In this document: positions 1 to 53,009 of the stretch, in pieces
How the letters are laid out: every line of letters begins with the position of its first letter
How positions within the stretch are numbered: position 1 is the first letter of the stretch
From: an uncultured Oscillospiraceae bacterium
Lineage (GTDB): Bacteria; Bacillota; Clostridia; Oscillospirales; Oscillospiraceae
DNA length: 53,009 nucleotides
Direction of reading: 5' to 3'
Assembly (NCBI GenBank): GCA_947623745.1
Contig: CANQHN010000020.1
Location: forward strand, 1 to 53,009
Program-made: the position numbers and the translations under genes
The notes under the pieces: generated by a model
What the model was told of the DNA's origin: nothing
The model's database searches: none
What the model saw: only the letters and a program-made list of their open reading frames with translations

Positions 1-447
1 ATGCCCGTCATGAACTTCTTCGACGGCTGCAAGCTGCTCAAAGAGGGCGACACCTACTACGCCCAGATCCGGAACGCCAAGTTCAAGCTGGATGAGTTCC
101 AGCAGAAGGCCCTGAAGCAGAACGGCCAGCAGCCCTGCGACATCGTGGCTGGCATCCGTCCCCAGCACATCTCTGTTGGCGAGGGCGAGCTGGAGGCCAC
201 CATCGAGGTCAACGAGATGCTGGGCTCCGAGGTCAACCTCCACGCCCGCAGCGACAAGGACGAGGTGGTCATGGTGATCCCCACCGTGGACCTGAAAACC
301 GACGTTTCCATGGGCGCGAAGGTGAAGTTCACCACTCAGCCCCGGCTGATCCAGCTGTTCGACAAGGCCAGCGGCAACAACCTGGTGTGGTACGACAAGG
401 AGTCCGCCGACGCCTGCACCCCCGTCTGCAAAAATTACAACTTCTGA
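1..447 (+). CDS. Carbohydrate ABC importer ATP-binding subunit, C-terminal part (cut by window edge)
   Basis: C-terminal end of an MsmK/UgpC/MalK-type ATPase, the subunit that powers sugar uptake from the inner face of the membrane. The nucleotide-binding domain lies outside the window. What is visible begins at the family segment MNFFDG, followed by AGIRPQHI and a TOBE-like beta domain up to the TGA at 445-447. The ATG at position 1 is an internal methionine, not the start. A strong terminator follows at 464-499, so this gene closes its transcript. The family assignment is firm; the sugar cannot be told from this part. Confidence 0.85.
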   Translation: MPVMNFFDGCKLLKEGDTYYAQIRNAKFKLDEFQQKALKQNGQQPCDIVAGIRPQHISVGEGELEATIEVNEMLGSEVNLHARSDKDEVVMVIPTVDLKTDVSMGAKVKFTTQPRLIQLFDKASGNNLVWYDKESADACTPVCKNYNF

Positions 448-463
448 TCCTTCCCCGTTTCCA

Positions 464-499
464 GCAAAAGTCCCGCTCCGATTGGGGCGGGACTTTTGC
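464..499 (+). terminator. Intrinsic terminator after the ABC ATPase
   Basis: A 16-bp stem (464-479 with 484-499, one T-G pair inside) with loop GATT. The outer stem is A-rich on the left and T-rich on the right, so it could work in both directions. Confidence 0.85.
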
Positions 500-536
500 G
501 AGCGGCACCGAGAGGAAAGGTAAGGTGGATCGAATC

Positions 537-1860
537 ATGTGCTCATGTAAAGAACTCTTACAGGCCCTTCGCTCCGGCAGAGCTGATCCCGTCCTGCTCT
601 CGATCTACGCCCCGGCGGGGACGGCGGCGGCCCTGGAGGCGGCCAGGGACCGGGCCGCCGGCACAGTGGAGGGCTTTTTGGACCGCTTCGGCGACCGGGA
701 GGCAGCCGCCCTGTTCAGCGGCCCCGGCCGCACGGAGATCGGCGGCAACCACACGGACCATCAGCACGGCCATGTGCTGTGCGGCAGCGTGGACTTGGAC
801 ACTCTGGCCTGCGCCGCGCCCAACGGGACACGGACCATCCGTGTCATCTCCGAGGGCTATCCCGCTGTGGAAGTCGATCTTGATGATCTGCTGACCAGAG
901 AGGCAGAGCAGAATACCTCCGCCGCATTGGTGCGAGGCATGGCGGCCAAATTGACGGAATTGGGCTGCTCTCTGTCCGGCCTTGACGCCTATGCCGTGTC
1001 TAATGTGATCGCCGGCGCGGGGCTGTCCTCCTCCGCCTCCTTCGAGGTGCTTCTGGGCACTATGTTCAGCCATTTCTTCTGCGGCGGGGGCGCTGGACCC
1101 AATAGAGATTGCTAAAATCGGCCAGTACGCTGAAAACGTCTACTTTGGCAAACCCTGCGGCCTGATGGACCAGATGGGGTCCTCGGTAGGCGGGGCGATC
1201 AGCATCGACTTTGAAGACCCGGCGGACCCCATCGTGGAGCGGGTGGATTTCGATTTCAGCGCCTCCGGCCACGCTCTTTGCATCGTGGATACCAGCTCCT
1301 GCCACGCGGACCTGACCGGTGACTACGCGGACATCCCCAGAGAGATGGGAGCCGTGGCCGCCCACTTTGGAAAGCAAGTCCTCCGGGATGTGTCGGAGGC
1401 GGATTTCCGAGCCGAATTGCCAGCTTTGCAGCGGGAGTGCGGCGACCGGGCGGTGCTCCGGGCCATGCACTTCTACGCGGAGGACCGCCGCGCCGTCCAA
1501 GAGGCGGAGGCGCTGAAGCGGGGCGACTTCAGTGGATTTCTGGCCTTGGTGAACCAGTCCGGCCTGTCCTCGGAGCTGCTGCTGCAAAATATCTGGTCCC
1601 CAGGCGCTCCCGGCGAACAGGCTGTGTCCGTGGCCCTTGCCCTCGGCAAAGAGCTGTTGGACGGCGCTGGTGCCATCCGGGTCCATGGCGGCGGATTCGC
1701 CGGGACCATCCAGGCGCTCATTCCCAATGAAGCCCTCGCCGGATTCAAGTCTGGCATGGAGGCTGTGTTCGGACAGGGAAAATGTCATGTGCTGCGCATC
1801 CGTCCCCAGGGCGGCTGCGTCGTCCTCGCAAGCTCCCGTTGTAAGATTCCCTTTAAATGA
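537..1860 (+). pseudogene. galK: Galactokinase, frameshifted
   Basis: Galactokinase phosphorylates galactose to galactose-1-phosphate in the Leloir pathway. The ATG at 537 follows an AAGGTGG ribosome site. The first part carries the galactokinase signature GRTEIGGNHTDHQ and the GHMP-kinase motif GLSSSASFE. The reading frame then changes at a run of five G at 1086-1090. Removing one G joins it to the downstream frame, which starts IEIAKIGQYAENVYFGKPCGLMDQMGSSVG and ends with the C-terminal GGGFAGTIQ before TGA at 1858-1860. Both halves are otherwise intact and about full family length, so this is either a single recent +1 mutation, a phase-variable tract or a sequencing slip. The neighbouring galE is also broken, which favours real decay. 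Confidence 0.88.
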
Positions 1861-1877
1861 ATCTGGAGGTAAAACAA

Positions 1878-2200
1878 ATGTTTTGGGCGGGGCCGGGTAC
1901 ATCGGCTCCCATACTGTCTATGAACTCATCGACGCCGGCCGGGACGTGGTGGTTGCGGACAACCTCCAGACCGGGTTCCGGGCCGCTGTCCATCCTAAAG
2001 CCCGGTTCTACCAGCTGGACATCCGGGACCGGGCCGCCCTGGACGTGCTGTTTCAGGCGGAGAAAATCGACGGGGTGATCCACTTTACAGCCTCCTCCCA
2101 GGAGGGGGAGTCCATGTCCGACCCGCTGAAATACTACGACAACAACCTGTACGGCACCATGGTGCTGCTCCAGGCCATGGTGGCCCACGGCGTGGACACA
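1878..2200 (+). pseudogene. galE: UDP-glucose 4-epimerase remnant, both ends damaged
   Basis: GalE interconverts UDP-galactose and UDP-glucose. The NAD-binding start GGAGYIGSHTVYELID is present, but the ATG at 1878 (GGAGGT upstream) is out of frame with it, because a few codons of the usual MTVLVTGG start are missing. Homology runs through NNLYGTMVLLQAMVAHGVD, roughly the first 100 residues of a protein normally near 330, and stops abruptly at about 2198. The sequence beyond is unrelated and AT-rich. Reading continues to a TGA at 2240 with no family similarity. The clean loss of two thirds of the gene marks the left junction of the inserted island. Confidence 0.85.
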
Positions 2201-2272
2201 AAATCCGGGCTGCTATCAACCTGGATTTTGGAACTTTTGTGAGAACAATAGGAAATTGCACCGTCCCAATGA

Positions 2273-2746
2273 TTATTTCTCGGTTTTGAGCTTAGAAATT
2301 ATGAATAACAAATGCTTTATACACCACGCAAAAAATACAATACCAATTATTAATGTTGTAATCTCGATTTGAACTAAGACATCTTTCGCATTTTGGGAAA
2401 TGTCTAAAAAGACTAATGAAAACGCTACAATAATTGTGATGACATTTGCAATCATCCCCACGAAAGCCGACCGATAGAGATTATCTAAATGGCTGTTATT
2501 CCATAATCGTTCAATACGTTCCTTGTCAATCACAGAAATTAGGATGCTAATCCCTGTAAACAAAAAACCTCCGATTATCGCGGACATAGATATTGCATTA
2601 TAATGAAAATCTGGTGCTAATTCTTCAAATTTTGAAATATCAAAGAACGTGCTTTGGAACAGAGCAATAGAAATACCAATTGACAAGAGCAACACGATGC
2701 CTAACCATATCCAATTTTTCCGCTTCGTCATTCCTCTCACCACCAT
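2273..2746 (-). CDS. Four-helix membrane protein, last gene of the hsd operon
   Basis: Not recognised. A protein of about 157 residues with four hydrophobic segments (roughly residues 14-32, 53-73, 93-117 and 125-150) and a charged loop after the second (DKERIERLWNN). It could start at 2746 or at the in-frame ATG at 2731 (MTKRKNW), which has GGTGAG before it. It begins within a few bases of the stop of the preceding gene, and the whole run hsdM-hsdS-hsdR-orf313-this gene is tightly spaced on one strand, so co-transcription is very likely. A soluble protein followed by a small membrane protein is a common layout for sensor/membrane-effector defence pairs. That role here is inference only. Confidence 0.75.
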   Translation of the reverse strand: MVVRGMTKRKNWIWLGIVLLLSIGISIALFQSTFFDISKFEELAPDFHYNAISMSAIIGGFLFTGISILISVIDKERIERLWNNSHLDNLYRSAFVGMIANVITIIVAFSLVFLDISQNAKDVLVQIEITTLIIGIVFFAWCIKHLLFIISKLKTEK

Positions 2747-2752
2747 TGTTTA

Positions 2753-3694
2753 CTATATTCTGCAATATTTCAAAAGTTCATCTTTGTAGCAAGTATATGT
2801 TTGCAAAAGAGCCTCTTTGAAGTCATCATCAAATAATAATCCAGAATCCTCTTTTCCTAAAACGACCGTCTTCGTAAAATTATACTGCATTAAGTCATAT
2901 GACTGTGATTTTTCGCCTTGATCCTTCGCGTTGGCATTAAGCCCTTTTAGGTTGTCACCATGTTTGATTTTGACTGAAGCAATCAGTTCAGCGAGTTTGT
3001 CGCTCGACGAGAATATGTTTTTGTTTCTTTGCCCAACCAACTTATATGTAACCATTTTAGTTTTTATATTTCTTATCGAATCAAAACTTTCTCGATCCAA
3101 ACCAATATCAGACAGTATTTTATCTTCTGGAACAGCAACCGTGACAGACAGCGTACTGATGATATGTTTTTTCACCAGGATATCCAATATATCGTTTGTC
3201 AAAATTGCAGCAAGATAGGTAGAAACATGTTCCTCTCGATCAATTCCCTGGTCAAAGAGATTTCGCACAGCCGAAATTCGAGGGGCGCCATTGATTCCAA
3301 TGTAGCTTACAATACCCGTTTCAAAATCAATTAGGCAAAAAGTGTACAACTCCAAAAGTTGGCTTTCTCTCATGGGAACACTTTCTGTCTCTAATGTTGT
3401 TCGATCTCTAAGCGCAACTGTATTTGAAGGATTCTGCTGACCAATTTTGATAAATGCGCGATGCTTTTCGTAGGAGATCACTTCGATAACATATTGATTG
3501 TTGGAAACAGTTACGTTCATCGCTTTATGTTCATTCGCAAGAGCTTGCATTTTTTCTGCACATATTCTCTGAAAATATGCCTCAATATCAGAATCACTCA
3601 ATTGTTTTGCTTGAACAGTATTTGTTCCCGGAATTAGGGTCTGCTTTTCCAGCGACAGCCGATAGAATGAAACCTTTCGTGTTTTACTTGGCAT
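2753..3694 (-). CDS. Unrecognised 313-residue soluble protein of the hsd operon
   Basis: Not recognised. No signal peptide, no membrane segment and no nucleotide-binding or nuclease motif that I can identify. The N-terminus is basic (MPSKTRKVSFYRL). The middle (about residues 110-190) looks like a mixed alpha/beta domain. The C-terminal third is rich in lysine and aspartate. Its ATG follows GGGGTGAAAAC, 17 nt after the hsdR stop, and it ends a few bases before the membrane-protein gene, so the three form one transcript. The low GC matches the hsd genes rather than the surrounding chromosome. Position suggests an accessory defence function paired with the downstream membrane protein. Confidence 0.75.
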   Translation of the reverse strand: MPSKTRKVSFYRLSLEKQTLIPGTNTVQAKQLSDSDIEAYFQRICAEKMQALANEHKAMNVTVSNNQYVIEVISYEKHRAFIKIGQQNPSNTVALRDRTTLETESVPMRESQLLELYTFCLIDFETGIVSYIGINGAPRISAVRNLFDQGIDREEHVSTYLAAILTNDILDILVKKHIISTLSVTVAVPEDKILSDIGLDRESFDSIRNIKTKMVTYKLVGQRNKNIFSSSDKLAELIASVKIKHGDNLKGLNANAKDQGEKSQSYDLMQYNFTKTVVLGKEDSGLLFDDDFKEALLQTYTCYKDELLKYCRI

Positions 3695-3711
3695 GTTTTC
3701 ACCCCGTTTTT

Positions 3712-6700
3712 TTATTCTACATCAAATCCGCCCTCAAGAATAAACCTTCTCAGCATTTGGTCAATCTTCATGTTGATCTGGAATCTCTTGATGGGTTTGC
3801 CCTCTATCGTTTCAAGAAGAGCTTTCGCTCTTTCCTGATCCACGCTCGCCTTTAATGTATCAAATTTGCCGAACTCATTGATATTGGCATTTGTAATCTT
3901 CGACTGCATAAAACTACGCAGCATCGTTTCGTCGGCTCCGATGGCAGCAGCAAAACGGTGAATCTGGTCATTTTTGGCACTGGTCATATATACTGTAATG
4001 TAATCACGGAGCGTTCTTCCTTCGTCAACTACCACATCACCGTTCTGGACATCGTGAAGGAAGATGTTTGCGTATTTCTGTTCCTCTTGCGTTAGCGTTG
4101 CAAACGACTTGTGAAGTTCATCCAGCACAGCGGCAGTTTCCGCACCATCCTGCAACGCCTTGATGTATTTTTTGAACCGGGAGTTCATATAGTTGGCATC
4201 AATGACACCAGTATTGATTTCCGTCAGATAAGAGTCGATTTCATACGGCACTCCCTCAACACCAGCTCCTCCACTACCACCGGAGAACAGTTCCTTATAA
4301 CGCAAAGCAAGAATCAAGTAGATGGTTTCATCGATATGCAGATCAACGGTCACTTTGCTGCCAGTGTTCTTAAATTCGTAAGACAGCTTATCCCAAGTGA
4401 AGCCCTGTATCTTAGCGGCCTCGAGATAGTTGTTAAGCTGCTTGAACAGTTTGGCGAATTGTCCGCGCTCAGCATGATCAACCGGGAGTTTTTCAAAGTT
4501 CTTGATTCCGGCAGAACGGAAGATGCGCTCAATATCATCATACACCGCGTTCATTTTTTGGAGGTTATGCTCCAGCTTGTCGGCAAATAGGCCAAGAGGC
4601 TTATCACCGGAATATAGCTTGAACGCTTCCTCGATGTTTCTCTGCATTGTATACGGCTTACGATAATAACGAATCGTCCCAAAGGGCTTCTCCGGACCGT
4701 AGAGACGGTTGGTGCGGGAAAATGCCTGAATCAGCTTTTCGTAAAGCAATATCTTATCCAAATAAAGCGTGTTGATCCACTTGGAGTCAAAGCCAGTCAG
4801 CATCTGATCGACAACAATCAGTAGATCAATTTGCTGGTCGGAAGTATATTCGATTCCTTTGTATTGTTCTTTGTGCGCCAGACGGTAGGAAATGTCCTTC
4901 TTGAAAGTTGAATAAGTCGCCATCTGGAACTTCATATTATATCTGGCATTGTAATCTTCGATAATTTCAACAATACCTTCTTCTTTAAAAAGTCCATTAC
5001 CGTTATTATCGATATTGGGGTCAAACAAGGCGGTAACCTTCAGATTGCCCTTCGCTTTAAACAGCTTATAATATTGGATCGCCTCCGGAATGCTGCTGGT
5101 AGCAAAAATCGCATGGAACTTGTTGCCGTGGCTCAGGGTTGTCCAATTATCCAGAATATCATTAACTACTGCGCACTGATGCTCTTCACGTTCGTACTGA
5201 GAAACGGACAGATAATCTTCAATCCCTTTCAAATAGTTGCCATCTGCCTGGACATATCCAGCCATCGGAACTTTGGTGTGATCCATATAATACAGGTAGA
5301 CTTTTTTCTTTTTGGGATCTGCCAACGCTTCTGCCTCAGTAGCTGCCTTAGCTCTTTCAAGTGCAACTGCTTTCCGAAGATCGCGATTTTTGTATGTTGG
5401 CACCATGTATGGATCAAAGCCCAGAACATTCTTGTCCCGGATGCCGTCCGAAATGCTGTACCGGTGCAGCTCATTGCCGAACACATCCGAAGTGGTGCTC
5501 ATTTTCTTCTGATTTTCATCGTGGATTGGTGTGCCAGTAAAGCCAAAAAATATGGCGTTCGGGAAAGTTGTTTTAATAGTACGCAGCATTTCGCCAAATA
5601 CATCGCGATGAGCTTCATCAATGATAAATACGACCCGTTTGTTTTGAATCAGCTCGATGTCGTGCGCATTGAAGCCGTTTTCTTCTTCCACACGGCTCAT
5701 TTTCTGAATTGAGGTGACGATCAATGTGTTAGCGGGATCATCGCTCCGCAGTTTTGCCACGAGAATATCCGTGTTTTCCGTGGCTTGTACGGAGTCTGTA
5801 TCGTCAGCAAACCCGCGATAATCCAGCAGAGACTGTGTGCCAAGCTCTATACGGTCCATCAAAAACACCACTTTGTCGGCATCCTTGGAAGCTGCGATCA
5901 ATTGTGCTGATTTGAAGCTGGTCAGTGTTTTTCCGGAACCGGTGGTGTGCCAAATGTAGCCGCCCATCTGATCCTTGTCAGCCCAGCGACGCATGGCAAC
6001 GCGGCTGGTAATTCGGGAAGTCGCATAATACTGATAGCTGCGCATAACCTTCAAAATGCCGTCGGTATCATCGGCAACGGTATAGAAGCCGATCAGCTGG
6101 TGCGCCATAGGGATAGAAAGCAGATACTGCGCAATGTCCTTCCAATTGTTCAATGGCTCATTGTTGACGTCCGCCCAGTGAAAGTAAAAGTCCTTGTTGA
6201 ACTTTCCATCCGGGCCGGGATTGGCAAAATAGACTGTTTCATCCGGCTGCATGGCAATAAAAATCTGCACGAGGGCAAACAAACCGGAGAAAACACCCTC
6301 GTGTGCATATTTTTCAATCTGGTTATAGGCTTGGCTGACATCCACACCGCTGCGTTTCAATTCACAGTGAATCAGGGGCATACCATTGATCAACAGCATA
6401 AAGTCACCACGGCGGTTGGGCAAAACAGAGCTTCTTGCCTTGAACACCGGCTGTTCGGCAATCTGATAGCGGCTTTGACCGGCGGCAATTTCCTGACGGT
6501 CATAGATTTTTAGACTGACTTCCTTACCAAAGTGCAGTTCGTCCGCAGGATTGTCGCGTTTAATAGCAACGGTTTTTCCGTTGATAAAACCGTTGAGTTT
6601 CAGCGGTGTGCGCAGCCGGGTAATCTGGTCAAGAATCTGCTGCATCTCACCATTGGTCAGCGGAACATCGTTCAACCGGTCCACATCATGGTTGTTTTCA

Positions 6701-6834
6701 AAGAGGATTTGTTTCCAGTTCCGGATCAGCTCCTCTTCCGTTTTATAGCGTAGGATTTCCGGCTCCCAGCCATATTTTTCTGTCAGCAAGTTGATGAGCG
6801 CCGTTTCAAAGGCGGCTTCCTGTTCAAATACCAT
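3712..6834 (-). CDS. hsdR: Type I restriction enzyme, R (translocase/endonuclease) subunit
   Basis: HsdR, 1040 residues, the motor and nuclease of a type I R-M complex. It translocates DNA from an unmodified recognition site and cuts it at a distance. The N-terminal PD-(D/E)xK nuclease is visible as D144 ... E158-x-K160 (GDFMLLINGMPLIHCELK). The SF2 motor follows: Walker A HTTGSGKT with K302, DEAH at 406-409, motif III FGFTGTPI and motif VI IQAFSRTNRL. The ATG at 6834 sits 6 nt after a perfect AGGAGG. It is the third gene of the operon, 15 nt after hsdS. Full family length, all motifs intact, so presumably active. Confidence 0.97.
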   Translation of the reverse strand: MVFEQEAAFETALINLLTEKYGWEPEILRYKTEEELIRNWKQILFENNHDVDRLNDVPLTNGEMQQILDQITRLRTPLKLNGFINGKTVAIKRDNPADELHFGKEVSLKIYDRQEIAAGQSRYQIAEQPVFKARSSVLPNRRGDFMLLINGMPLIHCELKRSGVDVSQAYNQIEKYAHEGVFSGLFALVQIFIAMQPDETVYFANPGPDGKFNKDFYFHWADVNNEPLNNWKDIAQYLLSIPMAHQLIGFYTVADDTDGILKVMRSYQYYATSRITSRVAMRRWADKDQMGGYIWHTTGSGKTLTSFKSAQLIAASKDADKVVFLMDRIELGTQSLLDYRGFADDTDSVQATENTDILVAKLRSDDPANTLIVTSIQKMSRVEEENGFNAHDIELIQNKRVVFIIDEAHRDVFGEMLRTIKTTFPNAIFFGFTGTPIHDENQKKMSTTSDVFGNELHRYSISDGIRDKNVLGFDPYMVPTYKNRDLRKAVALERAKAATEAEALADPKKKKVYLYYMDHTKVPMAGYVQADGNYLKGIEDYLSVSQYEREEHQCAVVNDILDNWTTLSHGNKFHAIFATSSIPEAIQYYKLFKAKGNLKVTALFDPNIDNNGNGLFKEEGIVEIIEDYNARYNMKFQMATYSTFKKDISYRLAHKEQYKGIEYTSDQQIDLLIVVDQMLTGFDSKWINTLYLDKILLYEKLIQAFSRTNRLYGPEKPFGTIRYYRKPYTMQRNIEEAFKLYSGDKPLGLFADKLEHNLQKMNAVYDDIERIFRSAGIKNFEKLPVDHAERGQFAKLFKQLNNYLEAAKIQGFTWDKLSYEFKNTGSKVTVDLHIDETIYLILALRYKELFSGGSGGAGVEGVPYEIDSYLTEINTGVIDANYMNSRFKKYIKALQDGAETAAVLDELHKSFATLTQEEQKYANIFLHDVQNGDVVVDEGRTLRDYITVYMTSAKNDQIHRFAAAIGADETMLRSFMQSKITNANINEFGKFDTLKASVDQERAKALLETIEGKPIKRFQINMKIDQMLRRFILEGGFDVE

Positions 6835-6849
6835 AGCTTGCCTCCTGTA

Positions 6850-8073
6850 TCAGACAAACATTTTTTCAAGCAGAGCTTTTTTGATACTTTGCAGTTTATC
6901 TAACTCGCGCCGATGAAGGGTGATAAGGTTGTCGAGGTGGTCAAAAAATTCACCAATGTGCTTTTGCTCCTCTTTGGATGGTATGGCTATTGAACCCATA
7001 CAAAGTTTGTCATAGTAGAAATATAAGCGCACTCCACCTTCTTGTAGTTGTTCTATCAACTTCTGAAAGTCACTGGACTTAAACCAGTGCCACAAGAACC
7101 TATCATCAACAGTATCAACCGTCTTAAAAACCTCATAAAGTGAGCTTACTATCACGTTTTTGTCAAGGTTTTGATACCCAATGGAGCCGACATTTATCCT
7201 CGCAGGATTGTAGGCAAATGACTGCGGAGAAACTATATAATACATTCTTTTATCTGCTTCTCGCATAGTTCCGCCATTTTCAAATTTTTCGTTTTGCGGC
7301 ACAAATCCATTTTCATTTGTGATTGAATAACTTTCAAGCGGAAGGTTATCTCTGTTCTTTTCACCAGCCGGATATGTTATCTCTGAAAACTTACGCTGTT
7401 CCCAAGGGTCAGGAAATCCTTTGAATCGAATTTCGGGGTAGCGGCACCCATTTCGAGGGAACATTTTTTCAAGCATCGATTTTTTGATATTCGTCAGTTT
7501 TTCAAACTTACACTGATGAAGGGTGATAAGGTTGTCGAGGCTCTTAAAAAAGGCAGAAATAGTCTGCTGTTCTTTAACAGAAGGAAAATGTACTATGCCT
7601 TTTAGGGCGTTGTCGGCAGACACCTTCATATCGTTTTTTGCACCTTTGTTTACCAATGGATGCAGGTAGTTATTGACCCTCGCATCTTGCTCAAAATAGC
7701 ACTGAATAAAGTCTGGATCAGCAAGCGGAGTTGGATGATATATCGCATACAAAGTTGAGACAATACCCGGTTTTCCCTTGTTAGCCTTAATAATTCCGTA
7801 TGGATTTGACCTAAGTGGGGACTTCGTATAGACGACATCGCCCGTCTCAACAATTCCATAGTTCAAAACGGAAGTTCCTGCAAAACTTCGCCCCTGAAAC
7901 TCGATCTGATTTACTATCCCCACATCGCCAGATACCGACAGCACATCCTCCTTCGTGTATAGTCCGGAGATGTTCTTTTCTGGAGAAGTGGTGAGGTAAT
8001 CACTGAGCTTACGCTGTTCCCAAGCATTATCAAAACCGCAAAAACGAATGGAGGGTATTTCGGGTTTACTCAT
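6850..8073 (-). CDS. hsdS: Type I restriction-modification specificity subunit
   Basis: HsdS, 407 residues, chooses the bipartite DNA target for methylation and cleavage. Two target-recognition domains are seen as an internal repeat. Each half begins PEIRFxGFxxxWEQRK (near residues 4 and 211) and ends in a coiled spacer (ITLHQCKFEKLTNIKKSMLEKMF, in two forms). The ATG at 8073 overlaps the hsdM stop (ATGAGTAA). A GTG at 8082 is an alternative start. The conserved half-boundaries are the places where recombination normally swaps recognition domains. The recognition sequence cannot be predicted by eye. Confidence 0.95.
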   Translation of the reverse strand: MSKPEIPSIRFCGFDNAWEQRKLSDYLTTSPEKNISGLYTKEDVLSVSGDVGIVNQIEFQGRSFAGTSVLNYGIVETGDVVYTKSPLRSNPYGIIKANKGKPGIVSTLYAIYHPTPLADPDFIQCYFEQDARVNNYLHPLVNKGAKNDMKVSADNALKGIVHFPSVKEQQTISAFFKSLDNLITLHQCKFEKLTNIKKSMLEKMFPRNGCRYPEIRFKGFPDPWEQRKFSEITYPAGEKNRDNLPLESYSITNENGFVPQNEKFENGGTMREADKRMYYIVSPQSFAYNPARINVGSIGYQNLDKNVIVSSLYEVFKTVDTVDDRFLWHWFKSSDFQKLIEQLQEGGVRLYFYYDKLCMGSIAIPSKEEQKHIGEFFDHLDNLITLHRRELDKLQSIKKALLEKMFV

Positions 8074-10852
8074 CTGATTCACCCGCCATTAAGGCTTTGA
8101 GCTCTGCCAAACCCTTCATATCAAATTCGCTTCCTGTCAGGTCATCGATCATGGAAGAAATCACATCCTCGGATTTCTGAATCTGTTCATCCAATTCCAG
8201 ATAAGTCACAGCATACTTATCCGCCAACGCCTGTACCGCCTTTTCCAGGGCCTCGATGATTGCATCCGGCATGGCGCGGAGAGACACGCACAGCGGAACG
8301 ATCCATTTCAGGCGCAGAAGGTCAAGAACCTGCTCATCGCTCAGCCCTTCAATGGTCTCTTTGGTTTTCATGTGGAGCGCATAGGATCTTTCTTTGACAT
8401 CCTTTTTGACGGCTTTTTCTTCCGCCATCAGCTTATCAGCGCAGACCATCTTCGCCTCAAAGGAATCTTCCGGGAAGGAATATGCCTCGCGCAGCGTTTT
8501 CATATATGCCGCGACTTTGCCCTTGGCATACGGGGCATTTCCATCTACGGACTCCCAGTTCACTTCCTTGTGCTCAAAGATATATTGCAGCTTCGCCGTC
8601 TTTCCAGCTTTGGTATCTATCAATACAGCATATCCCTGCAGGGCAGTAAGTTCCGGAGAAGAGATGTCTGCATAGATTTCCGCAAGTTTTGCCGCAAACT
8701 CTTTGGGTACAAATGCAGTATTGTCATCATTCAGAAACTCACCGCGATCACTCTCATCAATGGAATCTATGATCTCTGTCAGCCCGGCGGCAATTTCGTC
8801 CAATCTGGCTTCCCTTGCCTTGAGTGCATCATAATCTTCCTGCAGAAGTGTAGTCTGTACCAGATCAAAGGGAATGACATGGCCTACCCAGCCGTTCTGT
8901 ACTTCTTCTTCCTTGTCGTCTTTCTTTTTGATGACCATATTCGGGTCGACCTGCCTTGTGGCAGCAAAACCTTCCGTCTGAATAATTTCAAGATCGGTGG
9001 AAATCATGGCCCACTTGTCATCTAAAAGTTGATACGCTTGATACTTGTCTATCAGAGAAAACGGTGCAACACAGCCAAAAATCTTTTGCGCAATGGTATC
9101 CTCGGCGTTGGAGGCATTCAGATCCATCATTTTTCCGATCAGTTCGCCGTCCAGATATGTATCAAAATCCGCGAACGCCGACTGATGTGCTGCAATGAAC
9201 GCTTGTACATCGGCACTGCCTTCGATAGCTTCTTTGATGTTTTCAACTGACAATCTTGAATAGGGGGTTTCACCGGCGGCAAACAGAACACGTCTCAGCT
9301 GAGGGAACGCAGTCCAATACTGTTCCAGGAGATCAATTTCATGGCCGGGAATACCGCCGAACATGGTGGCGTAAATATCCCAGGTTTTTGTCGCTTCAGA
9401 AGAATCGATATAACGGGGAATATTCAGGTTATATCCATTTCGGCGAATCTCCTCCTTGGAAACCAGCCTGCAAAATCTTTCAATTCTTTCAGGACGGGCA
9501 GCAACCGCATCGACGATCCTCTTGATATCCGATGCCATCAGTTTGTTGGTCTTACCAACTTTGGTGAAGCCCTTAGATGCGTCAATAAAAAGCACATCAG
9601 AAGCTTCGCGCTTTTGCCGCAAAACCATAATAATGGTGGGAATGCCCGTGCCATAGAAAATATTTGCAGGCAGTCCGATGATTGCTTCAATGTTGTTATT
9701 CTCAATCAAATTACGGCGAATACGCCCCTCGCCTTCACCCTGTCCATCAGCACCTCCAACAGCATCACCACGGAACAAGACACCATGAGGGAGGACGATG
9801 GTCATAATACCACTTGGTTTTACATGGTACAGGTCGTGAAGCAGGAACGCATAGTCAGCTTTCCCTTTCGGTGCCATACCGTAGCGATAACGGGGATCTG
9901 TTTCCTTGTGAGACGGGTCCCAGTGCTGCGAATAGGGCGGGTTGGAAACCACGGCATCCAGATACAACGGGTTATATGTCTGCGTGACATCATCGTACAT
10001 AGGCCAGTCCTGCTCCAGCGTATCGCCACAGCGAGTGAAGATATTGGCGGGATTGATGCCGCGCATAACAAGATTCATACGGGTCAGATTGTATGTGTTT
10101 TCTTTCAGCTCCTGCGCATAGTACATGATACTGTCTTTGCTTTTCAGATACTTGGCCGCACTCTTGCCGATGGTAATCAAAAGAGAGCCTGAGCCGCTTG
10201 TGGGGTCATATATTTCGATTTTTTCGCGATCCTTCAAGTGATTTGCGACAATCTCAGACATAAGCTGAGACACTTCATGAGGTGTATAGAACTCACCGGC
10301 CTTCTTTCCGGCATTTGCAGCAAAATTGCTGATTAGATATTCGTAGATGAAGCCCAAAACATCATAGTCCTGCCTGCCATCGGTGGGAATATCCTTGATC
10401 AGTTGAATCAAATCACGGATAGCCTTTGTCTGATTGTTGGTGCTGTCACCGAGCTTGCTCAGCCCGGTTTCCAGTGTATTAAAGATTTTACTAAACACCT
10501 TTTTCTGCGTATCGCTGATCAGACGATTGAATGCAGAGAGAGCAGTTCTCACGTTGTCAACGGTAAAGCTATTTCCCTTATCCAGCCACGTTGAGAAAAG
10601 ATTATCATAGGCGATGAAATAGCCCAAATGTTGCTGACAATAATTAACAAGTTCCTCGTTGTTTTCATGTACATGTTCCTGAAGGTCAGTTTCTTCATAT
10701 CCGTCCTTCTTCAGAAAATCTGCTTCTTTGTCAGAGAGGAACTTATAGAAGATAAAGCCGAGGATGTAATCCTTGTATTCGTTAGCCTCGATCTTGGAAC
10801 GCATTTTGTTTGCGGATTCCCAGATTTTATTGGCAAGCTGCTGTTTGTTCAT
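8066..10852 (-). CDS. hsdM: Type I restriction-modification DNA methyltransferase subunit, long form
   Basis: HsdM, an N6-adenine methyltransferase that protects host DNA and forms the core of the restriction complex. The start is the ATG at 10852 (MNKQQLANKIWES), well spaced after AAAGGAGC. The HsdM N-terminal helical domain comes first, then SAM motif I DPTSGSGSLL (D216) and the catalytic NPPY at 304-307, followed by FYGTGIPTIIMVL. At 928 residues it is nearly twice the classic length. About 400 residues after the methyltransferase core form an acidic, largely helical extension ending MAGESDE. Such long HsdM forms exist in Firmicutes; the role of the extension is unknown to me. It starts the operon and overlaps hsdS by a few bases. 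Confidence 0.95.
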   Translation of the reverse strand: MNKQQLANKIWESANKMRSKIEANEYKDYILGFIFYKFLSDKEADFLKKDGYEETDLQEHVHENNEELVNYCQQHLGYFIAYDNLFSTWLDKGNSFTVDNVRTALSAFNRLISDTQKKVFSKIFNTLETGLSKLGDSTNNQTKAIRDLIQLIKDIPTDGRQDYDVLGFIYEYLISNFAANAGKKAGEFYTPHEVSQLMSEIVANHLKDREKIEIYDPTSGSGSLLITIGKSAAKYLKSKDSIMYYAQELKENTYNLTRMNLVMRGINPANIFTRCGDTLEQDWPMYDDVTQTYNPLYLDAVVSNPPYSQHWDPSHKETDPRYRYGMAPKGKADYAFLLHDLYHVKPSGIMTIVLPHGVLFRGDAVGGADGQGEGEGRIRRNLIENNNIEAIIGLPANIFYGTGIPTIIMVLRQKREASDVLFIDASKGFTKVGKTNKLMASDIKRIVDAVAARPERIERFCRLVSKEEIRRNGYNLNIPRYIDSSEATKTWDIYATMFGGIPGHEIDLLEQYWTAFPQLRRVLFAAGETPYSRLSVENIKEAIEGSADVQAFIAAHQSAFADFDTYLDGELIGKMMDLNASNAEDTIAQKIFGCVAPFSLIDKYQAYQLLDDKWAMISTDLEIIQTEGFAATRQVDPNMVIKKKDDKEEEVQNGWVGHVIPFDLVQTTLLQEDYDALKAREARLDEIAAGLTEIIDSIDESDRGEFLNDDNTAFVPKEFAAKLAEIYADISSPELTALQGYAVLIDTKAGKTAKLQYIFEHKEVNWESVDGNAPYAKGKVAAYMKTLREAYSFPEDSFEAKMVCADKLMAEEKAVKKDVKERSYALHMKTKETIEGLSDEQVLDLLRLKWIVPLCVSLRAMPDAIIEALEKAVQALADKYAVTYLELDEQIQKSEDVISSMIDDLTGSEFDMKGLAELKALMAGESDE

Positions 10853-11033
10853 AATTGCTGCTCCTTTGTAAAACATTGCCATTGCCTGTCGAATAGACGG
10901 CTGCAACAGAATCGCAAAGCTTTATCATCCATGGCTGAAGTAGCGCCACTATAGCAATAACTGTTGCAAATATTTCATATGTGGTTATAACAATTTGTAG
11001 TCTCTTGTGGCATACAACAGCCTCCTAAATAAA

Positions 11034-11234
11034 TTAACATTCTGATTTTTGCTTGATATATTTCCCACTCTTAATTCTCGCGTCCTTCGGCTTTGGTTCG
11101 TCGTCTGGGATAGCCCATGAATAGTCAATTCTTATTGCCCCAGGAACACGTCCTTGAGCGCAAAGAATCTGGATGCGCCGGGTCGAAATGCCCCAGCGTT
11201 CCGCTGTCTGTCGAATGGATAGGTATTTCATCAT
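11034..11234 (-). CDS. Small MerR/excisionase-like helix-turn-helix protein
   Basis: A 66-residue protein with an N-terminal winged-helix-type helix-turn-helix (YLSIRQTAERWGISTRRIQ) and a basic tail (RIKSGKYIKQKSE). This type is common on Firmicute mobile elements and next to methyltransferase genes, where it acts as a regulator or recombination directionality factor. The start at 11234 is chosen because AAAGGAG lies 6 nt upstream. A promoter at 11270-11298 drives it. It lies 180 nt upstream of hsdM on the same strand and could control the restriction operon; that link is inferred from position. Confidence 0.75.
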   Translation of the reverse strand: MMKYLSIRQTAERWGISTRRIQILCAQGRVPGAIRIDYSWAIPDDEPKPKDARIKSGKYIKQKSEC

Positions 11235-11269
11235 CCTGCGCTCCTTTTCGATACAATTCAACATAATAT

Positions 11270-11298
11270 ATTATACTCGATACTGCGAATAAAAACAA
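11270..11298 (-). promoter_or_regulatory. Promoter of the helix-turn-helix gene
   Basis: On the minus strand, TTGTTT (11298-11293), a 17-nt spacer and TATAAT (11275-11270), ending about 36 nt before the chosen start codon. Confidence 0.7.
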
Positions 11299-11344
11299 GA
11301 GTATTTTCAGATTTTTATAAGGATGTGGGAGTATCCCACGAACA

Positions 11345-11383
11345 AAACTGACCGTTCTCCGCAGCTCGGAGGGCGGTCAGTTT
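11345..11383. other. Long hairpin, possible minus-strand terminator
   Basis: A 17-bp stem with two T-G pairs (11345-11361 with 11367-11383) and loop CAGCT. Read on the minus strand it ends in TTTT, which would suit a terminator, but no gene upstream of it on that strand is supported. Confidence 0.55.
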
Positions 11384-11658
11384 CCACTGTGTGTGGCAAC
11401 ACCGGATTTGCTTGCCATTCTTCCAAAAACGTATTCATGCAACAGTGATATCTTTGGCTTTTCAAAGTGGAGGATACCAATGCTTTCAAAGTATTCTTTC
11501 CCAACACCCCCTCATTCGTCGATAAATAGTCCGTTGTAAAGTAGAGGGTATTTTTTCAATCAAATACACCCAAAGCGGCACAGAGATGCTCATTGTATAG
11601 CGGAAACGACGTCCTTGCAACCTGAAAATCTATTGCCAATCAAAAGGGGGGATCGAAT

Positions 11659-11853
11659 ATGGCAAACAGCGTAAGACCAATCCGCAAGAAGCTAATCAAC
11701 CGCACGAACATTCTGCAGCATATAATTGAAGCGATTGCCCGCTGTATCTTGCCGGACATTCTCGCTTTCTATGAGAGCGAGGAGGGGCAGCGGGAGTTTG
11801 CCGAATGGAAAAGGCGGCAGGAAGCGGAGAAGCAGGAGGTCAAAACAGAATGA
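11659..11853 (+). CDS. Small 64-residue protein, mobile-element type
   Basis: A short, mostly helical protein with a hydrophobic centre (IIEAIARCILPDILAFYES) and a charged tail. The ATG follows an AAAAGGGGGG ribosome site, and a terminator comes 12 nt after the stop, so it is a complete small transcription unit. Proteins of this look occur on Firmicute integrative elements. I recognise the type but not a function. Confidence 0.6.
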   Translation: MANSVRPIRKKLINRTNILQHIIEAIARCILPDILAFYESEEGQREFAEWKRRQEAEKQEVKTE

Positions 11854-11864
11854 ATGCGCAAAAT

Positions 11865-11900
11865 GGGATGTCATCGGTAATGGTGACATCCCAGTCTTTT
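11865..11900 (+). terminator. Terminator of the 64-residue gene
   Basis: A 9-bp perfect stem (11865-11873 with 11884-11892), a 10-nt loop, then AGTCTTTT. Confidence 0.75.
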
Positions 11901-12000
11901 GCATTTATGGTGTCTGCTTTTCCTTCCGCGGTCCTCTTGGTTTGGATGTCGGCCGTTTTTTCACTCCGTTGCGGAAATGAGTTGCCTCGTACCGATCGAA

Positions 12001-12050
12001 GAAAAACAATAATCCGACCCCATCTCCCACAGGAAACGGGTTCGGATTAT
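12001..12050 (-). terminator. Terminator of tRNA-Leu
   Basis: Directly after the tRNA on the minus strand: 9-bp stem ATAATCCGA/TCGGATTAT (12009-12017 with 12042-12050) extended by CCC/GGG, followed by TTGTTTTTC. Confidence 0.8.
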
Positions 12051-12057
12051 AGGGGTT

Positions 12058-12142
12058 TGGTGCGCCTGAAGGGACTCGAACCCACACGTCTCTCGACACG
12101 AGAACCTAAATCTCGCATGTCTGCCAATTCCATCACAGGCGC
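12058..12142 (-). tRNA. tRNA-Leu (anticodon UAG)
   Basis: An 85-nt class II tRNA with encoded CCA. Acceptor stem GCGCCTG/CAGGCGC with discriminator A; anticodon stem CGAGA/TCTCG around loop TTTAGGT, giving anticodon TAG; long variable arm; T arm with GGTTCGAGTCC. It reads CUA (and other CUN by wobble) leucine codons. It has its own promoter and terminator. Its 3' end faces the island at 2200-11900, the side where tRNA-specific integrases insert, but I see no integrase and no copy of the tRNA end near 2200. Confidence 0.96.
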
Positions 12143-12159
12143 GTATTTTAAACAGGTTT

Positions 12160-12188
12160 ATTTTATCATTACGACCAAGTTGTGTCAA
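12160..12188 (-). promoter_or_regulatory. Promoter of tRNA-Leu
   Basis: TTGACA (12188-12183), 17-nt spacer, TAAAAT (12165-12160); the tRNA 5' end lies 18 nt further on. Confidence 0.85.
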
Positions 12189-12268
12189 GGCAGACAGGCG
12201 GGGCAATTCCCGTCATCCAAAAGAGAGGACTTGAGTTCCGACCTATGTGTCCTGAGAAGGGCGCGTCT

Positions 12269-12330
12269 GCCGGTGAAAACGGTCAAGGTCATGTTTCCTT
12301 GGGGGAGAGCAAGGAGCCGCTTTCACCGGC
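12269..12330. other. Inverted repeat, possible structured RNA
   Basis: GCCGGTGAAA at 12269-12278 pairs with TTTCACCGGC at 12321-12330. CGG/CCG and AAGG/CCTT pairings continue inside, giving a nested fold. No reading frame or promoter is clearly attached to it. Confidence 0.4.
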
Positions 12331-12357
12331 TTGCCTGCTGATATGCAGAGATCAGTA

Positions 12358-12386
12358 TGAAAAAGCCCCAGCCGGGGCCGGGGCAG
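12358..12386 (-). terminator. Terminator of the 34-residue peptide gene
   Basis: A GC-rich hairpin of GCCCC/GGGGC type followed on the minus strand by CTTTTTCAT, 8 nt after the stop codon. The same hairpin and tail (GGGGCTTTTTCAT) end the two peptide genes at 12696 and 13000. Confidence 0.8.
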
Positions 12387-12393
12387 GATGTCA

Positions 12394-12498
12394 TCAACAT
12401 AACAGAGCAAAAAGGATAAGGAACCCTGAAAAAGACGCTATAGCTAACCAGATAGCAACCGCAGGGGTAAAAATAGAATCTCTATTTGGTCTATTCAT
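12394..12498 (-). CDS. 34-residue single-helix membrane peptide (A)
   Basis: MNRPNRDSIF starts a short polar head; about 22 hydrophobic residues (AVAIWLAIASFSGFLILFAL) then run almost to the end (LLC). The ATG at 12498 follows AAAAGGAG. It has a TTGACA-N17-TAAAAT promoter and its own terminator, so it is a self-contained unit despite its size. One membrane helix, no signal peptidase site. Function unknown. Candidates are a type I toxin-like peptide or a small membrane-complex regulator. Part of a cluster of three such genes next to the CRISPR array. Confidence 0.65.
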   Translation of the reverse strand: MNRPNRDSIFTPAVAIWLAIASFSGFLILFALLC

Positions 12499-12524
12499 AA
12501 GTTTTCAGTCTCCTTTTCAATTAA

Positions 12525-12553
12525 ATTTTATAATAATTTGTCTGTTTTGTCAA
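12525..12553 (-). promoter_or_regulatory. Promoter of peptide A
   Basis: TTGACA (12553-12548), 17-nt spacer, TAAAAT (12530-12525). Confidence 0.85.
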
Positions 12554-12649
12554 GGAGCGGCCCCTATGCTAAGCGAAAGTTCCAGAGCGAGGCGTAGATT
12601 CTATATGTATATGTGTGCCCCGCGTCCTCTTTGGGCATAGTCTTACCCC

Positions 12650-12679
12650 TTGACAACAAAAATGGCCGTATGATACAAT
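12650..12679 (+). promoter_or_regulatory. Promoter of peptide B
   Basis: TTGACA (12650-12655), 18-nt spacer, TACAAT (12674-12679), 16 nt before the start codon. Confidence 0.75.
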
Positions 12680-12695
12680 TGATTTGGTGATAATC

Positions 12696-12803
12696 ATGAA
12701 ATTAAATGATACCCAAAAGAAGTTTTTGATCTATTGCGTTTTTCATATCGCACTCTGCCTGCTTGCTTTGATTTTGTTTCCCTTTCCCACTTTTCCCGCA
12801 TGA
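12696..12803 (+). CDS. 35-residue single-helix membrane peptide (B)
   Basis: The polar start MKLNDTQKKF is followed by a membrane helix (LIYCVFHIALCLLALILF) and the tail PFPTFPA. The ATG follows GGTGAT. Peptide C shares the pattern of one helix and a proline/phenylalanine tail (LILFPFPTFPA versus LTLFPMPSF), so B and C look like diverged copies. Own promoter and terminator. Function unknown; the same alternatives as for peptide A apply. Confidence 0.65.
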   Translation: MKLNDTQKKFLIYCVFHIALCLLALILFPFPTFPA

Positions 12804-12815
12804 CCAGAACGCTCC

Positions 12816-12839
12816 GCCCCGGCCCGGCCGGGGCTTTTT
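12816..12839 (+). terminator. Terminator of peptide B
   Basis: A 7-bp stem GCCCCGG/CCGGGGC (12816-12822 with 12828-12834), then TTTTT. Confidence 0.85.
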
Positions 12840-12936
12840 CATGCCTGTTTCCGTCTCTGGCGGCAAAAACGCCCGAAATGCCGTCCTTTGCGGACAGATA
12901 GATGTTTACACTCTCGTTTGGCATAAACTTCACCTC

Positions 12937-12965
12937 TTGACAGGAAAACAGGTGTTTGCTATAAT
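12937..12965 (+). promoter_or_regulatory. Perfect-consensus promoter of peptide C
   Basis: TTGACA (12937-12942), exactly 17 nt, TATAAT (12960-12965). A full match to the vegetative sigma-factor consensus is rare and suggests strong constitutive transcription unless countered after initiation. Confidence 0.9.
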
Positions 12966-12999
12966 AAATAGACATTTTAGGGCGGAAGGGGAAACCAGT

Positions 13000-13089
13000 A
13001 TGAGCAACAAAGAATTCTATGGATTTTTTGCTTTTTTCTTTTTGGTCTGCCTGATTGTTTTGACTCTGTTCCCCATGCCCTCCTTTTAG
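13000..13089 (+). CDS. 29-residue single-helix membrane peptide (C)
   Basis: MSNKEFYGFFAFF opens a hydrophobic stretch (FAFFFLVCLIVLTLF) that ends in PMPSF. The ATG at 13000 follows GGAAGGGG. Transcribed from a perfect-consensus promoter and closed by an 8-bp GC hairpin with a T run. Related in shape and tail to peptide B. A highly expressed 29-residue hydrophobic peptide fits type I toxin-antitoxin toxins, but I see no clear antisense RNA, so function stays open. Confidence 0.65.
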   Translation: MSNKEFYGFFAFFFLVCLIVLTLFPMPSF

Positions 13090-13096
13090 TCACCCC

Positions 13097-13121
13097 GCCC
13101 CGGCTCCGGCCGGGGCTTTTT
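13097..13121 (+). terminator. Terminator of peptide C
   Basis: An 8-bp stem GCCCCGGC/GCCGGGGC (13097-13104 with 13109-13116), loop TCCG, then TTTTT. Confidence 0.88.
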
Positions 13122-13172
13122 CATGCCCTCTCCTCGCATTCCTTGCTGGCGAAGGCGTAGACCAGGTTCCGG

Positions 13173-13208
13173 TATGCCCTGGGACGTTCATACACGTCCC
13201 AGGGTATC
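13173..13208. other. Hairpin at the leader-distal end of the CRISPR region
   Basis: A stem of about 13 bp (ATGCCCTGGGACG pairing with CGTCCCAGGGTAT, one G-T) around a short loop. It may stop read-through between the peptide genes and the convergent CRISPR transcript. No clear T run on the minus side. Confidence 0.5.
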
Positions 13209-13224
13209 ATTTTGTGTTGGACCT

Positions 13225-13247
13225 ATTTGCCCTGCGAGGGGCACGAC
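13225..13247 (-). repeat. Eroded terminal CRISPR repeat
   Basis: ATTT joined to GCCCTGCGAGGGGCACGAC: a repeat missing about ten internal bases. It lies exactly one spacer length (34 nt, 13248-13281) before the first recognisable repeat, so it is the dying oldest end of the array. Confidence 0.7.
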
Positions 13248-13281
13248 AGGAGATGAAGGACACCGCCTCCAACAAGGACGC

Positions 13282-16200
13282 ATTTCAACCCACGCGCCCG
13301 TGAGGGGCGCGACGAGCCAACAGGTTTGCCGGAGCCGTCTACAATTTTATTTCAACCCACGCGCCCCGCAAGGGGCGCGACCGCCTACTTCGACGAGAAG
13401 ACGACGTGAAGACGCCCATTTCAACCCACGCGCCCCGCGAGGGGCGCGACGCCAGAAGTGCGCGGCGATGAACGCGAGCATCGGATTTCAACCCACGCGC
13501 CCCGTGAGGGGCGCGACTTGGCTCGATACCCTGGCCGAGCTCATAGAGAGCAAGGCAAAGACGGTTGAGGACGCCGCCGCAATCATCCGGGCAAAGGTCG
13601 AACAGCTCAAGACCGGCCCCGGAAGGTAAAAAAATAGGCCCCCCGGCCAGCCACAGCGCAGGGGACCGATAACCAACAGCAAATGGAGGCGGCAAGGCCT
13701 GCCACTTACCGCCTCCATCATAGCACACCCGCCCCAGGAAATCAAGATAAAACCCGGCGTCCTGGCTAAAGGGTGGAAAGGAACAAGGTTTTTCAATCAA
13801 CGCGCCCCGTGAGGGGCGCGACACCAGCCGCTCTGGTTCGCCGGATTGTCCGGACTATTTCAACCCACGCGCCCCGTAAGGGGCGCGACTGTTCGCGGAA
13901 GTGACCGACGCGCAGAAAAGCAATTTCAACCCACGCGCCCCGTGAGGGGCGCGACTGCAACGTGTCCAGCTCCGGCTGGATGGCCTCCTGATTTCAACCC
14001 ACGCGCCCCGTGAGGGGCGCGACCGACAGAACTTGATTTGAAAGTGCTGCGTATGCTATTTCAACCCACGCGCCCCGTGAGGGGCGCGACACGGCGGGGC
14101 CGTCATGCGCCGCAGGAGGCACAAATTTCAACCCACGCGCCCCGCGAGGGGCGCGACCGCGTGTAGGGCCGCGGAGCGCCAGGCCGGGCAATTTCAACCC
14201 ACGCGCCCCGCGAGGGGCGCGACCGGAAACCACCAGCACCACGTCCTTATCCCCGAATTTCAACCCACGCGCCCCGCGAGGGGCGCGACCTTCGGCTACA
14301 TCGAGTACACCGACCCCCTGAAATTTCAACCCACGCGCCCCGCGAGGGGCGCGACGGAACTGCGACCGGCGGGAGGCGGCCCTATTCAAATTTCAACCCA
14401 CGCGCCCCGCGAGGGGCGCGACTGGATGCCTCTGCCTCTCGGAACACCCACCAGACATTTCAACCCACGCGCCCCGCGAGGGGCGCGACAAATGCGACAA
14501 AATCCAAAGGCATAGCAGTTGGGATTTCAACCCACGCGCCCCGCGAGGGGCGCGACGAGCGTCAACGCCTTCCGGCAGCTTCTCTCGCCGATTTCAACCC
14601 ACGCGCCCCGCGAGGGGCGCGACGCAACAGCCCGTAATGGGTCCGCAGATGCCCGTATTTCAACCCACGCGCCCCGCGAGGGGCGCGACCGACCCGCCTG
14701 AGACCGATGTTGCGGGCCTGCTATTTCAACCCACGCGCCCCGCGAGGGGCGCGACCCGTATCCACCATAACTGGTTTTCTTCCCCTTGAGATTTCAACCC
14801 ACGCGCCCCGCGAGGGGCGCGACTTCTGATGCTGTCAACGGTGGATTCTCTGCCCTATTTCAACCCACGCGCCCCGCGAGGGGCGCGACGCTGACAAATG
14901 CTATATGGGGATTTGTACACTGATTTCAACCCACGCGCCCCGCGAGGGGCGCGACGAGCTCATGGCGACCGGCAAAGTGACCATCAAGGAATTTCAACCC
15001 ACGCGCCCCGCGAGGGGCGCGACAGGCCCCGAAGGCCCTCCCGGCCCCGCTGGTTCTGATTTCAACCCACGCGCCCCGCGAGGGGCGCGACGCGAACCTG
15101 TATATTATCCGCGAAAAACTATTTGAATTTCAACCCACGCGCCCCGCGAGGGGCGCGACGTCAATAACTTTGTCTATTACGTGGCCACGTTTTAATTTCA
15201 ACCCACGCGCCCCGCGAGGGGCGCGACCGTTGTGCTCAAAGATGTTCTCCAGGACTTTCAATTTCAACCCACGCGCCCCGCGAGGGGCGCGACGGGGAGA
15301 TAACTTCGCAAAGTGTTTCAAGGGCAAATTTCAACCCACGCGCCCCGCGAGGGGCGCGACCTCCATGATGTAGTCAGTGATTTTTTCGCTGTACTGATTT
15401 CAACCCACGCGCCCCGCGAGGGGCGCGACGGCGACCCGCCTGAGACCGATGTTGCGGGCCTGCTATTTCAACCCACGCGCCCCGCGAGGGGCGCGACGGG
15501 TGAACGATGGATAAGGAGCAGACAGCAATCATTTCAACCCACGCGCCCCGCGAGGGGCGCGACTTCAGACCGGCACCCGCGACCTGATTGACAACCAATT
15601 TCAACCCACGCGCCCCGCGAGGGGCGCGACCCGCCTCCAATCTGAAAAGTCAAAAGGCCACATTGATTTCAACCCACGCGCCCCGCGAGGGGCGCGACCA
15701 TGTACCGAAAATACGCTCTGCATCCTCCCACATTTCAACCCACGCGCCCCGCGAGGGGCGCGACCGTTTGGCCTTATGATAGACAATCGACTTGTCGATT
15801 TCAACCCACGCGCCCCGCGAGGGGCGCGACGTACTGCCCGGAGTGCAGGCGGGAGCGGAAACTTATTTCAACCCACGCGCCCCGCGAGGGGCGCGACGTC
15901 ACCGGCAAGGGCAGCTTCACCATCGTGGAGATTTCAACCCACGCGCCCCGCGAGGGGCGCGACACGCACCCCAGACCGCCAACGCCCAGGTCGCCGGATT
16001 TCAACCCACGCGCCCCGCGAGGGGCGCGACGCATAAGCTACGAGGCCACCGCCCGCGATATGAGCATTTCAACCCACGCGCCCCGCGAGGGGCGCGACGG
16101 GAATACACCTACCAGCCCCCGGAGGCGGAGGATATTTCAACCCACGCGCCCCGCGAGGGGCGCGACCCCGGTCCAGAGCAACACCCTGACTTACAACGGT

Positions 16201-19200
16201 ATTTCAACCCACGCGCCCCGCGAGGGGCGCGACAAGGCGTTTTCCGGCGGAAAAAACACGGACTTTGCATTTCAACCCACGCGCCCCGCGAGGGGCGCGA
16301 CTGGCCAGGGAGCGGACCAAGACCTTCCGCAACCGATTTCAACCCACGCGCCCCGCGAGGGGCGCGACAACGTGATGATTACAGACACTTCTTGCGAGCC
16401 TATTTCAACCCACGCGCCCCGCGAGGGGCGCGACCAGGTCCATGATCTCCACGATCTTGATCTTCTTATTTCAACCCACGCGCCCCGCGAGGGGCGCGAC
16501 CGCCGTGGCCGCCGGCGATGCCTCCGCCTTCGGATTTCAACCCACGCGCCCCGCGAGGGGCGCGACGATCTGCACCCCGCCGGCGCCTCCGGGGCCTTTC
16601 AATTTCAACCCACGCGCCCCGCGAGGGGCGCGACAGCGCCTTTGAGGAGGGCGAGGTTGGTATCACGGTATTTCAACCCACGCGCCCCGCGAGGGGCGCG
16701 ACAGGAGGACAAGAAAATGGCTTACACCAGCAGACAATTTCAACCCACGCGCCCCGCGAGGGGCGCGACGCCGCGAAGACGCCAAAATATACCGTAACGC
16801 TTATTTCAACCCACGCGCCCCGCGAGGGGCGCGACCTCTGCCCCGCTGTCCCAGCTGTCGTAGTACATGATTTCAACCCACGCGCCCCGCGAGGGGCGCG
16901 ACGCGGTGAACCCACGCGCGTATGATTCGGTTATGAGATTTCAACCCACGCGCCCCGCGAGGGGCGCGACGGTCTCTTTCGCTGGGGTTCTTCCCGTCCT
17001 GGTTATTTCAACCCACGCGCCCCGCGAGGGGCGCGACGTAGTACAGCTCCACTTTCAGGCCCTCGGTCTGATTTCAACCCACGCGCCCCGCGAGGGGCGC
17101 GACGCGGGCCCCGCCGCCGGACATGATGTAGTAGCAATTTCAACCCACGCGCCCCGCGAGGGGCGCGACGTGGACGCCCGCACCTTCACCCTCCGGCGGC
17201 TGAAATTTCAACCCACGCGCCCCGCGAGGGGCGCGACCCGGCGGCTGGCAGAGCGTATTTTCCGCAAAGCTATTTCAACCCACGCGCCCCGCGAGGGGCG
17301 CGACTCGCTTCCATAGCCTGGTCATCCAGCTTCTGGAATTTCAACCCACGCGCCCCGCGAGGGGCGCGACAGCCGATAATGCGGTAATACTGACCCGTTT
17401 GCAGATTTCAACCCACGCGCCCCGCGAGGGGCGCGACCGTTGTGCTCCCCGGTGACGATGGCCTTATGGATATTTCAACCCACGCGCCCCGCGAGGGGCG
17501 CGACAATGCTGTTTCTCAGGTTGCCTGTGTCAGGTATTTATTTCAACCCACGCGCCCCGCGAGGGGCGCGACCGATAAAAACATCCATATCACATTGCAC
17601 GTATTATTTCAACCCACGCGCCCCGCAAGGGGCGCGACCGGAAGCAGCATTACAACTGTTGCTCCCACCGCAATTTCAACCCACGCGCCCCGCGAGGGGC
17701 GCGACTGGATGCCTCTGCCTCGCGGAACACCCACCACAGATTTCAACCCACGCGCCCCGCGAGGGGCGCGACAGGGCGGGTGCTCCCACCGAAATACCTT
17801 TATTTTATTTCAACCCACGCGCCCCGCGAGGGGCGCGACACCTTCCGCGTCCCTGTGGACACCCACAACATTATTTCAACCCACGCGCCCCGCGAGGGGC
17901 GCGACGGGCAAAGACACAGCGCGAGGGGGTGAGAAAGTTATTTCAACCCACGCGCCCCGCGAGGGGCGCGACGGACTACATCACTGAGCGCATCATCAAC
18001 ATTTCAATTTCAACCCACGCGCCCCGCGAGGGGCGCGACGCCCTGATTTTACCACAGGAGCGGACAGGGAACAAATTTCAACCCACGCGCCCCGCGAGGG
18101 GCGCGACATGCCATGAGCCAGGAATCGCCCTATCTATCGCAATTTCAACCCACGCGCCCCGCGAGGGGCGCGACAAAATCCTTTTCTTCAAACATTTGCT
18201 GTAAGATATTTCAACCCACGCGCCCCGCGAGGGGCGCGACCCGTGTGCGCTCTGAACCGTTCTTCTTGCTTATCATTTCAACCCACGCGCCCCGCGAGGG
18301 GCGCGACGGATGAGCCGCCGAGGGAGGTTTGAGATGGAAGATTTCAACCCACGCGCCCCGCGAGGGGCGCGACCCGACCTGGGAGAAACACCAAAGGATA
18401 CGCAATAAATTTCAACCCACGCGCCCCGCGAGGGGCGCGACCTCGGCGCTGGAATTTGTTCCGCTGCTGGACGAAATTTCAACCCACGCGCCCCGCGAGG
18501 GGCGCGACGCCCCGGCGACTGCATTTGCGTGGAGGAGGCTTAATTTCAACCCACGCGCCCCGCGAGGGGCGCGACACCCTGGCCCACAAAGAGGGAGATA
18601 AGTGGGTCCTATTTCAACCCACGCGCCCCGCGAGGGGCGCGACCTATCCGCACTGCGTCCAGTATTTGACGCAATTATTTCAACCCACGCGCCCCGCGAG
18701 GGGCGCGACTATCTGATGAATTATCCCGCTCACGAGCGCCCTTATTTCAACCCACGCGCCCCGCGAGGGGCGCGACGGCATCCGGGCGGCATCTATTCCG
18801 GCGTTACACTGATTTCAACCCACGCGCCCCGCGAGGGGCGCGACAACAGGCCGCGAAGGAGACGCACGGGGCCAAAGAATTTCAACCCACGCGCCCCGCG
18901 AGGGGCGCGACCACCTTCCGCGTCCCTGTGGACACCCACAACATTATTTCAACCCACGCGCCCCGCGAGGGGCGCGACTGAGGCCAGGAACTACCCCAAA
19001 GAAGATGAGTGATTTCAACCCACGCGCCCCGCGAGGGGCGCGACACACCACGCCAACCGGGTACTCTGTCAGTTATAAATTTCAACCCACGCGCCCCGCG
19101 AGGGGCGCGACACGGCGGTGCCGTCATGCGGCGCAGGAGACACAAATTTCAACCCACGCGCCCCGCGAGGGGCGCGACCGGCAAAGACTTTAGAGGGAGA

Positions 19201-19578
19201 GTGGATGCCCAATTTCAACCCACGCGCCCCGCGAGGGGCGCGACAATTTTACAAGTCTGTTGCGAGCAAAGGAAAGAGATTTCAACCCACGCGCCCCGCG
19301 AGGGGCGCGACTGCCGCCTGGACAAGATATCTTCGGGCAAAACATATTTCAACCCACGCGCCCCGCGAGGGGCGCGACTTCCGCCAAATTCATCTTACAG
19401 CAAATGTTTGAAATTTCAACCCACGCGCCCCGCGAGGGGCGCGACACAGCCCAAGGAACATCCCGACAGAGCTTGATTTATTTCAACCCACGCGCCCCGC
19501 GAGGGGCGCGACGCAACCTGGCTAAACGGCGGGGCCTGGGACGATATTTCAACCCACGCGCCCCGCGAGGGGCGCGAC
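13282..19578 (-). CRISPR. Type I-C CRISPR array, 91 repeats
   Basis: I count 91 repeats of 33 nt from 13282 to 19578 with spacers of mostly 33-35 nt (mean period about 67). On the transcribed minus strand the repeat is GTC, a 7-bp stem GCGCCCC/GGGGCGC with loop TCGC, then GTGGGTTGAAAT: the type I-C pattern. The leader and cas2 are at the high-coordinate end, so the newest spacers are near 19545 and the oldest near 13282. Repeats are uniform near the leader. Variants cluster at the old end: GTGAG at 13282, 13485, 13790, 13923, 13991 and 14058; GCAAG at 13349 and, further in, at 17606; GTAAG at 13857. The first repeat is one base short, and the one at 13790 has three further changes. Frames that stay open through the array are artefacts of the periodic repeat. 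Confidence 0.99.
13518..13789. other. 272-nt interruption in the CRISPR array
   Basis: The interval between the repeats at 13485 and 13790 is 272 nt instead of about 34. Its first 112 nt read, in frame on the plus strand, as the end of a helical protein (LDTLAELIESKAKTVEDAAA..., stop TAA at 13627). Then comes non-coding DNA with a 10-bp palindrome stem ATGGAGGCGG/CCGCCTCCAT (13683-13718). It looks like captured or recombined foreign DNA, or the remains of several spacers whose repeats were lost. Confidence 0.6.
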
Positions 19579-19763
19579 CGCAAACCTGCACAGATTTTCA
19601 AGATAAAATCAGTGCAGTCTGCATAAGAGAGAGCGGAGACAGAGGGAAAAAAGCAAAGACCCGTTGTCCAACTCCCTCTGGAATGCTAAAAAATTCCAAT
19701 TCAAACATAGAGAACAAGGTGCGAACCTCGCGGCAGTTTCCTGCCCGCTTGCCCTTCGCACGC
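19579..19763 (-). promoter_or_regulatory. CRISPR leader
   Basis: The 185 nt between the cas2 stop and the first repeat, AT-richer than its surroundings close to the repeat (GATTTTATCTTGAAAATC). This is where adaptation inserts new spacers and where the array promoter should lie; I cannot pick a convincing -35/-10 pair. A branched hairpin with outer stem GTGCGAA/TTCGCAC (19719-19761) follows the cas2 stop and could end the cas transcript. Confidence 0.7.
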
Positions 19764-20054
19764 TCAAACCATCAGCACGCCCTCCGGCTCGTAGGTTTCC
19801 TTTGCGCCGAAGTGCTCGATCTTGCCCTGATATTTGTTTCCCAGCTGATAGAACCGCAGGCTGTCCTTCTCCGGGTCGATGATCCCCAGCAGCTTGGCCT
19901 GGAGCAGCTTGTACTGCGCCTGGTCCACCAGGCACTCAAATACTGAGTTCTGCACCCGCTGGCCGTGGTTGACACACTGCTTTGCCACCCGCCGCAGACG
20001 CTTCCGCCCGGCGGCGTCCTCTGTATTCACGTCATAGGTGATGAGTACCAGCAT
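19764..20054 (-). CDS. cas2: CRISPR adaptation endonuclease-fold protein Cas2
   Basis: Cas2, 96 residues, bridges two Cas1 dimers in the integration complex that inserts new spacers at the leader. The ferredoxin-like fold start MLVLITYDVNTED carries the conserved Asp at position 8, and RRVAKQCVNHGQRVQNSVFEC is the type I-C family block. The ATG at 20054 lies 9 nt after the cas1 stop. Last gene of the cas operon, directly before the leader. Confidence 0.97.
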   Translation of the reverse strand: MLVLITYDVNTEDAAGRKRLRRVAKQCVNHGQRVQNSVFECLVDQAQYKLLQAKLLGIIDPEKDSLRFYQLGNKYQGKIEHFGAKETYEPEGVLMV

Positions 20055-20063
20055 CGAACCGCC

Positions 20064-21095
20064 TCACTTCCACAGAAACGGCGGGTAGCCGTCCATGTCG
20101 CCCCGGAGGTACCGGGCCAGCAGCAGGGCCTGGATGCAGGGCACCAGCCCCCAGGCCAGTTTTTCTTTCAGGTACGGGTGGGTGATGGGCTCTGCCAGCC
20201 GCTTCTGCCACGCGGAGAGGAAAACCTTCCGCCCCTCGTCGGTGAGCCACACCGCCCCGCCGAGCTGGCGGTCGAAGTGCTCCGGCCGGATCGCCCGGTT
20301 GTTGATGAGGGTCAGCACGAAGCGGTCGGCGAACAGGGGCCGCAGCTCCTCCATCAGATCCAGGGCCAGGGAGGCGCGGCCGGGCCGGTCCCGGTGGAGG
20401 AACCCCACATAGGCGTCCAGCCCCACGCTCTCCAGCGCCCCGGCGCAGGAATTGGCCAGCAGGGTGTATGCGAAGGACAGCAGGGCGTTCACCGGGTCCA
20501 GGGGCGGCCGGCGGGAGCGGCCAGTGAAGGCGAAGGTCTCCCTCTGGTTCAAAATGAGCCCGTCAAAGGCATTGAAATAGACCGCCGCGGTCTGGCCCTC
20601 CAGCCCCCGGAGGGAGTCCAGATCGGTCTCCTCCAGGAAGGCGGGCAGGCTGTCCGCCAGCAGGGAGGAGGCCCGACCCAGCGCCTCGCCGTCCACCCGC
20701 ATGGCGTGGTCCCGGTGGGTGCGTTCAATGCTCCAGCGGCTGTTGTAGACCTTGCCGAAGAGGAAGCACCGGGCGATGCGGCAGCTCTGGACCTCGTCGT
20801 CCGCCGCCCGGTACTGGGTCCGGCGGAGCAGGACATTGCCCGGATTCTCACCGCAGACCCGGGCCAAAAACCGCCCCCGAGGGGTCAGAAAGCACAGGTT
20901 CACGCCCTCCCGGGCGCACTTGCCCATGAGGGCGGGGCTGGCCCCCTTGTAGGAGAAGCACAGGATGCTCTCCAGGGTGTGGAGGGGGAACTGGCCCCGC
21001 TTTTCCTCTCCGGAGAGCACCACTACCGTCTCGCCCTCCAGAGCCAGGTAGCTGTCCTCGCTGAGGACGAACAGGGTATTCAGAAATTTCCTCAC
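20064..21095 (-). CDS. cas1: CRISPR integrase Cas1
   Basis: Cas1, 343 residues, joins prespacer DNA ends into the array. The three metal-binding positions are recognisable: Glu in LRGLEGQTAAVYF, His in VGFLHRDRPGR and Asp in LALDLMEELRP. GTG start at 21095, overlapping the cas4 stop (GTGA) with GGAGGATGAGTT just upstream. Complete and expected to be active, consistent with the long array with clean leader-end repeats. Confidence 0.97.
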   Translation of the reverse strand: MRKFLNTLFVLSEDSYLALEGETVVVLSGEEKRGQFPLHTLESILCFSYKGASPALMGKCAREGVNLCFLTPRGRFLARVCGENPGNVLLRRTQYRAADDEVQSCRIARCFLFGKVYNSRWSIERTHRDHAMRVDGEALGRASSLLADSLPAFLEETDLDSLRGLEGQTAAVYFNAFDGLILNQRETFAFTGRSRRPPLDPVNALLSFAYTLLANSCAGALESVGLDAYVGFLHRDRPGRASLALDLMEELRPLFADRFVLTLINNRAIRPEHFDRQLGGAVWLTDEGRKVFLSAWQKRLAEPITHPYLKEKLAWGLVPCIQALLLARYLRGDMDGYPPFLWK

Positions 21096-21766
21096 AACTC
21101 ATCCTCCTTCCCGGGCAGGTGGGCGCGGAGGTAGGCGGCGGGGGACTGGTTTTTCGCCAGCCGGGGCAGGCACAGTTCCTTCAGCGAGCAGGCGGCACAG
21201 CCCTTGCCGGGCCTGGCCTTGGGGGTGTGGCCCCGGGCGTAGAGGGTGCGCATCTCCGCCAGCATGGCCTCCACCCGTTCCCGCAGGGCGGCGTCTAGCG
21301 CCACCCTGGTACGCCGCCGGGGCTCGCCGTAGAACAAACTGCCCTCCGGGATGGAACAGAGCAGCATCTCCTCCAGGCACATGGCCTGGGCACAGAGCTG
21401 GAGCTCGTCGGCGTCGTTGGCTTTGGGCCTGCCCCGCTTGTACTCCACGGGGTAGGGGAGCCACTTCCCCTCCCGGTCGGCCAGGGCCGCCCCGGCGGGG
21501 TCCCGGTGAAACTCCACCACGTCGCACACCCCCTGGACCTGGAGACGGTGGGAGACCACCCGAAGGCCGCGGACGATGAGGGTATCGCCGCGGCTCTCGG
21601 TCTGGTTTTCATCGTGGGCGCGCCGGTGGAGCAGGTCCCCCTCCACGGTGCGCAGGTTCTCCGCCCACTGCTGCTCGATGTGGATCATGGCCCACTGGCG
21701 GCGGCAGAAGGCGAAGTGCTGGAGGCCGGACAGGGCGAGGTACTCGTCCTCCGGCAGAGCGGTCAC
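21092..21766 (-). CDS. cas4: CRISPR adaptation nuclease Cas4
   Basis: Cas4, 224 residues, an iron-sulfur PD-(D/E)xK nuclease that trims prespacers and ensures they come from PAM-bearing sites. Cysteines are seen at FAFCRRQW near the start and in the C-terminal cluster GCAACSLKELC. The nuclease core shows GVCDVVEF and YPVEYKRG. GTG start overlapping the cas7 stop (GTGA). Its presence means spacers should share a fixed PAM and orientation, which the paired duplicate spacers in the array support. Confidence 0.96.
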   Translation of the reverse strand: MTALPEDEYLALSGLQHFAFCRRQWAMIHIEQQWAENLRTVEGDLLHRRAHDENQTESRGDTLIVRGLRVVSHRLQVQGVCDVVEFHRDPAGAALADREGKWLPYPVEYKRGRPKANDADELQLCAQAMCLEEMLLCSIPEGSLFYGEPRRRTRVALDAALRERVEAMLAEMRTLYARGHTPKARPGKGCAACSLKELCLPRLAKNQSPAAYLRAHLPGKEDEL

Positions 21767-22683
21767 CCCATACGGGTGCAGGTGACGCCGGCGGGCAGGG
21801 CCGCCTCGTCCACGGTGACGGTGTAGTCGCTGTAGGCCCGGGGGCTGATGACGTCCGCCTTCCGGGTGACGGAGACGGTGTCGAACAGCTTCCAGGCGGG
21901 GGCGTAGCCCAGCTCGCAGTCATGCTTGAAGATAATGAGCTCCCGGACGGCCATCTTGCCCCGGGCGGCGGAGCGGTCGAGCTCAAACATGTTCAGGATG
22001 GCCTGCCACAGCAGTTTCAGGTCGTCCTCGCTAAACCCGGTGACCTTTTTGGCCAGATTGGCGGAGACGTAGCCCTCGCAGCGGTAGAGGGCGTAGGGGA
22101 CGATGTACTTCCGGCCCATCTCGGTGCCCTTCTTCTCCGCGTCGGCCTCGGTGGTGATGGCCACCCGGGTGATGGTGACCTCCTGGGGCACGATGGGGTC
22201 GATGCTCCGGGCAAAGCCCAGCTGCACCGGGCCCCGGATCTGGCCGCAGTTCAGGTTGCCCTTGACCATGGTGGTCATCACTGCGCCAAAGGTGCGGATA
22301 TCGAAGAAGTTTTCGCACATGAACTCCTTTACCTGGTGGTCCACGTCCACCCCCTCGGCCTCCCGCTTTTTGATGGCCTTTTTGAGGTCGTCCGGCTTCA
22401 TAGCCGCGGCGCCGTCGATCCCCGCGTGGTGGAAACCGGCATTGTCACTGGTGTTCAGGGGTACGCCGTCCTTGATATAGATGCCGAAACCCGTCTCGCC
22501 CTCCTTGGCGGTCTCTACGTAATTCCTGATTTTCCGTTTCAGGCACACGTCGGTGACCAGGCCGTAGCCGGTCTCCGGGTCCAGCCGGGGCATATTGCCC
22601 GCGTCGGGGTCGCCGTTGGGATTGCCGTTCTCCACGTCGAACAGGATGACGAACTCGTAGCGGTTCTTGATGGGGTCAGACAT
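21763..22683 (-). CDS. cas7: Type I-C Cascade backbone subunit Cas7
   Basis: Cas7 (Csd2 family), 306 residues. About seven copies coat the spacer part of the crRNA in the I-C effector. The signature start FVILFDVENGNPNGDPDAGNMPR is present, as are the family blocks NFFDIRTFGAVM and GQIRGPVQLGFARSIDPI. The start is the ATG at 22683 (MSDPIKNR), 9 nt after GGAGG and 2 nt after the cas8c stop. Full length. Confidence 0.97.
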   Translation of the reverse strand: MSDPIKNRYEFVILFDVENGNPNGDPDAGNMPRLDPETGYGLVTDVCLKRKIRNYVETAKEGETGFGIYIKDGVPLNTSDNAGFHHAGIDGAAAMKPDDLKKAIKKREAEGVDVDHQVKEFMCENFFDIRTFGAVMTTMVKGNLNCGQIRGPVQLGFARSIDPIVPQEVTITRVAITTEADAEKKGTEMGRKYIVPYALYRCEGYVSANLAKKVTGFSEDDLKLLWQAILNMFELDRSAARGKMAVRELIIFKHDCELGYAPAWKLFDTVSVTRKADVISPRAYSDYTVTVDEAALPAGVTCTRMG

Positions 22684-22684
22684 A

Positions 22685-23071
22685 TCAGTTTTCCTCCTTC
22701 TTTTCATAACGCTTTTGGGTTTGGTGGTAATACCCTAAGAAAAATGCGACCTGCTCCTCATTGTTAAGACGCTTTGGAAACGGAAATGTGATTTTGGAGA
22801 ACAGCTCAGCCAGCTGCTTGGAGAATGAGAGATACTGTGCTGGCCGTTGCTTTTCCAATTTATCCATGTGGCTATTTTTGAGCCGCTCCAAGGTGGGGTA
22901 TACTTGTTCAGGCGTTGTTGAGGCAGCGTTGAAAAAGCGGCTCTTAATCGTTGCGTTTGGCCTTGCACCTGGATTGTCAATTCTGGTATATTGCAGCTGG
23001 ATGTCCTCGAGGACAGAGAAAATACGGCCCCAGACGTAGGGGAAATAATCGGATTCTACGTTTAAAGACAC
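22685..23071 (-). CDS. cas11: Cas11c small subunit, translated from an internal start within cas8c
   Basis: In type I-C systems the small subunit of Cascade is made from an internal start inside cas8c. Here a perfect AAGGAGGT at 23086-23079, inside the cas8c coding sequence, is followed after 7 nt by an in-frame GTG at 23071 (codon 472 of cas8c). That gives 128 residues (SLNVESDYFPYVW...), matching the size known for Cas11c, and its C-terminus is the end of Cas8c. Such a ribosome site inside a coding sequence is unlikely by chance. The helical content and position fit the family. Confidence 0.8.
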   Translation of the reverse strand: MSLNVESDYFPYVWGRIFSVLEDIQLQYTRIDNPGARPNATIKSRFFNAASTTPEQVYPTLERLKNSHMDKLEKQRPAQYLSFSKQLAELFSKITFPFPKRLNNEEQVAFFLGYYHQTQKRYEKKEEN

Positions 23072-24484
23072 ACTAGCGACCTCCTTGCATCTGAAATTTT
23101 TACTGTTCTTTTGGATATAAGCTTTTAGGATAGCTGCCTTTGCGCTGGTGACATCTTGCTCTCTGCGGATGCGGGCCAGAACTTTAGATAACCAGCCGAC
23201 AGGATATGGACCGTCCGTCAAAATGCTGTAGAGCAGATCAGCAGATAGTTTTTTTAGCTCAGCATCGAGCTTCCCAGCGCTCGGACGATCCTCAGACGCC
23301 TGAGTTGCCCGCTGTGTTTCAAACAGGAGTCGCCAGACAGATCTTGGCGCTGTTTCATACGTTGGCCGGACAATTTCAAGACGCTCATAATGCCTTTGAA
23401 TATTTCTTAGGAACTGACCAAAACTGTTCCGGAGGAAGAACCGCACACTGAGGCGGGCGGCGTTAGGGGCCAGTCCAAGCACATAGAAGTTGTTGTAGGG
23501 GTCAAGCCTGACCCCGTTTATATCCTTTTCTTTACCGTTAGCCAACGCCTCTACAACGCCTTGCAAATCTGTATCGGTGACGATCTCCGTGTTACCAAAT
23601 GCAGCATAGGAGAACACGTCTTGACACAGTGGCTCCGCGTCCTCCGCCCAGTAGACCACGGCGGTGTCGCCGATGTACTGGAGGTGTGCCCGGTCGGCGA
23701 TCAGCCGGTTGAGCACCGCGCCATACCGGAAGGCGGCGTCCTCAGAGACGGGAGAGTTGAGCCCCTGGCCGGTGTCGTCGGCCTGTTCGTGGCCGTAGGA
23801 TTCAAAGGCCGGGGCGTTGAAGGACACCAGGGAGGCCCCGCTGGACTGGGCGTCTTTGATTCCTTTGATGGCGGGGTGGAGCCGGGCGATGGGGGCCGGC
23901 TGGCCGGTCACCAGACACCGGCCGGATACCGCCCCGGCGGACTTGGCGGCGCGATAGCCGTTCCACGCCGCCCGAACGGCGGGGTCGTCCTGGGCATACG
24001 GGCCGTTCACCGAGAAGATCAGGTTGGCGCCCTTCAAAATTTCCTCCAGGTAGGGGAGGAGGACCGGGTGCTCCGCCGCCTGCTCCGGCTGCCAGGTGTC
24101 GAAGAATGCACACACCGCCCGGGCGGCAGGGGAGTCCACTGAATCCAGAATTTTGTGGTGCAGCTCTTTGGCCGCTTCAAAACACTGGCGGGAGCGCTCG
24201 GGTTTGCCCTTGTTGTCGATCCCCAGGAAATAGGAGCTGTTTTCGCACAGGAAATTGGAGGAAACGCCGGAGGTTTTCTTGACCTGCTCCGGCACCGGTA
24301 AGAACTGAGGGACCTCCTTCTTGCCCCCCTCCGGCGTGATTTTCAGGGGGATGACCCCGCGGAGGTTCCCCTGCTCGTCGAGGTCCAGGGCGAAGGACAC
24401 CTTGGCCATGCTCCAGCCGGGGGGCGTGATATCCCCCCGCCGGGCCAGGGCGTCGTAGTAGTCGCAAAGCGCCCGCAGGATCAT
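22685..24484 (-). CDS. cas8c: Type I-C Cascade large subunit Cas8c
   Basis: Cas8c (Csd1 family), 599 residues, recognises the PAM and recruits Cas3. The start is the ATG at 24484 (MILRALCDYYDALARRGD, the typical family opening), overlapping the cas5c stop as ATGA. Family blocks include GWSMAKVSFALDLDEQGN, FLCENSSYFLG and CLVTGQPAPIARLHPAIKG. The last 128 residues are also made separately as Cas11c. The 3' third (from about 23600 down) is visibly less GC-rich than the 5' part, suggesting a recombination junction inside the gene. Confidence 0.96.
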   Translation of the reverse strand: MILRALCDYYDALARRGDITPPGWSMAKVSFALDLDEQGNLRGVIPLKITPEGGKKEVPQFLPVPEQVKKTSGVSSNFLCENSSYFLGIDNKGKPERSRQCFEAAKELHHKILDSVDSPAARAVCAFFDTWQPEQAAEHPVLLPYLEEILKGANLIFSVNGPYAQDDPAVRAAWNGYRAAKSAGAVSGRCLVTGQPAPIARLHPAIKGIKDAQSSGASLVSFNAPAFESYGHEQADDTGQGLNSPVSEDAAFRYGAVLNRLIADRAHLQYIGDTAVVYWAEDAEPLCQDVFSYAAFGNTEIVTDTDLQGVVEALANGKEKDINGVRLDPYNNFYVLGLAPNAARLSVRFFLRNSFGQFLRNIQRHYERLEIVRPTYETAPRSVWRLLFETQRATQASEDRPSAGKLDAELKKLSADLLYSILTDGPYPVGWLSKVLARIRREQDVTSAKAAILKAYIQKNSKNFRCKEVASVSLNVESDYFPYVWGRIFSVLEDIQLQYTRIDNPGARPNATIKSRFFNAASTTPEQVYPTLERLKNSHMDKLEKQRPAQYLSFSKQLAELFSKITFPFPKRLNNEEQVAFFLGYYHQTQKRYEKKEEN

Positions 24485-25134
24485 CGCAGCACCTCCTTTC
24501 CGGCGACCTCCAGCACGCCGTTTTTCAGTTCTGCCATAAAGAACATGGGCTGGATGTTCTCGGGATCGGAGTAGTCCATGTCGTAGAGCATCAGCCCCAG
24601 GGAGCGGGTCTCCGGGATGGTCGGCACCGGCCCGCCGGGCCAGGCCCGGAAGTTGGCGGGGAACTCCCGGCAGCCAAAGCAGGGCTGGTGGTAGCACTGT
24701 CCCTTGGCCAGCCGCCGCCGGGCGATGTCGATGAACTTGCCCTCGTTGTCCGACGGCGCGGCCTTTTCCGTGAGGGTAAAATGGGCGTCGATCACATAGT
24801 GCACGTCGGTCAGCACCATGGAGGCCCGTTGCTGGATGCTATCGCCGGTGTAGATGGCCAGGGGCTTGTCCCCGCCGGTCATCACCGAGCGCACGTTGGA
24901 GGCCAAAATTTTGTCCTTGACCTCGTTGCGCCGGATGTTGGTAAAGGTGATGGGGTTCATCACGTGGATGCGGTCGATGTGCCACCGTAGGCCGGGGTGC
25001 CAGTAGATCGCCTCGATCAGCCCCCGGGCGGCGCTGGGTGTCATCACGTCGTAGCTGACGCGCTCCACCTTCAGCTCCGGACGGGTAAAGAGTGCGTAGT
25101 CCCCCCATACCTCCACCTGGATTCCTTGGCTCAA
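24481..25134 (-). CDS. cas5c: Type I-C pre-crRNA endonuclease and Cascade subunit Cas5c
   Basis: Cas5c (Cas5d), 217 residues. In type I-C it replaces Cas6: it cuts the repeat at the base of its hairpin, leaving an 11-nt 5' tag, and stays bound to it. RAMP-type start SQGIQVEVWGDYALFTRPE and block YDVMTPSAARGLIEAIYWHP. I place the start at the TTG at 25134, because GAGGTGAGC lies 8 nt before it and the family homology begins there. In-frame codons upstream overlap the promoter. The 16-bp-spaced promoter and the guide-matching site at 25153-25189 lie directly upstream. Confidence 0.94.
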   Translation of the reverse strand: MSQGIQVEVWGDYALFTRPELKVERVSYDVMTPSAARGLIEAIYWHPGLRWHIDRIHVMNPITFTNIRRNEVKDKILASNVRSVMTGGDKPLAIYTGDSIQQRASMVLTDVHYVIDAHFTLTEKAAPSDNEGKFIDIARRRLAKGQCYHQPCFGCREFPANFRAWPGGPVPTIPETRSLGLMLYDMDYSDPENIQPMFFMAELKNGVLEVAGKEVLR

Positions 25135-25152
25135 AATTTGCTCACCTCTATT

Positions 25153-25189
25153 TTCTATAAAGTGGTTGATAAGTACAATTAACAGTATA
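25153..25189 (+). promoter_or_regulatory. Candidate self-target site (operator for Cascade) in the cas5c promoter
   Basis: TTC at 25153-25155 (the canonical type I-C PAM) is followed at 25156-25170 by TATAAAGTGGTTGAT. The first 15 nt of the spacer at 25300 are TATAATGTGGTTGAT: 14 identities, with the single mismatch at position 6, a base that is flipped out of pairing in Cascade. Similarity ends after 15 nt. A full-length 34-nt footprint (25156-25189) would cover the cas5c transcription start and -10 box. Matching strand, PAM side and seed are all as type I interference requires. Confidence 0.85.
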
Positions 25190-25211
25190 CACAAAATTTA
25201 GAAGATGTCAA
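25184..25211 (-). promoter_or_regulatory. Promoter of the cas5c-cas2 operon
   Basis: On the minus strand TTGACA (25211-25206), 16-nt spacer, TATACT (25189-25184). Predicted start near 25177, giving a leader of about 43 nt before the TTG start codon. Confidence 0.8.
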
Positions 25212-25225
25212 GCTAGAAATTTTGA

Positions 25226-25255
25226 TTGCATATTGGGGTATCAGTAAGGTATACT
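25226..25255 (+). promoter_or_regulatory. Promoter of the solitary CRISPR-like RNA
   Basis: TTGCAT (25226-25231), 18-nt spacer, TATACT (25250-25255). The predicted start at about 25262-25264 coincides with the first base of the repeat-like hairpin. Confidence 0.65.
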
Positions 25256-25263
25256 TGATGTAC

Positions 25264-25325
25264 GTCTCATAAACAATGTGTTTATGAGTGGGTTGAAATT
25301 ATAATGTGGTTGATTACATGTGCTG
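25264..25325 (+). ncRNA. Solitary repeat plus spacer: cas-regulating crRNA-like RNA
   Basis: 25264-25299 has the layout of the array repeat: GTC, stem TCATAAACA/TGTTTATGA around ATG, then GTGGGTTGAAAT. The stem sequence is unrelated to the array repeat, but the fold is kept, and the first 3 and last 12 bases are identical. Cas5c cleavage at the stem base would leave the same 11-nt tag (TGGGTTGAAAT) as normal crRNAs. The following 26 nt (25300-25325) act as spacer, with a seed match to the cas5c promoter; a second hairpin starting GTCGC follows and may serve as the degenerate second repeat. The limited 15-nt match would allow Cascade binding without Cas3 cutting. Similar guides (CreR type) are known in other CRISPR subtypes. 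The function here is inferred from sequence. Confidence 0.85.
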
Positions 25326-25327
25326 GT

Positions 25328-25359
25328 CGCAGGGCAGATGCTAGGGCATCTGCCCTGCG
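25328..25359. other. 13-bp hairpin between cas3 and the solitary guide
   Basis: CGCAGGGCAGATG (25328-25340) pairs perfectly with CATCTGCCCTGCG (25347-25359) around CTAGGG. It sits 6 nt after the cas3 stop and right after the guide's spacer, where the two transcripts converge. It may end both, or serve as the 3' hairpin of the guide RNA. No T run on either side. Confidence 0.7.
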
Positions 25360-25365
25360 GCTGTC

Positions 25366-27534
25366 TTACACAAAAATCCCCACGCCGCCATCCGTCAGCA
25401 AGGTAAGTCCCGTATTTTCATCATAGAGCGCTGTATCGGTCAAAACAGCCAGCCCATCCTCCAGGATATCCAGCGCGCCCCGGGCGTTGAGGGCATTGAA
25501 GTGGTTTTCGTACACGTTCACGGAGAACTGCCCGGCCTTCCGCAGCAGGGACCGGCTGCGCTGGCCGCTCTGCAGGCGGGCGGCCAGCGCTTTGGCCTCC
25601 TCTGTGCGGGGGATGAGCACCGCCCGGGTGTTCTGGTCGATGAGGTGGAACTCCCTGGCCACCTCGGCGAAGGGGAAGGAGGGCCGGCTGGCGTCCTGCA
25701 CCCCGTTCTCGAACAGGGAGACGATGTGTTTGCTGTCGGTTCCCTCCCCAGTGAATCGGCGCAGGGCGGTGAAATAGCGCTCGACGGTCTCCGGGGCGTC
25801 CAGAGCGGGGCAATCCCGGGCGACGGCGCGCATGACCTCTATAGGCCGCTTCAAAGAATCGGGCAGGGTGGAGGTGTAGGCGCTGTCGGGCTGGAAGATA
25901 TACACGCGGCTGTCATCCGCCGGGCGTTTCCCCTCTCGGTTGCACCGGCCGGCGGCCTGGATGATGGAGTCCAGCCCCGCCTCGGCCCGGTAGACAGCGG
26001 GGAAGTCCACGTCCACCCCGGCCTCGATGAGGCTGGTGGACATCACCCGGCAGGGGAGCGGGTGTTCGGGGTTCAGTCGGCGGCGAATCTCTGCCAGCAC
26101 CTCCCGCCGGTGCTCCGGCGTCATGAGAGTGGACAGGTGGAAGCTGCCCTCCCTATCCAGCAGGCCGTAGACCGCCTGGGCCTGCTTGCGGGTGGACACG
26201 ATGCACAGGACCTGCTCGTGGGCGTTGAGACACTGGGCCAGATCCTCGTCAGACAGCTGGCCCAGGTGCTCGTAGCGCACCCGCTGGAAAACCTGGGTGG
26301 GAATTTCAGGTGCGATCTCCCTGGGCGTCAGCTCCGGCGAGATGGATTGGAACAGCGGCCCCAAGGCGGGCTGGGTGGCGGTACACAGGACGCAGGACGC
26401 GCCGTAGTTCACCGTGAGCTCGGCGATGGCCCGGACGCAGGGCAGCAGATAGGGCAGGGGGAGGGTCTGGGCCTCGTCGAAGATGATGACGCTGTCCGCC
26501 AGGTTGTGGAGCTTCCGGCACCGGGAGGGCCGGTTGGCGAACAGCGACTCGAAGAACTGCACCGCCGTGGTCACCACCACCGGCAGGTCCCAGTTCTCAG
26601 CGGCCAGCTTTTTGCGCTCCTTCTCCGGGTCGGGCGGGCCGCTCTCGTCGTCGCCGAAGTTCACGTTGGAGTGGTGCTCCAGCACGGCCTCCTCCCCCAG
26701 GACCTTGCGGAAGGTGTCCGCCGTCTGCTCGATGATGCTGGTGTAGGGGATGACGTAAATGATCCGCTTCTTCCCAAACGCCTTCGCGTGGCGCAGGGCG
26801 AAGGCCAGGGAGGATACGGTCTTGCCGCCGCCGGTGGGCACCGTCAGGGTGAACAGGCCGGGGGCCTGGGCTTGTCCCGCCTCCAGGCAGGCCCGGAGGA
26901 TGCCGCAGCGGGTGCGGTTCAGGTCCGATCGGGCGTCCCACCAGGGGGAGACGTAGTTTTCCAGCCGGGCGAGCAGCTGCTCCATGGTGAGGTCGCTGCC
27001 CCGGGGTGGGGGGTTCCCCCGCATGAAGGCCTCGGTGTCCAGATAATCCGCGTCCACCAGGCAGGAGAACAGCATCCTGATCCAGAACGCCATGGTGAAG
27101 CCGCCCCGGCCCAAAACTTTAGGCGGCCGGAACGGGACGCGCTCCAGCTGGATCTCGCTGGAGAAGTCCCCGCAGGGCTCCACCGGCCGTTTGAGCCGCC
27201 CGCTGAGAGTGGGGTCGGAGGGGGCGTCCCCGCGGCCTCCGCCGTCGGGCAGGCCGCCGTGGTGGCCCGCCACGCAGTAGGCGGCGGGCCAGCCGAAATA
27301 CCTGGCGATCTCCTGGGCCCCGGCGGTGGAGTGGTCCACGGAGATGTTTTCTCCCCGGATGCGCCGCTGGAACCGGGCGGAGTATTTCCCAATGTCGTGG
27401 GCCAGTCCCAGCTGACGGGCCAGCTCCCCGGCGCCGAAGGGCCGGGCAAAGGCCTCGGCCAGCTGGGCGGCGCCGCGTCCGTGGCCGGCCAGGGGCTGGA
27501 CTCTTCCGTCCTGGGTGAGGTGCGCGATATACAT
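25366..27534 (-). CDS. cas3: CRISPR helicase-nuclease Cas3
   Basis: Cas3, 722 residues, is recruited to Cascade-bound targets and unwinds and degrades DNA. The N-terminal HD nuclease shows H46-D47 (LAHDIGKY), the HH pair at 91-92 and D161. The SF2 helicase has Walker A VPTGGGKT (K238), DEAQ at 353-356, SLIEAGVDVDFP and QAAGRCNREGK. Full family length. The ATG at 27534 follows GGGAG. It is transcribed separately from the cas5c operon, which is needed if Cascade represses only the latter. Confidence 0.97.
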   Translation of the reverse strand: MYIAHLTQDGRVQPLAGHGRGAAQLAEAFARPFGAGELARQLGLAHDIGKYSARFQRRIRGENISVDHSTAGAQEIARYFGWPAAYCVAGHHGGLPDGGGRGDAPSDPTLSGRLKRPVEPCGDFSSEIQLERVPFRPPKVLGRGGFTMAFWIRMLFSCLVDADYLDTEAFMRGNPPPRGSDLTMEQLLARLENYVSPWWDARSDLNRTRCGILRACLEAGQAQAPGLFTLTVPTGGGKTVSSLAFALRHAKAFGKKRIIYVIPYTSIIEQTADTFRKVLGEEAVLEHHSNVNFGDDESGPPDPEKERKKLAAENWDLPVVVTTAVQFFESLFANRPSRCRKLHNLADSVIIFDEAQTLPLPYLLPCVRAIAELTVNYGASCVLCTATQPALGPLFQSISPELTPREIAPEIPTQVFQRVRYEHLGQLSDEDLAQCLNAHEQVLCIVSTRKQAQAVYGLLDREGSFHLSTLMTPEHRREVLAEIRRRLNPEHPLPCRVMSTSLIEAGVDVDFPAVYRAEAGLDSIIQAAGRCNREGKRPADDSRVYIFQPDSAYTSTLPDSLKRPIEVMRAVARDCPALDAPETVERYFTALRRFTGEGTDSKHIVSLFENGVQDASRPSFPFAEVAREFHLIDQNTRAVLIPRTEEAKALAARLQSGQRSRSLLRKAGQFSVNVYENHFNALNARGALDILEDGLAVLTDTALYDENTGLTLLTDGGVGIFV

Positions 27535-27611
27535 GGTTTTTCATCTCCCATTCTTTGTATTTTTTTCATTTTATCACAGCAAAAGTCCAATTGTACGGAC
27601 TGAGGCGTCCG

Positions 27612-27631
27612 CCGCTCCGGGGCAGGAGCGG
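27612..27631. other. Hairpin after the LysR gene
   Basis: CCGCTCC/GGAGCGG (27612-27618 with 27625-27631), located just past the LysR stop on its strand. No T run. Confidence 0.5.
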
Positions 27632-27634
27632 AAT

Positions 27635-28516
27635 TTAGCGAGGGCTGCCCGGACGGGACAGAGGCGCTCGGCCAAAGAGAGAGGCCACCTTGTCGCGCAT
27701 ATCCGCGTATTTCAGGTAGACGATGTTGAACTCCCGGACCACCGACTCCCCGCGGATCGTGAATTTTGCCAGCTCCGGGTCGGAGTCCGCCAGGATATCG
27801 TAGACGAAGGAGATGCCGAAGCCCTTGCGCACAAGGTCCAAAATCAGCTTGAAGCTGGAGATGCAGATGTGGCGCTGGAACCGCTTCAGGGACTCGTTGT
27901 AGCCGCTGAGCTCCTGCTCCAGGATGGCGCGGGTGCCGGAGCCGGCCTCCCGGTGGATGATGGTCTCCTGCAGCAGCTCGTCCATGGTGACCTCCCGGCC
28001 CGCGAAGGGGTGGTCCCTCCGGCAGATGCCCACGAAGGGCTCCCGGCGCAGCAGGATGCTGTCAAAGCTGTCCTTGTCAAAGAAGCCCTCGATCACGGCG
28101 AAATCCAGCTCATTTTCCACCAGGGAGCGCAGCAGGTGCTCCGTGTTGTCCACAATGAGGGTCAGCGCGTTCTCCTCGCTTTTCAGGAACCGGCAGATAT
28201 AGTCCTCCAGGAAGTAGTCGCCGATGGTCTTGGTCGCCCCCACCCGCAGGACGCGGACCTTTTTGTCGGCCAGCTTTTCCCGCAGCGTGTTGTCGTGGGC
28301 CCTCGCCGCCCGGGCGTACCGCTCCAGGAGGACGCCGTCCTCCGTTTTCACCAGCTTGTGGTTTTCATAGGTGAACAGCCTGCACCCGTAGAGCCGCTCC
28401 AGATACTGGATCTGCTGGGTCACCGCGGGCTGGGACAGGTGGCACAGCTCCGCGGTCCTCCGGTAGTTCATGCAGTCGCACAGGGTCAGGAATGTGTCGA
28501 TCCGATGGTCAAGCAT
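27635..28516 (-). CDS. LysR-family transcription regulator
   Basis: A 293-residue LysR regulator with the N-terminal winged helix (FLTLCDCMNYRRTAELCHLSQPAVTQQIQYLERLYGCRLF) and an effector-binding domain (from about residue 90, RVLRVGATKTIGDYF). Divergent from the sulfur-redox fusion gene at 28658, with a LysR-type box in the 141-nt gap. The usual rule for divergent LysR pairs makes it the activator of that gene. The effector is unknown; CysB/CysL-like control by a sulfur metabolite would fit the target. Confidence 0.93.
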   Translation of the reverse strand: MLDHRIDTFLTLCDCMNYRRTAELCHLSQPAVTQQIQYLERLYGCRLFTYENHKLVKTEDGVLLERYARAARAHDNTLREKLADKKVRVLRVGATKTIGDYFLEDYICRFLKSEENALTLIVDNTEHLLRSLVENELDFAVIEGFFDKDSFDSILLRREPFVGICRRDHPFAGREVTMDELLQETIIHREAGSGTRAILEQELSGYNESLKRFQRHICISSFKLILDLVRKGFGISFVYDILADSDPELAKFTIRGESVVREFNIVYLKYADMRDKVASLFGRAPLSRPGSPR

Positions 28517-28530
28517 AATGGGCCTCCTTG

Positions 28531-28545
28531 ATAAGGTATGCTTAT
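28531..28545. promoter_or_regulatory. LysR-type binding box
   Basis: ATAAG-N5-CTTAT, a perfect 5-5-5 dyad of the T-N11-A kind that LysR proteins bind. It lies 15 nt upstream of the regulator's own start codon and 22 nt upstream of the -35 box of the divergent gene. Confidence 0.65.
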
Positions 28546-28566
28546 TATCTAATAAAAATATTTAAG

Positions 28567-28595
28567 TTGATTTTATCATACGGCGGCGATATAAT
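28567..28595 (+). promoter_or_regulatory. Promoter of the sulfur-redox fusion gene
   Basis: TTGATT (28567-28572), 17-nt spacer, TATAAT (28590-28595). Confidence 0.8.
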
Positions 28596-28657
28596 CAAGT
28601 CAGATCAAAAAACCAGAGCGGTATCACAGATAGAAACAGACAGAAAGGAGCCATGAT

Positions 28658-31213
28658 ATGAATGTTGTCGTGATCGGCGGCGTCGCCGCCGGCACCAAGA
28701 CCGCCGCCAAGCTGATGCGTCAGGACCGGACGGCCAAGGTCACGGTGTACACCAAGAGCCAGGACATCTCCTACGCGGGTTGCGGCCTGCCCTACTATGT
28801 GGGCGGCAGCATCGCCAGCCGCGAGGAGCTGATCGTCAACACCCCCGAGAAGTACACCGGCCTCACCGGCGTGGAGGTCCGGACGGGGATGGAGGCCGTC
28901 TCCCTGGACGCCGCCGCCAAAACCGTCACCTTTGCCGGCGGCGAGGCGGTCCCCTATGACAAGCTGGTCATCGCCTCCGGCGCGGTCCCATTTGTCCCCG
29001 GTGTACCGGGCGCGGACCTGTCCGGCGTGTTCACCGTGCGCACCCCGGACGACGCCATCGGGCTCCGGGCCTACCTAGACGATAACCAGTGCCGCAGCGC
29101 CGTGGTGGTGGGCGGCAGCTTCATCGGCCTGGAGATCGCGGAGAACCTGCTGGCCAAGGGGCTGAAGGTCACGGTGGTGGATATGGCTCCCCAGGTCATG
29201 CCCAATCTGTTCGACCCGGAGATGGCCGACTACATCCGCCGGCAGCTCCAGTCCAAGGGGATCCGGGTGGTCACTGGGGCGGGCCTGACCGAAATTCTAG
29301 GCGACGGGAAGGCCAGCGGCGTTGTCACCACCGTGGGCCGCTTCGAGGCCGACGCGGTGGTCCTGGCCATCGGCGTCCGCCCCGCCACCGGCTGGCTGGC
29401 CGGCTCCGGCATCGAGATGGACCGGGGCACCATCGTGGTGGACCAGTACCAGAGGACCAACCTGGACGACGTCTACGCCGTGGGCGACTGCGCCCGGGTC
29501 TACAACCGGCTGACCGGCGAGGGCCAGTGGTCCGCCATGGGCTCCACCGCCAACCTCACCGGCCGCCTGCTGGCGAAAAACCTCACCGGCGATGACACCC
29601 CCTACGGCGGCTGCCTGGGCACTGGTGTGGTGAAGCTGGCCGCCGACCTGAACGCCGGCCGCACTGGGCTCACCGAGGTCCAGGCCAAAAACGCGGGCTA
29701 TGACGTGATCACCGTCACCTGCGTCACCGACGACAAGGCCCACTACTACCCCGGCGCGGACACCTTCCTCACAAAGCTGGTGGCCGACCGGCCCAGCCAC
29801 AAGCTGCTGGGTATCCAGGTGCTGGGCGCGGGCGCGGTGGACAAGATGGTGGATATCGCCGTCACCGGCATCTCTATGGGCGCGAAGGTCGAGGACTTCG
29901 ACACCCTGGATTACGCCTATGCGCCCCCCTTCTCCACCGCCATCCACCCCTTCGTCCAGGCCTGCTACATCCTGGAGAACAAGCTCAGCGGCGCCTACGA
30001 GACCCTGACCCCCGCCCAGTACGCCGCCGGAGCGGCCAAGGGCTACCAGGTCATCGACGTCAGCCCCGCTCCCGCCATCCCCGGCGCCAAGTGGGTGGAC
30101 CTTGCCCAAGTGAACGGGCCCATCGACGGCCTGGGGCTGGAGGACAAGCTGCTGCTGGTCTGCGCCAAGGGCAAGCGGGGCTACTTCCTCCAGAACCGGC
30201 TGAAGGCTTACGGCTACACCAACACCCGGGCCCTGGAGGGCGGACTGTTCGTCAACCAGGTGAGGGTCAGCTTCGAGGGAGCTCTGCCCGCCGCGGAGAT
30301 CAAGCGGGTCAAGGGCCTGGGCTGTCTCCAGGACAAGCGCTACCCCGATGTGTTCAACGTCCGGGTCATCACCCGCAACGGCAAGATCACCGCCGAGGAG
30401 CAGCGGGACATCGCCGAGGCCGCTGAAAAGTTCGGCTCCGGCGCGGTGACCCTGACCACCCGGCTGACCCTGGAGATCCAGGGGGTCCCCTACGCCAATA
30501 TCCAGCCTCTCATCGACTTCCTGGCCCAGCGGGGCCTGTCCACCGGCGGCACCGGCAGTCTGGTCCGGCCCGTGGTCTCCTGCAAGGGCACCACCTGCCA
30601 GTACGGTCTGATCGACACCTTCGATCTCAGCGAAAAACTCCATGAGAAGTTCTACGTGGGCTACCACGGCGTCACCCTGCCCCACAAGTTCAAGATCTGC
30701 GTGGGCGGCTGCCCCAACAACTGCGTGAAGCCCAGCCTCAACGACCTGGGCATCATGGGCCAGAAGATCCCCATGATCGACTACGCCAGGTGCCGGGGCT
30801 GTAAAAAGTGCCAGGTGGAGGAGAGCTGCCCCATCAGGATCGCCCGGGTGGTGGACGGCAAGATCCACGTGGACCCCGGCGCCTGCAACAACTGCGGCCG
30901 CTGCGCCGGCAAGTGCCCCTTCGGCGCCTTTGAGGAGTACCAGTACGGCTACCGGGTATTCGTGGGCGGCCGCTGGGGCAAGAAGGTGGCCTACGGCCAC
31001 CCCCTGACCCGGATCTTCACCTCCGAGGAGGAGATCATAGACGTGGTGGAGAAGGCCATCCTCCTGTTCCGGGACGAGGGCCTCACCGGCGAGCGCTTCG
31101 CCGACACCATCGACCGGCTGGGCTTCGACTACGTCAACGAGAAGCTCATCAGCGGCCAGATCGACAAGGCCGCCGTCCTGAACAAGACCGTCAAGGGCGG
31201 CGCCACCTGCTGA
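28658..31213 (+). CDS. CoA-disulfide reductase / rhodanese / siroheme reductase / ferredoxin fusion
   Basis: An 851-residue multi-domain enzyme. Residues 1-440 are a flavin NAD(P)H CoA-disulfide-reductase domain (IGGVAAGTKTAAKL, active Cys42 in YAGCGLPYY, second Rossmann motif VVGGSFIGLEIAENL). Residues 455-535 are rhodanese-like with Cys502 (LLVCAKGKRGYF). Residues 560-700 are a sulfite/nitrite-reductase half with Cys642, 647, 681, 685 and 689 as candidate siroheme/4Fe-4S ligands. Residues 705-760 hold two ferredoxin clusters (Cys712/715/718/724 and 743/746/749/753). The parts would pass electrons from NAD(P)H through FeS to siroheme while a persulfide is carried on the rhodanese, so sulfite or polysulfide reduction is the likely job. 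The substrate is inferred. ATG follows AGAAAGGAG. Confidence 0.9.
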   Translation: MNVVVIGGVAAGTKTAAKLMRQDRTAKVTVYTKSQDISYAGCGLPYYVGGSIASREELIVNTPEKYTGLTGVEVRTGMEAVSLDAAAKTVTFAGGEAVPYDKLVIASGAVPFVPGVPGADLSGVFTVRTPDDAIGLRAYLDDNQCRSAVVVGGSFIGLEIAENLLAKGLKVTVVDMAPQVMPNLFDPEMADYIRRQLQSKGIRVVTGAGLTEILGDGKASGVVTTVGRFEADAVVLAIGVRPATGWLAGSGIEMDRGTIVVDQYQRTNLDDVYAVGDCARVYNRLTGEGQWSAMGSTANLTGRLLAKNLTGDDTPYGGCLGTGVVKLAADLNAGRTGLTEVQAKNAGYDVITVTCVTDDKAHYYPGADTFLTKLVADRPSHKLLGIQVLGAGAVDKMVDIAVTGISMGAKVEDFDTLDYAYAPPFSTAIHPFVQACYILENKLSGAYETLTPAQYAAGAAKGYQVIDVSPAPAIPGAKWVDLAQVNGPIDGLGLEDKLLLVCAKGKRGYFLQNRLKAYGYTNTRALEGGLFVNQVRVSFEGALPAAEIKRVKGLGCLQDKRYPDVFNVRVITRNGKITAEEQRDIAEAAEKFGSGAVTLTTRLTLEIQGVPYANIQPLIDFLAQRGLSTGGTGSLVRPVVSCKGTTCQYGLIDTFDLSEKLHEKFYVGYHGVTLPHKFKICVGGCPNNCVKPSLNDLGIMGQKIPMIDYARCRGCKKCQVEESCPIRIARVVDGKIHVDPGACNNCGRCAGKCPFGAFEEYQYGYRVFVGGRWGKKVAYGHPLTRIFTSEEEIIDVVEKAILLFRDEGLTGERFADTIDRLGFDYVNEKLISGQIDKAAVLNKTVKGGATC

Positions 31214-31242
31214 GTTCCTTTTTCTTGAAAGAAAAAGGAACC
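31214..31242. other. Symmetric AT-rich hairpin after the fusion gene
   Basis: GTTCCTTTTTCTT pairs with AAGAAAAAGGAAC directly after the TGA. It may act as a terminator, though the T run is inside the stem rather than after it. 31243-31400 is GC-rich, and I recognise neither a gene nor a known riboswitch in it. Confidence 0.5.
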
Positions 31243-31401
31243 AAAAAGAACTTTATGCCCGCTTTCCAAGTGCCGCGTTTTCTGCAGGTTTCGCCCGGTA
31301 ACGGGACGCGGGGCGAGCGCGAGAGCGGGATGACCGCATAACATATCCCCTGGTAGGATCCTGCCGGACCGCGCGGAAGCGGTGAAAGGGCCTTAAAACG
31401 A

Positions 31402-31448
31402 GATCCCCACAGGAAAATCACACCTGTGGGGATCCTGCGCCCTTTTCG
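31402..31448 (+). terminator. 12-bp hairpin upstream of the ABC importer operon
   Basis: GATCCCCACAGG (31402-31413) pairs perfectly with CCTGTGGGGATC (31423-31434), followed by CTGCGCCCTTTT. It could be a plain terminator or an attenuator for the operon starting at 31493. No partner antiterminator fold was recognised. Confidence 0.55.
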
Positions 31449-31492
31449 CCCCCGTGCGGCCTGCTTTTTTGCTGGAAAGGAGCTTGTGACCT

Positions 31493-32449
31493 ATGAGACG
31501 TTCCCTGATCGCGGCCCTCTGCTGCCTTGCGCTGCTGGCCGGGTGTGCCGGCTGTCCGCGGGAGACCGGCGGCAGCTCGGACACGGCCGGCGAGGATACC
31601 GTCACCTTCACCGACGCCCTGGGCCGGACGGTTTCCGTGGAAAAGGCCCCGGAGCGGACGGCGGCCCTGCTGGGCAGCTTTGCCGACGTGTGGACCCTGG
31701 CCGGCGGCACCCTCTGCGCCGCCGCCGAGGACGCCTGGGAGGACTTCGGCCTGGAGCTGCCGGACGCGGTGAACGTCGGCGGGGCCCACTCGCCCAGCCT
31801 GGAGCTGCTCCTGTCCGCTGACCCCGGCTTTGTGATTGCCAGCGCCTCCACAGCCAGCAACGTGGAGATGCTGGAGATCCTGGAGGCGGCGGGCATCCCT
31901 GTCGCCTATTTCGATGTGGACAACTTCTCCGAGTACCTGGATATGCTGGACGTCTGCACGGACCTCACCGGGCGGAAGGACCTGTATGAGCGGAACGGCC
32001 TGGAGGTCCAGGCGCAGATCGAGGCCGTCAAGGACCGGTACGCCCGTGCGGACATCCCGGAGGAGGAGCGGACCGTCCTGCTGATCCGGGCCTCCGCCAG
32101 CTCCATCAAAGCCAAGGGCAGCAGCGGCACCATCCTGGGGGAGATGCTCTCGGACCTGGGCTGCGTCAACATCGCGGACAGCGACGGCACTCTGCTGGAG
32201 GACCTGAACGTGGAGGCGGTGATCCGGGCCCAGCCTTACCACATTTTTGTCGTGACGATGGGGGACGACGCCGGGGCGGCCGCGGAGGCGCTGGAGACGA
32301 TGATCCGGGAGGACCCCGCGTGGAGCTCCCTGGAGGCGGTCCGGGCGGGCAGGCTGCACGTCATGGACAAGACCCTGTTCAACCTGAAACCGAATGCCCG
32401 CTGGGGCGAGGCCTATGAAAAGCTGTATGAGACACTTACGGAAAAATAA
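31493..32449 (+). CDS. Iron/corrinoid-type ABC importer, substrate-binding lipoprotein
   Basis: A 318-residue binding protein of the FhuD/BtuF fold. A lipoprotein signal peptide (MRRSLIAALCCLALLAGC) anchors it at Cys18. The mature part starts like the family (VTFTDALGRTVSVEKAPERTAAL), and later blocks SPSLELLLSADPGFVIAS and LVEAVRAGRLHVMD-like ends fit helical-backbone binding proteins. It begins a three-gene operon with permease and ATPase. The ligand could be ferric siderophore, haem or a corrinoid; nothing here decides. The ATG follows AAAGGAGC. Confidence 0.88.
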   Translation: MRRSLIAALCCLALLAGCAGCPRETGGSSDTAGEDTVTFTDALGRTVSVEKAPERTAALLGSFADVWTLAGGTLCAAAEDAWEDFGLELPDAVNVGGAHSPSLELLLSADPGFVIASASTASNVEMLEILEAAGIPVAYFDVDNFSEYLDMLDVCTDLTGRKDLYERNGLEVQAQIEAVKDRYARADIPEEERTVLLIRASASSIKAKGSSGTILGEMLSDLGCVNIADSDGTLLEDLNVEAVIRAQPYHIFVVTMGDDAGAAAEALETMIREDPAWSSLEAVRAGRLHVMDKTLFNLKPNARWGEAYEKLYETLTEK

Positions 32450-33437
32450 GCGGACCGCGTATCTGTATGCCGCCGCGGCTGGGATACTGCTGATCTCCGC
32501 GGTGCTGGGTGTGCTGCTGGGCGCGGCGGGATTCAGCGCCGCCGACCTGGTCCGCGCCCTGGGGGACGTGGGCGGGAGCAGCCCGGAGGGGATCATCCTG
32601 TGGTACGCCCGGCTGCCCCGGGTGCTGGCGGGCCTGCTGTGCGGCGCGGCGCTCTCGGTGTCCGGCGCGGTGATCCAGGGGGTGCTGGCCAACCGGCTGG
32701 CCTCCCCCAGCGTGATCGGGGTGAACGCCGGCGCCGGGCTGGCGGTCACCCTCTGCTCCGCCGCGGGGGTCATGGGTGGCTGGCGGCTGTCCCTGGCCGC
32801 GTTCCTGGGGGCCTTCGCGGCAGTGATGGCCGTCAGCCTGGGCGCGAAAAAGTGGGGGGCCTCCCGGGGCACCGTCATCCTGATGGGGGTGGCCATGAAC
32901 AGCCTGCTGGGGGCCTTCTCCGACGCGGTGACCATCTTCGCGCCCACGGTCAGTATGCTGCGCAACGACTTTAAGATCGGGGATTTTTCCGCTGTGACCT
33001 ACCCCAAGCTGGTCCCGGCGGCGGCGGTGATCCTGGCCGCCCTCCTGGTCCTGCTGACCCTGGCCAACGAGCTGGATGTGCTGGCCCTGGGGGAAGAGGG
33101 GGCCAGAGGGCTGGGCCTGAATACCGGCGCGGCGCGGGCGCTGTTCCTGCTCCTGGCGGCGGCCCTGGCCGGGGCGGCGGTCAGCGTGGCGGGGCTGCTG
33201 TCCTTCGTGGGCCTGCTGGTGCCCCACGCCGTCCGCCGCCTTGCCGGCGGGGAGGCGCGCCACCTGATCCCCCTCAGCGCCCTGTTCGGCGCGGGCTTTG
33301 TGACCCTGTGCGACACCCTCTCCCGGGTGATCTTCGCCCCCTACCAGCTGCCTGTGGGCATCCTCATGGCCTTCCTGGGGGCGCCGTTCTTCCTGTTTAT
33401 CCTGATCCGCGGGAAAGGGGGCCACAGCCGTGCTTGA
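32415..33437 (+). CDS. Iron/corrinoid-type ABC importer, FecCD-family permease
   Basis: About 340 residues with some nine or ten membrane helices and the family signature GAALSVSGAVIQGVLANRLASPSVIGVNAGAGL. The 3' end encodes VSVAGLLSFVGLLVPHAVRRL, the loop that contacts the ATPase. It overlaps the binding-protein gene. The ATG at 32415 has GGGGCGAGG just before it; the ATG at 32427 (MRHLRKNKRT) is the alternative. Forms the transmembrane channel of the importer. Confidence 0.92.
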   Translation: MKSCMRHLRKNKRTAYLYAAAAGILLISAVLGVLLGAAGFSAADLVRALGDVGGSSPEGIILWYARLPRVLAGLLCGAALSVSGAVIQGVLANRLASPSVIGVNAGAGLAVTLCSAAGVMGGWRLSLAAFLGAFAAVMAVSLGAKKWGASRGTVILMGVAMNSLLGAFSDAVTIFAPTVSMLRNDFKIGDFSAVTYPKLVPAAAVILAALLVLLTLANELDVLALGEEGARGLGLNTGAARALFLLLAAALAGAAVSVAGLLSFVGLLVPHAVRRLAGGEARHLIPLSALFGAGFVTLCDTLSRVIFAPYQLPVGILMAFLGAPFFLFILIRGKGGHSRA

Positions 33438-34197
33438 AGTGAGAGACATCCGCGGCGGATACGCCGGGAAGGAGGTCCTCCACAGCGTATCGCTGCGGGC
33501 CCGGGCCGGCCGGATCACCGCCGTGCTGGGGCCCAACGGCTGCGGGAAATCCACGCTGCTGAAAACCCTCTGCGGCATCGTGCCCGCCGCCTCCGGGCAG
33601 GTCCTCCTGGACGGGCAGGACCTGCTGGCGCTCCCGCAGAGGCAGACGGCGCAGAAGGTGTCCTATCTGGCCCAGAGCCGGCAGATCCCGGATATCACGG
33701 TGGAGCGGCTGGTGCTCCACGGGCGGTTCCCCTACCTGAGTTACCCCCGCCGATACCGGGAGCGGGACTACCGGGCCGCCCGGGAGGCGATGGAGCGCAT
33801 GGACATCCTGGACCTGGCGGAGACGCCCCTGGGCCAGCTCTCCGGCGGCCAGCAGCAAAAGGCCTACCTGGCCATGGCTCTGGCCCAGGACACGGATGTG
33901 GTCCTGCTGGATGAGCCCACCACCTATCTGGACGTGTCGTATCAGCTCCAGTTCCTGCGGCAGGCCAGGATGCTTGCCGGTGCCGGCAAGCACGTCCTGA
34001 TGGTGGTCCACGACCTCTCCCACGCCCTGGAGACGGCGGACGACGTGGTGCTGATGCGGGACGGGGCCGTGGAGATGCAGGGGACGCCGGAGGAGGTATA
34101 CACCTCCGGCGCACTGGACCAGGTGTTTGGCGTCCGTGTCCTCCGGGTGCAGGCCGGCGGGCAGTGGTGCTATTCCGTGCGGGGCCGGAATGGCTGA
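33430..34197 (+). CDS. Iron/corrinoid-type ABC importer, ATPase
   Basis: A 255-residue FecE/BtuD-type ATPase. Walker A GPNGCGKST, signature LSGGQQQKAYLAMALAQ, Walker B VVLLDEPTTYLD and switch His in MVVHDLSHAL are all present. GTG start at 33430 (LEVRDIRGGY), overlapping the permease end by 8 nt. Completes the importer. Confidence 0.94.
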   Translation: MLEVRDIRGGYAGKEVLHSVSLRARAGRITAVLGPNGCGKSTLLKTLCGIVPAASGQVLLDGQDLLALPQRQTAQKVSYLAQSRQIPDITVERLVLHGRFPYLSYPRRYRERDYRAAREAMERMDILDLAETPLGQLSGGQQQKAYLAMALAQDTDVVLLDEPTTYLDVSYQLQFLRQARMLAGAGKHVLMVVHDLSHALETADDVVLMRDGAVEMQGTPEEVYTSGALDQVFGVRVLRVQAGGQWCYSVRGRNG

Positions 34198-34235
34198 ACG
34201 CTTTGTCCTGCCAAGGGGGAGCTGGAACAAAACAA

Positions 34236-34285
34236 GCAAAAAAACTCCCCCCTGATGCAGATTTGTTTTCTGCATCAGGGGGGAG
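34236..34285 (-). terminator. Terminator of the purine permease
   Basis: A perfect 16-bp stem (34245-34260 with 34270-34285), followed on the minus strand by seven T. It lies 38 nt past the ABC ATPase stop and can stop both converging transcripts. Confidence 0.92.
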
Positions 34286-34337
34286 CGCTGTAATTGGAAT
34301 GATCTGCGACTTAGGGCCCGGGACCCTTTAAAACGCG

Positions 34338-35762
34338 TTACGCCACGACGAAGAACTTCACCAGGAAGAGGGCGGAGATGATGAAGGTGATCAGGGAGAC
34401 GTCCTTCGCCTTGCCGGTAAAGACCTTGATGACGGTGTAGGCGATGAGGGCCAGGCCGATGCCGTGCCCGATGGAGCCGGAGATGGGCATGGCGATGAGC
34501 ATGATGGCCACGGGGACGATCTGGGAGATATCGTTGAAGTCGATGTTCTTCAGGCCGCCGATCATCAGGATGCCCACATAGATTAGGGCGCTGGAGGTGG
34601 CGGCGGCGGGGATCAGGGCGGCGATGGGGGCGATGAAGATGCAGGCCAGGAACAGCAGCCCGGTGGTCAGGGCGGTCAGGCCGGTGCGGCCGCCGGCCTC
34701 CACGCCGGAGGCGGACTCCACGAAGGTGGTGACGGTGGAGGTGCCGGTGAGGGAGCCGGCCACGGTGCCCACGGCGTCGGCCAGGAGGGCCTCCTTCATC
34801 TGGGGCATCTTGCCGTCCTTGTCCAGCATCCCGGCCCGGCTGGCGGTGCCCACCAGGGTACCGATGGTGTCGAACATATCGATCATGCAGAAGGTGATGA
34901 TCAGGGTGATGACGGTGAACCAGCCGATCTCCGCAAACCCGGCGAAGTCGAGCTTGAAGAGGGTGGTGGAGGCCATGTCGGCGAAGGGGGGCGCGAAGGA
35001 GGCGCCCTGGAGGCTGGCGAAGGGGTTGGTCCCCAGGAAGAGCCACTCCCCGGCCCAGTAGACCACGGAGGACAGGAGCATCCCCAGCAGAACGGCGCTC
35101 CGGAAGCCCTTCTGGGCGAAAACGATGATGGCGAACAGACCCACGAACATGGTGATCACGGTCAGGACCATGGTGGGATAGGCGGAGCCCATGGTGTCCT
35201 TGGCCACGCCGGCGGTCAGGGAGGCGAAGAAGGTGCCCATGGCGTAGAACGGGCCGCCATTTTCCGAGTACAGGCCCACGTTGGAGCCGAAGCCGATGTT
35301 CATCAGCATCAGGCCGATGCCCGGGGAGATGCCCAGCCGGACCCCCAGGGGGATGGCCTCCACGATCTGCTCCCGGACGTTGAAGATGGAGAGCACGATA
35401 AAGACGATGCCCTCGATAAAGATGATGACCAGGCCGGCCTGGAAGGACCGGGTGTAGCTCATCCCGGTGATGGCCACGATGTTGGTGACGACCACGGCGA
35501 AGAAGCTGTTCAGGCCCATGCCGGGGGCCAGGGCGAAGGGCTTGTTGGCCAGGAACGCCATGACCAGCATCCCGATGAAGGAGGCGATGCAGGTGGCCAT
35601 GAACACGCCGTTCCACAGCTCCATGCCCTCCGCGCCGAAATTGGTCAGCAGGTTCGGATTCAGGGCGATGATGTAGGCCATGGTCATGAACGTGGTGAGC
35701 CCGGCCATGATCTCGGTGCGCACGGTGGTCCCGTTCTCTTTGAGCTTGAAGATCTTTTCCAT
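34338..35762 (-). CDS. Purine permease, AzgA/NCS2 type
   Basis: A 474-residue membrane protein of the guanine/hypoxanthine permease group. It has the repeated transporter motifs TTFMTMAYIIALNPNLL and FALAPGMGLNSFFA, and TGTSTVTTFVESASGVEAGGRTG in the second half. About 12 or more helices. It takes up purine bases with protons. The start is the ATG at 35762 (MEKIFKLKENG), after TTGGGAGGG. Divergent from a phosphoribosyltransferase gene, which makes a compact uptake-and-salvage pair. No purine riboswitch is visible in the 282-nt gap. Confidence 0.93.
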   Translation of the reverse strand: MEKIFKLKENGTTVRTEIMAGLTTFMTMAYIIALNPNLLTNFGAEGMELWNGVFMATCIASFIGMLVMAFLANKPFALAPGMGLNSFFAVVVTNIVAITGMSYTRSFQAGLVIIFIEGIVFIVLSIFNVREQIVEAIPLGVRLGISPGIGLMLMNIGFGSNVGLYSENGGPFYAMGTFFASLTAGVAKDTMGSAYPTMVLTVITMFVGLFAIIVFAQKGFRSAVLLGMLLSSVVYWAGEWLFLGTNPFASLQGASFAPPFADMASTTLFKLDFAGFAEIGWFTVITLIITFCMIDMFDTIGTLVGTASRAGMLDKDGKMPQMKEALLADAVGTVAGSLTGTSTVTTFVESASGVEAGGRTGLTALTTGLLFLACIFIAPIAALIPAAATSSALIYVGILMIGGLKNIDFNDISQIVPVAIMLIAMPISGSIGHGIGLALIAYTVIKVFTGKAKDVSLITFIISALFLVKFFVVA

Positions 35763-35946
35763 TTCATTCCCTCCCAAAAAATTTTGAAACGGCGCCGGAG
35801 TCCACGGTCAGACAGGATGCGGTGCCGCTCAATACAGTCAATATACCACGGTCCCCGCAAAATTTCTACACTTTTTGAAATTTTTTTCGCAGGATTGGGA
35901 TTTGCTTTCAGGGAGAGAAAGGGACCGCGCCCATTTTGAGAAAAAA

Positions 35947-35975
35947 GTGACAAAAATCCCCGCCTGTGCTATAAT
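35947..35975 (+). promoter_or_regulatory. Promoter of the phosphoribosyltransferase
   Basis: GTGACA (35947-35952), 17-nt spacer, TATAAT (35970-35975). Confidence 0.75.
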
Positions 35976-36044
35976 ATCTCCCGCAGAGGTTTTTCCCCTT
36001 GTGTTCCCCGCTGATTTCGATCGATTCTAAGGAGATGATTTGGA

Positions 36045-36599
36045 ATGACGTATCCCATCACTGTGGCGGGCGTGACCCGCGAGCTCCCGCTGTGTCCCCT
36101 GAATGACGAGGTGATGATCGGCGCCTTCGTGATCTTTGGAGACGTGGAGCTCACCTGCGCCTGCGCCAAGGCCCTGCTGGAGATCGCCCCGGAGTACGAC
36201 TACATGATCGCGCCGGAGGCCAAGGCCATCCCCCTGATCCACGAGATGGCCCGCCAGAGCGGCCGGAACCACTACTTCCTGGTCCGCAAGAAGCCCAAGC
36301 TCTACATGGGGGACGTGTTCGAGGTGGAGGACGTGTCCATCACCACCGAGGGCAAGCAGAAGCTCTACATGTCCGCCGCCGACGCGGCGCTGATGAAGGG
36401 CAAGCGCATCCTGATCATTGACGACGTGACCTCCACCGGCGGCTCCTTCAAGGCCGTGGAGCACCTGGTGAAGATGGCCGGCGGCATCGTCGCCGGAAAG
36501 ATGGCCGTCCTCGCCGAGGGCAAGGCCGCCGAGCGGGAGGACATCAGGTATCTCCAGCCCCTGCCCTTCTTCGATAAGGACGGGAACCCGCTCAAATAA
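36045..36599 (+). CDS. Purine phosphoribosyltransferase (adenine type)
   Basis: A 184-residue type I phosphoribosyltransferase that makes a purine nucleotide from the free base and PRPP. The PRPP loop RILIIDDVTSTGGS is complete, and the overall plan (YDYMIAPEAKAIPLIHEMA, SGRNHYFLVRKKPKLYM) is that of adenine phosphoribosyltransferase-like proteins. The C-terminus LQPLPFFDKDGNP also fits. ATG follows AAGGAGATG. Base specificity (adenine or xanthine) is not certain. Confidence 0.85.
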   Translation: MTYPITVAGVTRELPLCPLNDEVMIGAFVIFGDVELTCACAKALLEIAPEYDYMIAPEAKAIPLIHEMARQSGRNHYFLVRKKPKLYMGDVFEVEDVSITTEGKQKLYMSAADAALMKGKRILIIDDVTSTGGSFKAVEHLVKMAGGIVAGKMAVLAEGKAAEREDIRYLQPLPFFDKDGNPLK

Positions 36600-36638
36600 C
36601 GACCTGCGCCGAAGGACCTGATCCCTGGATATCTGCGG

Positions 36639-36674
36639 GGCCCCCGGCCCCGGGAAGGGGGCCGGGGGCCTTCC
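36639..36674 (+). terminator. Terminator after the phosphoribosyltransferase
   Basis: A perfect 13-bp GC stem, GGCCCCCGGCCCC with its complement (36639-36651 and 36658-36670), then TTCC. Very stable stem but weak T tail. Confidence 0.65.
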
Positions 36675-36855
36675 TGAGCTGGTACGGCGGAAAATTTTCG
36701 TGTTTCTGTGCGCGGTGTGAGTTTCTGTGCTATACTTGATGCACACCGTGAAAGAAATGTGAACGGACAGGCCCGCAAGGGGCGCGTCCGCGGGCTGTGC
36801 AGGGGGAGCCTGCGCGGGACGCGGACAGGAAACGAGCAAAAAGGAGAGATGAATC

Positions 36856-38367
36856 ATGAGTAAAACGGTACGGCGCATCATTGGCCTCATCCCCGCCGTC
36901 CTGATCCAGACCCTGTGGACGGTCATCCTGCTCAAGTGGCTGGCCCCCTGGGCGGCGGTCATCAATCTGCTGCTGACCTTTTTCGCGTTCCTCTATGTGC
37001 TCTATATCATCACCAACCGGAACGAGGGCACCTATAAGACCCTCTGGCTGCTGGTCATCCTGGGACTGCCCGTGTTCGGTACGATCCTGTACCTGTGTTT
37101 CGGCAACAAAAAGACCGCTAGGCCCCTCCAGAGGCGGCTGAAACGGGGCGGCGCCCTGCTGCCGGAGGAGAAGAGCGCGCCGGAGGCGCTGGAGGAGCTG
37201 GAGGCGGAGACTCCCCGCCTGGCCCAGACCTTCCGCTACGTGGAGAAAAAGACCGGGTTCCATACCCGCCCCTGCCGCGAGGCCAGCTACTACCATCTGG
37301 GGGAGGAGCTGTTCGCCCAGATGCTCGTGGACCTGGAGACGGCGGAGAAGTTCATCTTCTCCGAGTACTTCATCGTGGAGAACGGCAAAATGTGGGACTC
37401 CATGGTGGACATCATGGCCCGGAAGGCCGCCCAGGGGGTGGACGTGCGGGTGATGTACGACGACATGGGCAGCATCTCCACCTACTCCGCCCAGAACCTG
37501 AAGCAGCTCCAGGACAAGGGCATCAAGTGCGTCCGCTTCAACGCCTTCGTCTCCATCCGGGGCACCCTGAACTACCGGGACCACCGGAAAATGCTCATCA
37601 TCGACGGCAAGGTGGCGTTCAGCGGCGGGGTGAACCTGGCCGACGAGTATATCAACGAGGTGGTCAAGTTCGGCCACTGGAAGGACATCGGGTTCCGCCT
37701 CACCGGGGAGCCGGTCCACAACTACACCCGGATGTTTGCCCAGTTCTGGAACGCCTTCTCCAAGGACCCGGTCCCGGCGGAGGAGCTGGAGCCCGTCCCC
37801 TTCACCGGCTCCGCCCCCGCCAACGGCTGTGTGCTGTCCTACTACGACTCGCCCATCTACCCCGACGCGGTGAGCAACAATCTGTATGTGGAGCTGCTGG
37901 GCCAGGCCACCCGGTACGCCTGGTTCTACACTCCCTACCTGATGCTGGGGGACAGCCTGATGGACGCCTTTGTCCGGGCGGCCCAGCGGGGGGTGGATGT
38001 GCGAATCATCATGCCCGGCGTCCCGGACAAGGCCATCGTCTACCGCATGTCCCGCAGCTACTACCAGCCTCTGCTGGAGGCCGGGGTGAAGATCTACGAG
38101 TACACCCCCGGCTTCGTCCACGCCAAGGGGTGCGTGGTGGACGACGTGGTGGGCACCATCGGCACGGTGAACCTGGACTACCGCAGCCTGTTCCTCCACT
38201 TTGAGAACAACGCGCTGTTCTACAAGGTCCCCGTGCTGGCGGACCTGAAGGCCGACTTCGCCGCCACCCAGGAGATGTGCCGGGAGCGGACCTTGGACAA
38301 CATCGGCATGTGCTTCCGGAAGTGGATCGTGGACGGCGTGCTGCGCATCTTCGCCCCGCTGTGCTGA
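36856..38367 (+). CDS. cls: Cardiolipin synthase
   Basis: 503 residues; condenses two phosphatidylglycerols to cardiolipin at the membrane. Two N-terminal membrane helices (residues 8-55) and a third near 70-85 precede two phospholipase-D HKD motifs: HRKMLIID with SGGVNLADEY, and HAKGCVVD with GTVNLDYRS. The order and length are those of bacterial ClsA-type enzymes. ATG follows AAAGGAGAG. A clean single gene with its own terminator at 38467. Confidence 0.95.
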   Translation: MSKTVRRIIGLIPAVLIQTLWTVILLKWLAPWAAVINLLLTFFAFLYVLYIITNRNEGTYKTLWLLVILGLPVFGTILYLCFGNKKTARPLQRRLKRGGALLPEEKSAPEALEELEAETPRLAQTFRYVEKKTGFHTRPCREASYYHLGEELFAQMLVDLETAEKFIFSEYFIVENGKMWDSMVDIMARKAAQGVDVRVMYDDMGSISTYSAQNLKQLQDKGIKCVRFNAFVSIRGTLNYRDHRKMLIIDGKVAFSGGVNLADEYINEVVKFGHWKDIGFRLTGEPVHNYTRMFAQFWNAFSKDPVPAEELEPVPFTGSAPANGCVLSYYDSPIYPDAVSNNLYVELLGQATRYAWFYTPYLMLGDSLMDAFVRAAQRGVDVRIIMPGVPDKAIVYRMSRSYYQPLLEAGVKIYEYTPGFVHAKGCVVDDVVGTIGTVNLDYRSLFLHFENNALFYKVPVLADLKADFAATQEMCRERTLDNIGMCFRKWIVDGVLRIFAPLC

Positions 38368-38466
38368 CGAATGTTGTTTTAGAGCTCTGCCGACCGCCTG
38401 GCTCGGAGCGGCAAGACCGGCGCCGAGTCCATGAGCCGGATGCTGCCCGTATATTTTGAGAGAACA

Positions 38467-38506
38467 GCCCTCTGCTGCAGACCGATGCAGCAGAGGGCAG
38501 TTTTTT
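38467..38506 (+). terminator. Terminator downstream of cls
   Basis: A perfect 13-bp stem GCCCTCTGCTGCA with its complement (38467-38479, 38486-38498), then TTTTTT at 38501. Confidence 0.95.
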
Positions 38507-38629
38507 GATTTTATGAGGGCCTCGCCTGCTGAGGGGGCGATACCGGGGCCCCAAATGGCTCTGCCGCCGGGGCAGAGAGGGGGGAGCCGTGAGCGGCTTC
38601 CTTTTTTCAAAAGAACCGAAAAAAACCTC

Positions 38630-38657
38630 TTGACAATTCTGGAATAGGGGGTATAAT
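38630..38657 (+). promoter_or_regulatory. Promoter of the fatty acid synthesis operon
   Basis: TTGACA (38630-38635), 16-nt spacer, TATAAT (38652-38657). The predicted start near 38664 is directly before the palindromic operator. Confidence 0.88.
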
Positions 38658-38668
38658 AGCGACAATAT

Positions 38669-38694
38669 TTTAGCTAAATAATTTTAGCTAAAAT
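38669..38694. promoter_or_regulatory. Tandem palindromic operator of the fatty acid synthesis operon
   Basis: TTTAGCTAAA (38669-38678) and the perfect 14-bp palindrome ATTTTAGCTAAAAT (38681-38694), centres 14 bp apart, just after the predicted transcription start. This is the right place for a repressor. The MarR protein encoded at the end of the operon (46020) is the obvious candidate, by analogy with FabT in streptococci; the sequence differs from the FabT and FapR sites I know. Confidence 0.75.
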
Positions 38695-38735
38695 ATAATA
38701 AACAATTTCAAATACGACAAAGTGAGGTTTTTATC

Positions 38736-38972
38736 ATGGAGATCACCTTCGAGCAGGTACGCGGCATCATTGTGGACACCCTCAGCTGTGACCCGGAGCA
38801 GGTCAAACCCGAAACCGACTTGATCGAGGACCTGGGGGCCGACTCCCTGGAGCTGGTGGACCTGTCCATGGCCCTTCAGGAGGCGCTGGGCGCCGGCATC
38901 GCCGACGAGGACATGGAGAGTATCCACACCGTGGGCGATATCGTCGCCTACATCCGCTCCCATAAGGCATGA
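38736..38972 (+). CDS. acpP: Acyl carrier protein
   Basis: 78 residues, acidic, four-helix ACP. The phosphopantetheine attachment serine is in GADSLELVDL. Carries the growing acyl chain between the enzymes encoded next to it. ATG follows AGTGAGG. First gene of the operon. Confidence 0.97.
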   Translation: MEITFEQVRGIIVDTLSCDPEQVKPETDLIEDLGADSLELVDLSMALQEALGAGIADEDMESIHTVGDIVAYIRSHKA

Positions 38973-39017
38973 GCAGTCCGCCCCGGCGCCGTGTGCCGGG
39001 GCAGGGGAGGAGTACCT

Positions 39018-39875
39018 GTGAACCTGTTTTTTACCCGCAGGGGGAAAAAGGAGAATACTGAGCCGCTGAAAGCGGCGTGGGAGGACCAGATCACCTCCCA
39101 GAGCCCCAAGACCTGCCCCGCCTGCGGGCAGGCCAGCCCCGCCGACCAGTGGCACAAGAGGGGGCAGGTCTGTCCCAAATGCGGCTACCACGCCCCCATC
39201 GGGGCGTACTACCGCCTGTCCTTCCTCCTGGACCCGGGCAGCTTCCAGGAGCTGGACAGGGACCTGCTGCCCGCCGACCCGCTGGACTTTCCGGGCTACC
39301 CCCAGAAGCTCAGCGACTTGGAGCAGTCCACCGGCATGATGGAGGCGGCGGTGTCCGCCCTGGGCAGCATCGAGGGGCACAGGGCTGTGTTCGCCGTGCT
39401 GGACAGCAGCTTTCTCATGGGCAGCATGGGCACGGCGGTGGGGGAGAAGATCACCCGGGCCGCCGAGACGGCCCAGCGGCAGCGGCTCCCCCTGATCATC
39501 TTCGCCGCCAGCGGCGGGGCCCGGATGCAGGAGGGGATATTGTCCCTGATGCAGATGGCCAAGACCGCCGCGGCCATCCAGCGCTTTCAGAGCGCCAGGG
39601 GATTGTATATCTCCTGCCTGACCCATCCCACCACCGGGGGCGTGACGGCCAGCTTCGCCTCCCTGGGGGACGTGATGCTCTCCGAGCCGGGGGCGCTGAT
39701 TGGCTTTGCCGGCCCGCGGGTCATCGAGCAGACCATCCACGAGAAGCTGCCCGCCGGGTTCCAGCGGGCGGAGTACCTGCTGGAGCACGGCTTTTTGGAC
39801 CAGGTGGTCCCCCGGGAGCAGTGGCGGAGCGTCCTGGGCCAGATCCTGTCGCTCCACGAGAAAGGAGGGCGCTGA
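39018..39875 (+). CDS. accD: Acetyl-CoA carboxylase carboxyltransferase beta subunit
   Basis: 285 residues; with AccA it transfers the carboxyl group from biotin to acetyl-CoA, giving malonyl-CoA. A zinc ribbon (CPACG ... CPKCG) is followed by the crotonase-like core with FAASGGARMQEG and TTGGVTASFASLGD. Start GTG at 39018 (NLFFTRRGKKE), with GGGGAGGAG 5 nt upstream. The biotin carrier and carboxylase genes accB and accC are not in this operon. Confidence 0.95.
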   Translation: MNLFFTRRGKKENTEPLKAAWEDQITSQSPKTCPACGQASPADQWHKRGQVCPKCGYHAPIGAYYRLSFLLDPGSFQELDRDLLPADPLDFPGYPQKLSDLEQSTGMMEAAVSALGSIEGHRAVFAVLDSSFLMGSMGTAVGEKITRAAETAQRQRLPLIIFAASGGARMQEGILSLMQMAKTAAAIQRFQSARGLYISCLTHPTTGGVTASFASLGDVMLSEPGALIGFAGPRVIEQTIHEKLPAGFQRAEYLLEHGFLDQVVPREQWRSVLGQILSLHEKGGR

Positions 39876-39878
39876 ACC

Positions 39879-40703
39879 ATGTCTGTCTACACGCCGGAAC
39901 AGAAGGTAAAGTTGGCTCGCTACCCCGGCCGGCCGGGGACGGCGGACTACATCCAGAATCTTTTTACCGATTTCTTTGAGCAGCGGGGCGACCGCCAGTG
40001 CCGGGACGACAGCAGCATCCTGGGCGGCGTGGCCCGGTTCCACGGCCGGCCGGTCACCGTCATCGGCCACCGGAAGGGGCGCACCATGGAGGAGAAGCTG
40101 CGCTTCAACTTCGGGATGCCCGGCCCCGAGGGCTACCGCAAGGCCCAGCGGCTCATGCGCCAGGCGGAGAAGTTCGGCCGGCCCATCATCACCTTCATCG
40201 ACACGCCGGGGGCTTACCCCGGCCGGGATGCGGAGGAGCGGGGCCAGGGGGAGGCCATCGCCCAGTGCCTGGCCCTGATGAGCTCCCTCACCGTCCCCGT
40301 GGTCGCCGTGGTGATCGGCGAGGGGGGCAGCGGCGGGGCCCTGGCCCTGGGGGTGGCCAACCGGGTGCTCATGCTGGAAAACGCCGTCTACTCCGTGCTC
40401 TCCCCGGAGGGGTTTGCCTCCATCCTGTGGAAGGACGCCTCCCGCAGCGGCGAGGCCTGCTCCGTGATGAAGCTCACCGCCCAGGACCTGCGCAGCAGCG
40501 GTGTGGTCCAGGCCGTGCTGAAGGAGCCGGAGGGCGGGGCCCACACCGACCCCCAGGCCGTCTACCGTACGGTGGACGCCGCCCTGCGCCGGGAGCTGGC
40601 CGCCCTGGGCCGGGTCAACAAGAGGTCCCTGGCCCGGCAGCGCTACCAGCTGTTCCGCTCCATGGGTCAGGACCTGCACCCGGCCCGGGGGGCCGCCGTA
40701 TGA
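39879..40703 (+). CDS. accA: Acetyl-CoA carboxylase carboxyltransferase alpha subunit
   Basis: 274 residues, partner of AccD. Family blocks FGMPGPEGYRKAQRLM, FIDTPGAYPG and VVIGEGGSGGALALGVANRV provide the oxyanion hole and carboxybiotin site. It starts 3 nt after accD, with GAAAGGAGG overlapping the accD end, so the two subunits are made together. Somewhat shorter at the N-terminus than E. coli AccA (about 319), which is usual for Firmicutes. Confidence 0.95.
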   Translation: MSVYTPEQKVKLARYPGRPGTADYIQNLFTDFFEQRGDRQCRDDSSILGGVARFHGRPVTVIGHRKGRTMEEKLRFNFGMPGPEGYRKAQRLMRQAEKFGRPIITFIDTPGAYPGRDAEERGQGEAIAQCLALMSSLTVPVVAVVIGEGGSGGALALGVANRVLMLENAVYSVLSPEGFASILWKDASRSGEACSVMKLTAQDLRSSGVVQAVLKEPEGGAHTDPQAVYRTVDAALRRELAALGRVNKRSLARQRYQLFRSMGQDLHPARGAAV

Positions 40704-41638
40704 GCGCCCCGCAGATTCTGGGCACCGGCCGGTGTGTGCCGGAGCGGGTGGTCACCAACGATGAGCTGGGCCGGACGCTGGACACCAGCGATGCGTGGAT
40801 CTACGGCCGCACCGGCATCCACAGCCGCCATTTCTGCACCGCCGAGACGGGGGCGGACCTGGCGGAGACCGCTGCCCGGCGGGCCATGGAGGCGGCGGAG
40901 GTGTCCCCGGGAGACATCGGGGTATGCCTGACGGCCACCTGCTCCCCGGACCGGGCCAGCCCCTCCACCGCCTGTACCCTCCAGGGGCGGCTGGGCCTGC
41001 CCGAGGATACGGTCTGCTTCGATCTGAACGCCGCCTGCGCGGGGTTCCTGTACGGGGTGCACACCGCCCACGCCCTGTTGGCCGCGTCCCCGCGGCCCTA
41101 TGCCCTGGTGGTGGGGGTGGAGGTGCTCAGCCGCCTGCTGGACAGGACCGACCGGAACACCTGCGTCCTGTTCGGGGACGGGGCGGGAGCCGCCGTCCTC
41201 CGCCGGGACGAGGGGCGGCAGTGGCACACCCTCTTCGGCACCCGTGCCGACGGGCACGCCATCTGGGTCCAGGGCCCCGGCCCGGAGCGGGCCGCCATCC
41301 ATATGGACGGCAGGGCGGTGTTCCGCTTCGCCATCGAGGTGGTGGAGCGCTCCATCCGGCAGCTGCTGGACGCGGAGGGCTGCACCCTGGACCAGGTGGA
41401 CCTGGTGGTCTGCCACCAGGCCAACCAGCGCATCATCGACCACGCGGCCAAAAAGCTGGGAGCCCGGGAGGGCCAGTTCTTCAAGAATATGGAGACCTAC
41501 GGCAACACCTCCGCCGCCAGCATCCCCATCGCCCTGGACGAGCTGGCGAGGAGCGGCGCGCTGCGGCCCGGGATGCGAGTGTTGTGCGTCGGCTTCGGCG
41601 CGGGACTGACCTGGGCGGGGATGATCTTCCAGTGGTAG
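40700..41638 (+). CDS. fabH: 3-oxoacyl-ACP synthase III
   Basis: 312 residues; starts chains by condensing acetyl- or branched acyl-CoA with malonyl-ACP. Catalytic triad positions are seen as Cys in LNAACAGFLYG, His in VVCHQANQRI and Asn in YGNTSAASIP. The ATG overlaps the accA stop (ATGA). Acyl-primer preference, which sets straight versus branched fatty acids, is not readable by eye. Confidence 0.95.
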   Translation: MSAPQILGTGRCVPERVVTNDELGRTLDTSDAWIYGRTGIHSRHFCTAETGADLAETAARRAMEAAEVSPGDIGVCLTATCSPDRASPSTACTLQGRLGLPEDTVCFDLNAACAGFLYGVHTAHALLAASPRPYALVVGVEVLSRLLDRTDRNTCVLFGDGAGAAVLRRDEGRQWHTLFGTRADGHAIWVQGPGPERAAIHMDGRAVFRFAIEVVERSIRQLLDAEGCTLDQVDLVVCHQANQRIIDHAAKKLGAREGQFFKNMETYGNTSAASIPIALDELARSGALRPGMRVLCVGFGAGLTWAGMIFQW

Positions 41639-41650
41639 GGGGAGAAAACA

Positions 41651-42586
41651 ATGAAGAAGTTGAATGAGATCCTGGGCACCGAGTTCCCCATCATCCAGGG
41701 GGGCATGGCCAACATCGCCACCGGCGAATTTGCCGCCGCCGTGTCCAACGCCGGGGCCCTGGGGCTCATCGGCGCGGGCGGGATGGATGCGGAGTCCGTC
41801 CGCTGCCACATCCGCCGGTGCCGGGAGCTGACCGACAGGCCCTTCGGCGTGAACATCATGCTCATGAACCCCGCCGCCCCGGAGATCGCCAAAGTGGTGA
41901 TCGAGGAGGGGGTGAAGGTGGTCACCACCGGCGCGGGGGTGCCCGGCCGGTATGTCCCCGCCTGGAAGGAGGCGGAAATCAAGGTGTTCCCCGTGGTGGC
42001 CGCCACGGCGCTGGTGCGGAAGCTGGCCCCCCTGGGGGTGGACGGCTTCATCGCCGAGGGCACCGAGAGCGGCGGCCACGTGGGGGAGCTGACTACCATG
42101 GCCCTGGTGCCCCAGGTGTGCGGCGAGACGGACCTGCCCGTCATCGCCGCCGGCGGAATCGCCTCGGGCCGGCAGCTGGCCGCGGCCTTCGCCCTGGGGG
42201 CCTGCGGGGCCCAGGTGGGCACCTGCCTGCTGGTCAGCGAGGAGTGCCCCATCCACAGCAACTACAAGCAGGCCATCCTGCGGGCCAGGGACAGCGACAC
42301 CACCGTCACCGGCCGCTCCGCCGGCGCCCCGGTGCGCATCCTGAAAAACCAGATGTCCCGGGAGTACCTGAAGCGGGAGCGGGAGGGCGCCCCCCTGGCG
42401 GAGCTGGAGCAGTTCACCCTGGGCTCCCTGCGCCGGGCCGTGTTCGACGGGGACGTGAAAACCGGCTCCCTCATGGCCGGCCAAGTGGCCGGGATGCTCC
42501 ACGAGATCCGCCCGCTCCGGGCGATTTTTGAGGAGCTGTGTACCGACTGCCGCGCCACGGCCCAAAAATTGGCGGAGGAGATTTGA
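41651..42586 (+). CDS. fabK: Enoyl-ACP reductase II (flavoprotein)
   Basis: 311 residues; an FMN-dependent TIM-barrel enoyl reductase that finishes each elongation cycle. FPIIQGGMANIATG start, VVTTGAGVPG, GTESGGHVG and IAAGGIASGRQ (phosphate-binding) are FabK and nitronate-monooxygenase-like motifs; the operon context makes it FabK. FabK enzymes are intrinsically insensitive to triclosan. ATG follows AGGGGGAG. Confidence 0.95.
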   Translation: MKKLNEILGTEFPIIQGGMANIATGEFAAAVSNAGALGLIGAGGMDAESVRCHIRRCRELTDRPFGVNIMLMNPAAPEIAKVVIEEGVKVVTTGAGVPGRYVPAWKEAEIKVFPVVAATALVRKLAPLGVDGFIAEGTESGGHVGELTTMALVPQVCGETDLPVIAAGGIASGRQLAAAFALGACGAQVGTCLLVSEECPIHSNYKQAILRARDSDTTVTGRSAGAPVRILKNQMSREYLKREREGAPLAELEQFTLGSLRRAVFDGDVKTGSLMAGQVAGMLHEIRPLRAIFEELCTDCRATAQKLAEEI

Positions 42587-42587
42587 T

Positions 42588-43523
42588 ATGAAGTTAGCTT
42601 TCGTCTACGCCGGCCAGGGCAGCCAGAGGGTGGGCATGGGGCAGGACTTCTATGAGCAGTACCCCGCTTTTCGTGCCTTTCTGGACGGCCTGTCCCTGGA
42701 TTTCGACGTGAAGCGGCTCTGCTTTGAGGGGCCCGGGGAGAAGCTCTCCCAGACCCGGTACACCCAGCCCTGCATGGCCGCGTTCGCCGTGGGGGTCACC
42801 GATCTGCTCTTGGCCGAGGGGGTCGTCCCCCAGGCCGCCGCCGGCCTGTCCCTGGGGGAGTACTCCGCCCTGTACGCCGCCGGGGTGTTCGACAGAAGGA
42901 CCGTACTGGACACCGTGGCCCTTCGGGGCCGGGTTATGGAGGAGGCGGCCGCCGGACTGGCGTGCGGCATGACCGCCGTGCTGGGCCTGGACCGGGATAA
43001 TTTGCAGAGGGCCTGCGACGGTGCCTCCGCTCTGGGCGTGGTCCAGATCTGCAACTACAACTGCCCCGGCCAGCTGGTCATCGGTGGGGAGAAGGCCGCC
43101 GTGGACCGAGCCGGGGAGCTGGCGAAGGAGCTGGGGGCCAGGCGCTGTATGCCCCTGAAGGTCAGCGGCCCCTTCCACACCCGGCTGATGAGGCCCGCCG
43201 GGGATGCCCTGCGGGAGCATTTCCGGACGATCCCCTTCGGGGCGATGCGGTTCCCCGTCTACTTCAACTGCACGGGGGACAGGATGGGGCCGGAGGACAC
43301 TATCCCCGCCCTGCTGGAGCGACAGGTCCAGTCCCCCGTCCGCTGGGAGGACACCATCCGGGCCCTGGAGCGGGACGGCTTCGACACGGTAGTGGAGATC
43401 GGCCCCGGCAGGACGCTGAGCGGCTTTTTCAAAAAGACCGCCCCCGGCATCAGGACATACAGCATCGACACGGCGGAGGACTTCCGAAAGGTGGTCTCCG
43501 AATGGAAAGGAGGGGCCCAATGA
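42588..43523 (+). CDS. fabD: Malonyl-CoA:ACP transacylase
   Basis: 311 residues; loads malonyl units onto ACP. GQGSQ oxyanion motif near the N-terminus, nucleophile Ser in GLSLGEYSAL and His in GPFHTRLM. Start ATG at 42588 (MKLAFVYAGQGSQ), preceded by GGCGGAGG; it follows fabK by 1 nt. Confidence 0.95.
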   Translation: MKLAFVYAGQGSQRVGMGQDFYEQYPAFRAFLDGLSLDFDVKRLCFEGPGEKLSQTRYTQPCMAAFAVGVTDLLLAEGVVPQAAAGLSLGEYSALYAAGVFDRRTVLDTVALRGRVMEEAAAGLACGMTAVLGLDRDNLQRACDGASALGVVQICNYNCPGQLVIGGEKAAVDRAGELAKELGARRCMPLKVSGPFHTRLMRPAGDALREHFRTIPFGAMRFPVYFNCTGDRMGPEDTIPALLERQVQSPVRWEDTIRALERDGFDTVVEIGPGRTLSGFFKKTAPGIRTYSIDTAEDFRKVVSEWKGGAQ

Positions 43524-44266
43524 GGACCATGGAGGGGATGGCCGCCCTGGTCACCGGCGGCAGCCGGGGCATTGGCCGGGCGGTCTGCCTGGAGCTGGCC
43601 CGGCGGGGGGCGGCGGTGGCCGTCAACTACGCGGGTAGCGAGACCGCCGCCCGGGAGACGGCGGAGCGGTGCCGGGAGCTGGGCGCCGAGGCGGAGATCT
43701 TCCGGGCCGACGTGTCCGGCGCCGCCGCCTGCGAGGAGCTGGTGAGGGCGGTGCGGGAGCGGTTCGGCCGGGTAGACATCCTGGTGAACAACGCCGGGAT
43801 CACCCGGGACGGCCTGCTGATGACCGCCCGGGAGGAGGACTTCGACCAGGTGATCGCCACCAACCTGAAGGGGGCCTGCTTCTGCATGAAGGCGGCCTCC
43901 CGGCTGATGGTCCGGCAGCGGTTCGGCCGGATCGTCAATCTCAGCAGCGTGGTGGGCCTCCGGGGCAATCCGGGCCAGACCATCTACGCCGCCAGCAAGG
44001 CGGGCATCGTGGGCCTGACCAAGGCGGCGGCTAAGGAGCTGGCCGCGAAGAACATCACCGTCAACGCCGTGGCCCCCGGCTTCATCGAGACTGACATGAC
44101 CGCCGTTCTTCCCGAGAAGGGGAGGGCGGCCATGCTGGCCGGTATCCCGGCGGGCCGGCCCGGCGCCCCGGAGGACGTGGCCCGGGCCGCCGCCTTCTTC
44201 GCGGAGCGGGACAGCGCCTATCTCACCGGCCAGGTGTTGTGTGTGGACGGCGGGATGGCGGTTTAG
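43520..44266 (+). CDS. fabG: 3-oxoacyl-ACP reductase
   Basis: 248 residues, NADPH-dependent short-chain dehydrogenase for the first reduction of each cycle. TGGSRGIG cofactor loop, NNAG, catalytic Ser in LSSVVG and YAASK, and the FabG ending GQVLCVDGGM. The ATG at 43520 overlaps the fabD stop and follows AAAGGAGGGG. Confidence 0.96.
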   Translation: MRTMEGMAALVTGGSRGIGRAVCLELARRGAAVAVNYAGSETAARETAERCRELGAEAEIFRADVSGAAACEELVRAVRERFGRVDILVNNAGITRDGLLMTAREEDFDQVIATNLKGACFCMKAASRLMVRQRFGRIVNLSSVVGLRGNPGQTIYAASKAGIVGLTKAAAKELAAKNITVNAVAPGFIETDMTAVLPEKGRAAMLAGIPAGRPGAPEDVARAAAFFAERDSAYLTGQVLCVDGGMAV

Positions 44267-44279
44267 AGAGGTGAACGAG

Positions 44280-45521
44280 ATGGAAAAGCGCAGAGTTGTG
44301 ATCACCGGCGTAGGCACCGTGAACCCCATCGGGAACAGTGCGGCGGAGGCCTGGGCGGCCGCCAAGGCAGGGAAATGCGGCATCGGGCCCATCACCCGCT
44401 ACGACACCGCCGGCAGAAAGGTGAAGCTGGCCGGCGAGGTGAAAAATTTCGATCCGGACACCCTGCTGGGCCGGCGGGAGGCCCGGAAGATGGACCGGTT
44501 TACCCAGTTGGCCCTGGCCGCCGCCGATGAGGCTATGGCCAGCAGCGGGATCGACAGGGGGGCGGAGGACCTGGACCGCTGCGGCGTCCTCTTCGCCAGC
44601 GGCATCGGCGGCTTCGCCACCGTGGAGGAGGCCGCCCAACGGGCCGCCGAGCGGGGGTTCGACGCGGTGTCCCCCTTCATGATCCCCATGATCATCCCCA
44701 ACATGGCCGCAGGGCGGATCGCCATCCGCTACGGGTTTCGGGGCATGTGCTCCTGCGTGGCCACCGCCTGCGCCAGCGGCGCCAACGCCGTGGGCGACGC
44801 CTTCCGCTACATTCGGGACGGCTACGCCGAGGTGATGCTGTGCGGCGGGGCGGAGGCCGCTGTCACCCCCCTGGCCATGGGGGGCTTTACGGCCATGAAG
44901 GCCCTGTCCGAGAGCACCGACCCCCTGCGGGCCTCCATCCCCTTCGACGCGGAGCGCAGCGGCTTCGTCATGGGGGAGGGGGCCGGGGCCCTGGTGCTGG
45001 AGGAGTACGGACACGCCCGGGCCAGAGGGGCCAAGATCTACGCCGAGGTGGCGGGCTGCGCCGCCAACTGCGACGCCTACCACATCACCGCCCCCGCCCC
45101 CGGCGGGGCGGGGGGCGCCGCGTGCATGGCCCAGGCCCTCTCCGACGCCGGGCTGGAGCCGGAGAGCGTGGACTACATCAACGTCCACGGCACCTCCACC
45201 CCCCTCAACGACGCCTGTGAGACGGCGGCGATCCGCACCGCCTTTGGGAAGCACGCCGATAGGCTGATGGTCAGCTCCACCAAGTCCATGACCGGCCACC
45301 TGCTGGGGGCCGCCGGGGCGGTGGAGGCCATCTTTACCGCCCTGGCCCTGCGGGACGGGTTCGTTCCCCCCACCATCGGTTACAAGGTCCCAGACCCGGC
45401 CTGCGACCTGGACGTGGTGCCCAACCAGGGCCGGGCGGCGGACATCCGGGTGGCCCTGTCCAACTCTCTGGGATTCGGCGGGCACAACGCGGTCGTCGTG
45501 CTGAAAAGGTGGGAGGGGTGA
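44280..45521 (+). CDS. fabF: 3-oxoacyl-ACP synthase II
   Basis: 413 residues; main elongating condensing enzyme. Active Cys in [13 protein letters not shown], His in [10 protein letters not shown] and [12 protein letters not shown], plus [10 protein letters not shown] at the C-terminus. The ATG at 44280 ([14 protein letters not shown]) follows AGAGAGGTG, 13 nt after fabG. Confidence 0.97.
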
Positions 45522-45523
45522 AC

Positions 45524-45967
45524 ATGGAGCTGGATATCGACCAGATCGAGGCCCTGCTGCCCCACAGGTATCCCTTCCTCCTGGTGGACAGGATCACCCA
45601 GTGCGTCCCCGGCCAGAGCGCCAGGGGAATCAAGTGCGTCACCGCCAACGAGCCCTTCTTCCAGGGGCACTTTCCTGGCTATAAGGTCATGCCCGGCGTC
45701 CTCATCGTGGAGGCCATGGCCCAGGTGGGAGCGGTGGCCATCCTGACGGAGGAGGGGAACCAGGGTAAGCTGGCCCTGTTCGGCGGCATCAAGAACTGCC
45801 GCTTCAAGAGGCAGGTGCGCCCCGGCGATGTGCTGGATCTGGAGTGCGAGCTCACCGCCCGCCAGGGGCCGGTGGGACACGGCGCCGCGGCGGCAAAGGT
45901 CAACGGCCAGCTGGCCGCCCGGGCGGAGCTGACCTTCGCCCTGGTTGATATGCCCAAAGCGACTTGA
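45524..45967 (+). CDS. fabZ: 3-hydroxyacyl-ACP dehydratase
   Basis: 147 residues, hot-dog fold. [14 protein letters not shown], catalytic His in GHFPG and Glu in [12 protein letters not shown]. Start ATG at 45524, 5 nt after GGGAGGGG and 2 nt after the fabF stop. Last enzyme of the operon. Confidence 0.96.
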
Positions 45968-45992
45968 AAAAAAGGACGGGATGTGGTATCTT
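45964..45992 (+). promoter_or_regulatory. Possible internal promoter for the MarR gene
   Basis: TTGAAA (45964-45969), 17-nt spacer, TATCTT (45987-45992), overlapping the fabZ stop. It would let the regulator be made when the main promoter is closed. Confidence 0.5.
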
Positions 45993-46019
45993 ACCTGTAT
46001 AAGAGGGGAGGGGCCCGCT

Positions 46020-46460
46020 ATGCTGGAGGACAGCTTCTCGGCCGTTTACACCAAGTTCAAGCTCCATTTCTATCAGGAGATCTTCGCCCGGTTCCAGACC
46101 AGGGAGGCCAGCCTGACGGCGGTGGAGACCTTCTGCATGGAGGTCATCCAGGCGCTGAAAGAGCCCACGGTGAACGAGTTTGCCTCCTTTGTGGGCATCT
46201 CGTCCCCCAACGCGGCCTATAAGATCGGCAGCCTGATCCAGAAGGGGTATGTGGAGAAGGTCCAGTCCCCCAGCGACCGGCGGGAGTACCACCTGCGGCC
46301 CACCCAGAAGTATATGGACTACTACAACATCAGCACCAGCTACATCCGGCAGGTGATGGACCGGGTCAAGACCCGGCTGAGCCCCGGCGAGATCGAGGAG
46401 CTGGACCGGATGCTCCAGGTGGTCAGCCGGGAGCTCATGCCGGAGGTGGAGCTGAAATAG
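46020..46460 (+). CDS. MarR-family regulator, likely controlling fatty acid synthesis
   Basis: 146 residues with a winged helix (TVNEFASFVGISSPNAAYKIGSLIQKGYVEKVQSPSDRREYHLRPT). The position at the end of the fab cluster and the palindromes at its front suggest a FabT-like repressor sensing long-chain acyl-ACP. Start ATG at 46020 after AGGGGAGGGG; the 52-nt gap to fabZ holds a possible separate promoter. Not close enough by eye to name it fabT. Confidence 0.85.
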   Translation: MLEDSFSAVYTKFKLHFYQEIFARFQTREASLTAVETFCMEVIQALKEPTVNEFASFVGISSPNAAYKIGSLIQKGYVEKVQSPSDRREYHLRPTQKYMDYYNISTSYIRQVMDRVKTRLSPGEIEELDRMLQVVSRELMPEVELK

Positions 46461-46493
46461 CGGCAGCCCTGTGGAAGAATAGATGGGAAATGA

Positions 46494-46527
46494 AAAACAG
46501 CCCCCGCCAGCGGCGGGGGCTGTTTTT
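46494..46527. terminator. Bidirectional terminator between the fab operon and sufB
   Basis: AAAACAGCCCCCGCC pairs with GGCGGGGGCTGTTTT (46494-46508, 46512-46526): T run on the plus side, and A run giving T on the minus side. It ends both the marR and sufB transcripts. Confidence 0.95.
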
Positions 46528-46544
46528 ATGACGGGTTAGAAAGT

Positions 46545-47462
46545 TTACTTCAGGAACCCGTTGACGATCTGCTCCTCGGCCTCCTTCTCGGTCAGCCCCA
46601 GGGTCATCAGCTTGGTGAGCTGCTCCCCGGCGATCTTGCCGATGGCGGCCTCGTGGACCAGGCTGGCGTCCAGGCAGTTGGCGGTGACCTCCGGGATGGC
46701 GGACACCACCCCCTGGTCCATGATGATGGCGTCGCACTCGGAGTGGCCGTAGCAGGGGGCGTTGCCGTTGATCCGGGCCAGAAAGACCTGCTTGGACTGG
46801 TCCCGGGCGACCGAGCGGGAGATCACGTTGGTGTGGCAGCCCTCGCCGTCCAGGTCCACGGTGAAGTCAGATTTGGCCAGCTGCCTGCCGTGGGTCATCA
46901 CCTTCTCCTTGATGATGAGGGTGGCGCCGGGGCCCAGCTTGGCCCGGGTGGTGCGCACGGTGGAGTCCACCCCCTTGATCTGGGTGGTCTCCATCTCCAT
47001 GTAGCTGCCCTCGTCCATCTCCACCACGGTGGTGGGGTTCATGATGTTCTCGCCCAGGCCGTCCCCCTCGCCGTAGTGGCGCTCCACGTAGCGGACCTTG
47101 GCGTTTTTGCCCACGTGGAAGGTGTGGATGCCGCTGTGCTCCGAGTTCTGCACCCCGCAGTTGTGGATGCCGCAGCCGGCCACGATGGTCACGTCGCTGT
47201 CCGCGCCGATGAAAAAGTCGTTGTAGACCGTCTCGGTCAGGCCGCTCTCGCTGAGGACGACGGGGATGTGGACCGACTCGTTTTTCGTGCCCGGCTGGAT
47301 GACGATGTCGATGCCGTCCTTGTCGGCCTTGGTGACAATGTCGATGTGGGCGGTGGTGTTCCGGCCGGCTTTTTTGCCGTTGGCCCGGATGTTGTAGGCC
47401 CCCTCGGGGACCTCATGCAGGCCGGCGACCTGCTCCAGAAGGCTCATCTGAATGGCGTCCAT
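46545..47462 (-). CDS. sufB: Iron-sulfur scaffold protein SufB/SufD-like (minimal form)
   Basis: 305 residues with the right-handed beta-helix core of SufB/SufD (FHVGKNAKVRYVERHYG, TRAKLGPGATL, GHSECDAIIMDQG, HEAAIGKIAGEQL). It lacks the long N-terminal part of E. coli SufB (about 495 residues). With the SufC partner alone next to it, and no cysteine desulfurase or SufU, it resembles the minimal SufBC (Sms-type) systems of anaerobes. Cys and His at C96, C101 and C237-type positions may hold the cluster. ATG 13 nt after sufC. Confidence 0.88.
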   Translation of the reverse strand: MDAIQMSLLEQVAGLHEVPEGAYNIRANGKKAGRNTTAHIDIVTKADKDGIDIVIQPGTKNESVHIPVVLSESGLTETVYNDFFIGADSDVTIVAGCGIHNCGVQNSEHSGIHTFHVGKNAKVRYVERHYGEGDGLGENIMNPTTVVEMDEGSYMEMETTQIKGVDSTVRTTRAKLGPGATLIIKEKVMTHGRQLAKSDFTVDLDGEGCHTNVISRSVARDQSKQVFLARINGNAPCYGHSECDAIIMDQGVVSAIPEVTANCLDASLVHEAAIGKIAGEQLTKLMTLGLTEKEAEEQIVNGFLK

Positions 47463-47475
47463 AAACAGCTCCTCC

Positions 47476-48204
47476 TCACTTTACCTTGTCGGACAGGGCG
47501 CTGCACACGCCCCCGGTGCCGCCCAGCAGGCCGGGCAGGACGCGGTCCCTGGTCCCGTCCTCCTGCACCCGGCCGTCGGCCAGGACGATGATCCGGTCGG
47601 CGATATCCAGGATGCGCTCCTGGTGGGAGATGATGAGGATGGAGCCGTTGATCTTTTCATGGAGGTGCTCAAAGACGTGGATCAGGTTGGAGAAGGACCA
47701 CAGGTCGATGCCCGCCTCCGGCTCGTCGAAGATGGACAACTTGGTGCCCCGCGCCATGATCATGGCGATCTCGATGCGCTTGAGCTCGCCGCCGGACAGG
47801 GAGGCGTCCACCTCCCGGTCGATATAGTCCTTAGCGCACAGGCCAACTTCTGACAAGTAGCCGCAGGCCTCGGCCACGCCGATGCGCTTGCCGCTGGCCA
47901 GAGTGATCAGGTCCTTCACGGTCAGGCCCTTGAACCGCACGGGCTGCTGAAAGGCAAAGCTGATGCCCTTGTTGGCTCGTTCGGTGATATTCAGGCCGGT
48001 GATGTCCTCCCCGTCCAGCAGGATGCGGCCCTGGGTGGGGGTCAGGATACCGGCGATGACCTTGGCCAGAGTGGACTTGCCGCCCCCGTTGGGGCCGGTG
48101 ATGGCCACGAAGCGCTCGTCGATGGTCAGGTCGATGTCCCGCAGAATGTTTTTCTCGCCGCCGTCCTGTTCCACCTCATAACAGATGTGTTGTAGTTCCA
48201 GCAT
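47476..48204 (-). CDS. sufC: Iron-sulfur assembly ATPase SufC
   Basis: 242 residues, soluble ABC ATPase that drives the scaffold. Walker A GPNGGGKST, SufC-specific block GISFAFQQPVRFKG, signature LSGGELKRIEIAMIMA, Walker B LSIFDEPEAGIDLWS and switch His ISHQERIL. ATG follows GGAGGAG. Promoter at 48244-48272. Confidence 0.96.
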   Translation of the reverse strand: MLELQHICYEVEQDGGEKNILRDIDLTIDERFVAITGPNGGGKSTLAKVIAGILTPTQGRILLDGEDITGLNITERANKGISFAFQQPVRFKGLTVKDLITLASGKRIGVAEACGYLSEVGLCAKDYIDREVDASLSGGELKRIEIAMIMARGTKLSIFDEPEAGIDLWSFSNLIHVFEHLHEKINGSILIISHQERILDIADRIIVLADGRVQEDGTRDRVLPGLLGGTGGVCSALSDKVK

Positions 48205-48243
48205 AGCTTCTCCTCCGTAAAACGCAGTTCGGATTTGCCCTAT

Positions 48244-48272
48244 ATTTTACTTCAACTTTGCCTGTTTGTCTA
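48244..48272 (-). promoter_or_regulatory. Promoter of sufC-sufB
   Basis: TAGACA (48272-48267), 17-nt spacer, TAAAAT (48249-48244), about 40 nt before the sufC start. Confidence 0.7.
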
Positions 48273-48339
48273 TTCTATTTTTCCAGGCAGGGTGAAGGAC
48301 CCGCGGCGGCTTTGCGTTATGTGCCTGGGGACGCCGGCG

Positions 48340-49152
48340 TCACTCCAAAAAGCCCTCCCGGGGCGTGAGCTGAAAGCGGCGGGCCAGCTGACGCAGGGCG
48401 TCGTCGGTGATGGTGTTCTTCCATGGCAGATGGGCGATCTTCATGTAGATTTCCGCTGCCTTCTCCGCCGTCTCGATCAGGCCGAAGGTCTCGTCCAGAT
48501 CGGCCCCCGCGCCGTAGATGCCGTGCTGGGCCCAGACCACCAGCCGGGCGCTCTCCATCTGCTTCGCGGTGGCGGCGCCGATCTCGTTGGTGCCGCACAG
48601 CATCCAGGGCAGCACATTCACCCCGTCGGGGAATACCATGATGCACTCGGTGCACATCTGCCACAGGGTCCGGGTGAAGGAGCAGGAGTCCAGGTCGTGG
48701 ATGTAGGTCATAGCCAGCAGGTTGGACGGGTGACAGTGCATGATCACCCGGTTTCCCGGGCTGACGGCCAGCCGGGCGGCGTGGCTCATCAGGTGGGCGG
48801 GCAGCTCGGAGGTGAAGCTGCCCCCGTCGGTGAAGCCCCACAGCAGCCGGGCGGTGCGGCCGCCGTCAGAAACGTGGATCACCCCCAGGTTCCGGGCCGG
48901 GTCGTACTGGATATTTTTGAAGTATTTGCCGGTGCCTGTGACCAGGAAGTATTTGCCGTCCAGGGCGGGAGCTTCAAACCCAGTGGGGATCTCCCGGATG
49001 ACGGCGCCGACGTCCAGGTACTCCGCCACCTCCTCCTCGCCGAGCAGCAGGGAGATGTTGCCGCCGTTGCGCTCGTCCCAGCCGTGATTGTACATATTGG
49101 TGGCGGTGCGGACCATTTCGACCAAAAAGGGTGCAGTGAGGATATCTTGCAT
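48340..49152 (-). CDS. rhaD: Rhamnulose-1-phosphate aldolase
   Basis: 270 residues, class II zinc aldolase that splits L-rhamnulose-1-phosphate into dihydroxyacetone phosphate and lactaldehyde. WDERNGGNISL, TGTGKYFKNI, metal-binding HCHPSNLLA and QHGIYGAG are RhaD features. Start ATG at 49152 (MQDILTAPFLVEMV) after AAAGGAC. It follows the GH5-like gene by 43 nt on the same strand. The other rhamnose genes are not in the window. Confidence 0.92.
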   Translation of the reverse strand: MQDILTAPFLVEMVRTATNMYNHGWDERNGGNISLLLGEEEVAEYLDVGAVIREIPTGFEAPALDGKYFLVTGTGKYFKNIQYDPARNLGVIHVSDGGRTARLLWGFTDGGSFTSELPAHLMSHAARLAVSPGNRVIMHCHPSNLLAMTYIHDLDSCSFTRTLWQMCTECIMVFPDGVNVLPWMLCGTNEIGAATAKQMESARLVVWAQHGIYGAGADLDETFGLIETAEKAAEIYMKIAHLPWKNTITDDALRQLARRFQLTPREGFLE

Positions 49153-49195
49153 GGCGATCTGTCCTTTCTTTCTGCTGTCAGGTTCAAGCGGCGCC

Positions 49196-50929
49196 TTACT
49201 CACCGCGGGACTGGTATGCTTTCAACAGGTTTATTACGTCCTCGTTGACCCAGTAGGGACCGTCCTCCCACTGGGAGTAGTGCTCAAAGGGGATGACGTT
49301 GATTCCGATACCCACCAGCAGGTCCCTCGGGGCAAATACGACATGATCGCAGTTGTACATCCAGCTGATGTTGAGTTCCTGATAGAGCTTCAGCCACATC
49401 TCGTGGTAGGCCAGGTACTCGTCCACCGAGAGGGAATACGTATCTGTGCCCACCTCTGTGGCGATAAAGGTGACATTGTTCTGCTCCGCGATCTCCAGGT
49501 AGTGCTTGAGCATGGTGTCATAGATGTACTCCGCCGATACTGTCTCTCCGTTGGGGTAGTAGAAGGAGCCGTCGTCCCGGATGACAATGGTGGGGAAGGG
49601 GTCTCCCTCTACATCGGACATCGGCTGGTGGGACGGGATCTGCACGGACTCCATTCCCTCCTGTTCCAGCTCCACCATCCACAGGTTGACAAAGCCGCCG
49701 TGGGAGGCCATGGTGATCTCCTTCGCGCCCTCGGGGACCTGGACAGACCATATCTTGATGCCGTACTCATTCTCCGTGAGCGACACGGTTTGCTCCGCCC
49801 CGTCGATACAGATGATAGGGAGGTTGGCGTCCCAATATTGGACATATGCCTGGAACTCCCCGGCGGAAAAGGCGCTCTCCGCCTGGAGCTTCAGCTCCCC
49901 GTTGCGCCAGTCCAGAAAAGCGCCCGGCAGGTAGTCCACAGGCCAGTGCGTCTCCCGCAGGGGAACTCCCACGTCCTCAAAGCTCATTCTGTTGATTGAG
50001 CCGATGTGGGAGTGAAATGAGAAACAGCAGCCCATCTCCGCCAGCTTCTCATATCCGGGGGAGGCGTTCACAATAAGGATACGCCTGGGGTTGTCCGCCT
50101 GAAGCTGCTGGACCAGGGGGACCATCAAGTCAAGAAAGGTCTGGGTGATCTCCTCCATATTGTCTCCGGGTACACGCTCCTCCGTCATCAGCTCAAAACT
50201 CAGCGCGCCGCTGGGGATGTCTACGTAGCGGCGGGACAGCATCTCCCAGTATTCGGTGAAGGCCCGGCCGACCTCCGGGTCGGAGAAGCAGGCGTCGTAC
50301 TGGTTGACATTCTCGCCGGTCCACCAGTCGTGCCCCGCGGTGCCGGGAGCACCCGTGATGCTGAGCAGCAGGTGCATATCGTACTTCATGCACCAGCTAA
50401 GGAGCTCGTCCAGCTGCTCCAGCTCCGCCATGTTGATGCTCCACACATCGTCCGGATCGGACAGATAGGAAAAGCTGTACACCACCCGGACGCAGTTGAA
50501 GCCCTGCTCCGCCTGGAAACGGATCTGGTCCTCCGTCCAGCAGCGGCCGCCAGGGGTGTACTCGGCCCACCGCTCGTCGGGATAGAAGTTGTAGAAGATC
50601 TTGTTCTCCAGGATCAGCCCCGTCCAGTGGGGGAGCGCGCCGGCGGAGATGTCCCCCAGGGTGCAGGCGCCGCGTATCTCGTCGGTGATGATGTCGGTGT
50701 TGTAGGTCCCCACCTGGTCGATGGGCAGATACCAGGGCTCCTGGGCCTGCACCGCCGTGGGCTCGATGTGGTTGGGGGCCTTCTCCGGCTCCGTTTCGAT
50801 GGGCCCCGGAGAGGCGGAGCTTTCCGCGCCGCCGGAGGGCCCGGAGGACTGTCCGGGACCGGTCTGGCCGCAGGCGGGCACAGACAGCAGAAGTGATAGG
50901 GCCAGCGCGAGCGCAAGAGCTTTTTTCAT
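49196..50929 (-). CDS. Secreted GH5-like glycoside hydrolase lipoprotein, altered active-site motif
   Basis: 577 residues. Lipoprotein signal (LALSLLLSVPAC, lipidated Cys20), a low-complexity Ser/Pro/Glu linker, then a TIM barrel of the cellulase (GH5) clan (RFQAEQGFNCVRVVYSF; LLSITGAPG). The usual acid/base motif NEP is replaced by TEE in SFELMTEERV, keeping only the Glu. FIATEVGTDTYS near the end supplies the likely nucleophile. A beta-rich segment (about residues 330-440) is inserted. Activity is therefore uncertain; it may cleave or only bind a plant or host glycan at the cell surface. ATG after AGGAGGCG. Confidence 0.82.
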   Translation of the reverse strand: MKKALALALALSLLLSVPACGQTGPGQSSGPSGGAESSASPGPIETEPEKAPNHIEPTAVQAQEPWYLPIDQVGTYNTDIITDEIRGACTLGDISAGALPHWTGLILENKIFYNFYPDERWAEYTPGGRCWTEDQIRFQAEQGFNCVRVVYSFSYLSDPDDVWSINMAELEQLDELLSWCMKYDMHLLLSITGAPGTAGHDWWTGENVNQYDACFSDPEVGRAFTEYWEMLSRRYVDIPSGALSFELMTEERVPGDNMEEITQTFLDLMVPLVQQLQADNPRRILIVNASPGYEKLAEMGCCFSFHSHIGSINRMSFEDVGVPLRETHWPVDYLPGAFLDWRNGELKLQAESAFSAGEFQAYVQYWDANLPIICIDGAEQTVSLTENEYGIKIWSVQVPEGAKEITMASHGGFVNLWMVELEQEGMESVQIPSHQPMSDVEGDPFPTIVIRDDGSFYYPNGETVSAEYIYDTMLKHYLEIAEQNNVTFIATEVGTDTYSLSVDEYLAYHEMWLKLYQELNISWMYNCDHVVFAPRDLLVGIGINVIPFEHYSQWEDGPYWVNEDVINLLKAYQSRGE

Positions 50930-50977
50930 GGGATCGCCTCCTGAAATTTTCCTGTATTTGTTTTGGCGGCGCGGCCG

Positions 50978-51109
50978 TCATTTCAGCGCTTGGCTTAAAG
51001 TGTCCGGGATCCCCCGCGGTCCCCGCACCGCAAAGATCCCGTACTCTTTTCCCAGGACCTCAAAGGGGAAGCGGTCCGGCGGATAGCGTTTCAGCAGCTT
51101 GATCCGCAT
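50978..51109 (-). CDS. Small basic protein of 43 residues, possibly a remnant
   Basis: MRIKLLKRYPPDRFPF then VLGKEYGIFAVRGPRGIPDTLSQALK. Not recognised. The frame stays open a further 12 codons upstream without a start, and an out-of-frame ATG with an excellent AGGAG site overlaps it as TGATG. It may therefore be a frameshifted or translationally coupled gene. Located 48 nt upstream of the GH5-like gene on the same strand. Confidence 0.45.
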   Translation of the reverse strand: MRIKLLKRYPPDRFPFEVLGKEYGIFAVRGPRGIPDTLSQALK

Positions 51110-51208
51110 CAGCCTTTTTCTTTCAGCGGTGTCATAGGTGTCTCCTCATGTACTCTGATGTGATATGGTATAAGAGCCGCTTTGCGGCTATTATACCGTT
51201 TGTTTTTC

Positions 51209-51228
51209 TATACTTAGCCCGAAGTATA
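51209..51228. promoter_or_regulatory. Dyad, possible operator
   Basis: TATACTT-N6-AAGTATA, a perfect 7-bp inverted repeat in the AT-rich region upstream of the small gene and GH5-like gene. The regulator is unknown. Confidence 0.35.
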
Positions 51229-51272
51229 CGAACACCATTTCAAAAATCAATGTAGCAGTACACCGCAACGTG

Positions 51273-51311
51273 TTCGGCCTCATAGTCGCCATAGACGACT
51301 ATGAGGCCGAA
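51273..51311. repeat. Perfect 16-bp inverted repeat
   Basis: TTCGGCCTCATAGTCG (51273-51288) and its exact complement (51296-51311) around CCATAGA. No T run follows, so it is not a normal terminator. Right next to a gene fragment, it could be the scar of an excised element. Confidence 0.6.
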
Positions 51312-51323
51312 ACGCATTTATAG

Positions 51324-51551
51324 ACCAAACGCGCCACATACAAGGATATCCGGGCTTGGGTCAAGAAGCACTACGGCCTGCACGTCAGCAACCTTGCTAT
51401 TTCGTGGACAAAAGACCTCTGTGGGCTTGCGAAAGTCCAGAATAAGGGCCCAAAAGGAGCCCACGGGCCCTATGCCGCAGAGCTTACCCCGGAGAAAGCA
51501 AACGCCATCCGCGAGGCGTTCCGCTGGTTTGGAATCATTGAAAGCGAATAA
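51324..51551 (+). pseudogene. Gene fragment: C-terminal tail seen on clostridial RlmD-type rRNA methyltransferases
   Basis: An open frame without start reads TYKDIRAWVKKHYGLHVSN, then a Lys/Gly-rich stretch, then LTPEKANAIREAFRWFGII and TAA at 51549. I recognise this pattern (TYKEIQ...KYGFKV...PEKEEAI.DA..YFGMI) as the extra C-terminal domain on 23S rRNA uracil methyltransferases of Clostridia. The catalytic part is absent; an in-frame TAG lies immediately upstream at 51321. Confidence 0.55.
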
Positions 51552-51560
51552 AACGAGAAG

Positions 51561-51584
51561 AAGGGCGACCGCGCGGCCGCCCTT
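51561..51584 (+). terminator. Hairpin after the gene fragment
   Basis: AAGGGCG-A-CCGC pairs with GCGG-C-CGCCCTT, 9 nt after the stop of the fragment; no strong T run until 51600. Confidence 0.5.
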
Positions 51585-51676
51585 TGCGCTGTGCAGAAAT
51601 TTTTGAATCATCTTCAATCCATGCCCTTTATTTCGTCCTGTATCGACAGGTGAGGCAACATTTTGGCAAAAAGCCC

Positions 51677-51705
51677 TTGAAATAGAGGGCGGCGGAATGT
51701 ATAAT
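51677..51705 (+). promoter_or_regulatory. Strong plus-strand promoter
   Basis: TTGAAA (51677-51682), 17-nt spacer, TATAAT (51700-51705); predicted start about 51712. Confidence 0.8.
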
Positions 51706-51721
51706 AAAGCCGTGAGACAAT

Positions 51722-51803
51722 AAAAGGCAGGGCGCAGGGTGTTTGCACCACCCTACGCCCCTATGCAGGAGACGCGACCTCCCACACAGCTGAAATCAGC
51801 GCC
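51722..51803 (-). ncRNA. Candidate minus-strand small RNA, antisense to the plus RNA
   Basis: Predicted from the promoter at 51838-51810. It would end at the hairpin GGGCGTAGGGTG/CACCCTGCGCCC followed by TGCCTTTTATT. About 80 nt, no reading frame. Confidence 0.5.
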
Positions 51804-51809
51804 ACTCTC

Positions 51810-51838
51810 ATTATACCCGCCCTTGTGAATTTTTACAA
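51810..51838 (-). promoter_or_regulatory. Strong minus-strand promoter facing the plus-strand one
   Basis: TTGTAA (51838-51833), 17-nt spacer, TATAAT (51815-51810). Confidence 0.75.
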
Positions 51839-51869
51839 GGGGGAAGTAGATGGGTTTGTGTGTCCTTTT

Positions 51870-51905
51870 GGCGGTGCAGGGGCATATCCTGCGCCGCCTT
51901 TGTTG
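51870..51905 (+). terminator. Terminator or attenuator before the lipoprotein gene
   Basis: GGCGG-T-GCAGG pairs with CCTGC-G-CCGCC around GGCATAT, then TTTGTTG. Confidence 0.65.
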
Positions 51906-52014
51906 TCTCGCCGGAACCCAAAAGGGGCGGGAGCAATCCCGCCCCCGGCGGGAACCGTCGAGGACAGCAATTCGCCGCCCAGAGCGGCAGAAAAAAAGGA
52001 GGACACATCAACCC

Positions 52015-52752
52015 ATGAGAAAGCGCGCTTTATCTATTTTGCTTTGCGCCGCACTGGCCCTGTCGCTGGCCGCCTGCGGCGGCGGACAGACCGGCAACAA
52101 CAGCACGGAACCGCCCGCTGAAAGTACCAGCAGCGGCCAGCAGACCACCGAGCCGGAGAGCACCCAGCCGGAAGAAACGGAACCGGCGGAAACCAAACCC
52201 ACGGAGACAGAATCAGAAGAAACTCAGCCTACGGAGACGGAATCAGAGAAAACCAAACCCACGGAGACGGAACCAGAGGAAACCAAGCCCGATGAATCTC
52301 AGCCCACGGAGACAGAGCTGGAGAGCACTACTCCGGCTGACGAGGGCAGCGGTGAATTTACTTGCACCTACGACGAGGCAAACCGTGTATTGACCATTTC
52401 CGGCAAAGGCGTGCTGGACAGGGAGACGGTGTTTACCCTCATGGGTGAAGTACCGGCGGACGTTAGTTTTCAGGTTGTGCTGGAAGACGGTGTGACGGAA
52501 ATCGGATATGATGCCTTTTCCGGCTGGCCTTTGTTAACCAATGTGACCATCCCGGAGAGCGTGACCAAGATTGGAGAGGGCGCCTTTTCATCTTGCTGGG
52601 GGCTGACCAGCGTGACCATCCCTGACAGCGTGACGGAGATTGGGCAAGTTGCCTTTTACGACTGCGTAAACCTGACCAGTGTGACCATCCCCAACCCGGA
52701 TGCCGAAGTGGCGGAAGATGCCTTCCCCCCATATGTGACCGTCAACCGATAA
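52015..52752 (+). CDS. BspA-type leucine-rich-repeat lipoprotein
   Basis: 245 residues. Lipoprotein signal (LCAALALSLAAC) with Cys21 as lipid anchor, then a long Thr/Glu/Pro linker built of repeats (TETESEETQP, TETESEKTKP, TETEPEETKP), then a short LRR_5 domain (VTEIGYDAFSGWPLLTNVTIPESVTKIGEGAF, in tandem copies up to the end). Exposed at the cell surface and likely to bind protein or glycan. Only three repeats, far fewer than usual, so it is a minimal form. ATG at 52015, 12 nt after AAGGAGG. Confidence 0.88.
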   Translation: MRKRALSILLCAALALSLAACGGGQTGNNSTEPPAESTSSGQQTTEPESTQPEETEPAETKPTETESEETQPTETESEKTKPTETEPEETKPDESQPTETELESTTPADEGSGEFTCTYDEANRVLTISGKGVLDRETVFTLMGEVPADVSFQVVLEDGVTEIGYDAFSGWPLLTNVTIPESVTKIGEGAFSSCWGLTSVTIPDSVTEIGQVAFYDCVNLTSVTIPNPDAEVAEDAFPPYVTVNR

Positions 52753-52788
52753 GCCGGGGCACCCATACCCACCAACAAAACAAAAGTA

Positions 52789-52826
52789 AGGCCGGACACA
52801 TTTGCCGTGTGTCCGGCTTTGTTTTG
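52789..52826 (+). terminator. Terminator of the leucine-rich-repeat lipoprotein
   Basis: GCCGGACACA (52791-52800) pairs with TGTGTCCGGC (52808-52817), then TTTGTTTTG. Confidence 0.92.
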
Positions 52827-53009
52827 TCCTTAAAAGCTGCACCTGTTCACCCGCATTTTGGATTTTTGCCCTTGCCCTTTTTTGCCCCACCGCCTCACGG
52901 CGTGGGGCGCAAAAAGGGCGCTTTTTCTTTTGGAAATTATGGCCTGTCAGAAAAACGCAAGCAGAGAGTTTCAATTCGCTACGCGACTGAAACTCTCCCT
53001 TGCCGGGGA
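52827..53009. other. Gene-free end of the window
   Basis: It holds a GC hairpin near 52882-52910 (GCCCCACCGCC / GGCGTGGGGC, one bulge) flanked by T and A runs, and the palindrome at 52964-52997. No gene seen. Confidence 0.5.
52964..52997. repeat. Palindromic intergenic element
   Basis: GAGAGTTTCA (52964-52973) and TGAAACTCTC (52988-52997) around ATTCGCTACGCGAC, whose centre also pairs (CGC/GCG). It looks like a REP-type intergenic repeat rather than a terminator; its copy number in the genome cannot be judged here. Confidence 0.5.

What the first reader, a model, noticed from the sequence alone, without database searches (positions are those of the whole stretch)
25153..25359. Solitary CRISPR-like guide that appears to direct Cascade to the promoter of its own operon
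In the cas3-cas5c gap a single repeat-like hairpin (25264-25299) keeps the exact ends of the array repeat (GTC and GTGGGTTGAAAT) but has a wholly different, perfectly paired stem. A plus-strand promoter (TTGCAT-N18-TATACT) would start at its first base. Its spacer begins TATAATGTGGTTGAT. The cas5c promoter contains TTC followed by TATAAAGTGGTTGAT: 14 of 15 seed bases, mismatch at position 6 only, correct type I-C PAM, correct strand. A Cascade footprint there covers the cas5c -10 box and start site. The match ends after 15 nt, enough for binding but not for Cas3 attack. This predicts a feedback loop in which surplus Cascade shuts off cas5c-cas8c-cas7-cas4-cas1-cas2, and in which anti-CRISPR proteins or crRNA shortage would release it. 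CreR-type guides are known in other subtypes; a I-C case with a rewired repeat stem is worth attention.
Basis: partly seen in the sequence, partly recalled or inferred. Interest (0 to 1): 0.97.

Follow-up and report, generated by a model that had tools for sequence, protein, structure and literature searches.

The report
CRISPR guide that targets its own promoter
Beside its CRISPR immune genes this bacterium carries one stray guide-like element, 14 of whose first 15 letters match a site at the predicted start-up region of those same genes, and the immune complex would likely use it to turn down its own production.

Summary
The operon is type I-C. Antisense in the cas3-cas5c gap lies one array-like repeat with a rewired stem; its spacer matches, after a TTC PAM, a site beside a strong predicted cas5c promoter. 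Of 105 distinct cas3-cas5c gaps examined (window included), 59 are long; 51 of these hold such a guide, and 48 of the 51 guides match their own gap at 11 or more of 15 scored positions (shuffled spacers: 3.5%). The match has one form: positions 1-5, 7-11 and 13-17 pair, 6 and 12 are free, identity is at background from 18. Within clusters of related guides, 133 of 153 spacer differences at paired positions recur in the target, against 1 of 87 at positions 6, 12 and 18. In a published I-E study a target mismatched only at 19-32 bound Cascade robustly without interference or priming. The likely function is CreR-type self-repression of the cas operon. CreR is reported for I-B, I-E and V-A; an I-C form with one repeat, a 3' hairpin and a 17-position match appears to be a new variant. 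Against: 3 of 51 guides lack a target, 8 of 59 long gaps lack a guide, and transcription and repression are untested.

The parts
25264..25299 (+). solitary repeat-like unit: GTC, rewired 9-10 bp stem, array-identical 3' end; predicted 5' tag TGGGTTGAAAT at 25289-25299
   Evidence: folds (z -6.2 for 25262-25372, downstream hairpin included)
25300..25325 (+). guide (spacer) segment; positions 1-15 match the target except position 6
25324..25363 (+). 18-bp hairpin closing the element; contains GTCGC (25326-25330), the 5' end of the array repeat, so it may be a remade second repeat; may set the RNA 3' end (no T-run in the window)
   Evidence: a hairpin was found after the guide in 44 of 48 matching loci, T-rich tail in 19 (no shuffle control)
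25226..25255 (+). predicted promoter of the guide, TTGCAT-18-TATACT (weak -35)
   Evidence: below the cut-off
25153..25155 (+). PAM TTC of the target
25156..25172 (+). target of the guide (17 positions); the full footprint would run to about 25190
25184..25211 (-). predicted promoter of cas5c and the downstream cas genes, TTGACA-16-TATACT
25366..27534 (-). cas3
   Evidence: TIGR01587 and TIGR01596 above cut-off
24481..25134 (-). cas5c (TTG start likely at 25134)
   Evidence: TIGR01876, I-C Cas5c, above cut-off
22688..24484 (-). cas8c
   Evidence: TIGR01863 above cut-off
21763..22689 (-). cas7 (Csd2)
   Evidence: TIGR02589 above cut-off
21092..21766 (-). cas4
   Evidence: TIGR00372 above cut-off
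20064..21095 (-). cas1 (I-C)
   Evidence: TIGR03640 above cut-off
19764..20054 (-). cas2
   Evidence: TIGR01573 above cut-off
13282..19578 (-). CRISPR array, 90 exact repeat 3' ends, interrupted near 13520-13820

Best explanation
The element is likely a CreR-like regulatory guide of a type I-C system: its spacer matches a site at the predicted promoter of its own cas5c operon, and its RNA is predicted to load into Cascade and park it there, so that surplus Cascade would likely shut down cas5c-cas8c-cas7-cas4-cas1-cas2. Shown by sequence: one array-like repeat with a different stem, antisense between cas3 and cas5c; a spacer matching a TTC-flanked site beside the predicted promoter; the same arrangement with other letters in 48 of 51 guides; matching in three blocks of five with positions 6 and 12 free and background identity from 18. 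Inferred: transcription from about 25262-25264, cutting by Cas5c at the stem base, loading into Cascade, repression. Inferred from the published I-E study: a match ending at 17 gives binding but neither cutting nor priming. Inferred: a stem weaker than that of the array repeat makes the guide a poor competitor, so abundant array crRNAs or an anti-CRISPR would lift the repression. In the window cas3 lies upstream of the targeted promoter and is probably outside the loop.
For: Best target in the held assembly. 48 of 51 guides score at least 11 of 15 against their own gap with a TTN PAM (37 TTC, 9 TTT, 2 TTA): 21 at 15, 17 at 14, 7 at 13, 3 at 11; of 5,100 shuffled spacers 5 reached 13 and none 14. 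Spacers swapped between loci (TTC PAM only, look-alike spacers left out) reached at most 11; 88 array spacers of the window reached at most 10 against the window gap. Identity per position in 48 loci: 1-5, 47-48; 6, 12; 7-11, 44-47; 12, 6; 13-17, 36-45; 18, 10; 19-30, mean 11 or 23%. Covariation 133 of 153 at paired positions against 1 of 87 at 6, 12 and 18, over non-independent pairs of loci. 41 of 44 targets with a predicted cas5c promoter lie on it or within 12 nt (random placement 58%). Watson-Crick stem of at least 4 bp ending at the handle in 30 of 51 guides, shuffles 5.1%. In the 25 matching loci with an array in hand the guide's repeat folds more weakly than the array repeat in 25 of 25. 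Of 50 testable loci with short cas3-cas5c gaps, 4 have guide and target upstream of cas3 instead (no null computed). I-C Cascade aimed at a -10 box represses (PMC10865793, passages). A target mismatched at 19-32 bound I-E Cascade robustly without interference or priming (PMC5904413, section 14 read).
Against: No transcript, processing or repression data. 3 of 51 guides have no target (L074, L076, L109); three more (L031, L126, L129) score only 11, which 3.5% of shuffles reach. 8 of 59 long gaps have no guide. The guide's 11-nt tag equals that of the array in 13 of 27 loci with an array in hand. In 18 of 48 loci the expected footprint does not touch the best predicted cas5c promoter, and in 4 none was predicted. 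11 of 48 PAMs are not TTC. 17 of 51 guides have no Watson-Crick stem of 3 bp or more at the handle. In the window the guide's -35 is weak and no terminator-like site was found. Wider in the phylum guides are rare: 1 of 29 loci.
Confidence: 0.88

Rival explanations
1. Orphan repeat left over from a decayed array, with a spacer that resembles the cas5c promoter region by chance or by old self-acquisition.
For: Three guides (L074, L076, L109) have no target and look decayed; L028 and L112 carry several repeats in the gap.
Against: 48 of 51 guides match their own gap; changes covary; identity is at background from position 18, whereas an acquired self-spacer would match over its full length.
Confidence: 0.03
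2. CreTA- or CrePA-like addiction module: the guide represses a toxin gene in the gap, and cas5c is repressed only because it shares the promoter.
For: Some relatives have long leaders before cas5c with a small open frame; CreA and CreR are described as working alike (PMC12737573, passages).
Against: In the window about 43 nt separate the predicted start (25177) from the cas5c start codon, and no small frame with a ribosome site was found in the gap. Small frames of relatives look unlike between groups (my reading).
Confidence: 0.05
3. The guide acts as insulator or positive regulator: Cascade at the site blocks read-through from cas3, or occludes the divergent guide promoter, rather than repressing cas5c.
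For: 15 of 44 expected footprints lie wholly upstream of the cas5c -35, towards the divergent guide promoter.
Against: 25 of 44 footprints overlap the span from -35 to start; Cascade over a promoter represses (PMC10865793, passages).
Confidence: 0.07

Closest known systems
CreR, cas-regulating RNA (I-B, I-E and V-A per one passage of the review PMC13131331; also PMC12737573 passages; the original 2023 paper is recalled only)
   Same: crRNA-like RNA, partial match to the promoter of its own cas operon, expected to work through the effector
   Different: type I-C; one repeat followed by a hairpin (two-repeat form of CreR recalled); antisense between cas3 and cas5c; 5-5-5 match ending at 17
CreA of CreTA modules (PMC9458426: abstract and passages; PMC8501985: start of abstract and one passage)
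   Same: degenerate ectopic repeats steer Cascade to a promoter by partial complementarity
   Different: target is at a cas promoter; no toxin frame found in the window gap
Standalone-repeat regulatory mini-arrays (Shmakov and colleagues 2023, recalled; not held)
   Same: standalone repeats with spacers partly matching cas promoters, mostly type I (recalled)
   Different: whether I-C cas5c loci are in that survey could not be checked
Racr, phage single repeat units (PMC11656645, passages)
   Same: solitary repeat that could load into Cascade
   Different: lies beside host cas genes with a guide-target pairing; patterns of three guide families gave no exact hit in viral contigs

Membership tests
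CreR | repeat-like element outside the array, beside the cas operon | tested here: met
   25264-25299, the one plus-strand copy of the handle in the window; 51 of 59 long gaps
CreR | spacer with partial complementarity and PAM at a promoter of its own cas genes | tested here: met
   (promoters are predicted)
CreR | match shorter than a full protospacer | tested here: met
   background identity from position 18; that such a match is not cut is taken from I-E work, not tested
CreR | two flanking repeats giving a defined small RNA (recalled) | tested here: inconclusive
   one repeat; the downstream 18-bp hairpin contains GTCGC, the start of the array repeat
CreR | RNA expressed, bound by the effector, represses cas | not testable with these tools
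   needs RNA and reporter experiments
CreR | derepression by competing crRNAs or anti-CRISPRs | not testable with these tools
   only a weaker fold than the array repeat was seen (25 of 25)
CreTA / CrePA | toxin gene under the targeted promoter | tested here: not met
   no small frame with a ribosome site in the window gap; an RNA toxin cannot be excluded by that test, but about 43 nt of leader leave little room
Type I-C CRISPR-Cas | cas3, cas5c, cas8c, cas7, cas4, cas1, cas2 with I-C models | tested here: met

The most novel reading that the evidence does not exclude
These I-C loci carry an evolved 'hold but do not cut' code: guides under selection to pair three Cascade segments (17 positions, 6 and 12 left free) and no further, giving full Cascade occupancy of the cas operon's promoter without destroying or priming against the host's own genome. 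Where the guide sits in the cas3-cas5c gap, the loop governs Cascade and the adaptation genes but leaves cas3 alone; it senses free Cascade, and its 17-position signature can be read from sequence to find regulatory guides elsewhere.
Probability: 0.6. Interest if true: 0.82.

Novelty: new variant of a known kind. Interest (0 to 1): 0.7.

Why it matters
[quoted passage not shown] The comparison gives 48 natural guide-target pairs in 31 spacer clusters that keep three five-base blocks and then stop, so the match length at which Cascade binds without cutting becomes a measurable evolutionary rule. It suggests a sequence-only way to find such circuits, and named strains that carry them (for example Pseudoflavonifractor gallinarum DSM 107456, L102/L043, and Desulfosporosinus, L112 and L120) for direct tests of whether I-C expression is released by anti-CRISPRs or by crRNA demand.

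Tried and rejected
Chance match: rejected by shuffles, swaps and array-spacer controls. TTC as the only PAM: too strict; 14 of 51 guides missed with TTC alone, 11 of these match with TTT or TTA. Active avoidance of pairing at positions 6, 12 and 18: not supported; 12, 6 and 10 of 48 against 23% background, lowest one-sided P 0.05. Identical tag in guide and array: not general, 13 of 27; a first script for this failed through a pattern error. Rfam: 3 matches, all far below gathering score. Wider spread: of 29 phylum-wide loci 2 had no cas3 in reach, 24 short gaps, 3 long gaps, and 1 a guide with a match. Guide upstream of cas3 when the gap is short: 4 of 50 testable, 16 not testable (handle up to 3 mismatches, no null; L168 the weakest at 13 of 15); a narrower first pass gave 3 of 30. 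Viral mimics: three patterns, no hit. Small leader frames as toxins: not pursued. Footprints touching the best cas5c promoter: 26 of 48, 25 of 44; ties between candidate promoters were broken differently. Literature: searches showed no listing or passage of an I-C CreR; the two central 2023 papers are not in the library (asked for one of them; one search searched both titles), so this is no proof of absence.

Rows dropped before counts: L001, L002, L022, L023 (copies of the window), L019 and L021 (no Cas5c hit), L078, L098, L111 (no cas3 in reach), and copies of identical gaps, leaving 105; two poor Cas5 relatives (L018, L020) stayed in. Loci examined: genus, 19 of 19 places; family, 30 of 58 places from 400 sampled genomes; genome contigs, 80 of 94; phylum, 30 of 74 places.

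Full report
OBSERVATION. The window holds a type I-C system on the minus strand: cas3, cas5c, cas8c, cas7, cas4, cas1c and cas2 all pass NCBIfam cut-offs, followed by an array with 90 exact repeat 3' ends. In the 231-bp gap between cas3 and cas5c the plus strand carries one unit that begins GTC and ends GTGGGTTGAAAT like the array repeat but has an AT-rich 9-10 bp stem in place of the GC-rich one. Its next 15 bases match 14 of 15 bases at 25156-25170 after a TTC PAM. In the held 3.05-Mb assembly nothing else matches as well; the reversed control gave 3 two-mismatch matches, that none.

PROMOTERS. The strongest promoter-like site on the cas strand is TTGACA-16-TATACT at 25211-25184, 11 of 12 bases (2 sites found, 0.7 expected). 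With a start near 25177, a Cascade footprint from 25153 to about 25190 would cover the start and the -10 box. The guide's own promoter, TTGCAT-18-TATACT, would start the RNA at about the first base of the repeat, but its -35 is weak. After the spacer comes an 18-bp hairpin whose 5' arm contains GTCGC, the start of the array repeat, which suggests a remade second repeat (inference). It has no T-run, and the terminator scan found none.

RELATIVES. I collected cas5c neighbours from the genus (17 of 64 genomes with a match), the family (58 of 400, 30 places fetched) and named genome contigs (80 of 94). They give 105 distinct cas3-cas5c gaps, the window included. 46 are under 120 nt; in these no plus-strand handle within 2 mismatches was found, and two give minus-strand strings (L044, L066). 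59 are long; 51 hold a plus-strand handle within 2 mismatches, in 42 of 51 at 78-87 nt from the end of the cas3 match. Titles show MAGs of Oscillospiraceae type, Faecalibacterium (L091, L126), Pseudoflavonifractor (L102, L119), Desulfosporosinus (L112, L120) and one Atopobiaceae MAG (L129); L126 and L129 are among the three weak matches.

THE MATCH. For each guide I scored positions 1-17 without 6 and 12 (15 positions) against the TTN-flanked sites of its own gap on both strands, own spacer masked. 48 of 51 score 11 or more: 15 in 21 loci, 14 in 17, 13 in 7, 11 in 3. Of 5,100 shuffled spacers 5 reach 13, none 14, and 176 reach 11. L074, L076 and L109 have no match. By spacer similarity the 48 form 31 clusters. 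Identity per position shows three blocks of five, gaps at 6 and 12, and background (23%) from 18 on. The score did not count positions 6, 12 and 18-30, so their values were not selected. Cascade flips out every sixth base (PMC5965380, passages; PMC5904413, passages).

COVARIATION. Within the six clusters of related guides, counted over pairs of loci (not independent), spacers differ at paired positions 153 times, and in 133 cases the target carries the same difference. At positions 6, 12 and 18 it is 1 of 87. L029 and L030 show it plainly: the 22 nt before the handle are identical, and the guide bases at positions 1 and 5 changed together with target bases 1 and 5.

PLACE OF THE TARGET. 25 of 44 targets overlap the span from -35 to start of the best predicted cas5c promoter and 41 of 44 lie within 12 nt, against 45% and 58% for random placement; 15 lie wholly upstream of the -35 and 4 downstream of the start. 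Four further loci of the 48 had no predicted promoter. Of 50 testable short-gap loci, 4 have a guide and target upstream of cas3, so the guide may follow the operon's promoter.

MECHANISM. In the published I-E study, a target with mismatches only at 19-32 bound Cascade robustly without interference and without primed adaptation (PMC5904413, section 14). A match ending at 17 is what one expects of a guide selected to hold Cascade on the host's own promoter without harm (inference, carried over from I-E). I-C Cascade from Neisseria lactamica, aimed at a -10 box, represses, and TTC and TTT are its PAMs (PMC10865793, passages); these are the two commonest PAMs here. The guide's repeat folds more weakly than the array repeat in 25 of 25 comparable loci, which would make it a weak competitor (inference). 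The abstract of PMC9458426 links repeat degeneration in CreTA to specificity and to resistance to recombination; the same may apply here.

KNOWN OR NEW. [quoted passage not shown] I saw no I-C case in the searches, but the two central papers are not held. I therefore file this as a CreR-like system in I-C, a new variant by its single repeat, its antisense place between cas3 and cas5c, and its 17-position match. RNA expression, processing and repression, which define CreR in experiments, are untested.

Noticed in passing
L028 and L112, cas3-cas5c gap: The guide is part of a short array (two and three handles); the guide locus may take up further spacers.
   Followed up: partly
L009 (and a similar piece in L014): An insertion that looks like a small mobile element lies between the two arms of the guide hairpin in L009, yet guide and target still match.
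   Followed up: no
cas5c leader in long-gap relatives (for example L029, L030, L063, L065): A recurring small open frame (MVEAxRxGGRxNRPPP) or palindrome precedes cas5c; not found in the window.
   Followed up: partly
window 13520-13820: The array is interrupted by about 300 bp with a degenerate repeat copy.
   Followed up: no
L008, L072, L051, L067: The expected footprint reaches the best predicted guide promoter, so the guide might also limit itself.
   Followed up: partly
L074, L076, L109: A guide-like unit is kept but no target is found: possible decayed circuits.
   Followed up: partly
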